Part shown: positions 1 through 34,818 of the stretch, one piece after another
Position numbering within the stretch: the stretch's first letter is position 1
How the letters are laid out: the number at the start of each line of letters is the position of its first letter
Assembly: GCA_013151835.1 (NCBI GenBank)
Contig: JAADHK010000025.1
Location: 1-34,818 of the forward strand
From: Deltaproteobacteria bacterium
GTDB lineage: Bacteria; Desulfobacterota; Desulfobacteria; Desulfobacterales; Desulfosalsimonadaceae
Direction: 5' to 3'
Length of the DNA: 34,818 nt
Translations under genes and position numbers: made by a program
The notes under the pieces: model-generated
Seen by the model: the letters and a program-made list of their open reading frames with translations, nothing else
Database searches by the model: none
Told to the model about the DNA's origin: nothing

Positions 1-309
1 CAACGGTGATTTCAGATTCCGCTGTTTCGCCCAGATCAAGGTCGAGATCGAAATCCTCCTCTTCCGATTCCCCAGCGGCCTCCGTGGCTTCGGCTGTTTC
101 GCCGAGGTCGAGATCGAGATCAAACTCTTCCTCCGCTTCTTGCGCGGGGGTTTCAACGGCTTCGGCTGTTTCACCGAGGTCAAGGTCGAGATCAAACTCT
201 TCCTCTTCAGTGGACCCGCCAACGGTGATTTCAGATTCCGCTGTTTCGCCCAGATCAAGGTCGAGATCGAAATCCTCCTCTTCCGATTCCCCAGCGGCCT
301 CCGTGGCTT
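1..309. repeat. 219-bp direct duplication inside the acidic repeat gene
   Basis: Bases 1-90 recur at 220-309 without a visible difference, giving a unit of 219 bp or 73 codons. The unit encodes FDLDL-type acidic modules. The match is broken at about 310, where the extra base lies. A perfect, in-frame, 73-codon duplication indicates recent expansion, and it is also a place where short-read assembly could fail. Confidence 0.8.
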
Positions 310-312
310 CCC
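1..312 (-). CDS. Out-of-frame continuation of the acidic repeat protein (open at the left edge)
   Basis: If one base is skipped near 311, the minus strand reads on to base 1 without a stop as the same EEFDLDLDLGETAEA-type repeat (for example ATEAAGESEEEDFDLDLDLG). The copy at 81-103 and the copy at 300-323 are nearly identical except that the second has one extra base: cttcggctg versus cttcccgctg on the plus strand. The simplest reading is that the gene is longer than the 844 residues visible in the first frame, with either a real frameshift or a sequencing/assembly error inside a repeat. The C-terminus of the protein is outside the window. Confidence 0.7.
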
Positions 313-2789
313 GCTGTTTCGCCGAGGTCGAGATCAAGATCAAGATCAAACTCTTCCTCTTCCGATCCCTCGGCAGCCTCCGTGGTTTCGGCTGTTTCTT
401 CGAGATCGAAATCATCGCCTGCGATCAGGGTCTCAGCGGCAGGCTCTTCCTCGCCCTCCACGGTGACGCCTTCGGCATCGAAATCGAGATCAAACTCATC
501 CTCCGCCTCTTGCGCGGGGGTTTCAACGGCTTCGGCTGTTTCGCCGAGGTCAAGGTCGAGATCAAACTCTTCCTCTTCCGATTCCTCAGCAGCCTCCGTG
601 GCTTCGGCTGTTTCTTCGAGATCAAGATCAAACTCTTCCTCTTCTTCTTTGGCGCCTGTTACCGGTGTTTCCTGCTCATCGACAAGGTCCAGATCAAATT
701 CATCCAGATCCAAATCAAGACCAAGGTCCGAATCATCGACTTTCAGGGTCTCGGCAGCCTCCCCCGCTTCTTCTTCCAGGTCCAGGTCGAATTCTTCATC
801 CCCTGGTTTTTCATCCCTGGTAAGCCGGGGTTTTTTGCTGTCCGGTTTTTTCCCTTCGTCTGCCAATTCGGCTAATAAACCTCCTTTCGTTTCGATTTCT
901 CTTTGCTCAACCCCTTTTATATCGTCAGGCTGAACGCCCCCATCCACTTCAAAAATATCTTCAGCCGCCGCTTCCTGCTCGGCAAGCGCATCTTCCTCGG
1001 CGAGGATATCGTCTAAATTGAATTCCTCCTCATCAATATCAAGCAATTCACCGTCATCAACGGTCAGTTCCCCGATATCCTCAATGCCGAGGATATCTTC
1101 TTCCGCTGCAGTGTCGTAGCCGGCAGCGGATTCACCTTCTGCGGTTTCGGTTAACAGCTCATAACCGGCAGCGGATTGGCCTTCCGCAGTTTCGGTCAAA
1201 AGCTCGTAACCAGCCTCGGACCTGCCTTCCAGCACATCCAAACCGATTACTTCTTCTGTCTCGACCGTTTTGAGCATGGCCGAATCAATGTCCGCAACGG
1301 TTTCACCTTCCCATTCCGCCGGTGTTTCAAGAGTCTCCAGGCCAATGATATCCTCTTCATCTTCACCCGCAGCGGCGTCGGCATCATAACTCGTGACGGA
1401 TTCACCCTCTGCGGTTTCGGTCAAAAGGTCGTAACCGGCCCCATCACCTCCCACGGATCCGCCTTCGAGCATATCCAAGCCGATTATTTCTTCTGTCTCG
1501 ACCGTTTTGAGCATGGCCGAATCAATGTCCGCAACAGTTTCACCTTCCCATTCCACGGCATGGGTATCACCTTCCCATTCCGCCGGTGTTTCAAGAGTCT
1601 CCAGGCCAATAATATCCTCTTCATCTTCATCCGCAGCGGCGCCGGCATCATAACTCGTGACGGATTCGCCCTCTGCGGTTTCGGTCAAAAGGTCGTAACC
1701 GGCCCCATCACCTCCCACGGATCCGCCTTCAAGCATGTCCAAACCAATTACTTCCTCCTCCTCGGCTGATTTGAGCATGGCCGAATCGATGTCCGCAACG
1801 GTTTCACCCTCCCATTCCACGGCGTGGGTATCTCCTTCCCATTCAGCAGTATGGGTGTCTCCTTCCCATGCTGACGATGTTGTGAGGGTTTCCAGGCCAA
1901 TGACTTCTTCTTCCTCTTCATCCACAGCGTATCCGGCATTGTAATCCGCGACGGATTCACCCTCTGCGGTTTCTGTAAGGAGGTCGTATCCGGTAGCGGA
2001 TTCGCCTTCTGCGGTCTCGGTCAAAAGCTCGTAATCCGCGACAGACTCTCCCTCCGCTGTTTCCGTAAGGAGCTCATAATCAGCGACAGACTCTCCCTCG
2101 GCGGTTTCGGTCAAGAGGTCGTAACCAGCCTCGGACCCGCCTTCAAGTGCATCCAGGCCGATAACTTCTTCTCCGGCCTCGACGGTTTGGGTTGAAAGGT
2201 CGTCGAGCCCTATGATGTCAGGCTCTTCAGGAGTGTCAATTGCAGTAATATCCGTTATAGTAATATCAGGGGTGACAACATCGGAATGGGGGGGGGCTGC
2301 GGCTTCATCAGGCGTTTGGGCTGAAGGCTCTATTGCTTCTTCGTCTTCTTCATCTTCAAAAAAGTCGTCGGAATCCTGGGTTGTTCTTCTGATTTCCCGG
2401 TCGAATTCTTCCAGTTCCGGTCCTACTTCGGAAAACCAGTCATCCTCTTCTTCTTCCTCTTCCAAAAGGTCGAGGGCTTCCACCGTTGCCGCAAGCTCAT
2501 CCGTATCCTCATTAAATGCATCTTCTTCGTCTTCGGCAAAAATGGCATCAAGTTCTTTTTCCGTTTCTACGACTTCTTCTTCCGCCTTGTCGCTAAGCGT
2601 ATATTCAACTCCGGCCGGGGCGTCGGAAGCTATGGCGGCAGCATCAGCGGGCTGTTGGGCATCAGTGGTTTCAGGGGATACCATGAAAACATGCTGGCAG
2701 TTTGAACAACGAACCATTGAACCTGACGGATTCAAGAGGCCGGCCTTTAATGTATAACTCGTGCCGCATGCCTCGCAGGTTACGATCAT
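255..2789 (-). CDS. MJ0042-type zinc-ribbon protein with long acidic tandem repeats (frame broken near its 3' part)
   Basis: As read, 844 residues. The N-terminus is an MJ0042/zinc-ribbon finger with ligand pairs at C5/C8 and C28/C31. The rest is extremely acidic, has no membrane segment or signal peptide, and is built of modules: about eight copies of a LLTETAEGES unit, eight or nine of an (E/D)(V/I)IGLxxLE unit, three of WEGETVADIDSAMLK, and a C-terminal series of EEFDLDLDLGETAEA units. An RBS (GAGG, spacing 8) precedes the ATG at 2789. It lies 17 bases after hpt and probably shares its transcript. The last 18 or so residues (after residue 826) leave the repeat pattern because of a +1 shift near base 311, and the stop near 255 looks artefactual or mutational. 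MJ0042 fingers occur in deltaproteobacterial regulatory and motility-linked proteins. A scaffold or metal/partner-binding role here is inference only. Family assignment is strong; function is unknown. Confidence 0.85.
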   Translation of the reverse strand: MIVTCEACGTSYTLKAGLLNPSGSMVRCSNCQHVFMVSPETTDAQQPADAAAIASDAPAGVEYTLSDKAEEEVVETEKELDAIFAEDEEDAFNEDTDELAATVEALDLLEEEEEEDDWFSEVGPELEEFDREIRRTTQDSDDFFEDEEDEEAIEPSAQTPDEAAAPPHSDVVTPDITITDITAIDTPEEPDIIGLDDLSTQTVEAGEEVIGLDALEGGSEAGYDLLTETAEGESVADYELLTETAEGESVADYELLTETAEGESATGYDLLTETAEGESVADYNAGYAVDEEEEEVIGLETLTTSSAWEGDTHTAEWEGDTHAVEWEGETVADIDSAMLKSAEEEEVIGLDMLEGGSVGGDGAGYDLLTETAEGESVTSYDAGAAADEDEEDIIGLETLETPAEWEGDTHAVEWEGETVADIDSAMLKTVETEEIIGLDMLEGGSVGGDGAGYDLLTETAEGESVTSYDADAAAGEDEEDIIGLETLETPAEWEGETVADIDSAMLKTVETEEVIGLDVLEGRSEAGYELLTETAEGQSAAGYELLTETAEGESAAGYDTAAEEDILGIEDIGELTVDDGELLDIDEEEFNLDDILAEEDALAEQEAAAEDIFEVDGGVQPDDIKGVEQREIETKGGLLAELADEGKKPDSKKPRLTRDEKPGDEEFDLDLEEEAGEAAETLKVDDSDLGLDLDLDEFDLDLVDEQETPVTGAKEEEEEFDLDLEETAEATEAAEESEEEEFDLDLDLGETAEAVETPAQEAEDEFDLDFDAEGVTVEGEEEPAAETLIAGDDFDLEETAETTEAAEGSEEEEFDLDLDLDLGETAGSHGGRWGIGRGGFRSRP
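1272..1960. repeat. Long coding tandem repeat, unit 237 bp (79 codons), one copy extended to 264 bp
   Basis: The string gagcatggccgaatc begins at 1272, 1509 and 1773, so the spacing is 237 and then 264 bp. The 27-bp difference is one extra nine-residue WEGDTHAVE unit. Each copy carries WEGETVADIDSAMLK, an IGLxxLE element and a LLTETAEGES element in fixed order. Lengths stay divisible by three, so expansion has been selected to keep the frame. Confidence 0.8.
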
Positions 2790-2806
2790 TTTATGTCCTC
2801 GCTGAT

Positions 2807-3325
2807 TTAAAATTTCAGGTCATAAATTGCCGGCAGATTTCTGTATTTTCCCGAATAGTCCAGGCCAAAGCCCACCAGAAACCCGCTTGCGACCGAATGG
2901 CCGATATAATCTGTCCGGCACTCGACTTCCCGACGCTCTTTTTTGTCAATAAAGGCGCATACCTTCAAGCTTGCGGGTCCCATTCTTTCCAAGGCCGGCA
3001 GGATATTGACGATGGTCTTGCCGGTATCCAGAATATCTTCCACGAGCAGAACATCTTTGCCTCTGATGTCCGTATTCATTTCACAAGATAAAGTTATTTT
3101 CCCGCAGGATGTGTCGCCGGTTCTGTAACTTGAAGCCCATATGAAATCAATTTCCACCGGCACGGTCAGTTCCCGCGCCAGGTCCGCCAGGAAAACAAAC
3201 GCACCTTTTAAAACGCCGATTAAAACAAGCTGCCTGCCATTGTAGTCATGTGAAATCTGATGTGCAAGAAATTTAACCTTTTTGTGGATTTCTTCCTCGG
3301 TCAGGACAGGGATAAATTCAGGCAT
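2807..3325 (-). CDS. hpt: Hypoxanthine phosphoribosyltransferase
   Basis: 172 residues, normal for bacterial HPRT. It transfers the phosphoribosyl group of PRPP to hypoxanthine (and usually guanine) in cytosolic purine salvage. The PRPP-binding loop is clear at residues 92-104 (VLLVEDILDTGKT), and the early GVLKGA loop (residues 37-42) fits the family. The ATG at 3325 has a GGAAGA sequence nine bases upstream. The next gene, the MJ0042 acidic repeat protein, follows after 17 bases, so the two are likely co-transcribed, though no functional link is evident. Confidence 0.95.
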   Translation of the reverse strand: MPEFIPVLTEEEIHKKVKFLAHQISHDYNGRQLVLIGVLKGAFVFLADLARELTVPVEIDFIWASSYRTGDTSCGKITLSCEMNTDIRGKDVLLVEDILDTGKTIVNILPALERMGPASLKVCAFIDKKERREVECRTDYIGHSVASGFLVGFGLDYSGKYRNLPAIYDLKF

Positions 3326-3425
3326 ATTTATATTCTTCCGAATACGTTAAAACCGGGCATGAGTCGTTTTTTTCTGTTTACACCGAAGATCGGCTTTTGT
3401 CAATAAATTTAAAGCATTCCTTTAT

Positions 3426-3571
3426 TGACGAACTTGTAAAAAGTCCGCCAACCGGCAAGGGCGCTTCTCTTCCCACCTGCGGGCATGGCCAGAACTATCC
3501 GTATTTGTTGTGCATGACTGATGGCCTGGACCCCTTCCCAGTCGAGTAAAAAGGCGTTTTTATTGATGAGA
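3426..3571. repeat. Degenerate inverted-repeat element fragment downstream of the J-protein gene
   Basis: This 246-base gene-free stretch (3326-3571) holds one recognisable sequence, ttgacgaacttgtaaaaagtc at 3428-3448. It matches the terminal repeat of the element at 4545-4720 (consensus ttgaYg-n3-tcgtaaaaagtc). The sequence after it also resembles that element (gccaaccgg versus gcaacccgg). A possible degenerate opposite end lies near 3545-3571. A 60-codon minus-strand reading frame here is not believed to be a gene. Confidence 0.45.
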
Positions 3572-4510
3572 TTACAAGCCGGTTTTCGCAAGTTCTTTTA
3601 TGAGTTTTTTTTGTTTTTCGTTCAAAGACCCGGGAATCATCTCATTTATCACCACGTAAAGATCGCCGGCGCCCCGTCCCTTCATCCTGGGCAGGCCCTG
3701 CCCGGGGAGTCGCAGTTTTTTTCCGTGCCCGGTGCCCGGCGGTATTTTCAGGCTGAGCTGGCTGCCGGAAACCGATGGGATGTTAATACGGGTGCCAAGG
3801 ATCGCCTCGGTCAGCTTTATTTCACGCTCAAGATAAAGGTCATGCCCCTCGACCCGGTAAACAGGATCCGGAATCAATCGCGCACGGATATACAAATTCC
3901 CCGTGGGCCCGCCATGGGGGCTGGGTTCCCCCCGGCCGCCTATTCGGAGCTTTTTGCCGGTAACCATCCCTTTCGGGATTTTTATTGTAAGGGTTTCAGT
4001 CTGTCCTGAAGGTCTTGTAATGGTTATTATTTTTTCTGTTCCAGTCACCACGTCACTCAAGGCGAGAGGGATTTCGTATTCTAAATCCTGGCCTTTTACA
4101 GCCGCATTTTGCCGTCCCCGGCCCCTTAACCCGCCGAATATCGATTCGGGGTTAAATGAAAAATTGCGGGCCGACCCGCGACCTCCTCGGCCTCCGAAAG
4201 AAAAGCTGCCGCCGCCGAACCCGAATTCTTTTAATATATCGCCCATGTCGACGTTTCTGAATATATCTTCCTGGGAAAAACGCTGGTCAAAGCCCTCCGC
4301 GCCGAAGGTGTCATACTGCTTTCGTTTTTCCGGATCACTAAGCACGGCATACGCCTCTGAAATTTCTTTAAATTTTTCTTCATTGGCCGTGTTTCCGTTG
4401 CTGTGGTCCGGGTGATACTTCATGGCCATCTTTCGGTACGCCTTCTTTATGTCATCTGCGGACGCATCCTTTTTCACGCCCAGAACGCTGTAGTAATCCT
4501 TGCCCCCCAT
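3572..4510 (-). CDS. cbpA: Type II J-domain co-chaperone (DnaJ/CbpA-like)
   Basis: 312 residues, the size of CbpA-type J-proteins, which stimulate Hsp70 (DnaK) ATPase and deliver substrates. The J-domain is at residues 1-70 with the HPD signature at 33-35. A glycine/phenylalanine-rich linker follows (about 90-130, with repeated FGG and GRGG), then the two-part DnaJ C-terminal substrate-binding domain with no cysteine zinc-finger, which separates it from DnaJ itself. The GAGGTG RBS and ATG at 4510 are well spaced. It is monocistronic and flanked on both sides by inverted-repeat DNA. No hspR or cbpM modulator is adjacent. The gene symbol is by family type; orthology to E. coli CbpA is not proven. 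Confidence 0.85.
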
Positions 4511-4544
4511 CTCTATTTCACCTCTTTTGTTAAATGCGATTAAA

Positions 4545-4720
4545 GATATTGATGATCTCGTAAAAAGTCAGGCAACCCGGTAAAGATGGCACAAGTAGAA
4601 AGTTCCATATACAAGGCGTAGTGGTGTCGCGAAAGCGGAGGCATACATATAGTAATCCGAGCATTTCGCGACCCGCTACAACGCAGTAGATGGGACTTTT
4701 TACGACGCCATCAAGATATT
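4545..4720. mobile_element. MITE-like element, about 175 bp, imperfect terminal and internal inverted repeats
   Basis: The ends gatattgatgatctcgtaaaaagtc (4545-4569) and gactttttacgacgccatcaagata (4694-4718) are inverted repeats matching at 20 of 25 positions. Inside is a second pair, gtcgcgaaa near 4626 and tttcgcgac near 4664, flanked by further complementary segments, so the whole element can fold into one long hairpin. It encodes nothing convincing. It occupies most of the 309-base gap between cbpA and mnmG. No clear target-site duplication was identified. A non-autonomous element or large REP-type structure is the best reading. Confidence 0.55.
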
Positions 4721-4732
4721 GCAATTTATCCG

Positions 4733-4748
4733 TTTACGAGACCGTCAA
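4733..4748. repeat. Additional element-end-like sequence
   Basis: tttacgagaccgtcaa is the inverse of the ttgaYg-n3-tcgtaaa terminal consensus of the adjacent MITE-like element. A close copy, tttgcgagaccgtcaa, lies at 8123-8138 just upstream of another gene. This suggests a family of dispersed ends or solo repeats in the genome. Confidence 0.4.
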
Positions 4749-4774
4749 GCATAAAAATAATGCTTCAAACATAA

Positions 4775-4797
4775 ATGTCAAGGGCGGTTCTTGACAT
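4775..4797 (-). terminator. Candidate terminator after mnmG
   Basis: ATGTCAAG and CTTGACAT form a perfect eight-base stem around a seven-base loop, 23 bases beyond the mnmG stop. On the minus strand it is followed by a moderately T-rich stretch (TTTATGTTT). The stem is only moderately GC-rich, so it is a weak to moderate intrinsic terminator candidate. Confidence 0.45.
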
Positions 4798-4819
4798 AAC
4801 ATATCGTAAAATCAAGAAA

Positions 4820-6703
4820 TTATCCAAGTTTGTTTTTTGGGGCAGCCTTTAATGCCACCATCATGACGGAAATCGCCGCCGGCGTCATTCCATCGATTCT
4901 TGATGCCCGGCCCAGGGATGCCGGCCTGATCCCGGCAAGTTTTTCCTTTAATTCATTTGATAGCCCATAAACGGCATTAAAGTCAAAGCCGTCGGGGATA
5001 TGGATATTTTCAAGTCGTTTAAACTTTTGGATTTCTTTTAATTGCTTTGAAATATAGCCTTCGTATTTAATCTCTATCTCGACTTGGCGGATTACCCTTC
5101 TATCCATAGGGCTTTTTGGAGGAGCAAATTTTTCAATAAGGTCGTAATCAATGCCGTTTCTCTTGAGCAGGCGGTCCGCATCAATCCCTGTATCGACCGG
5201 CGGTGAGCCGTGGGCTTCAAGGTAAGTATTGAGGCGGGTTGAAGGGGGAAGGGCCGTCTTTTTTATTCTCTTGATTTCTTCTCCTATCCAATATTTTCGC
5301 AGCTTAAGGTCTTCGACTGCGGCTTTTTCCACCAGGCCCAGGGCATGTCCGGTTTCCATAAGCCTGATATCGGCGTTATCCTCCCTTAACATCAGCCGGT
5401 ACTCGGCCCTGGATGTAAACATCCGGTATGGCTCTTTTGTTCCTCTGGTGACCAGATCATCTATCATTACGCCCATGTAAGCCTGTGAGCGGTCCAGGAT
5501 AAAAGGCGGACGTTTCCGGACCGTGCAGGCGGCGTTTATCCCGGCCCAGAGTCCCTGTGCCGCAGCCTCCTCGTACCCTGAAGTCCCGTTGATCTGGCCG
5601 GCGAAAAAAAGGCCCTTGATTTTTTTTGTTTCCAAAGTGGGATGCAGTGTTCTGGGGTTGATATAATCATATTCAATGGCATATGCCGGCCTCATAATTT
5701 CGGCGGTTTCAAGCCCTTCAACCGATCGGACAAGGTCGACCTGTATCTTCTCGGGCAGGCTGTTTCCCAGGCCGCTTGCATAAATTTCTTTTGTATCAAG
5801 GCCCTCGGGTTCGAGAATGACGGGGTGCCGGTCCCGGTCGGGAAACTTTACAACCTTGTCCTCAAATGACGGACAGTACCGGGCCGAAACCCCGGTTACG
5901 TATCCGCCGTACAGCGCGGAATGTTTAAGGTTTTCAGACATGATGCCTATGGTTTTTTTGTTGGTATGTCCCATGTAACTCGGGACCTGGGGCAACTCAA
6001 AGGCGCTGGTAAAACGGGAAAAGGGCCGGGCCGGGCTGTCACCTTCCTGGCGTGAGAATTTTGAAAAATCAATTGAGTCCCTGTGCAGCCTGGGCGGCGT
6101 TCCGGTCTTGAGGCGGGCAATGGAAAAACCGAGGGATTTCAGGTGAACCGAAAGGCCCTCGGATGAAAATTCCCCGGCCCTGCCGGCGCAAAAGGTTTTG
6201 TCCCCTATGTGGATACGACCGGTCAAAAAGGTGCCGGTGGCAAGCACCACCGTTTGGCCCGAAAATCCGTATCCGGTCTGTCCGATCACCCCGGCCGCGC
6301 GGTTGTTTTCAATGATCAGCCGGTCCACGAGGACCTGGCGCACATCTATATTTTTTTCAGATTCTACGGCGAGTTTCATGGCCATGTGGTAACGGACTTT
6401 ATCGTTCTGGGTTCGGGAGCTGTGAACCGCCGGCCCTTTTCGGGTGTTCAATGTCTTGAAATGGATGGCGGAAAGATCCGTTACCCTGGCCATCTCCCCG
6501 CCGAGGGCATCGATCTCTTTTACGAGCTGCCCCTTGGCCATCCCGCCGATGGACGGACTGCACGGCATGGCGGCGATCTTGTCGAGATCAATCGCCAGGA
6601 GCAAAACGCTGCATCCCATGCGACCCGCCGCCAGGGCCGCCTCGCATCCCGCGTGCCCGGCCCCCACCACGATTACATCATAATTTTTATCATAAATGCC
6701 CAT
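4820..6703 (-). CDS. mnmG: tRNA uridine-5-carboxymethylaminomethyl(34) synthesis enzyme MnmG (GidA)
   Basis: 627 residues, full length for the family. With MnmE it installs the cmnm5 group on the wobble uridine of several tRNAs, using FAD and methylene-tetrahydrofolate. The N-terminal FAD-binding motif is VVGAGHAGCEAALAAGRMG (about residues 11-29), followed by the signature PCSPSIGGMAKGQ (about 47-59). The second family signature GTSGYEEAAAQG is in the middle, with the helical C-terminal tRNA/MnmE-binding domain after it. An AGGAAAGG sequence lies 13 bases before the ATG at 6703. The gene stands alone, divergent from the radical SAM gene. mnmE is not in the window. Confidence 0.97.
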   Translation of the reverse strand: MGIYDKNYDVIVVGAGHAGCEAALAAGRMGCSVLLLAIDLDKIAAMPCSPSIGGMAKGQLVKEIDALGGEMARVTDLSAIHFKTLNTRKGPAVHSSRTQNDKVRYHMAMKLAVESEKNIDVRQVLVDRLIIENNRAAGVIGQTGYGFSGQTVVLATGTFLTGRIHIGDKTFCAGRAGEFSSEGLSVHLKSLGFSIARLKTGTPPRLHRDSIDFSKFSRQEGDSPARPFSRFTSAFELPQVPSYMGHTNKKTIGIMSENLKHSALYGGYVTGVSARYCPSFEDKVVKFPDRDRHPVILEPEGLDTKEIYASGLGNSLPEKIQVDLVRSVEGLETAEIMRPAYAIEYDYINPRTLHPTLETKKIKGLFFAGQINGTSGYEEAAAQGLWAGINAACTVRKRPPFILDRSQAYMGVMIDDLVTRGTKEPYRMFTSRAEYRLMLREDNADIRLMETGHALGLVEKAAVEDLKLRKYWIGEEIKRIKKTALPPSTRLNTYLEAHGSPPVDTGIDADRLLKRNGIDYDLIEKFAPPKSPMDRRVIRQVEIEIKYEGYISKQLKEIQKFKRLENIHIPDGFDFNAVYGLSNELKEKLAGIRPASLGRASRIDGMTPAAISVMMVALKAAPKNKLG

Positions 6704-6736
6704 TTTTGTTGTCGGGCCTTTCCTGTTTTTGGTATC

Positions 6737-6748
6737 ATGTCATGACAT
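6737..6748. promoter_or_regulatory. 12-bp perfect palindrome in the mnmG / radical SAM divergent region
   Basis: atgtcatgacat is a perfect palindrome near the middle of the 92-base divergent gap. It could be an operator shared by both genes. No convincing -35/-10 pair was found in the gap, so the role is conjecture. Confidence 0.25.
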
Positions 6749-6795
6749 CTTATTCCGGATAAATGATTCTCTCAAGCCATTTTTGACGGCAGGTT

Positions 6796-7764
6796 ATGAA
6801 AAAGCCTTATCTTGATTTAAACTCCTATTTCAGATCCGTTTTCGGGTGCAGGGTGCAGAAAATCGCCGTGGATGCGTCAATGAACTGTCCGAACAGGGAT
6901 GGAACCCTATCCACTGGCGGCTGTATCTATTGCAATGAGCGAGGCTCGGGAACAGGGGCGCATGCCGCCGGACTGTCGGTCAAAGATCAGTTGCTGGCCG
7001 GAAAAGCCGCCCTTTTCCGGCGGTATAAGGCAAAAAAATTTATCGCATATTTCCAGTCGTACAGCAATACTTATGCTCCCTTGTCGCGGCTGCGCGGACT
7101 TTACGACGAATCCCTGGCCGTAAGCGATATCGTCGGCCTTTCCATCGGGACCCGGCCTGATTGTGTCGATGATAAAAAGCTGGATCTGCTTAAGGAATAT
7201 GCCCAAAACAATATGGTCTGGGTGGAGTACGGGCTCCAGTCCGCCAATGATGAGACCCTTGCACGGATAAACCGGGGTCACGACCTTAACTGTTTTTTGC
7301 AGGCTGTCTCGGATACCCGGAAACGGGGCGTATTGACTTGCGCCCATGTCATACTCGGGCTTCCCGGTGAAACCCGCGCGGATATGCTCCATACCGCGGA
7401 CGTCCTTGCCCGGACCGGGATTGACGGCGTAAAATTGCACTTTATGTATGTGGTCAGGGGGACGGTTCTGGACAAGTGGTATGGATCGGGGAGATATGGA
7501 TGCCTGTCCCGGGAAGAATATGTTGATGCGGTCTGCGAATTTATCGCGCGTCTTCCGGACACCGTCGTTATCCAGCGCCTGATCGGAGATCCCCACAAAG
7601 ATGAGCTGGTGGCCCCCGCCTGGGCACTTGAAAAGGCAAAAATTTTTGAATTAATTAAAAAAAAGTTTGTGGAAAAAGGCCTGTGTCAGGGACAATACGC
7701 GCCACCGGAACTGAATATAAAAAAACACCCGGGTCGATCAAAAAAAATCGGTCCGGGTGCTTGA
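6796..7764 (+). CDS. TIGR01212/YhcC-type radical SAM protein
   Basis: 322 residues. The cluster-binding cysteines sit in the N-terminal motif CPNRDGTLSTGGCIYCN (about residues 29-45), the CX(n)CXXC form typical of this family rather than the classic CX3CX2C. The radical SAM barrel follows, with FQSYSNTYAP, IGTRPDCV and VEYGLQSANDETLARINRGH, all characteristic of YhcC-like proteins. A cytosolic Fe-S enzyme using S-adenosylmethionine is certain; the substrate is not established for the family. The RBS is weak (GGCAGG, three bases before the ATG). The last dozen or so codons overlap the terminator of the opposite-strand tRNAs, and the stop lies three bases from the tRNA-Ser CCA end. Confidence 0.92.
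   Translation: MKKPYLDLNSYFRSVFGCRVQKIAVDASMNCPNRDGTLSTGGCIYCNERGSGTGAHAAGLSVKDQLLAGKAALFRRYKAKKFIAYFQSYSNTYAPLSRLRGLYDESLAVSDIVGLSIGTRPDCVDDKKLDLLKEYAQNNMVWVEYGLQSANDETLARINRGHDLNCFLQAVSDTRKRGVLTCAHVILGLPGETRADMLHTADVLARTGIDGVKLHFMYVVRGTVLDKWYGSGRYGCLSREEYVDAVCEFIARLPDTVVIQRLIGDPHKDELVAPAWALEKAKIFELIKKKFVEKGLCQGQYAPPELNIKKHPGRSKKIGPGA
7719..7759 (-). terminator. Intrinsic terminator of the tRNA-Ser genes, inside the radical SAM CDS
   Basis: On the minus strand, CACCCGGaccgat pairs with atcgaCCCGGGTG (13-base arms with two mismatch or G-T positions, loop of eight), followed at once by seven T residues. This is a classic Rho-independent terminator, placed nine bases after the CCA end of tRNA-Ser(GCU). 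It lies wholly within the 3' coding end of the convergent radical SAM gene. On the plus strand the hairpin has no T run, so termination should act on the tRNA transcript only. Confidence 0.8.
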
Positions 7765-7767
7765 AAA

Positions 7768-7860
7768 TGGCGGAGAGAGAGGGATTCGAACCCTCGAACC
7801 AGGTTTCCCCAATTACTCGCTTAGCAGGCGAGCGCCTTCAGCCAGCTCGGCCATCTCTCC
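7768..7860 (-). tRNA. tRNA-Ser (anticodon GCU)
   Basis: A 93-base class II tRNA with encoded CCA. Acceptor GGAGAGA at the 5' end (7860) pairs with TCTCTCC before the G discriminator. The anticodon arm is CTCGC-CTGCTAA-GCGAG, giving GCU, which reads AGC and AGU. A long variable arm, as expected for serine, precedes the GGTTCGAATCCC T arm. It is transcribed after tRNA-Ser(UGA) and terminated at 7719-7759. Confidence 0.96.
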
Positions 7861-7887
7861 ATGTAACTTCAGGATTTTTTAAATTTC

Positions 7888-7973
7888 TGGCGGAGGGAGT
7901 AGGATTCGAACCCACGGAGCTTTCGCTCAACGGTTTTCAAGACCGCCGCCTTCAGCCACTCGGCCATCCCTCC
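7888..7973 (-). tRNA. tRNA-Ser (anticodon UGA)
   Basis: An 86-base class II tRNA with encoded CCA. Acceptor GGAGGGA (5' end at 7973) pairs with TCCCTCC. The anticodon loop CTTGAAA gives UGA, which reads UCN codons. The variable arm is GAGCGAAAGCTC, a short stable hairpin typical of serine tRNAs. It is separated by 27 bases from the GCU tRNA, so both isoacceptors probably come from one precursor. Confidence 0.96.
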
Positions 7974-8013
7974 GCATAACAAGAGCATTCATTACCAAAA
8001 GGTAAAATGCAAG

Positions 8014-8031
8014 GTCAACACATTTGTTGAC
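8014..8031. promoter_or_regulatory. Palindrome gtcaaca-n4-tgttgac upstream of the tRNA-Ser pair
   Basis: Perfect seven-base arms around catt, 41 bases upstream of the 5' end of tRNA-Ser(UGA). It overlaps TTGAC sequences on both strands, so it could be part of overlapping -35 elements or an operator. Only the palindrome itself is directly seen. Confidence 0.3.
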
Positions 8032-8079
8032 ACTATGATCTAAAACCATATTCGAGCCGGATATTGACCGGGTTGACGG

Positions 8080-8107
8080 TTGACATACGGCATTTTCGGT
8101 TTATTAT
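8080..8107 (+). promoter_or_regulatory. Sigma-70 type promoter for the 8161 gene
   Basis: TTGACA (8080-8085, perfect -35), 16-base spacer, TATTAT (8102-8107, five of six to the -10 consensus). This predicts a start near 8114 and a leader of about 45 bases that includes a MITE-end-like sequence at 8123-8138 and the RBS. Confidence 0.6.
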
Positions 8108-8160
8108 AAGCATTAACCTTATTTGCGAGACCGTCAATCTTTTACAGGAGATGAAATCAT

Positions 8161-8598
8161 ATGAAGCAGAAATACATCCTCTCGCGGGACATGGACAAAG
8201 GACTTTTAACCATTCGCGAATTCTCCGAGCTGAGCAAGGACAGCTTCACCCTTGTGTGCGAGGAAAGCTATGAGGACGAAAAGATTGAAAAGTCCCTTGC
8301 GGAAGGAAAAGAGGCTTTAATCAAGACGCTTCGCACCCCCAATTTCTATCCTGTTGCCATTTATATCGAAAAAATTGCAGATGTTGTTATCTCCCTTTTT
8401 GAGAAAAAGAAATCAACAGACCCTTGTGCGCAGCAGGAACTGCTTTTTGACGATGCAGACCTTTTTGTGAAAAAAGAGAAGGTGGAAGAAGAGGCCGAAG
8501 AAGAGGCCGTGGAGATTGAAGACCTGCTTGATGCCCCGGAAGAGGGCGCCAAAGCAGACAAGGACAAAGCCAAGGCCGACGACAAGCCTTCAAAATAG
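8161..8598 (+). CDS. Hypothetical protein with acidic/lysine-rich C-terminal tail
   Basis: 145 residues, not recognised. The first 85 or so residues are mixed and look folded (start MKQKYILSRDMDKGLLTIRE, then a hydrophobic helix around YPVAIYIEKIADVVISLF). The remainder is low complexity: runs of EEAEEEA and then KADKDKAKADDK. There is no signal peptide or true membrane segment. A strong RBS (AGGAG, spacing seven) supports the ATG at 8161, and a good promoter lies upstream. It is followed by a tandem duplication and a large palindrome, then by a zinc-ribbon/HEAT-like gene on the same strand. It is a real gene by codon use, RBS and promoter; function unknown. Confidence 0.75.
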   Translation: MKQKYILSRDMDKGLLTIREFSELSKDSFTLVCEESYEDEKIEKSLAEGKEALIKTLRTPNFYPVAIYIEKIADVVISLFEKKKSTDPCAQQELLFDDADLFVKKEKVEEEAEEEAVEIEDLLDAPEEGAKADKDKAKADDKPSK

Positions 8599-8606
8599 AT
8601 ACAAGA

Positions 8607-8634
8607 TAGCAAAAGGGACGTAGCAAAAGGGACG
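8607..8634. repeat. 14-bp perfect tandem duplication
   Basis: tagcaaaagggacg occurs at 8607-8620 and again at 8621-8634, starting nine bases after a stop codon. The second copy runs into the left arm of the palindrome at 8629-8685, so the duplication shares its gggacg end with the palindrome. Confidence 0.85.
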
Positions 8635-8685
8635 TTCATGATTTAATGCTTAATTTTCAATTAAGCATTAAATCATGAACGTCCC
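8629..8685. repeat. 57-bp palindrome, 27-bp perfect arms, 3-base loop
   Basis: The left arm starts gggacgttcatgatttaatg at 8629, the right arm ends cattaaatcatgaacgtccc at 8685, and the loop is ttc (8656-8658). The arms are perfectly complementary over 27 bases. It lies between two co-directional genes. It could be a REP-like or transposon-derived palindrome and might also stop or stabilise the upstream transcript, but there is no T run, so a standard intrinsic terminator is not supported. Confidence 0.9.
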
Positions 8686-8709
8686 TCCAATATACAAGGA
8701 AACAAGATA

Positions 8710-9381
8710 ATGGAAACCAAACAGGATGTCCTGGAACGTATCCTTTCTCAGGAAAAACCAGTATGTCCGCATTGCAACCGGGAAATGGATATGTGGGAAG
8801 TCCCGCCGATTGCCGTAGGCGACGGGCTCGGATGGGATTCTCCCTACTTATTCGTCTGTTTCAACGATAAATGCCCCCTCTATGTCAGCGGCTGGGACAA
8901 CCTGATGGAAAACTATGCACAGCATGCATCGTACCGGTGCATAAAGAGCCCCAACGACAAGCACTTTGAAATGATGCCCGTTTTTTCATCCATGGGCGGG
9001 CAGGGCCAGGTCGTAAACGAGCAGGTGCTGGCCGATCAGGAAAGGCTTAAAGAATCCATAAAAAAAGGGTTTTCCATCCTGGCGGATTGCTTTGTATCAA
9101 AGGATGTGGTTACGGTGATGCAACTGCTTTTGGACCCGGCCGAATCGGTGCGTGTACGAGTAAAAGCAGCTGAAATGATGGGTGATATTGGTGGTATTGA
9201 CGCAATAGACCTGTTAGCGAGTCACCGTTTTGGCCATGACAGAATTACCGAAATGGCAAAATCGGCCGTGGCCAGAATACATGAGCGTAATTTTACCCGT
9301 GAATGTCCGTTTTGTGCCGAAATCATTAAGAAACGGGCCAATCTCTGCAAGCATTGCGGAAAGGAAGTGGCCGGGGTATAA
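8710..9381 (+). CDS. Zinc-ribbon protein with a HEAT-like central region
   Basis: 223 residues. An N-terminal zinc ribbon has ligand pairs C19/C22 and C50/C55. A central helical part (about 120-190) has HEAT-like character (VRVRVKAAEMMGDIGGIDAI). A second zinc ribbon at the C-terminus uses C199/C202 and C214/C217 (CPFC and CKHC). AAGGA nine bases upstream supports the ATG at 8710. The family appears to be a cytosolic, metal-binding, protein-interaction type; no enzymatic motif is visible. It converges on the CNB-PilZ gene, with a small hairpin in the 51-base gap. Zinc-ribbon calls are strong; the specific role is unknown. Confidence 0.8.
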   Translation: METKQDVLERILSQEKPVCPHCNREMDMWEVPPIAVGDGLGWDSPYLFVCFNDKCPLYVSGWDNLMENYAQHASYRCIKSPNDKHFEMMPVFSSMGGQGQVVNEQVLADQERLKESIKKGFSILADCFVSKDVVTVMQLLLDPAESVRVRVKAAEMMGDIGGIDAIDLLASHRFGHDRITEMAKSAVARIHERNFTRECPFCAEIIKKRANLCKHCGKEVAGV

Positions 9382-9406
9382 GCCAAATTCGCTCGACCTA
9401 CGTAGC

Positions 9407-9423
9407 GGAAGGCTGCGCCTTCC
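9407..9423. repeat. REP-like hairpin between convergent genes
   Basis: GGAAGGC-TGC-GCCTTCC is a perfect stem-loop in the 51-base gap between two convergent stops. The flanking word cgtagcggaaggc recurs inverted at 28645-28668 in another convergent gap. It may serve as a bidirectional transcript end, though no T run is seen. Confidence 0.55.
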
Positions 9424-9432
9424 ATTACCTGC

Positions 9433-10443
9433 TCACGCCCCCTTTATACTCTGAATCAGCTTTTTTTCCATGGGGGTATCAAACTTCAGGTGGATCGAAA
9501 AGTCGTCAAATGCCTGGGACTGAACCGCGATTACCTGCAGGTCTTGTTTTATTGCGACATTGCGGCCCTCCTTCAGCACGAGTTCAAAAGAAACCCTCAG
9601 TCGACGCCCTAAAAGCATCCGGATAGAATCCGGTTTGGATGTTTTTATGAGAAATGACAGCCCGCCCGGGGCAATGTCGGCAAGCTCTCCCTTGAAAGCC
9701 TTGCCCAGAGGCTTCAATGATAAATCCAGAAGCTGGAAAACCATGTTGCCATAAAGGGATATCCGGGAATGCTGCCGACGTTCCATCCCTTTTGATTCCA
9801 GCTCCTGTTTAATCAGGTCTTTTTTAGTGCAGTAATTATAGAGTCTTCCTTCCAGAGCCGGCGTGTCATTTTTCCATTTTTTGAGGGTCGCGGTTTCGAG
9901 AAAGGTTGTCTTTACACGGCCCAGGGCGATGAGTGAGACCGTTGATACGGTGGCTGAGAAAAACTGTTCCTTTCCTATGATGTCGCCGACCCCAAGGGTT
10001 TTGAGAAAAATCTCCTTTTCGCCACTCCTGAAAACGGCCTTTACCTGCCCGTGATTGATGAAAAAAAGGCGATTATCGATACGCCCCTGTTCCATAATGG
10101 ACTCGCCCGCCTCAAAGTCTTGTGATTTCATGGAATAGTAAAGGGCATTCCCCTCTGACGCATTCAGATTATCATACAGGTCCGCCCATATTTCCAGATG
10201 CTGTTTGTCCAGGCTTTCGCTCTTGGCTTCCTCTATGAGTTCCCCTGCGCGCACGATTTCCGTAAGCGCCATTGGATCCACGTCATAGAGTTTTTCACAC
10301 AGGGCCTCGGCTTTGGTAAAATTCTTTTCTTCCGCGTATGCGGTGATCAGATCAAAGAGCACCTTTACGGCCTCGTCGGTCCTGTTTTCCTTAACATGTT
10401 TGGCAACAAGCGCCTCAGCCGCCGCGCGATTTTCCTTTACCAC
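9433..10443 (-). CDS. Cyclic nucleotide-binding-like domain fused to a PilZ domain
   Basis: 336 residues in three parts: helical TPR-like N-terminus (1-80), a CNB (cNMP-binding) beta-roll at about 105-195 (FINHGQVKAVF, GVGDIIGKEQF), and a PilZ domain at about 221-335. The PilZ c-di-GMP motifs are present as ERRQHSR (222-227) and DIAPGG (256-261), a D-x-S-x-x-G type with Ala for Ser. The CNB lacks the phosphate-cassette arginine and has GD rather than GE, so cAMP binding is doubtful while c-di-GMP binding is plausible. The start is GTG at 10443, chosen because AAAGGAGG lies six bases upstream and overlaps the stop of the HEAT gene. Likely a cytosolic signalling adaptor acting with the HEAT protein. 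Confidence 0.85.
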   Translation of the reverse strand: MVKENRAAAEALVAKHVKENRTDEAVKVLFDLITAYAEEKNFTKAEALCEKLYDVDPMALTEIVRAGELIEEAKSESLDKQHLEIWADLYDNLNASEGNALYYSMKSQDFEAGESIMEQGRIDNRLFFINHGQVKAVFRSGEKEIFLKTLGVGDIIGKEQFFSATVSTVSLIALGRVKTTFLETATLKKWKNDTPALEGRLYNYCTKKDLIKQELESKGMERRQHSRISLYGNMVFQLLDLSLKPLGKAFKGELADIAPGGLSFLIKTSKPDSIRMLLGRRLRVSFELVLKEGRNVAIKQDLQVIAVQSQAFDDFSIHLKFDTPMEKKLIQSIKGA

Positions 10444-10457
10444 GGATACCTCCTTTA
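10441..10457 (-). promoter_or_regulatory. Coupled stop / RBS / GTG start between the HEAT and CNB-PilZ genes
   Basis: The minus strand reads taaaggaggtatccgtg: the TAA stop of the upstream gene is part of the sequence that contains the AAAGGAGG ribosome-binding site for the GTG start. Ribosomes ending the HEAT protein sit on the next RBS, which predicts translational coupling and a fixed ratio of the two proteins. Confidence 0.7.
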
Positions 10458-12698
10458 CACTCCCATCCTTTTAATGTTCGCCAGGGCTTTGGCCGCCGCC
10501 TTTCGGACCCGTTCGGAATTGGCGGGCAAGCCAAACAAGCCCTTTGTGCGTACGATTTTTTCTAAAACAGTAATGCCCTGCCTTGCCCCGATACGTCCCA
10601 GCGCCTCGCAAATCTTCTCCTTCAATTCGTCTCTTTCGGATTTTTCCTTCACAACCGAACGATCTTCAAGCATTTTTATGAGCACGGGCACGGCTTCGGG
10701 TGTCTTCATGGCCCCGAGTATTGAAACAATATAGGCCTTGAGACTGTCTTCCACCATTGAAACATGTTTGACAAGAACACTGCCGGCTGTACCTCCGCCA
10801 ATGGACTGGATACTCTTGATCGCCTCGGTTTGCACCCGGGAATCCGAATGGCCGAGCAGTCGTTCCAGGACCACGAAATGAGAGGCATCACCTATCCGGC
10901 CGACCAATAAAACCAGGTTTCGTATATAAAACCAGGGCGCGTCCTGGCGCAACCGTTCGATTATCGGCGGCATCACCGGTTTTCCCATACGGATTAATGC
11001 CTGGACGATGCGGTTCCGCTCGGACATGTTGTGGCTGTCATACAGGCGGTCCAGCAGCCGCTCGACAGTGTTGCTCCCCAGAATTACAAGGGCAAATATA
11101 TCGTCCTTGTTTTTAACCGATTCATTGGATTTTGTTTCCTTTAACAGCAGATCAATGATATCCGCTGTCGCAAGATTTTGCAACATATTACCGGCAAGGG
11201 CCTTAATGGCTTCATCCTTTTTGAGATTCCCGGCCGAAATAAGGTGGTACGCCTCAAGGATGTGTCCGGCCTCATCGGCACGGCCTTCTTCGATCATTGA
11301 CCGGCAAAGTCCCTGGAGCTGGCCGGTAACCTTTTCATACACAGGGGTTACGGTTGTTTCAAACTTGATCCAGTCGGCCAGCTTCTCGGACAGCGCCATC
11401 CGTCTGTCCAGGTCGCCCTCGGCGGCGAGCATTTCATCCATGCTGGAAAAAATGCCGGCCACAGCCTCACGGACTTCGGGATCCTCGTTTAAGAGGGCGT
11501 CACCTATCTTATCCACCAGCCGCTCGACGGCAGGATCCCGGCCCGATTTCATGAGCCGGTTGATGGCATTTGGGATGTCCGCTGCAATTTCTACATCGGT
11601 GAGGGCCGAGGTATCCCCCTTGATAATGCCGTTTAAGGCAGCCTTGAGACGAATCAAACGTTGTGTCGGATCTGCCGAATCGTCATTCTCCCGTCCGTTT
11701 TTATCGACGTGTTCGAGCAGTTGTCTGCCCGGTTCGGTATCTTTGAGCAGGTCATATACCCGCCCGATTGCCTCGGCCTGGTCCTCATCCAGATTCCCGG
11801 ACTCAGGGCTTTCGGCTATCTGTTTGATCCGGCCAAATAAGCTTGAAAATTTTTCAGGGTCCAGTTCCTTGACGAACCGCCTGAAAAAATCCGTTCCAAA
11901 GACCGTCTCCAGATTCTGGGTCAGCACAGAGGTCAGGACCTCATCATCCATTTCTGACATTGAGGATATAATATATTTTGAAATTTCCCGTTTGTCAAAG
12001 TCTGAAATACCGTCCAGGGCATCTATCATGCCGGCAAAGGCCGTGGAAAGATCCGGTTTTGCCTGGGTTTTGGACTTTTCGATTACCTCCTTGACCCCTG
12101 CCTGAAATATCGATGAGAGCCATGCGGGATTCTGCGCAATCTCCTGGAGCTGTTTTGCAACTTCCTCGGATTCAGCCTCCTCACCCATGAGCACCTTTGC
12201 AAAATCGCCGTTTGTAAAATCCATGCCCGCCAAGATGCTGTGATCGGAATCCATTTCAACATAAATCTTTTCATCGATCCGGATATTGGGCATGGAAAAC
12301 TGTTTCACAAGCGCGGCAATCCCTCCGGCGGCAAGAATTTCCCCGGGCGTCTTTCCCAGTATCTGGAGAAATGAACTGATCTCCTTTCTGGTGATCCCCC
12401 GGGTAATGGATACGCTCTTGATTCCCATGTCAAGCATAAGCTCAAGAAAGGCGCTTATCTGTGGTTTTTTCTGTTCCTTTTCCGGAAGAGGCGTACCCTG
12501 CACCAGCAGGGACTTTTCAGATTCGGCATACTCGAGGGTCGTAACCACCGAAAGGGTTTCGGTCAGGACCTTGTACATCCGCTCTACCGAACTCATTATA
12601 ATGGCGCTCGTTGGCGGATAGAGACGGATATTGGTGACGGCCGCATTCATCACAAAGAGAAAGTCAACCGCTTTTTTTGCAGCATTGATGTGTGCCAT
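10455..12698 (-). CDS. Large HEAT-repeat protein
   Basis: 747 residues. The first 130 or so (IRLYPPTSAIIMSSVERMYK, then ITRKEISSFLQIL) resemble the N-terminal domain often found before HD-GYP or HEAT modules in deltaproteobacterial signalling proteins. The middle is long and helical. The last 250 residues are HEAT/armadillo-type repeats (for example VVLERLLGHSDSRVQTEAIK and AVPVLIKMLEDRSV). There is no signal peptide, membrane span or catalytic motif. The ATG at 12698 follows AGGACG. It lies 60 bases after gpmI, perhaps on the same transcript, and is coupled to the CNB-PilZ gene. A scaffold for a signalling pathway is the likely role, by inference. Confidence 0.8.
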   Translation of the reverse strand: MAHINAAKKAVDFLFVMNAAVTNIRLYPPTSAIIMSSVERMYKVLTETLSVVTTLEYAESEKSLLVQGTPLPEKEQKKPQISAFLELMLDMGIKSVSITRGITRKEISSFLQILGKTPGEILAAGGIAALVKQFSMPNIRIDEKIYVEMDSDHSILAGMDFTNGDFAKVLMGEEAESEEVAKQLQEIAQNPAWLSSIFQAGVKEVIEKSKTQAKPDLSTAFAGMIDALDGISDFDKREISKYIISSMSEMDDEVLTSVLTQNLETVFGTDFFRRFVKELDPEKFSSLFGRIKQIAESPESGNLDEDQAEAIGRVYDLLKDTEPGRQLLEHVDKNGRENDDSADPTQRLIRLKAALNGIIKGDTSALTDVEIAADIPNAINRLMKSGRDPAVERLVDKIGDALLNEDPEVREAVAGIFSSMDEMLAAEGDLDRRMALSEKLADWIKFETTVTPVYEKVTGQLQGLCRSMIEEGRADEAGHILEAYHLISAGNLKKDEAIKALAGNMLQNLATADIIDLLLKETKSNESVKNKDDIFALVILGSNTVERLLDRLYDSHNMSERNRIVQALIRMGKPVMPPIIERLRQDAPWFYIRNLVLLVGRIGDASHFVVLERLLGHSDSRVQTEAIKSIQSIGGGTAGSVLVKHVSMVEDSLKAYIVSILGAMKTPEAVPVLIKMLEDRSVVKEKSERDELKEKICEALGRIGARQGITVLEKIVRTKGLFGLPANSERVRKAAAKALANIKRMGV

Positions 12699-12758
12699 TT
12701 TATCGGTCGTCCTGACTGGTAGCCACTCGTTCAGACGGTCGGTGGTAAATATTTATAT

Positions 12759-14330
12759 TCATCTTTTGATCAACGAGGTCCCGGTCATTTCAGGCGGCTG
12801 TTCGATTCCCATTATATCCAGGATTGTGGGCGCAATGTCTCCCAGTACGCCCGGACAAAGCCCGGTGATTGTCGAATCCTGGCCAATAAATACAAGCGGC
12901 ACCGGGTTTAATGTGTGTGCGGTATGGGGGTTCCCGTTTGCATCCTTCATCTGTTCCGCATTTCCGTGATCTGCGGTGACAAGCACGCTGTACCCGTTCT
13001 CTTTAGCCGTATTTACGACCCTTGTCAGGCATTCATCCACCGTCTCGCAGGCCTTGATCGCAGCAGTCATGATGCCCGTATGCCCTACCATGTCGAGGTT
13101 GGCGAAATTGATGACCATCAGGTGATACTTTTTCATGTTAAGGCGCCGGACTGCCTCGTCAGCCACGAGAAAGGCGCTCATTTCCGGCTTTGCGTCATAG
13201 GTTTCCACCTCGCGCGGGGACGGGATGAGTGCTCTGGCCTCGCCGTCAAAGGGTTCTTCCTCACCGCCGTTGAAAAAATAAGTCACGTGGGCGTATTTTT
13301 CAGTTTCGGCCAGGCGCATCTGGAGCAGCCCGTTTGAGCTGATCACCTCCCCGAGTATCTTGGACAGGTGAACCGGAGGGAAGGCGACCGGAAGGGTAAA
13401 TTCCTCGTCATACTGGGTCATGGACACGTAATCCGAAAGCCTTGGCAGGATTTTTCGGTTAAACAGATCAAAATTTTTGTCCGTAAAGGCCCGGGTGATC
13501 TGTCGCGCCCGGTCGGGCCGGAAATTGAAAAAGATGACTGCATCTCTGTCGCTCACAACAGGGCCGGGAGTGCCATCCTCATTCGACAGTATAACAGGCC
13601 CAAGAATTATAGGACGGATGAATTCATCGGTTTCTCCCCGGGCATAGGCGTTTTTCACGGCCAGAACCGGGTCCTGCTCCACGACTCCCTCCCCCCCGGT
13701 GTAAAGGCGGTATGACTTTTCGGTCCTGTCCCAGCGTGTATCACGGTCCATGGCGTAATAGCGGCCGCAGATACTGGCGATTCTCCCCGTGCCTTTGCGC
13801 GCAAGATTTGCCTGCAAATCCCTGACAAATCCAACTCCGCTGTCCGGGGGCGTGTCCCTTCCGTCCGTAATGACATGAATAAAAACCCGCTTTTGTCCGT
13901 ATTTTGCGGCCATGTCGACCAGAGCCTCCAGGTGACGCATCTGGCTGTGTACGCCTGCGTCGGACAAGAGGCCCATGAAATGAAGGGCGCCGCCCGATTC
14001 CTTCACCTTTTTTAAGGCCCCGGTCAATGCGGGATTTTCAAAAAACGAACCGTCGGCTATTGCCCGGTCTATGCGTAAAAGGACCTGGTAAACCACCCGG
14101 CCCGCACCAATGTTTAAGTGTCCCACCTCGGAGTTTCCCATGATTTTTTCGGGAAGGCCCACGGCTTTACCGGAGCAGGCGAGGCGGGTATGCGGGCAGG
14201 TGGTCATGATCTTATCTAAAAAGGGAGTTTTTGCCATGAAGACGGCGTTGTTTTCATCGGATTTTCCAATGCCGCACCCATCCAGAATCACCAGCAAACA
14301 GGAGGATATTTTATGCGTATTCATGTTCAT
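12759..14330 (-). CDS. gpmI: 2,3-bisphosphoglycerate-independent phosphoglycerate mutase
   Basis: 523 residues, close to the usual 510-515. It interconverts 3- and 2-phosphoglycerate in glycolysis/gluconeogenesis using two Mn ions and a phosphoserine. Visible signatures: LLVILDGCGIG at the N-terminus (metal aspartate), MGNSEVGHLNIGAG with the catalytic serine (about residue 67), VITDGRDTPPDSG, and VTADHGNAEQM near the C-terminus (metal ligands). The start ATG at 14330 is one base after the rsfS stop, with an AGGGGAAGA sequence inside the end of rsfS, so translation is coupled. It is the last housekeeping gene of the rplU operon. Confidence 0.97.
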   Translation of the reverse strand: MNMNTHKISSCLLVILDGCGIGKSDENNAVFMAKTPFLDKIMTTCPHTRLACSGKAVGLPEKIMGNSEVGHLNIGAGRVVYQVLLRIDRAIADGSFFENPALTGALKKVKESGGALHFMGLLSDAGVHSQMRHLEALVDMAAKYGQKRVFIHVITDGRDTPPDSGVGFVRDLQANLARKGTGRIASICGRYYAMDRDTRWDRTEKSYRLYTGGEGVVEQDPVLAVKNAYARGETDEFIRPIILGPVILSNEDGTPGPVVSDRDAVIFFNFRPDRARQITRAFTDKNFDLFNRKILPRLSDYVSMTQYDEEFTLPVAFPPVHLSKILGEVISSNGLLQMRLAETEKYAHVTYFFNGGEEEPFDGEARALIPSPREVETYDAKPEMSAFLVADEAVRRLNMKKYHLMVINFANLDMVGHTGIMTAAIKACETVDECLTRVVNTAKENGYSVLVTADHGNAEQMKDANGNPHTAHTLNPVPLVFIGQDSTITGLCPGVLGDIAPTILDIMGIEQPPEMTGTSLIKR

Positions 14331-14331
14331 G

Positions 14332-14742
14332 TTATTCTCTTTCTTCCCCTCTATCTGAAATCTCCTGAATTAAAAGACTCGGATCGACGACCTCTTCCAC
14401 CTCTATTCTGCCGGCATCCGACCACAGCCCTTCAAGGTCGTAAAATTGACGCACGGGCTCGTAAAAGACATGGATTATCACCTCGCCGTAATCAAGCAAC
14501 GCCCATTGGCCTTCACGCGCACCTTCAATTCCCAGGGGGCGGATGCCGCAGGTTTTTAATTGCTTTTCAATATGTTCCGCAATTGCTGAGACCTGCCTGT
14601 TCGACCGGCCGCTGCAGATTACAAACGCATCTGCAACGTCGCAGATGCCGTGCAGGTCAAGAATCACCATATCCCCGGCTTTCCGTCCCAGCGCGGCCCG
14701 GACATAGGGCTCAAGCAGGAGGGCCGCTTCTTTTTTTTTCAT
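14332..14742 (-). CDS. rsfS: Ribosome silencing factor RsfS
   Basis: 136 residues. It binds ribosomal protein uL14 and blocks subunit joining in starved cells. The family core is clear: DLHGICDVADAFVICSG, then SNRQVSAIAEHIE, EGAREGQWALLDYGEVIIHVF and the C-terminal REFYDLEGLW-type motif (here RQFYDLEGLW). Its start overlaps the nadD stop by four bases, and it directly precedes gpmI. The nadD-rsfS pairing is a standard arrangement in bacteria, which supports the call. Confidence 0.96.
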   Translation of the reverse strand: MKKKEAALLLEPYVRAALGRKAGDMVILDLHGICDVADAFVICSGRSNRQVSAIAEHIEKQLKTCGIRPLGIEGAREGQWALLDYGEVIIHVFYEPVRQFYDLEGLWSDAGRIEVEEVVDPSLLIQEISDRGEERE

Positions 14743-15431
14743 AAATACAACCTTTTTTCTTCAATGTATTCCGCCACCCCCTCGGGAACCAGATAGCGGA
14801 TCGAAGCGGATTTTCCCGTCAATTTCCGCACCATTGTGGATGTGATCCCTATGGGTGTCACGGCCTTAAACCGGACCGGCATCCGTAACCGCGCTTCAAA
14901 CCGGTTTTTTCCCTTGATATATCGATAAGCCGGGTCGATATGTTGTTTTAACACCTCACCCACGCTGTCTATCTGGTGTCCCGTATGACCGGCGGGGTGT
15001 ATTGCTTCATTTTCGTGCATGGGCGGTCGGCTCATCACGATCACGGAAATCCTGTCAAACAGGTCCCTGTAGTCTTTCCACGTGTCGATTTCCAGGAAGG
15101 CGTCGATTCCCACGATGAGAAACACTTTCGAAAAAGACGGATGCAATTTTTGGAACTGATTTACCGTATCAATTGTGTAAGACGGGCCGGGTCGGTTTGC
15201 CTCCATGTCCGAGGCAATGAAATCAGGATTTGTTGAAACGGCCCGGTTCAGCATTTCCAGCCGGTCGATCGTTCCTGCAATTATCGATGACGGCTTGTGC
15301 GGCGGGATTGCTGAAAGGACAAAGAACATGCGATCAAGCGAAAACCCGTCCTTTATCTCCTGGGCCACCCTGAGATGTCCGAGATGTACGGGGTTGAAGG
15401 TCCCGCCGAAAAGCCCCGCCCTTTTTAACAT
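14739..15431 (-). CDS. nadD: Nicotinate-nucleotide adenylyltransferase
   Basis: 230 residues. It adenylates nicotinate mononucleotide to deamido-NAD in NAD synthesis. The nucleotidyltransferase signature GGTFNPVHLGH is at residues 9-19, and the ATP-binding motif is in the form GITSTMVRK near residue 190. An insertion around residues 130-175, holding HPAGHTGHQ and RYIKGKNRFEARL, makes it somewhat longer than the 190-215 residues common in the family. It overlaps rsfS by four bases and starts ten bases after the proA stop, so it is tightly embedded in the operon. Confidence 0.95.
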   Translation of the reverse strand: MLKRAGLFGGTFNPVHLGHLRVAQEIKDGFSLDRMFFVLSAIPPHKPSSIIAGTIDRLEMLNRAVSTNPDFIASDMEANRPGPSYTIDTVNQFQKLHPSFSKVFLIVGIDAFLEIDTWKDYRDLFDRISVIVMSRPPMHENEAIHPAGHTGHQIDSVGEVLKQHIDPAYRYIKGKNRFEARLRMPVRFKAVTPIGITSTMVRKLTGKSASIRYLVPEGVAEYIEEKRLYL

Positions 15432-15441
15432 AATTTATGGC

Positions 15442-16698
15442 CTATACTCTTATCTGTCCATTGCCGTGGACAACAAATTTTGTCGTTGTCAGTTCTTTTA
15501 TTCCCATGGGTCCGAAGGCATGGAGCTTTGAGGTGGAAATACCCATCTCGGCCCCGAGCCCGAGCTGGCCGCCGTCGTTGAACCGCGTGGAGGCATTGAC
15601 CAGGACAACCGATGAATCAACCTCCCGCAGGAAGCGCCGTGCCCGGGCGTAATCGCTGGTAACAATGGTTTCGGTGTGTTTGGACCCGTATTGTTCAATA
15701 TGGGCCATGGCGTCGTCCATGTTTTCCACCACCTTTACCGCAAGTATCAGGTCAAGATACTCGGCAGGCCAGTCGTTTTCATTTGCCGGGACAACATCGG
15801 CAAGAATCGCAAGCGTTTTTTCACACCCGCGGATTTCCACACCGGCATCCCAAAGGCTTTTTGCGGCTTTGGGTAGAAAGTCCGCAGCAATGTCCCTGTG
15901 AACCAGCATGGTTTCCAGGGCATTGCAGACACCGGGTCTCTGGGCCTTGGAGTTTACGCATATTTTAACCGCCATGTCCATGTCGGCGGAAAGGTCGACA
16001 TATACATGACATACGCCCTTGTAGTGCTTGAGCACCGGGATTTTTGAATTTTTGACGACAAACCGGATCAGCCCCTCTCCGCCGCGCGGAATTATAAGAT
16101 CGATATATTCTTCCATGGCCAGAAGATATTTGATGGCCTTCCGGTCGGCCGTGGGCACGAGAGCAACGGATGCTTCCGGCAGTCCGGCTTCGACCATGGC
16201 ATCTGAAACCACGGATGCCAGCGCCTGGTTGGAAAAAATTGCCTCGGAGCCGCCCCGGAGGATAACGGCATTCCCGGATTTTATGCAAAGCCCGGCCGCA
16301 TCGATGGTTACGTTGGGGCGGGATTCGTAAATGATTCCGATTACTCCCAGGGGGATACACATTTTGGAAACTTCCAGGCCGTTGGGCCTGATCCATGACT
16401 CATCAACCGCGCCCACCGGGTCCTGCTGGCCCGCCACCTCGCAAAGGCCGTCGGCCATTGAGGCTATAGTGGCATCGGTCACGGTCAGCCGGTCGATCAT
16501 TGCCGGTGCCAATCCCTTGTCCCTTGCCGTGGCCAGATCCTTTTGATTGCCCTCCTTAATCCGGTCGGCTTCTTTTTTCAATTTCGTCGCAATGGTGAAA
16601 AGCGCGTGATTTTTAACGTCGGACGGGGCAGCGCCGAGAATGCGTGCCGCAGCAGCGGCGGATTTTGCCATTTGGGTTATGGTCGATTCAACGTCCAT
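15442..16698 (-). CDS. proA: Glutamate-5-semialdehyde dehydrogenase (gamma-glutamyl phosphate reductase)
   Basis: 418 residues, standard length. It reduces glutamyl-5-phosphate with NADPH in the second step of proline synthesis. The aldehyde-dehydrogenase-like fold is recognisable by [16 protein letters not shown] (about 115-130), the catalytic cysteine in [14 protein letters not shown] (about 255), and the [20 protein letters not shown] segment near the C-terminus. A GGAGG RBS seven bases before the ATG at 16698 supports the start. It lies 111 bases after proB, a longer gap than elsewhere in this operon. Confidence 0.97.
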
Positions 16699-16809
16699 GA
16701 AATTTCCTCCGGATTTAAGAATACCTGAATGGCCAGTCTATGCAAGATTATGCGATTGTTCAATGAAATTCTGATATAACTATGCGCGGAATCCGTCAAA
16801 AGATGACGG

Positions 16810-17952
16810 CTATTGCTCCAAGCACTCTCCAAGCACTGTCATATTATTCCTGTGAATAACCTCATCATAGGGTTTTTGCCCGAGGATTTCCTTTATGGAG
16901 GAAGTCCGGTTGCCCATTATTTTCCTTATGTCGGCCGCATTGTAATTGACCAGGCCTGTTGCCAGGCGGACGCCGTCGGCTCCGACAATTTCCACCGGCT
17001 CGCCTGCGGCAAACTCTCCCGTCACACCTACAATTCCTCCTGGGAGCAGGCTTTTACCCCTGCCGGTAATCGCGGCTCCGGCTCCGGCATCTATGGAAAG
17101 GCTCCCCTTCGGCTTTAAGGTAAATCCGATCCAGCATTTTCGGTTGGAAAGCTTTGATTCCGCAGGCATGAAAAACGTACCCAGAATCTCGCCTGAAAAA
17201 AGCCGTATCAGAATATTTTTCGCATGGCCGTCGGCAATGACCATGGGGATGCCCGCAGCCGTGATCTTTTTGGCGGCTTTTATTTTTGTGAGCATCCCGC
17301 CGGTCCCAAGGGTTCCGGGTATTCCGCTCGCATATCGCTCAATTCGCCGGGTGACGCCCGGGACCAGTGAAATTTTTTCAGCTGTTTTTTCCGTGCGGGG
17401 ATTGCCGGTATAAAGCCCGTCTATGTCGGTCAGGTTGATCAACAGGTCCGCATCCATCATCAGGGCGATCAGGGCCGAAAGGTTGTCATTGTCGCCGAAC
17501 CGGATTTCATCAACTGCAACCGTGTCGTTTTCATTGATTACCGGGATAACAAGCCATGAGATCAATGTATTTATCGTGTTTCTGGCATTTAAGTAGCGCC
17601 GGCGGTTTGCCCGCAGGTCATCTATGGTAAGCAGGATCTGGGCCACTTTTCGGCCGTGGGTGGCAAAGGCGGTTTCATATGCCAGCATCAGCCCGGCTTG
17701 GCCGATGGCGGCCACGGCCTGTCGGCCGGGTATATCCTCGGGCCGACAGGCTATCTCCATTTTTTTCTGACCTGCGGCCATGGCGCCGGATGATACCAGC
17801 AGCACTTCGAGACCCCGGCCTGTCATTTCGCTGATCTGGCGGGCAAGGGATGCAATGAGTCCTGTATCCAGACCGTTTGTTCCGGTCAGGACGTTGCTGC
17901 CCACCTTTACAACCACCCGCTTCGCCCGGCCAAAGTAAGGTCTGCGCTCCAT
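16810..17952 (-). CDS. proB: Glutamate 5-kinase with C-terminal PUA domain
   Basis: 380 residues. It phosphorylates glutamate in the first step of proline synthesis. An amino-acid kinase domain (VVVKVGSNVLTG at about 11-22; VIPVINENDTVAVDEIRFGDND with substrate-binding residues) is followed by a PUA domain at about 280-360, as in E. coli ProB. AGGGA precedes the ATG at 17952. It begins eight bases after obgE. The last codons contain an 11-bp tandem duplication (ctccaagcact twice on the plus strand), which makes the C-terminus repeat the same bases in two frames. Feedback inhibition by proline is usual for the family. Confidence 0.97.
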   Translation of the reverse strand: MERRPYFGRAKRVVVKVGSNVLTGTNGLDTGLIASLARQISEMTGRGLEVLLVSSGAMAAGQKKMEIACRPEDIPGRQAVAAIGQAGLMLAYETAFATHGRKVAQILLTIDDLRANRRRYLNARNTINTLISWLVIPVINENDTVAVDEIRFGDNDNLSALIALMMDADLLINLTDIDGLYTGNPRTEKTAEKISLVPGVTRRIERYASGIPGTLGTGGMLTKIKAAKKITAAGIPMVIADGHAKNILIRLFSGEILGTFFMPAESKLSNRKCWIGFTLKPKGSLSIDAGAGAAITGRGKSLLPGGIVGVTGEFAAGEPVEIVGADGVRLATGLVNYNAADIRKIMGNRTSSIKEILGQKPYDEVIHRNNMTVLGECLEQ

Positions 17953-17960
17953 TTTTTTCC

Positions 17961-18971
17961 CTATATTTTGCTGTAAAGTTCCTTTAAAAAGTCGTCCACT
18001 CCCTCGCCCGTAACGGCCGAGATCGAAATTACATGATCATCCGATATCAAACGGAGCGCGGCTTTAAAACAATCCGCCATAGCTTTTGAGCCTGTGATAT
18101 CAAGCTTGTTTAAAACAATTATTTGCGGTTTTTGCGAAAGGGGCTTGTCGTATCCCGCCAGTTCACGGTTTATGGCGCGCCAGGAGGCAAGGGGATCTTT
18201 TTGCTCAATGGAGGATGCATCTATTAAATGGATGAGGATTTTTGTCCGTTCCACGTGTTTAAGGAAGCGGATGCCGAGCCCGACGCCGGTATGGGCGCCT
18301 TCGATAAGACCGGGAATGTCCGCGACCGTGAAGGGCTCCCCGAAACCCGCTGACACGACGCCTATGGTGGGAGTCAGGGTGGTGAATGGATAATTGGCTA
18401 TCTTTGGACGCGCGGCTGAAATTCTGCTTAAAAGCGTTGATTTCCCGGCATTGGGAAGGCCTATAATACCGGCGTCAGCAAGGAGTTTAAGCTCGAGCCT
18501 TAACGTTTTTTCTTCTCCCGGTTCGCCCGGCTGGGCATATCTGGGAGCGCGGTTGGTGGATGTTTTGAAGCGGCGGTTTCCCCGGCCGCCTATTCCTCCC
18601 TTCGCGAGAACAAAGGTCTGGCCGTCTGATACGCAATCTCGGATAAGGTCGCCGGTAACTTTATTTTCGGCATCAAAGTTTTTGATAAGGGTGCCCGGCG
18701 GAACCTCTATGATCAGGTCCTCTCCGTTTTTTCCGGTTTTCTGTCGGCCCTGACCGTATCCGCCGTTTTTGGCCTTAAATTCCCGTTTGAATCTGAACTG
18801 ATGAAGCGTTCTTCTTCGTGAGGTGGTCGTTATTACAATGTCTCCGCCCTTGCCGCCGTCCCCCCCGTCAGGACCGCCACGGGGAACATAACGCTCGCGC
18901 CTGAAACTGACGCACCCGCGCCCCCCGTTTCCGGACGTAACCCGGATAATCGCTTCATCTATGAATTTCAC
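17961..18971 (-). CDS. obgE: GTPase Obg/CgtA
   Basis: 336 residues. It acts in late assembly of the 50S ribosomal subunit and in stress control. The glycine-rich Obg domain (1-158) includes [13 protein letters not shown]. The G-domain follows with G1 [10 protein letters not shown]3 DIPG, G4 NKLD and G5 SAVTG. There is no C-terminal OCT extension, as in many proteobacterial forms. The start is GTG at 18971, sharing a GTGA overlap with the rpmA stop. The rplU-rpmA-obgE order is widely conserved. Confidence 0.97.
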
Positions 18972-19222
18972 GCCGCATATACGCTGACTTTTTTGCGCGA
19001 TCTGCCCAGGCGCTCATAAGTCACGATGCCGTCTGTCTTGGCAAAGAGAGTATAGTCCTTGCCCATACCTACGTTTACGCCGGGATGAATTTTTGTTCCG
19101 AGTTGCCGGATCAAAATATTCCCGGCCACAACCTGCTGGCCGCCGTAACGTTTTACGCCTCTGCGCTGTCCCTGGCTGTCCCGCCCGTTTTTAGTGCTTC
19201 CACCGGCTTTTTTATGTGCCAT
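18968..19222 (-). CDS. rpmA: 50S ribosomal protein L27
   Basis: 84 residues, normal. The N-terminus [20 protein letters not shown] is the flexible tail that reaches the peptidyl transferase centre, without the cleaved extension seen in Firmicutes. [20 protein letters not shown] and [10 protein letters not shown] are diagnostic. It overlaps obgE by four bases and lies 137 bases after rplU, with an inverted repeat in that gap. Confidence 0.98.
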
Positions 19223-19284
19223 TTTATACCCCTTATTTTACATGTCATAATATTGATGAATGAGTAAGCCGTATTAAATCGACT

Positions 19285-19315
19285 TAGGTCGGATTATGTG
19301 CAGCTTACCGACCTA
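19285..19315. repeat. Inverted repeat between rplU and rpmA
   Basis: taggtcgg and ccgaccta are perfect eight-base arms around a 15-base loop in the 137-base rplU-rpmA gap. In RNA this forms a stem-loop between two ribosomal protein cistrons. It may affect message processing or be a REP relic; there is no T run for termination. Confidence 0.4.
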
Positions 19316-19359
19316 CGGCTAAATCGTTTTTAAAAAATATAGCCCTGGAACCCTGACAA

Positions 19360-19686
19360 TCAAGCCTCGCAAGCCCGGTTTTCTATCCCGTCTATTTTAA
19401 CCGCCGTATACATCTGGCGGTGGCCCTGTTTCCGGCGATAACGCTTGCGGCGTTTGTACTTGAAGACTATAATTTTTTTCGCTTTCCCCTGCTCCAGTAT
19501 CGTTGCATTCACGTTCACGTTTTCGAGTTTCGGCCGGCCGATTGAAACATTGTCTCCATCGGTCAGCATAAGAACCTCGTCAAAGGTAACGCCGTCCCCT
19601 ATGTCGCCGGGTATTTTTTCTATGCGAAGGACACTGCCTTCCTCGACTTTGTATTGTTTCCCACCTGTTGCAACAACAGCATACAT
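19360..19686 (-). CDS. rplU: 50S ribosomal protein L21
   Basis: 108 residues, full length. It binds 23S rRNA domain VI/I in the early large subunit. MYAVVATGGKQYKVEEGSVL at the start and the basic KYKRRKRYRRKQGHRQ stretch near residues 77-92 are diagnostic. AAGGAG lies six bases before the ATG at 19686. It is the first gene of the operon, with a consensus promoter 70 bases upstream. Confidence 0.98.
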   Translation of the reverse strand: MYAVVATGGKQYKVEEGSVLRIEKIPGDIGDGVTFDEVLMLTDGDNVSIGRPKLENVNVNATILEQGKAKKIIVFKYKRRKRYRRKQGHRQMYTAVKIDGIENRACEA

Positions 19687-19755
19687 CTTTTCGTCTCCTT
19701 ACATGCGGTACGGTTATAAACCACATTTGCAGTTTGATTGATTATAAACCGATAA

Positions 19756-19783
19756 ATTATATTTTTAAATTTAAATTTGTCAA
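19756..19783 (-). promoter_or_regulatory. Consensus sigma-70 promoter of the rplU operon
   Basis: On the minus strand TTGACA (19783-19778) and TATAAT (19761-19756) are both perfect, separated by a 16-base A/T-only spacer, with more A/T-rich sequence around. Transcription should start near 19749, giving a leader of about 60 bases to rplU. The strength fits a ribosomal protein operon. Confidence 0.85.
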
Positions 19784-19855
19784 CAAAAAAACAACATCAG
19801 GGAGGATATTCGATATAAGATTACAACCCATACATCGAACCGGACAGCAAAAAAA

Positions 19856-19948
19856 TCAGAAAAGCGCGGATATCCTGAGCGCCAGCAAGGCGGCTATGAC
19901 CGCAGCGCAAACAAGGGTGACGATGAGCTGGTCCGGGGCGAATTTCAT
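19856..19948 (-). CDS. Possible 30-residue single-span membrane peptide
   Basis: ATG to TGA, starting MKFAPDQLIVTLVCAAVIAA and ending in a short basic/hydrophobic tail, with one clear transmembrane-like segment (about residues 8-28). It lies 58 bases after lysC on the same strand, in a 320-base gap that otherwise holds the rplU promoter and A/T-rich DNA. The frame is also open upstream to a farther ATG near 20005. No good RBS precedes the ATG at 19948, so the evidence is mainly composition and position. It may be a real small protein or chance. Confidence 0.3.
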   Translation of the reverse strand: MKFAPDQLIVTLVCAAVIAALLALRISALF

Positions 19949-20006
19949 TTCAAAAACCGATTGGAGTCTCTTTATTGCACATGGCAGTAATAAGTGCCCA
20001 TGCATC

Positions 20007-21236
20007 TTATACGGTTTTATTTTCATCGTCGAGCCCGAAGGCGGTGTGAAGCGTTCGCACGGCCAGTTCCGTGTATTTTTCCTCGATCACGCACGAAATA
20101 CGGATTTCAGACGTGCTTATCATCCGGATATTGATGTTTTCAGTTGCCAGGGCCGCAAACATCTTTGCCGCAACTCCCGAATGACTCCTCATGCCCACGC
20201 CCACCACCGATATCTTGGCCACCATATCGTCTCCCCGGACCTCGGAGGCGCCTATTTCTTTTGCGACTTTATTTTCTATCTCCATGGCGGCCGCATAGTC
20301 GGTCCGTGGAACCGTAAATGTGAAATCGGTCATATTGCCGGCGCGGGTGTTCTGGATGATGATATCGACCTGAATGCCTGCGTCGGCTATGGGTGAAAGT
20401 ATGCCCGTTGCTATTCCCGGCTGGTCGGGTACTTTGAGCAAAGTTATACGGGCCACGTCCTTGCTGTGCGTAACCCCTGAAACAATCATTTTTTCCATAT
20501 TCGAGTCCTCATGAACAACAATAGTCCCTTTTTCATCGTTAAAAGAAGATCTTACATGGATCACCACATTGTATTTCCTGGCGAATTCAACCGAGCGTAT
20601 CTGGAGCACTTTTGCTCCCAGGCTGGCCATCTCAAGCATCTCGTCATAGGATATCCTATCGAGTTTTTTAGCCTTTGAGCAGATATTCGGGTCCGCAGTA
20701 TATATTCCGTCCACATCGGTGTAGATCTCACACTCATCCGCCTTGACGGCTGCCGCGATGGCCACGGCCGAAGTGTCCGAACCTCCGCGGCCCAGGGTGG
20801 TTATATTCCCCTCTGAGTCGGCCCCCTGGAATCCGGCGACAACGACGATATGGCCCTCATCGAGCAGGGAGCGGATCCGTCCCGAGCCGATATCGCGGAT
20901 TCGCGCTTTTGTGGACATGCCGTCCGTGAGTATTTCCGCCTGATATCCCAGCAGGGACCGGGCCTTGTACCCCATGGACGAAAGAGTTATGGCCATGAGA
21001 GCTACCGTTGTCTGCTCGCCCGTGGCCAGAAGAACGTCCAGCTCGCGTTTTTCGGGTCGATCCGTGATTTCTCCCGCAGTTTGCAGGAGTCTGTCTGTCA
21101 CGCCGCTCATGGCCGACAGCACGACCACCACATCGTCTCCCCGGTCACGGGTTTTTGCGATCCGTAACGCGACGTTTCGGATTCTGTCGATATCTCTCAC
21201 CGAGGTCCCGCCGTATTTTTGTACTATAAGCGCCAT
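20007..21236 (-). CDS. lysC: Aspartate kinase
   Basis: 409 residues, the monofunctional class with an N-terminal kinase domain and two C-terminal ACT domains. It phosphorylates aspartate, the first step toward lysine, threonine, methionine and diaminopimelate. The signature VQKYGGTSV is at residues 4-12, with TTLGRGGSDTSAVA in the kinase core. ACT regions from about residue 265 (VSGVTHSKDVARITLLKVPD) are the usual site of lysine/threonine feedback. Its ATG directly follows the tsaE TAA (TAAATG), with GGAG in the end of tsaE, so it is coupled. No lysine riboswitch is present upstream, as expected for an internal gene. Confidence 0.97.
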   Translation of the reverse strand: MALIVQKYGGTSVRDIDRIRNVALRIAKTRDRGDDVVVVLSAMSGVTDRLLQTAGEITDRPEKRELDVLLATGEQTTVALMAITLSSMGYKARSLLGYQAEILTDGMSTKARIRDIGSGRIRSLLDEGHIVVVAGFQGADSEGNITTLGRGGSDTSAVAIAAAVKADECEIYTDVDGIYTADPNICSKAKKLDRISYDEMLEMASLGAKVLQIRSVEFARKYNVVIHVRSSFNDEKGTIVVHEDSNMEKMIVSGVTHSKDVARITLLKVPDQPGIATGILSPIADAGIQVDIIIQNTRAGNMTDFTFTVPRTDYAAAMEIENKVAKEIGASEVRGDDMVAKISVVGVGMRSHSGVAAKMFAALATENINIRMISTSEIRISCVIEEKYTELAVRTLHTAFGLDDENKTV

Positions 21237-21746
21237 TTACTGCTCCATATGTATGTCATTTTTATTGTCGGGATCAAGGCCTTGTATCAGATATTGTGCC
21301 TGTGGTCCATAAAAAAAGAAGGCGATGTTGCGGCGGGTGTCATCCATTATGGTGATGCTTACGGCTATATCTGCAGGCAATACGTCCGTGCCCGCCCGCT
21401 CGGCCCATTCCACGGCAATGACCCCTTTCCCGTCAAGGATTTCATGAATGCCGGCGGATTCCAGTTCATCTGAAGACGATATGCGGTAAAGATCGATATG
21501 AAACAGGGGAATCCGGGCCGGATATTCGTTTACAATGGTGTATGTGGGGCTGGTGACATAACAGCCTTCGGGCACATCCAGGCCGTCGGCAAGCCCCTGG
21601 ACAAACACGGTCTTGCCGGCGCCGAGGTCCCCGGAAAGGGCGATTGTCGTCTTTGAATCGATCAGTTGGCCCAGGCGTTTTGCCAGCGCGAAGGTTTCGT
21701 CCGGACCGTTTGTTATAACTTCAATTCTATGCACCGGCCTGTCCAT
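21237..21746 (-). CDS. tsaE: tRNA threonylcarbamoyladenosine synthesis ATPase TsaE
   Basis: 169 residues from the ATG at 21746. It is the ATPase that recycles the TsaBD complex in t6A37 modification of ANN-decoding tRNAs. Walker A is GDLGAGKT (about residues 38-45), with SPTYTIVNEYP and the HIDLYR and VEWAER motifs typical of TsaE. The upstream limit is uncertain: a TTG at 21758 and a GTG at 21734 are also in frame, and the GTG has the better-placed purine-rich site (GGACAGG). Any of these overlaps the nnr end. It is directly joined to lysC. Confidence 0.93.
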   Translation of the reverse strand: MDRPVHRIEVITNGPDETFALAKRLGQLIDSKTTIALSGDLGAGKTVFVQGLADGLDVPEGCYVTSPTYTIVNEYPARIPLFHIDLYRISSSDELESAGIHEILDGKGVIAVEWAERAGTDVLPADIAVSITIMDDTRRNIAFFFYGPQAQYLIQGLDPDNKNDIHMEQ

Positions 21747-23340
21747 TATGAAAAACAATTGAAAAAACCGATTGGGAATAATCGGAAATTGTCTTGTTTT
21801 TTATCTTAAATACGGCATCGGCAATGGTATCGATTACCTCTGATGCCAAAAATCCCGGGCCGGTTTCGGCCATGAGAATGTCCGCTGCGGCTCCGTGGAT
21901 GTAGACCCCGAGCCTGGCGGCCGTTAAAATATCATGGCCCTGGGCGATTATTCCGGCGATTATTCCGGTGAGTGCGTCACCCATGCCGGCAGACGCCATG
22001 CCCGGGTTACCGGTGGGATTGATGAACACATCCCCCTTTGGAGCCGCGATCACCGTGCGCGCGCCTTTTAAGACCACGCATACGCCGAAATCTTTTGCAA
22101 ATCTCTTTGCAACACCGACCCGGTCCGCCTGAATATCCGCGACTATTGTTCCCGCAAGGCGGGCCATCTCCCCGGGATGCGGGGTTATGACGATTTCGGC
22201 CTGTTTGTTTTTAAGGATTTTGGGATTTTGTGCCACAAGATTCAAGGCGTCGGCATCCATTACCATGGGGGACAAGGAATTTTCCACAATACGTCGCACC
22301 ATGCGGCCTGTTTCAGGCAGAGTCCCGATCCCCGGGCCGAGAGCAAGGCATTGTTTGTCGTTAAGGTTTTCCAGGATTATATCCGCGCCGGCCTCGGATA
22401 AAGCGCCATCGGCCGTGGCCGGAAGGGCCAGTGTCATAGTTTCAAGCGCAAGGCCCTCAATGATGGGCGCCAGCGTATCGGGCACGGCCAGGGTCACAAG
22501 CCCGGCCCCGGCCCTTAATGCCGCAATGGCGCTTAGCGCACCGGCCCCGGTCTTGCCCTTTGAACAGGCTGCAACGAGTACGTGGCCGGTATTTCCTTTG
22601 TGGGTATCAACGGGCCTGTTTGGAAGGATAGCCCGGATATCTTCGGCTGTTATCAGATGGTGAGTGGAGTTTATTTCCGAAATCACCTGGTTTGGAATAC
22701 CTATGTCTATAATGGAAAGTCGGCCTGAACAGGCGCAGCCGGGCGCCATGACAAGCCCCGGTTTGGCCGCCCCGAAGGTCGCGGTGGCATGGGCCTTTAT
22801 GCATGTCCCAAGGGGTTGGCCGATGTCGGCATGAAGGCCGGAGGGAATATCCACGGAAAAGACAGGCTTTCCTGAATCATTTATAAAATCTATGATTTGC
22901 CTGTAATGCCCCCTGATATCGGAATTAAGGCCGGTGCCGAAGATGGCGTCAATCCAGAGCATGGGCTTTTGCATCCGGCTTTTTAGCGTGTGAAATGCGT
23001 CAACATCCGGGATTTCGATAACCGGGATGTTCAGGGGGGATAAAAGCCCGAAATTGGCTGCGGCATCACCCGAAAGCCGGGCAGGCTCGGAAAGGAGAAA
23101 GATAGTAACATCCGCTCCCATGGACGCAAGGCAGCGGGCCATGACAAACCCGTCCCCGCCGTTGTTGCCCCGTCCTGCGGCAATCCCCACGGCCTTGTTC
23201 AGTGCATCGGGAAAATTTTCCAGAAACACGCGCACAGCTCCCCTGCCGGCGTTTTCCATGAGCACCCGGCCGGGTATGCCGAAGGACTCGATGGTCTGCC
23301 GGTCTGCCTCGCGCATTTCGTCTGCGGTAAGAAGGCGCAT
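21727..23340 (-). CDS. nnr: Bifunctional NAD(P)H-hydrate repair enzyme (epimerase + ADP-dependent dehydratase)
   Basis: 537 residues, usual for the fused NAXE-NAXD type. The N-terminal epimerase (about 1-215) has GRGNNGGDGFVMARCL; the C-terminal ribokinase-like dehydratase (about 225-520) has NPTGNPGMASAGMGDALTG. Together they repair hydrated NADH and NADPH. AGGAGAG upstream supports the ATG at 23340. It overlaps tsaE by up to 20 bases, a common arrangement. Upstream, 79 bases with a REP-like palindrome separate it from pdxJ. Confidence 0.96.
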   Translation of the reverse strand: MRLLTADEMREADRQTIESFGIPGRVLMENAGRGAVRVFLENFPDALNKAVGIAAGRGNNGGDGFVMARCLASMGADVTIFLLSEPARLSGDAAANFGLLSPLNIPVIEIPDVDAFHTLKSRMQKPMLWIDAIFGTGLNSDIRGHYRQIIDFINDSGKPVFSVDIPSGLHADIGQPLGTCIKAHATATFGAAKPGLVMAPGCACSGRLSIIDIGIPNQVISEINSTHHLITAEDIRAILPNRPVDTHKGNTGHVLVAACSKGKTGAGALSAIAALRAGAGLVTLAVPDTLAPIIEGLALETMTLALPATADGALSEAGADIILENLNDKQCLALGPGIGTLPETGRMVRRIVENSLSPMVMDADALNLVAQNPKILKNKQAEIVITPHPGEMARLAGTIVADIQADRVGVAKRFAKDFGVCVVLKGARTVIAAPKGDVFINPTGNPGMASAGMGDALTGIIAGIIAQGHDILTAARLGVYIHGAAADILMAETGPGFLASEVIDTIADAVFKIKNKTISDYSQSVFSIVFHNGQAGA

Positions 23341-23375
23341 TATAAGGAGCTCTCCTGTTATTGCGTTTCATATGC

Positions 23376-23403
23376 GTTCTCACCACGCTGGAGCGTGGGA
23401 ACG
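23376..23403. repeat. REP-like palindrome between pdxJ and nnr
   Basis: ccacgct-gg-agcgtgg gives a perfect seven-base stem, extended imperfectly by gttct and gaac on the two sides. The sequence has the look of the dispersed palindromes common in intergenic DNA of this and other phyla. It sits in the 79-base gap in an otherwise tight operon. Confidence 0.6.
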
Positions 23404-23419
23404 AGGGGTAAAACTCGGT

Positions 23420-24145
23420 TTACGGGCCTGTCAATTTGATCTGCTCGATCATTTCTTTTACCGCCCTGTCCATGCCCACGAGCGCGGCCCGGGCGATAAT
23501 GCTGTGACCGATACTGAATTCATCGATTATATCGGAGCCTCTGAACCATTTGATGGTATTGTAGCATAGCCCGTGGCCGGCGTTTATGCCAAGTTCCATC
23601 TTCCTTGCCAGCCGGGCGGCCTCTATGATATCGGAAAATGCGCGCTGTTTTTCATCCATTGTCTGAGCGTCACAGAACGTTCCGGTATGTATCTCGATAA
23701 GGTCAGCCCCGATCGCTGCCGAGGCTTCTATCTGGGCCGGGTTGGGGTCGATGAACAAGGATACCAAAATTCCGGAGTCATGGAGTCTTTGGGCGGCCGA
23801 TGCCACAAGGTCCCTGTTGGCGGTCACGTCCAGACCCCCTTCAGTGGTGAGTTCTTCCCGTTTTTCCGGCACGAGTGTCACCTGCTCCGGCTTAACTTCG
23901 CAGGCGATATCCATAATTTCATCCGTTACCGCCATTTCCATAATCATTTTAGTGGAAATCGTGTTACGAAGGAGATAAACGTCCCTGTCCTGGATATGCC
24001 TGCGGTCTTCCCTGAGGTGAACGACGATCCCGTCGGCCCCGGCAAGTTCCGCCAGGACTGCGGCAGCTACCGGATCCGGGTATGCGGCCCCTCGGGCCTG
24101 CCGAAGTGTTGCGATATGGTCTACGTTAACTGCTAATCCTGTCAT
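23420..24145 (-). CDS. pdxJ: Pyridoxine 5'-phosphate synthase
   Basis: 241 residues from the ATG at 24145, the family length. It condenses 1-deoxyxylulose 5-phosphate with 3-amino-2-oxopropyl phosphate to PNP in the DXP-dependent vitamin B6 route. Signatures: VNVDHIATLRQARG at the start, HLREDRRHIQDRDV, TTEGGLDVT, EIHTGTFCDA and GINAGHGLCYNT. The frame is open to an earlier ATG at 24187, but AAGGA eight bases before 24145 and the family N-terminus decide the start. It follows ybeY by 11 bases. Confidence 0.97.
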   Translation of the reverse strand: MTGLAVNVDHIATLRQARGAAYPDPVAAAVLAELAGADGIVVHLREDRRHIQDRDVYLLRNTISTKMIMEMAVTDEIMDIACEVKPEQVTLVPEKREELTTEGGLDVTANRDLVASAAQRLHDSGILVSLFIDPNPAQIEASAAIGADLIEIHTGTFCDAQTMDEKQRAFSDIIEAARLARKMELGINAGHGLCYNTIKWFRGSDIIDEFSIGHSIIARAALVGMDRAVKEMIEQIKLTGP

Positions 24146-24156
24146 CTTTTGTGTCC

Positions 24157-24597
24157 TTAGTTCTTTGCAAGGCAATCCTTCAGCCATGCATTTTTTTCAG
24201 CCATTATCCTTTCGTCTTCTTCTCCGGTCTCATGGTCGTAGCCAAGCAAATGAAGTATGCCGTGGATCAGAAGGTCGTCAAACCGGTCCGTGATCCCGAT
24301 TCCGGCATCTGCCGCCTCTCTTTGCGCCGTGTCGACGGATATTACAACATCGCCGAGCAAATCCGGATTTATATCGTCAAACCCGCCTTCGTTCATGGGA
24401 AAGGAGATTACGTTGGTCGGGCCGGTGCGTCCCAGGTACTGCCGGTTTATTTCGGCTATTTCCCCATCGTCCACAACGAGTATGGAAAGCTCGGCGTCAG
24501 GTCTGCCCAAGGCGTTTAAGAGTATTTTCGTCGTCCGCAGGATCTGCCTGGTCTTTATCAGGCTGTGCTTCCGGCGATTTTGTATCTGTATTTCCAT
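24157..24597 (-). CDS. ybeY: Endoribonuclease YbeY (16S rRNA maturation and quality control)
   Basis: 146 residues. It is a single-strand endoribonuclease that matures the 3' end of 16S rRNA and helps degrade defective ribosomes. The zinc site HGILHLLGYDHETG (about residues 112-125, three histidines) is intact, with the conserved VISFPMNEG strand. The start at 24597 matches the family length (about 150), though its RBS is weak. The first 101 bases overlap the end of the upstream 7TM-HD gene in another frame, which is unusual. The phoH-7TM/HD-ybeY order is conserved in many bacteria. Confidence 0.95.
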   Translation of the reverse strand: MEIQIQNRRKHSLIKTRQILRTTKILLNALGRPDAELSILVVDDGEIAEINRQYLGRTGPTNVISFPMNEGGFDDINPDLLGDVVISVDTAQREAADAGIGITDRFDDLLIHGILHLLGYDHETGEEDERIMAEKNAWLKDCLAKN

Positions 24598-26866
24598 TTC
24601 TGGTTTTCTTTTTTACGTTTTCGGGAAAGGCTTTATCGGGATATTCGATCCTGTGGTGATAAATTCCATTTAAAATTTTATTGAAGTTCCGGGCGATGCT
24701 GTGAAGATCCTTCAGGGTTAGTGGCGATTCATCCAGCTGGTTGTCGGAAAAAATTTTATTGATGAGTTGCTGAACCATGCCCTGTATTCTGGATGGAGAA
24801 GGATCTTCCAGGGTCCTTGCAGCGGCCTCCACCACGTCCGCCATCATGATAAGCGCGGTTTCCTTGGTCTGAGGTTTCGGGCCGGGATAGCGGAAGTCGT
24901 CTATATTAACGTTCTGGTCTTTTTTAACGGTTTTGGCCTTTTCATAAAAGAAACGGATCAGGCTCGTTCCGTGGTGCTGTTTTATGGCATCGGTTATCTC
25001 CTGGCCGAGCCCGTATTCACGCGCCAGTTCAACTCCGTTTTTCACATGGGAGGTCAAAACCAGGCATGACATGGACGGCGCCAGCTTGTTGTGGACGTTT
25101 TTGCCGTCTTTCTGGTTTTCGATGAAATAGAGGGGGTTTTTCAATTTGCCGATATCGTGGTAATATCCACATACCTTTGCCAGCAGGGGATTTGCTCCGA
25201 TTTCGGATGCCGCCGCCTCAGCCATTGATCCCACGATCACGCTGTGGTGATAGGTCCCCGGGGCTTCGAGCATCAGGCGGCGCATGAGCGGCTGGTCCAG
25301 GTTGGAGAGTTCCAGCAGGGTGCTGTCCGTCGTGAATCCAAAGGCCATCTCAACTATTGGCGTCACCCCGATGGTTACGATGCCGGCGCTGATACCTCCG
25401 GCAAAGGCGAAGGTCATATCCCACAGGATTTTTATGATACCGATATCGGCGATATAGATGTCGATGATGGTCGCAAGCCCTATATTTAAAAGCCCCAGAC
25501 GGAAGCCGGCCTGAATCAGGTCCTTGCGGTGGCGTGAATTTTGAAGCCAGAATGCGCCCATTATACTGTTGAGCAGGAAATAGAGGCAGTAAGCATAACT
25601 GTTTTCAAAGAGGATTGCGGTGATAAAGGCCATGACAATGGCAAAGGGAAACGCCACGGAAAAACCGAGAAACTGGCAGATGGTCATGGCGCCGGCCGCA
25701 ACCGGGATGCCGTAAAACATTGATTGTGAGTGAATTGACAGGGGTGTGTTTTCGCTCAATGCCCCTGCAAGGGCCGCTGAAAGCTGGGCCATAAGGAAGA
25801 CCGACAAGAGCACGCTCGCGATAAAAAGAAGGCTCTTGTTCTGGTTGGCCCTGATTTCAGGGCGGTAGCGCAGGTGGATATAATAGGTCATGATCAGCAG
25901 GACGAGTATGATCAGGGCTGTACCCGCGCCCTGTTCCAGAAGCCGGGCCCTGCCGGTTTTCTTTTTTAATGCCGAAAGCTTGAGCATGTCGGTCCTGGAA
26001 ACCCGCTGGCCTTCCCTTAAAATCATCTCTCCTTTCTTGATCTGGTACAGGATCGGCTTGATCCCGGATTCAGCGGCGGATTTCCGTTTTTCGGTTTCTC
26101 TCCTGTTCAAGGTGATATTGGGCTGGACCAGGCGCTGGGTGAAATCGACGATCAGGTTGACAAGGTTGTAATCCATCCCCTTTAAAAGCGGATCTCCTAT
26201 GATGCGCACCATGGCCCTGGCCTGATCCATGCCGTAGAAGTGCCTGAGATTGCGCACGGTCTTTTCGTCGTTTACGCCGATGGTTTTAAGGCTTATCCCC
26301 TTGTCGTTCTCCTTTAAAAGCAGATCCTTGTTGGCGACCACGCCGTTACCAAGGATTCCGGATAGTATTTTTATGATCAGGCCCGGTATTTTTTTGGAAA
26401 ATTTTTCATTTTCCAGTACCTGGTATGCGCCGGCACTGACCGGAATCCCCATAATTTTTTCAAATTCGGATTTTAAAGCAATAATTTTTAAATGCAGGTC
26501 GTCCTGTGTATTTGGCCCGGAGGCCCCGCTGCTGTTAATAATAGTGCGTGGAATGGCAAATGCCTGGATGATTTTTTGGGCAAGCATATTTTCAAGACTC
26601 CGGTCATAATCGTAAACAGTGAGCACATCCTTTCGTGCCGCCTGTTTTTTTTCGATTGTGGCATCATGATCTTCGATAAAGAAATTTTCCGGGGCCTTGA
26701 TGTTTTCGGCGGATATGTCACCGATATTATAGGGGGTTCTGAATATAGTGAATTTTGGATAGAAAATAAGGGTGGAAATAATTGCCACAAGCGTGATAAT
26801 ACCTATTGAAAGGGCGGTGTTTCCTGCCGGCTTGTCAAATGTTATCCTGGGTGGTTTAATATTCAT
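24497..26866 (-). CDS. 7TM-HD family membrane phosphohydrolase (PgpH-like)
   Basis: 789 residues from the ATG at 26866 (an ATG at 26881 is also in frame; neither has a strong RBS). It has one N-terminal membrane helix, an extracytoplasmic 7TMR-HDED domain to about residue 290, seven hydrophobic spans to about 520, and a cytoplasmic HD domain (about 535-690) with YHHSVIVGSMAEAA and CGYYHDIGKLKNP. In Firmicutes the relative PgpH is a c-di-AMP phosphodiesterase; the nucleotide used here is not known. The charged C-terminal tail of 35 residues overlaps ybeY. It overlaps the phoH stop by 11 bases. Confidence 0.9.
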   Translation of the reverse strand: MNIKPPRITFDKPAGNTALSIGIITLVAIISTLIFYPKFTIFRTPYNIGDISAENIKAPENFFIEDHDATIEKKQAARKDVLTVYDYDRSLENMLAQKIIQAFAIPRTIINSSGASGPNTQDDLHLKIIALKSEFEKIMGIPVSAGAYQVLENEKFSKKIPGLIIKILSGILGNGVVANKDLLLKENDKGISLKTIGVNDEKTVRNLRHFYGMDQARAMVRIIGDPLLKGMDYNLVNLIVDFTQRLVQPNITLNRRETEKRKSAAESGIKPILYQIKKGEMILREGQRVSRTDMLKLSALKKKTGRARLLEQGAGTALIILVLLIMTYYIHLRYRPEIRANQNKSLLFIASVLLSVFLMAQLSAALAGALSENTPLSIHSQSMFYGIPVAAGAMTICQFLGFSVAFPFAIVMAFITAILFENSYAYCLYFLLNSIMGAFWLQNSRHRKDLIQAGFRLGLLNIGLATIIDIYIADIGIIKILWDMTFAFAGGISAGIVTIGVTPIVEMAFGFTTDSTLLELSNLDQPLMRRLMLEAPGTYHHSVIVGSMAEAAASEIGANPLLAKVCGYYHDIGKLKNPLYFIENQKDGKNVHNKLAPSMSCLVLTSHVKNGVELAREYGLGQEITDAIKQHHGTSLIRFFYEKAKTVKKDQNVNIDDFRYPGPKPQTKETALIMMADVVEAAARTLEDPSPSRIQGMVQQLINKIFSDNQLDESPLTLKDLHSIARNFNKILNGIYHHRIEYPDKAFPENVKKKTRNGNTDTKSPEAQPDKDQADPADDENTLKRLGQT

Positions 26867-27830
26867 GGGTTCTGGTCTCATAGGCGTTTATGATTTTCTG
26901 TACCAGTTTATGGCGAACCACATCCTGTTTTGTAAAATTGACAAATGCAATTCCGTCGATACCGGCAAGGATATCCATGGCATCGGCCAGTCCCGACGCC
27001 CGGTCCCGGGGCAGATCACTCTGGGTGATATCACCGGTTATTACAGCCTTTGAGCTGAAGCCTATCCGGGTTAAAAACATTTTCATCTGCTCACTCGTGG
27101 AGTTCTGTGCCTCGTCTAAGATAATGAAAGAATCGTTTAAGGTGCGGCCCCGCATGAAGGCCAGAGGGGCCACTTCTATGACATCGTGCTCCATAAGACC
27201 GGCGGCCCGCTCAAAATTCATCATGTCATGAAGGGCGTCGTACAATGGCCGCAGGTAAGGGTTCACCTTTTCGGCCAGGTCGCCCGGAAGAAAGCCCAGA
27301 GCCTCACCGGCCTCCACGGCCGGTCGGGTGAGGACGATTCTGGTCACCTGTTTTTTTGCAAGCGCGGCAACGGCCATTGCCATGGCCAGGTAGGTCTTGC
27401 CGGTTCCGGCGGGTCCGACTCCGAATACGATGTCAAACTTGCGGATTGCGTCTATATATTCCTTTTGTACCGGGCTTTTCGGGGTGATGGTCTGTTTGTT
27501 GGATTTTATGTATACCGTGTCTAAAAAAATATCCTTAAGGGAAATACCGCTGTCACGGCTCAGCACGTTTGCAGCATAATCGACATCGTTTGCAAAAACG
27601 GGATACCCTTCTTTTATCAGCCCGTACAACTGGTTCAATATGTTTGCGGCAAGATCTGCCGCGATTGAATCTCCCCTGATAAATACCGTGTTGCCCCTTG
27701 CGTTTATGGCGACCTCAACGGCTTCGGCAATCCGTTTCAGATTTTTGTTTTGGGCGCCGAAAAGGGCCTTTGTATGGGAAACTTCGTCAAAGGTGACCTC
27801 GGTTTTGACGTCCTTATTGTAAGGTGCCAT
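26856..27830 (-). CDS. PhoH-family ATPase (PhoH-like, YbeZ type)
   Basis: 324 residues, the length of the PhoH-like/YbeZ group. It has an N-terminal KH-like portion (1-115), then a P-loop domain with Walker A GVGPAGTGKTYLA (about 136-148) and Walker B FIILDEAQN (about 235-243). The conserved RPAVEAGEALGFLPGD block is present. It is thought to act in RNA metabolism with YbeY. It heads the phoH-7TM/HD-ybeY run and is divergent from the CvpA gene over a 128-base gap with no clear promoter motif found. Confidence 0.95.
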   Translation of the reverse strand: MAPYNKDVKTEVTFDEVSHTKALFGAQNKNLKRIAEAVEVAINARGNTVFIRGDSIAADLAANILNQLYGLIKEGYPVFANDVDYAANVLSRDSGISLKDIFLDTVYIKSNKQTITPKSPVQKEYIDAIRKFDIVFGVGPAGTGKTYLAMAMAVAALAKKQVTRIVLTRPAVEAGEALGFLPGDLAEKVNPYLRPLYDALHDMMNFERAAGLMEHDVIEVAPLAFMRGRTLNDSFIILDEAQNSTSEQMKMFLTRIGFSSKAVITGDITQSDLPRDRASGLADAMDILAGIDGIAFVNFTKQDVVRHKLVQKIINAYETRTHEY

Positions 27831-27958
27831 GGTATCCTTATTCCCGATCGTTTTAATGCCTTGACTCCCCTTAATGCCTCTAGTAATTTAACCCTCTGAT
27901 ACGGTTACAATTTAATTTTTGATCAGGCTACCACCTTTTCCAAAGGATTGTCAATGCC

Positions 27959-28546
27959 ATGAATCCCTTTGATACAGCCGTTGTCGCCATTATGGGCTAT
28001 TGCGTAATACGCGGGATATTCCGGGGGTTTATCAGGGAAATCGCAGCCATCGCAGGTGTTATAGGCGGGTTTTACATCGCTTACGGTCGCTATCACTCCC
28101 TGACCCCGTTTTTGAGCCAATGGATTTCAAACCCGACATATGTGAACATTTTTTCTTTTCTCGTGATGTTCACCGGTATTTTCACCCTTGTTACCGGCCT
28201 GGGGATTCTTGCCAGGACCCTTTTAAAAGCCGTGTTTCTCGGGTTTATCGACCGGTTTTTCGGGGCATTGTTCGGCGTTGCCAAGGGAGTGGTCCTGGCG
28301 GCGGCCCTCTTTTTTCTCCTTACCACCTTTCTCCCCCCGGGGGGCGCAGACATGGTCCGCCATTCAAGAACGGCCCCTGCCGTCAACAGGTCCGCCGGGA
28401 TTCTTGCCCGGCTCGTGCCGGAAGCTGTCCGCACAAGGCTTGAAAACAGGATAAAGGGCCTGAAGGAAAAATGGGAGAAAAAGGAGGGGGCAAAAGGGCT
28501 GCCGGTTGACGGAGTTGTTTATCAACTGTCAACTCAATGTCATTAA
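27959..28546 (+). CDS. cvpA: CvpA family membrane protein
   Basis: 195 residues with four hydrophobic spans: about 5-22, 26-43, 60-82 and 100-122. The N-terminal FDTAVVAIMGYCVIRGIFRG and the reentrant-like segment fit CvpA (originally found for colicin V production and linked to envelope stress). The last 60 residues are charged and cytoplasmic. AAAGGA lies about 11 bases before the ATG; an out-of-frame ATG sits five bases upstream. It is divergent from phoH and converges on the kinase gene. Confidence 0.88.
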   Translation: MNPFDTAVVAIMGYCVIRGIFRGFIREIAAIAGVIGGFYIAYGRYHSLTPFLSQWISNPTYVNIFSFLVMFTGIFTLVTGLGILARTLLKAVFLGFIDRFFGALFGVAKGVVLAAALFFLLTTFLPPGGADMVRHSRTAPAVNRSAGILARLVPEAVRTRLENRIKGLKEKWEKKEGAKGLPVDGVVYQLSTQCH

Positions 28547-28617
28547 CTTAAGAGATTTATTCAGTAGTGTCCGGTTTGGTTCTTGCCGGCTGTTATTTTT
28601 CTTGTACTGCCCTCGTA

Positions 28618-28732
28618 GGGGCGGCCTTCAGGCCGCCTTTAACTGAAAGGCTGAAGCCTTCCGCTACGTGGGCCGTGCGAATATTTTATTGCGAAGCCAG
28701 GGTCCAATACCCCGTCCGCTTGCGGCGGGGTA
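28618..28732. repeat. Cluster of three REP-like hairpins between convergent genes
   Basis: Within the 193-base gap are ggcggcc-ttca-ggccgcc (28620-28637), aaggct-ga-agcctt (about 28646-28659) followed by ccgctacg, and a 25-base structure taccccg...cggggta (28708-28732) with an inner ccgc/gcgg stem. The last is followed on the plus strand by gtttattt and might end the cvpA transcript. The word cgtagcggaaggc is shared with 9401-9413. The start of the gap, cagtagtgtccggttt, looks like a transposon-end relic, unproven. Confidence 0.6.
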
Positions 28733-28739
28733 GTTTATT

Positions 28740-31700
28740 TCAATCTTCACTTTCCAGCGCTTTTTGAACGGTTAACGCCAGGTCTCTTTTGGAAAACGGC
28801 TTCTGGATAAAGTACACCTCCTTGTCCAGGATTCCATGGTGGGCGATGACATTGGCAGTATATCCGGACATGAATATGCTTTTTAAGTCCGGATAAAAGG
28901 ATTGCAGCCGTTGTGTCAGCTCCAGGCCGTTCATTTCAGGCATGACAACATCGGTGATGACCAGGTGGATATTGCCGGTATGTTTTTCGGCCAGGTTCAG
29001 GGCATCTTTTGGTGCGCCCGCAGCCAGGACGGTGTAGCTAAGTCCGGTGAGAATTTTTTGGACAAGGTTCAGGATTGCAAGGTCATCCTCCACAACCAGG
29101 AGAGTCTCTCCCCGGCCGGCCGGAATTTGTGCATAGCTTTCCTCCTGTTTTTCAACGGCTTCACCCTTATACCCGGGCAGATAGATTTTTATTGTCGTAC
29201 CTTTTCCCGGTTCACTGTAAACATTGACGAACCCGTTGTTCTGCTTGGCGATGCCGTAGACCGTTGATAAGCCTAAGCCGGTGCCCTTATCCACATCCTT
29301 TGTGGTGAAAAACGGCTCAAAAATATTGTCGATAATTTCCTTTTCCATGCCGCAGCCGTTGTCGCTTACGGCCAGCATGACAAATTCACCGGGAATAAAA
29401 CCGGGATGATCGGAGCAATAGTCCGTATCAAATATGATGTTTTTCGTTTCAATGGTAATCCTGCCCACACCGCTGATAGCGTCCCGGGCGTTTATGCACA
29501 GGTTGGCCAGAATCTGGTCGATCTGGGAGGGGTCCATCTTAACGGGCTCCAGGTTTTTCCCCGGCAGCCAGGTAAGATCGATGTCCTCGCCGATGAGCCG
29601 CAGGAGCATTTTCAGCATGCTTTCCACGCTGTCGTTTAAGTCAAGCACCTTAGGGGTGATGGTCTGCTTGCGGGCAAAGGCCAGCAGTTGACGGGTAATG
29701 CCCGCCGCGCGGTCTGCGGCTTTAAGGATTTCCTCAAGATTATCACGCACCGGCCCGTCCGGGCCGACCTTGCCCATGGCCAGTTCGGTGAAACCCATGA
29801 TCACGGAAAGTGAATTGTTGTAATCATGGGCCACCCCGCCGGCAAGACGGCCCACGGATTCCATCTTCTGGGCCTGGTAAAACTGGGCTTCAAGTTTTTT
29901 TAATTCAGAAATGTCTCTACAAATAGTCATGTTTGAAACAGAGCCGTCTCCATGAACAATGGGAGAGCAGGAAACATGGTAGGAATGGTTGTCTTTTGGG
30001 CTGACAATGTTTAGCTCACAAGATTCATTTTGCTGGACTTTATCATGCACACACCATGGGCATTTTTCATCCAAACCGTGAATGACTTTGAAACAAAGCT
30101 CTCCCGCGCCATCACGGCCTATCCTTTTGATCATGGCCGGATTCATATATTTCACTCGATAATCGGACGAGCAGATATAGACCGGCTCTTTCATTGCTTC
30201 CATCATAGAACGATATTTTGTTTCACTCTCCAGCCGCGCATCCTCCAGCCGTTTGCGCTCGGTGATGTCCCTGATGCAATGAACAGCACCGTCAAATCCG
30301 CCGGTTTCATTCAGAATGGGATCTGTGGTGACTTGAAAGAACCGTTTACCTATCTGCAATTCCGTTGTTTCCCGTTGCAGGCTGTCCTGTAACCGCTGAA
30401 AAGGACACCCTGAAATCGGATGGGACGTACCATGTGTAACCTCCCAGCAGTGTTTGCCGATTATTTTGTCAGACGGTTGTTGTAATATCTTCTCCGTCAT
30501 TTTATTGCAGCGGAGTATGCGACATTCCTGATCTTGAATCCAGATGGCATCGTTTGTGGAGTTAAAGGTGGTTTGCCAATCCTTTTCGGCCTGTTTACGA
30601 TCCGCAAGCATCTTGTTGGCGTTTTCCGCCATCCGGTCAAACTCGTCAAACCGAACCCGGTCCCGGTCAATCGATTCATCAGAAAGGGCTGCTTTGTTGA
30701 AAAACGAGATAAACAGGTTGAGATCTTTTTTTAGCTTGCGGTTCAACCAGTTGAATAAAAGAAGAAGAAAAGCGATGATGCCCAGAATAATCAGGAAGGA
30801 ATAGAGTATTTCCATCTTGATCTGGTTATTTAATCGGGTTTGCATCCGGGCAATAACCGTTTCCACATCATCAAGATACACGCCGGCGCCCACAAGCCAT
30901 TTCAATTCAGGGATTCCGTAAATAAAAGATACTTTAGGTGATTCAATATTTGACTGGGTCAGCTTTATCCACGAATAATATATATAATCACCGCCGGGAG
31001 TTAAGGCGGCATCGTGCTCTTTCTTAAAAATGCCTTTTATCTTTTCTGCATTTTCATTAAAGATCTCCCACAGTTTTTTTTCTCCGGAAAATTGTTTTCC
31101 ATTTGATACCAGCGTATCCCCATTTAATTTGTTAACAAAAATATATCCTTCCTTTCCAAACCGAACCCTGCTGATGTCTGAGAGCAGATCTGCTTTTATC
31201 TGATTCTCAATATCATCAACATATAAACCGGTCCCGAAATACCAGTCCAATGGTTTAAAATATTTAACAAACGATATTTTTTTATAGGCGGCCGCAGGGT
31301 CTTTCCCGGGTTTAAGCCGGAAGCCTTTTACAAACCCTTCCCCTGATTTTTTGATCACATTGATTTCATTTTGGATAATAAAATTGCCTTTAATATCCTG
31401 CAAACCGATCAGGTTTTTTCCTTCCAGTTCCGGCCGAGCCGGGTATAATTGCTCAACCCCGTCCATCGATACCGCAAAATAATAGCCGTTTTTGTTTTCA
31501 AACCGGATGGGTCTTAATGCATTTAAGATCATTTGTTTAATTCTATCTTTGGTCTCAATCATTTGGTTTTGTTGATAAATATTTTGAGCGATAGAATACG
31601 CTTCATAAACTCTTGATTTGACCTTGTTTTTTGTCAAACCTTCACTTTGGGCCTTTTTAAGACGAATCCTGTCCACAACCCGTTTAACTTCCTGTTTGAT

Positions 31701-31868
31701 TGCCTGTTTCTGCCGGGATGTATAATCTGACCGCATTTGATCCGCGCGGAAGTTGAAATTTCGATAGGAGTTGGCAATCTCAAGAACAATCATGCTTCCA
31801 CCAATCATTACGATAATGATAATTACCCATAACTGGATGAATTTGATAAAGTTCCTTTTTTTGATCAT
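28740..31868 (-). CDS. Cache-PAS-PAS hybrid sensor histidine kinase with receiver
   Basis: 1042 residues from the ATG at 31868, chosen because AGGGA lies eight bases upstream; an ATG at 31898 is in frame but has no RBS. Order: TM helix (about 12-31), long periplasmic region with two Cache-type units (about 40-350), TM helix (355-376), PAS 1 (430-540), PAS 2 (555-655), HisKA with the phospho-His at 681 (GGVAHDYNNSLSVIMGF), HATPase (to about 905), and a C-terminal receiver (920-1042) with ITDVVMPEMNG. It should sense a periplasmic ligand plus cytoplasmic redox/small-molecule signals. No output regulator is adjacent, so the partner is elsewhere. The gene upstream ends 43 bases before it. Confidence 0.93.
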   Translation of the reverse strand: MIKKRNFIKFIQLWVIIIIVMIGGSMIVLEIANSYRNFNFRADQMRSDYTSRQKQAIKQEVKRVVDRIRLKKAQSEGLTKNKVKSRVYEAYSIAQNIYQQNQMIETKDRIKQMILNALRPIRFENKNGYYFAVSMDGVEQLYPARPELEGKNLIGLQDIKGNFIIQNEINVIKKSGEGFVKGFRLKPGKDPAAAYKKISFVKYFKPLDWYFGTGLYVDDIENQIKADLLSDISRVRFGKEGYIFVNKLNGDTLVSNGKQFSGEKKLWEIFNENAEKIKGIFKKEHDAALTPGGDYIYYSWIKLTQSNIESPKVSFIYGIPELKWLVGAGVYLDDVETVIARMQTRLNNQIKMEILYSFLIILGIIAFLLLLFNWLNRKLKKDLNLFISFFNKAALSDESIDRDRVRFDEFDRMAENANKMLADRKQAEKDWQTTFNSTNDAIWIQDQECRILRCNKMTEKILQQPSDKIIGKHCWEVTHGTSHPISGCPFQRLQDSLQRETTELQIGKRFFQVTTDPILNETGGFDGAVHCIRDITERKRLEDARLESETKYRSMMEAMKEPVYICSSDYRVKYMNPAMIKRIGRDGAGELCFKVIHGLDEKCPWCVHDKVQQNESCELNIVSPKDNHSYHVSCSPIVHGDGSVSNMTICRDISELKKLEAQFYQAQKMESVGRLAGGVAHDYNNSLSVIMGFTELAMGKVGPDGPVRDNLEEILKAADRAAGITRQLLAFARKQTITPKVLDLNDSVESMLKMLLRLIGEDIDLTWLPGKNLEPVKMDPSQIDQILANLCINARDAISGVGRITIETKNIIFDTDYCSDHPGFIPGEFVMLAVSDNGCGMEKEIIDNIFEPFFTTKDVDKGTGLGLSTVYGIAKQNNGFVNVYSEPGKGTTIKIYLPGYKGEAVEKQEESYAQIPAGRGETLLVVEDDLAILNLVQKILTGLSYTVLAAGAPKDALNLAEKHTGNIHLVITDVVMPEMNGLELTQRLQSFYPDLKSIFMSGYTANVIAHHGILDKEVYFIQKPFSKRDLALTVQKALESED

Positions 31869-31910
31869 ATTTGTTTTCCCTGCTGTTCTTAGGGACATTA
31901 TTGGTGAGAA

Positions 31911-32216
31911 CTATAGAAGATTTGTTATATCAATGGAATGAGTTTCTTTACCATCAGGGCCGATGGTGTGGTATTTTATTCTGTTTTCCACCCCGGCGTC
32001 CGGGCAGTTTTCTTCTCCCGGCTTAAGCACGCCGTGATCATGGCGTAAAACAGCCGTCCGCCTGGCGATATCCATGAGAATTTTGTTTCGGACAAGCCGT
32101 TTTTTTTCGGAAAATCGGTCTGTTGCCTTGCCTTTACTATCGTCTTTTGCCGATGAAAGCAGATGCTTTTTATATGCCTTTAAGACGTTTTCAACCTGGT
32201 GCTGGGGTATTTTCAT
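31911..32216 (-). CDS. Small protein resembling the DVU0524/FlgM-associated family
   Basis: 101 residues. The N-terminus MKIPQHQVENVLKAYKKHL and the basic helix EKKRLVRNKILMDIARR resemble the short DVU0524-type proteins that lie next to flgM in sulfate reducers. The C-terminus is polar (IGPDGKETHSIDIT). There is no signal peptide or membrane span. It overlaps the NUDIX gene by 26 bases and is followed by the hybrid kinase. No flagellar gene is in the window. The family assignment is from memory of the N-terminal pattern and is tentative; that the gene is real is more certain. Confidence 0.6.
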   Translation of the reverse strand: MKIPQHQVENVLKAYKKHLLSSAKDDSKGKATDRFSEKKRLVRNKILMDIARRTAVLRHDHGVLKPGEENCPDAGVENRIKYHTIGPDGKETHSIDITNLL

Positions 32217-32709
32217 GGGCGGCCCGGTATATGCTTATAAAATTTTTATGGCTGGTAAAGGCGATTTCCGGGAATGTATCCATGGAAAACCACTCTGCTT
32301 TTTCGGCATCATCACCGGCCTTCGCCTTTCCGGTATAAGCCCGCACCAGAAAGCCGGTCATGAGTATGGAATCGTAAATGGTGCCGGGAGTGGATACAAC
32401 ACCTAATAAAAAATCGACTTTCCCGCGTAACCCTGTTTCCTCGAAAAGCTCGCGCAATGCCCCTTGTTCAGGGTTTTCGCCGTTTTCCATAAATCCGCCC
32501 GGAAGGCACCATACCCCTTTTTTAGGCTCTACGCTTCTCTTGACCAGAAGTATACGGTTTTGATCATCAATTACAACGCTGCACGTTGCCGGGACAGGAT
32601 TTTCGTACAGGGTGGTATTGCAGGCCTTGCACCATTTCCGCGTTCGCCCTTCTTCTATCCGCTCCGAAAGGGGCGCACCGCAATATGGGCAGAATTTTTT
32701 TTCTCTCAT
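32191..32709 (-). CDS. NUDIX hydrolase with N-terminal zinc ribbon
   Basis: 172 residues from the ATG at 32709, preceded by GGAG at nine bases; a GTG at 32724 is also in frame. A zinc ribbon with C7/C10 and C27/C30 precedes the catalytic domain, as in NADH pyrophosphatase NudC-like and ADP-ribose pyrophosphatase-like enzymes. The NUDIX box GGFMENGENPEQGALRELFEE, extended by TGL, is complete. It cleaves a nucleoside diphosphate linked to another group; the exact substrate is not evident, and the typical NudC SQPWPFPS motif is absent. It starts the likely operon NUDIX - small protein - hybrid kinase. Confidence 0.9.
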   Translation of the reverse strand: MREKKFCPYCGAPLSERIEEGRTRKWCKACNTTLYENPVPATCSVVIDDQNRILLVKRSVEPKKGVWCLPGGFMENGENPEQGALRELFEETGLRGKVDFLLGVVSTPGTIYDSILMTGFLVRAYTGKAKAGDDAEKAEWFSMDTFPEIAFTSHKNFISIYRAAHENTPAPG

Positions 32710-32768
32710 TCCAGTGAACTCCACGATGAATTCATCTTCTAAAAGATTTCTCCATGGACGGAGTCGTC

Positions 32769-34064
32769 CTAATCGTCGAAGTCGCCTTCCGGCCCCTTAT
32801 CCACATCCATGCCGGCGGCTTTTTCAGCGATTTTTTCCGGGGTCCAGTCATTGGGATTTTCGATCCGCTCCGCCTTTGGACCGGGATCGTGGGACCCGGT
32901 TGCCAGAATTTCGGAAACTGCGAGGGGCGCGGTATCTCCGGCATTGAAAACATCGGTTAAGAGCCGGTAAACAAAATCTTCCACACGGGCGGCCATGCGG
33001 AGGCGTATTTCCCTCGGCTGTGAAAGCAAGATATTTTCAAAGGGAAGGTTCAGTTTTTTGTAGTCCCCCATTTTAAGTCCGCGCTCATCTGCATAATTCG
33101 TTATTTTAGCCCAGCTTTCTTCAGTCATCCCCTCTCCTTCGACCTTGATGAACCGTCCCTGTTCATCAAGCCGGGCATTTCCGTAATCGTTGACCTCAAG
33201 TCCCCAGGAGATCATCTGGAGCGCTGTGGCTACGTTCGCCTTGGTTGTCCGGGTCTTTGCCGCGATCTGGCGGAGCCTGTCGGTACTGTTACCGGAAGTG
33301 CCGTGCTGGGCCCCGGAGACCTTGTATGGGGAGAGGGCCTCGTGAATGGATGCGGTAAGCTCCACGTTGATACCCTCCGAACCGGCCTCGATCCCGTGGG
33401 TTGTGCCGTTGTTTAAGGCGATCCAGTCCGGAAAAAGGCCGTATGCGTTTAAGCCCCGGATCAGAAACAGGGCTTCCTCGGGGGTTGAAAGACCCAGCGT
33501 TCCCTTAATCTCGCCCACTTCCGTCTCGTAGCCGGCCCATTTCGGGATCAATGGCGCGAGCATCAGGTTGGCTTTAAGGTTGTTTTCGTCCGGAAGGTGA
33601 GAGGCATCCATCGCGATGGATGTGATTCCGGCGTCGAACATGCTCGGTATCTCGGTTTTGGCGGTCTCGATATCGCCATCGCTCTTGATTCCATAATGGT
33701 CTGCATGCACGGCGACAGGGACCGTGATCTCCATCTCATTGCACAGGTCGTCCACAAGGCGGGCTATGTTCCAATAGTTGACCGCGCAATATGCGTTTGC
33801 CCCCCCCTCGGACTTGGCGATTTCGATGATGATCGGGGAGTTTGCCCTCTGGGCCGCTGCAAGCACACCCCGGATTACAAAGTAACTCCTCCCATTACAT
33901 GCCATGACCATGGCATGGCCTTTTTTCAGCATGGCCCGGTCGATGTATTTGCTGCTGACAATAAGCGCCCGTGAATGGGGAAATAGGGCTGCCACATTGG
34001 GCGGCCTTCCGATTTCGAGTGCTTTATTGAAATCCGCCATGTATTTTGCTTTATCGGTCTCCAT
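32769..34064 (-). CDS. Class II (zinc) fructose-bisphosphate aldolase family protein
   Basis: 431 residues. The class II aldolase metal motif is HADHYG (H120, H123), with DASHLPDENN, the later histidines in TTHGIEAG and AQHGTSGNS, and a GAQHGTSG phosphate-binding stretch. It is longer than the 280-345 residues common in the family, by a charged C-terminal tail (KAERIENPNDWTPEKIAEKA and then a D/E-rich end). GGGAGG seven bases before the ATG at 34064 supports the start. It most likely acts in glycolysis/gluconeogenesis; use of another ketose bisphosphate cannot be excluded. Confidence 0.88.
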   Translation of the reverse strand: METDKAKYMADFNKALEIGRPPNVAALFPHSRALIVSSKYIDRAMLKKGHAMVMACNGRSYFVIRGVLAAAQRANSPIIIEIAKSEGGANAYCAVNYWNIARLVDDLCNEMEITVPVAVHADHYGIKSDGDIETAKTEIPSMFDAGITSIAMDASHLPDENNLKANLMLAPLIPKWAGYETEVGEIKGTLGLSTPEEALFLIRGLNAYGLFPDWIALNNGTTHGIEAGSEGINVELTASIHEALSPYKVSGAQHGTSGNSTDRLRQIAAKTRTTKANVATALQMISWGLEVNDYGNARLDEQGRFIKVEGEGMTEESWAKITNYADERGLKMGDYKKLNLPFENILLSQPREIRLRMAARVEDFVYRLLTDVFNAGDTAPLAVSEILATGSHDPGPKAERIENPNDWTPEKIAEKAAGMDVDKGPEGDFDD

Positions 34065-34173
34065 GAGAAAGCCTCCCTTTTTCGTCCATTTGTGTTAATT
34101 GTTTTTTGCATCAAAATACGGTCAGTCCACAGCAGGATTAACGCAGGCCCGTCACGGATTGATGTGTATCCCT

Positions 34174-34434
34174 TTAAGGTACCGGCTCGGACGCTGTCCG
34201 GATTTGTTCTAAAATTTCCTCGATTTGCCTTTTGTATGCAAAAGGAGCGGTAATTTCGCCCCATCCTTTCTGTGCCTGGTAAAGTCCGTCATAGGCAGTA
34301 TCGTGAAAGGAGCAGATCCTGTGCGGGATAGCACGCTCATCTAAAATGGAATCAAGGAGCTGTGCCTCCATCTGATTATCCATACCCGATATGCGTATAA
34401 AGGTATCCGTCAGTTTTATATCTTCGGATGGCAT
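34174..34434 (-). CDS. DUF2007-like small protein
   Basis: 86 residues from the ATG at 34434, chosen by the AGGGA site six bases upstream; earlier in-frame ATGs (34464, 34476) lie inside the upstream gene. The pattern of a strand, then MEAQLLDSILDERAIPHRI, then a final helix RQIEEILEQIRTA, is that of DUF2007 (putative signal-transducing) proteins. Function of that family is not defined. It follows the coiled-coil gene and precedes the aldolase by 109 bases. Confidence 0.6.
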   Translation of the reverse strand: MPSEDIKLTDTFIRISGMDNQMEAQLLDSILDERAIPHRICSFHDTAYDGLYQAQKGWGEITAPFAYKRQIEEILEQIRTASEPVP

Positions 34435-34447
34435 GCCGATCCCTGTC

Positions 34448-34818
34448 TCATTTCTTGAGTGTGCCATTAAACGCATCTACTTCGACTTCCAGGGCTTTTC
34501 GTTTTTCCCGGTAGGCCTTTATCTTTTCATTCAGCTCCTGGACCGATCGGTTATAGGCCTCGATTTTTACCTGTGTTCCAAGATTTTGTCTGGAATTTTC
34601 GAGCAATTTGCGCTGTTCAATAAGCGCCTGGTATTCCGAATCAAGCCGGTCGGTCTTGCTGACGACGGCTTTCCGCTTGTCTTCCAGCAATCGTATCCTT
34701 TTGGCGGCTTTTATCCTCGCCTCTTGGGCGGCTTTTAACTTTGCCGCCTCGGCTTCCTGCTTCAGCCTTGCTTCTTCAGCTTCTTTCTTTAGTCTCGCCT
34801 CTTCGGCGGCTTTTATCC
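34448..34818 (-). CDS. C-terminal part of a coiled-coil protein (5' end outside the window)
   Basis: 123 residues are visible, open to the right edge. The first 40 are an Ala/Lys/Glu-rich helix with a repeating AAEEARLKKEAEEARLKQEA-type pattern, as in TolA-like or DUF4124-containing envelope proteins. The rest is a coiled coil (RLDSEYQALIEQRKLLENSR and so on) ending NGTLKK. The N-terminus, which would show a signal peptide or a DUF4124 domain, is missing, so the family is not decided. The next gene begins 13 bases later. Confidence 0.75.
   Translation of the reverse strand, partial: IKAAEEARLKKEAEEARLKQEAEAAKLKAAQEARIKAAKRIRLLEDKRKAVVSKTDRLDSEYQALIEQRKLLENSRQNLGTQVKIEAYNRSVQELNEKIKAYREKRKALEVEVDAFNGTLKK

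Follow-up and report, generated by a model that had tools for sequence, protein, structure and literature searches.

A zinc ribbon-DUF3426 protein of the Desulfobacterales with an unusually long acidic repeat arm: a candidate membrane-anchored polarity scaffold

Introduction

Much work has been done on the polarity hubs of Caulobacter, Vibrio, and Myxococcus. We asked what is encoded by a long acidic repeat array at one end of a contig from a deltaproteobacterium of the family Desulfosalsimonadaceae, and what its product may do. The window is the whole stretch of DNA analysed, 34,818 nt, and represents one contig (JAADHK010000025.1), which ends within the array. A preliminary description presented the open reading frame (ORF) at 255-2789 as encoding a giant modular protein and interpreted this product as a zinc ribbon head displaying short binding sites.

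Extent of the gene

The ORF list of the window contains a minus-strand ORF of 844 aa, with a TGA stop near 255. The features at this end are the following.

255-2789, minus strand: 844-aa ORF, N-terminal part of a zinc ribbon-acidic linker-transmembrane (TM)-DUF3426 gene
2685-2789, minus strand: MJ0042/Zn_ribbon_4 zinc ribbon, CxxC-X19-CxxC, residues 1-35, from profile matches and predicted to be folded
1-91, minus strand: exact 91-bp repeat, copy 1, with the same sequence as 220-310 and as the C48 contig end (6387-6477); assembly break
220-310, minus strand: exact 91-bp repeat, copy 2; frame lost at the upper edge, with one extra base near 308-312
2-310, minus strand: coding continuation in the frame matching contig C48, from the ORF list and frame comparison

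The frame is broken at about position 310, and below it the final ~18 codons of the ORF are translated in the wrong frame. The 8-base anchor spacings were 72, 72, 75, 78, 144, 72, and 1449 bp, all multiples of three. The single off-frame anchor spacing, 73 bp from 240 to 313, coincided with the end of the 91-bp repeat at 310. Repeat spacings of 79 and 298 bp were not multiples of three either, and both span position 310. Contig C48, linked to the window by the 91-bp overlap and synteny, is in the same frame as window positions 1-310 and carries further FDLDLDL units, a TM helix, and DUF3426; the gene therefore extends beyond the window. Position 255 is not the natural end of the ORF, and 255-2789 covers just a part of the gene, a point missed in the preliminary description. 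The one-base frame break before the stop is most likely an assembly artefact.

A true frameshift at 255 would instead leave a broken gene and a soluble 844-aa zinc ribbon protein without a membrane anchor, and the ORF as assembled does stop there. However, the single-base break lies at the edge of the exact 91-bp repeat that also terminates both contigs. In addition, the CxxC...CxxC pattern and DUF3426 were found within one frame at 37/40 loci of relatives, and the other three contain N runs (L044, L068) or are cut by a contig end (L057). We regard a true frameshift as quite improbable. A self-contained soluble protein of 844 aa was rejected on the frame break at the repeat edge and the intact orthologs.

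Domain layout of the protein

The N-terminus of the 844-aa ORF matched Zn_ribbon_4 at 50.9 bits (cut-off 30.3) and MJ0042_CXXC at 35.6 bits (cut-off 20.9), which confirmed the zinc ribbon named earlier. The only PDB matches of the ribbon with E < 0.001 were AgmX (7zok) and ZitP (2nb9), both motility or polarity proteins. In the disorder prediction, pLDDT was below 50 in 749 of the 844 residues, with block means of 91-94 for residues 1-40. The linker would exceed 1,000 residues if the two contigs join directly. The C48 part encodes a single TM and then the C-terminal DUF3426 (PF11906, 32.5 bits against a cut-off of 27.7); a helix and a beta-sandwich were predicted for the relative L088. With the DUF3426 model as query, Foldseek found no similar fold at E <= 0.001. 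VIA-align gave Z <= 8.0, with beta-sandwich domains of GH2 glycosidases in the top rows and Wzt carbohydrate-binding domains lower. We read these similarities of a predicted model as the common immunoglobulin-like arrangement, which carries no functional inference.

Judged by sequence, the protein is predicted to begin with the zinc ribbon, followed by a giant, acidic, disordered linker, the TM, and DUF3426. This is the architecture of ZitP, but with a linker that is far longer. By analogy, the zinc-binding head would lie inside the cell and the small domain outside, and the repeats would form a very long, negatively charged, flexible arm between them. Such a layout is known among organisers of cell poles, pili, and motility in bacteria. 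The membrane anchor and terminal DUF3426 on the other contig thus change the earlier interpretation.

An Asp/Glu-rich arm might also bind metal or buffer divalent cations at the membrane, as its composition could suggest (about 35% D+E and 3% K+R in residues 46-844). However, hydrophobic residues in linkers of at least 200 aa were 1.55-fold enriched at spacing +2 and 0.44-fold at +1, that is, they alternate with acidic residues, and plain metal binding does not need this alternation. We consider a metal-binding role very improbable.

Motif families and repeat units

The repeats of the ORF fall into the following zones.

1227-2213, minus strand: IGLxxLE-type zone, 8 copies, residues 193-521; class present in 33/38 orthologs
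1128-2117, minus strand: LLTETAEGES zone, 8 copies between residues 225 and 554, interspersed with the IGLxxLE zone; specific to the lineage, 0/38 orthologs
1269-1868, minus strand: WEGE/D ... ADIDSAMLK zone, 6 WEG[ED] and 3 ADIDSAMLK, residues 308-507; lineage-specific, 0/38 orthologs
1294-1821, minus strand: two tandem 264-bp units, 92% identical; inter-copy dN/dS 0.22
330-1022, minus strand: FDLDLDL-type zone, residues 590-820, extending past the frame break into 1-310 and C48

Inside the 844-aa ORF we counted 8 copies of LLTETAEG[EQ]S, 8 of IGLxxL[ETS], 6 of WEG[ED], 3 of ADIDSAMLK, and 8 of F[DN]L[DE][LFED]; the assembly does not fix the total number of units. The four motif families described earlier are present, all far above chance in residue shuffles of the same sequence: LLTETAEGES was observed 8 times vs 0.00, strict IGLxxLE 6 times vs 0.01, and FDLDLDL-like 5 times vs 0.01. 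The DNA-level unit lengths of 237, 264, and 219 bp were also found, all multiples of three, and 219 bp separates the starts of the exact 91-bp repeat copies (1 and 220).

We then compared the families with 38 ortholog loci (L044 and L068 were dropped from 40 for N runs; L057, cut N-terminally, was retained). FDLDL-like motifs occurred 132 times against 0.9 expected, and IGLxxLE-like motifs 89 times against 6.7 expected. LLTETAEGES and WEGETVADIDSAMLK were found in none of these orthologs; both families therefore look like products of local tandem duplication. The order of IGLxxLE-like and FDLDLDL-like motifs was constant in 18/18 proteins of the same family (18 of 20 used, without L044 and L057) but in 7/12 others, a set for which 34 of 81 loci were used and those with N runs, no zinc ribbon start, duplicates, or linkers below 300 aa were left out. 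The "fixed grammar" proposed in the preliminary description thus applies, within the family, to two motif classes out of four; it holds neither for the other two nor outside the family.

Occurrence and gene order in relatives

The C-terminal region was present in 91/116 relatives; the gene is usually single, with two copies in 5 of the 91 matching genomes. Cultured species that carry it include Desulfosarcina widdelii (L109) and Desulfoluna spongiiphila (L133). A plasmid search with the region gave no match. Upstream of the gene lie the following neighbours.

2807-3325, minus strand: hpt (hypoxanthine phosphoribosyltransferase), upstream and separated from the gene by 17 bp; conserved neighbour
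3572-4510, minus strand: DnaJ/CbpA-like co-chaperone; conserved neighbour
4820-6703, minus strand: mnmG (gidA); conserved neighbour

In most of the 40 fetched loci the gene comes after mnmG, dnaJ, and hpt, and the order seen in relatives is mnmG-dnaJ-hpt-[gene], then tRNA-Met. Hpt was found at 37 and DnaJ at 33 of these loci, where missing genes may fall beyond the fetched stretch; loci and ortholog pairs are mutually related, and such counts are of non-independent events. Sequence comparison indicates that the zinc ribbon-linker-TM-DUF3426 protein occurs across the order in conserved gene order. L065 and L076 have atypical zinc ribbon patterns and no zinc ribbon profile match.

Linker length ranged from 31 to 974 aa in 75 distinct sequences (L057 included), 20 of which have linkers below 200 aa, whereas the region from the TM to the end measured 164-220 aa; both ends are constant in length. 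In the same family, 24/26 frames were at least 600 aa, and of the two shorter ones G009 runs into an N stretch and G004 lies on a contig of 4,426 bases. The median DUF3426 frame was 859 aa in the same family vs, among the matches listed, 349 aa outside the order, the outside-order set coming from a Pfam profile search and the family and order set from a protein query.

The conserved order raises the alternative that the protein has a role in proteostasis or translation together with its neighbours (DnaJ/CbpA, Hpt, MnmG, tRNA-Met), its acidic arm being a membrane-tethered solubility or chaperone-like brush. The strongly conserved positions of hpt and dnaJ, and the short gap after hpt, are in line with such a role. 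However, these neighbours are housekeeping genes with no relation to one another, so their arrangement may be just the remnant of an old operon, and both the zinc ribbon and DUF3426 suggest a ZitP-like protein. A role in proteostasis or translation is, in our judgement, unlikely.

Selection on the linker

Linker dN/dS was 0.105-0.351 in 8/10 ortholog pairs; the other two were saturated, and linker dS exceeded 1 in three further pairs. Between copies inside the window, dN/dS was 0.103-0.265, on few changes and overlapping units. Hydrophobic positions of the linker retained their class at 92-94%. Identity at hydrophobic/acidic positions was 0.88/0.88, 0.77/0.78, and 0.76/0.77, and conservation was higher for hydrophobics only by class. 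That linker hydrophobics are no more often identical than acidics counts against the scaffold reading proposed below. The sequence data show that linker length and copy number vary while the residues are under purifying selection.

The linker could otherwise be a neutral acidic spacer drifting in length between working ends, with repeats from mere slippage of low-complexity DNA. The wide range of linker lengths, the absence of two of the four motif families from the 38 orthologs, the recent tandem copies (the 264-bp units and the exact 91-bp copies), and the loss of motif order outside the family would agree with neutral drift. However, the dN/dS values of the eight ortholog pairs and, on their few changes, of the window copies argue against it, as do the two recurrent motif classes, their constant order in the family, and the long linker throughout the same family. 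A neutral spacer is therefore improbable. Motifs conserved in no ortholog and drifting freely in sequence and copy number had been named as the outcome that would overturn the binding-site idea; this outcome was not seen: two classes recur in a constant family order, linker dN/dS is low, and hydrophobic class is retained. An array of short binding sites, not plain low complexity, is thus supported at the level of sequence for these two classes in a disordered arm, and not for LLTETAEGES and WEGETVADIDSAMLK.

Proposed function

Our best reading, to which we give a probability of about 0.55, is a membrane-anchored polarity or motility scaffold whose acidic arm carries many weak client sites, as suggested by ZitP and HubP/FimV. 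The feature studied here would be the arm that a bitopic protein of the inner membrane extends into the cytoplasm. The zinc ribbon would dock on a polarity or motility partner, perhaps an MglA-type GTPase where no PopZ was detected, and the periplasmic DUF3426 would recruit or anchor envelope machinery. The disordered arm would present many weak, similar sites and enrich soluble clients at this membrane location, with avidity, not any one motif, doing the work. Such avidity would account for the persistence of motif class and charge despite variation in copy number and exact sequence.

The zinc ribbon of GltJ may bind MglA; literature searches on GltJ/AgmX with MglA, and on MglA and zinc ribbons in Myxococcus from 2018 onwards, found no paper on zinc ribbon/MglA binding. 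An MglA-like GTPase was found in 57/60 genomes, which is weak evidence because MglA is near-universal here; the protein's own genome has two (C120 and C136). A second zinc ribbon protein adjoins MglA in 9 of 10 relatives examined, and a third adjoins a PilT-like ATPase in the protein's own genome. Next to the gene itself lie housekeeping genes (hpt, dnaJ, mnmG, tRNA-Met, ddl) rather than genes for motility, an observation that counts against the scaffold reading.

Much more tentatively, and with a low probability, one protein in the Desulfobacterales could be both adaptor and hub. A ZitP-type membrane adaptor would have grown a giant multivalent acidic arm that recruits clients, giving a self-contained scaffold of the pole or septum. 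Evolution would have adjusted this scaffold by adding and losing motif units in frame, and a small GTPase would steer it via the zinc ribbon. The protein is widespread and usually single, and is a concrete organiser candidate in genomes where PopZ was found in 0/60. The linkers of different length between the same two ends form a natural series suited to direct tests of a multivalent disordered arm.

Comparison with known systems

Caulobacter ZitP (PMC5182063, PMC5182065) shares the N-terminal CxxC-X19-CxxC zinc ribbon, single TM, and C-terminal DUF3426 in the same order, but its linker is about 68 aa (between residues 37 and 106), compared with hundreds to more than 1,000 aa here. Its zinc ribbon is required for PopZ-dependent localisation and efficient motility, and DUF3426 for pilus biogenesis (PMC5182063). 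For PopZ binding, W35 with K18, R24, R27, and R34 were named (PMC5182065); the window protein has F35, L18, S24, and V34. That R27 is the sole PopZ-binding residue kept, and that motif order is broken outside the family, count against the scaffold reading. The PopZ family (PF10691) was found in none of 60 genomes, the own genome included, and the control matched in Caulobacter. ZitP proper was rejected on the differing PopZ-binding surface and the lack of a PopZ match in these genomes. Literature searches on DUF3426 returned matches solely about ZitP, those on MJ0042 none concerning such a protein, and those combining transmembrane zinc finger, polar localization, and Desulfo-/MglA terms nothing relevant.

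GltJ, a Myxococcus gliding protein (agmX = gltJ, PMC3169522), has a related N-terminal zinc ribbon (7zok_A, E 4.5e-4). Membership was rejected, since the 844-aa ORF gave no full-length NF033761 match (17.7 bits, cut-off 450, confined to residues 1-68).

HubP/FimV resemble the protein in their TM anchor and very long, acidic, unstructured cytoplasmic region, and the acidic repeats of HubP differ in number between close species (PMC12918733). However, the acidic arm is N-terminal to the TM here and C-terminal in HubP/FimV, and a zinc ribbon and DUF3426 are present instead. Neither LysM nor FimV TPR gave a Pfam match in the window or C48 part, and HubP/FimV membership was rejected on this ground, despite the long acidic region. 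FimV_core was found in 0/60 genomes, but the control genomes gave no match either.

Other deltaproteobacteria have short zinc ribbon-TM-DUF3426 proteins (e.g., L110, L113, and L122) with the same three ends and a short linker; these are likely direct relatives. What is new here is the unusually long acidic arm on this known layout.

Structure of the gene and its break at the contig end

The ORF at positions 255-2789 on the minus strand is real, and its N-terminus was matched as an MJ0042/Zn_ribbon_4 zinc ribbon, as claimed in the preliminary description. The protein is also acidic as described, with 35% D+E and 3% K+R in the approximately 800 residues after the ribbon. All four proposed motif families were present in copy numbers far above those in shuffled sequence.

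Motif families in the window ORF
LLTETAEGES: 8 copies
IGLxxL: 8 copies
WEG[ED]: 6 copies, with ADIDSAMLK in 3 copies
FDLDL-like: 8 copies

The unit lengths given in the preliminary description are multiples of three. DNA copy spacings of 45, 72, 75, 216, 237, 264, 291, and 825 bp are divisible by three as well; spacings of 79 and 298 bp are not, and both of these cross position 310. The spacings of an 8-base anchor were multiples of three except for one of 73 bp spanning the same position, which traces the stop near 255 to a single additional base bordering an exact repeat. This base is most likely an assembly error. Long antisense frames (290 aa and others) also lie over the repeats at 3-875 on the plus strand; they are probably shadow ORFs of biased composition rather than genes.

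The window is an entire contig (C17), and its bases 1-91 recur exactly at 220-310 and as the final 91 bases of C48, a second contig of the same genome. C48 encodes a 472-aa continuation of FDLDLDL units, a TM segment, and DUF3426, whose frame matches window 1-310. If the two contigs join directly, the protein would have approximately 1,371 residues. In the best-scoring relative (G009; loci L087 and L044), a run of N lies inside the linker of the same gene, as either a scaffold gap or a masked stretch. If it is a gap, assemblies of the array would be failing elsewhere too.

The join is supported because relatives' loci carry the window's genes on one side and C48 genes on the other. A CxxC...CxxC pattern and DUF3426 lay within a single open frame in 37 of 40 loci, and a scan of 11 relatives detected tRNA-Met, present in C48, in 10.

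Genes found in 40 fetched relatives' loci (stretches differ in length, and absences may fall outside them)
DUF3426 part: 39/40
Hpt: 37/40
Zinc ribbon: 36/40
DnaJ: 33/40
MnmG: 27/40
Nearest protein gene of C48 (ORF 4303-4701): 26/40

Distribution of the gene and conservation of the linker

The C-terminal part of the protein was matched in 91 of 116 genomes, and across the phylum 192 of 297 genomes carried DUF3426. The 61 named loci were mostly from Desulfobacteraceae, Desulfobacterales, or Deltaproteobacteria, plus a few other groups; the isolates included Desulfosarcina widdelii and Desulfoluna. The median length of frames holding DUF3426 fell from 859 aa (26 rows) within the same family to 633 aa (69 rows) for the order's other families and 349 aa (141 rows, among the matches listed) beyond the order. 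Across 75 distinct sequences, the linker between ribbon and TM spanned 31-974 aa and the part from TM to the end 164-220 aa.

Linker dN/dS (Nei-Gojobori) was 0.105-0.351 in 8 of 10 pairs; the other two were saturated, and three more had dS above 1. These values were near those of TM+DUF3426 (0.108-0.299). Copies inside the window gave 0.103-0.265, with few changes and overlapping units. Residue class was conserved at 92-94% of hydrophobic, 85-92% of acidic, and 79-93% of small/polar positions, and plain identity showed no difference between hydrophobic and acidic linker positions. In linkers of at least 200 aa, a second hydrophobic residue occurred at +1 at only 0.44 times the expected frequency, but at 1.55 times at +2 and 1.18 times at +4. 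The linker is thus constrained in sequence but not in length.

Conservation of the motifs in orthologs was only partly borne out: FDLDL-like motifs occurred in 28 of 38 loci and IGLxxLE-like motifs in 33, but LLTETAEGES and WEGETVADIDSAMLK in none of the 38. IGLxxLE-like motifs stood before FDLDL-like ones in all 18 proteins of the same family; among other proteins carrying both, this order was seen in only 7 of 12. In AlphaFold2 predictions with nine orthologs, residues 1-40 of the window ORF reached pLDDT block means of 91-94, and pLDDT stayed under 50 at 749 of the 844 positions. For a relative (L088), the DUF3426 region was confidently predicted as a beta-sandwich.

Other zinc-ribbon genes and possible partners

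The genome has three Zn_ribbon_4 matches. At G000:C120:20000-26500, a zinc ribbon + HAMP gene lies near an MglA-like GTPase, an arrangement that 9 of the 10 examined relatives share. The order there is a first ORF that we read as roadblock-like, the GTPase, two ORFs, and the zinc ribbon + HAMP protein, followed by an ORF without a Pfam match and a response regulator + DUF4388. At G000:C80:22000-26000 (1798-3647), a zinc-ribbon protein also has a receiver-like domain (25.0 bits, under the Pfam cut-off of 30.2), and its gene directly adjoins that of a PilT-like ATPase. MglA-like GTPases were detected in 57 of 60 genomes. On these grounds it is at most plausible that the ribbon of the window protein has a GTPase or pilus partner.

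Other genes observed in the window were:
7768-7973, minus strand: adjacent tRNA-Ser genes gct and tga
8710-9381: zinc-ribbon protein with a weak HEAT match
9433-10443: cyclic-nucleotide-binding + PilZ protein, second in the row of 8710-12698
10455-12698: large HEAT-repeat protein, third in that row

Comparison with ZitP, AgmX/GltJ, and HubP

In the PDB, only AgmX (7zok) and ZitP (2nb9) matched the zinc ribbon with E <0.001; agmX is equated with gltJ in a table of PMC3169522. According to PMC5182063 and PMC5182065, ZitP consists of an N-terminal zinc ribbon (1-37), which binds the polar protein PopZ, a TM segment (106-127), and DUF3426 (128-245), which pilus biogenesis requires. The PopZ family was found in 0 of 60 genomes, with a positive control, and the PopZ-binding residues of ZitP are mostly not kept in the window protein. 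ZitP proper was therefore ruled out, and the protein is ZitP-like in build. LysM and FimV domains, which mark HubP/FimV, were not found in the window protein or its C48 part, but, like HubP as described in PMC12918733, the protein has a long acidic arm whose repeats vary. By analogy with ZitP and HubP, we infer that the protein may act as a scaffold. The zinc ribbon-linker-TM-DUF3426 architecture is well supported: the gene product is a zinc ribbon-TM-DUF3426 protein whose acidic arm is giant, multivalent, and under selection.
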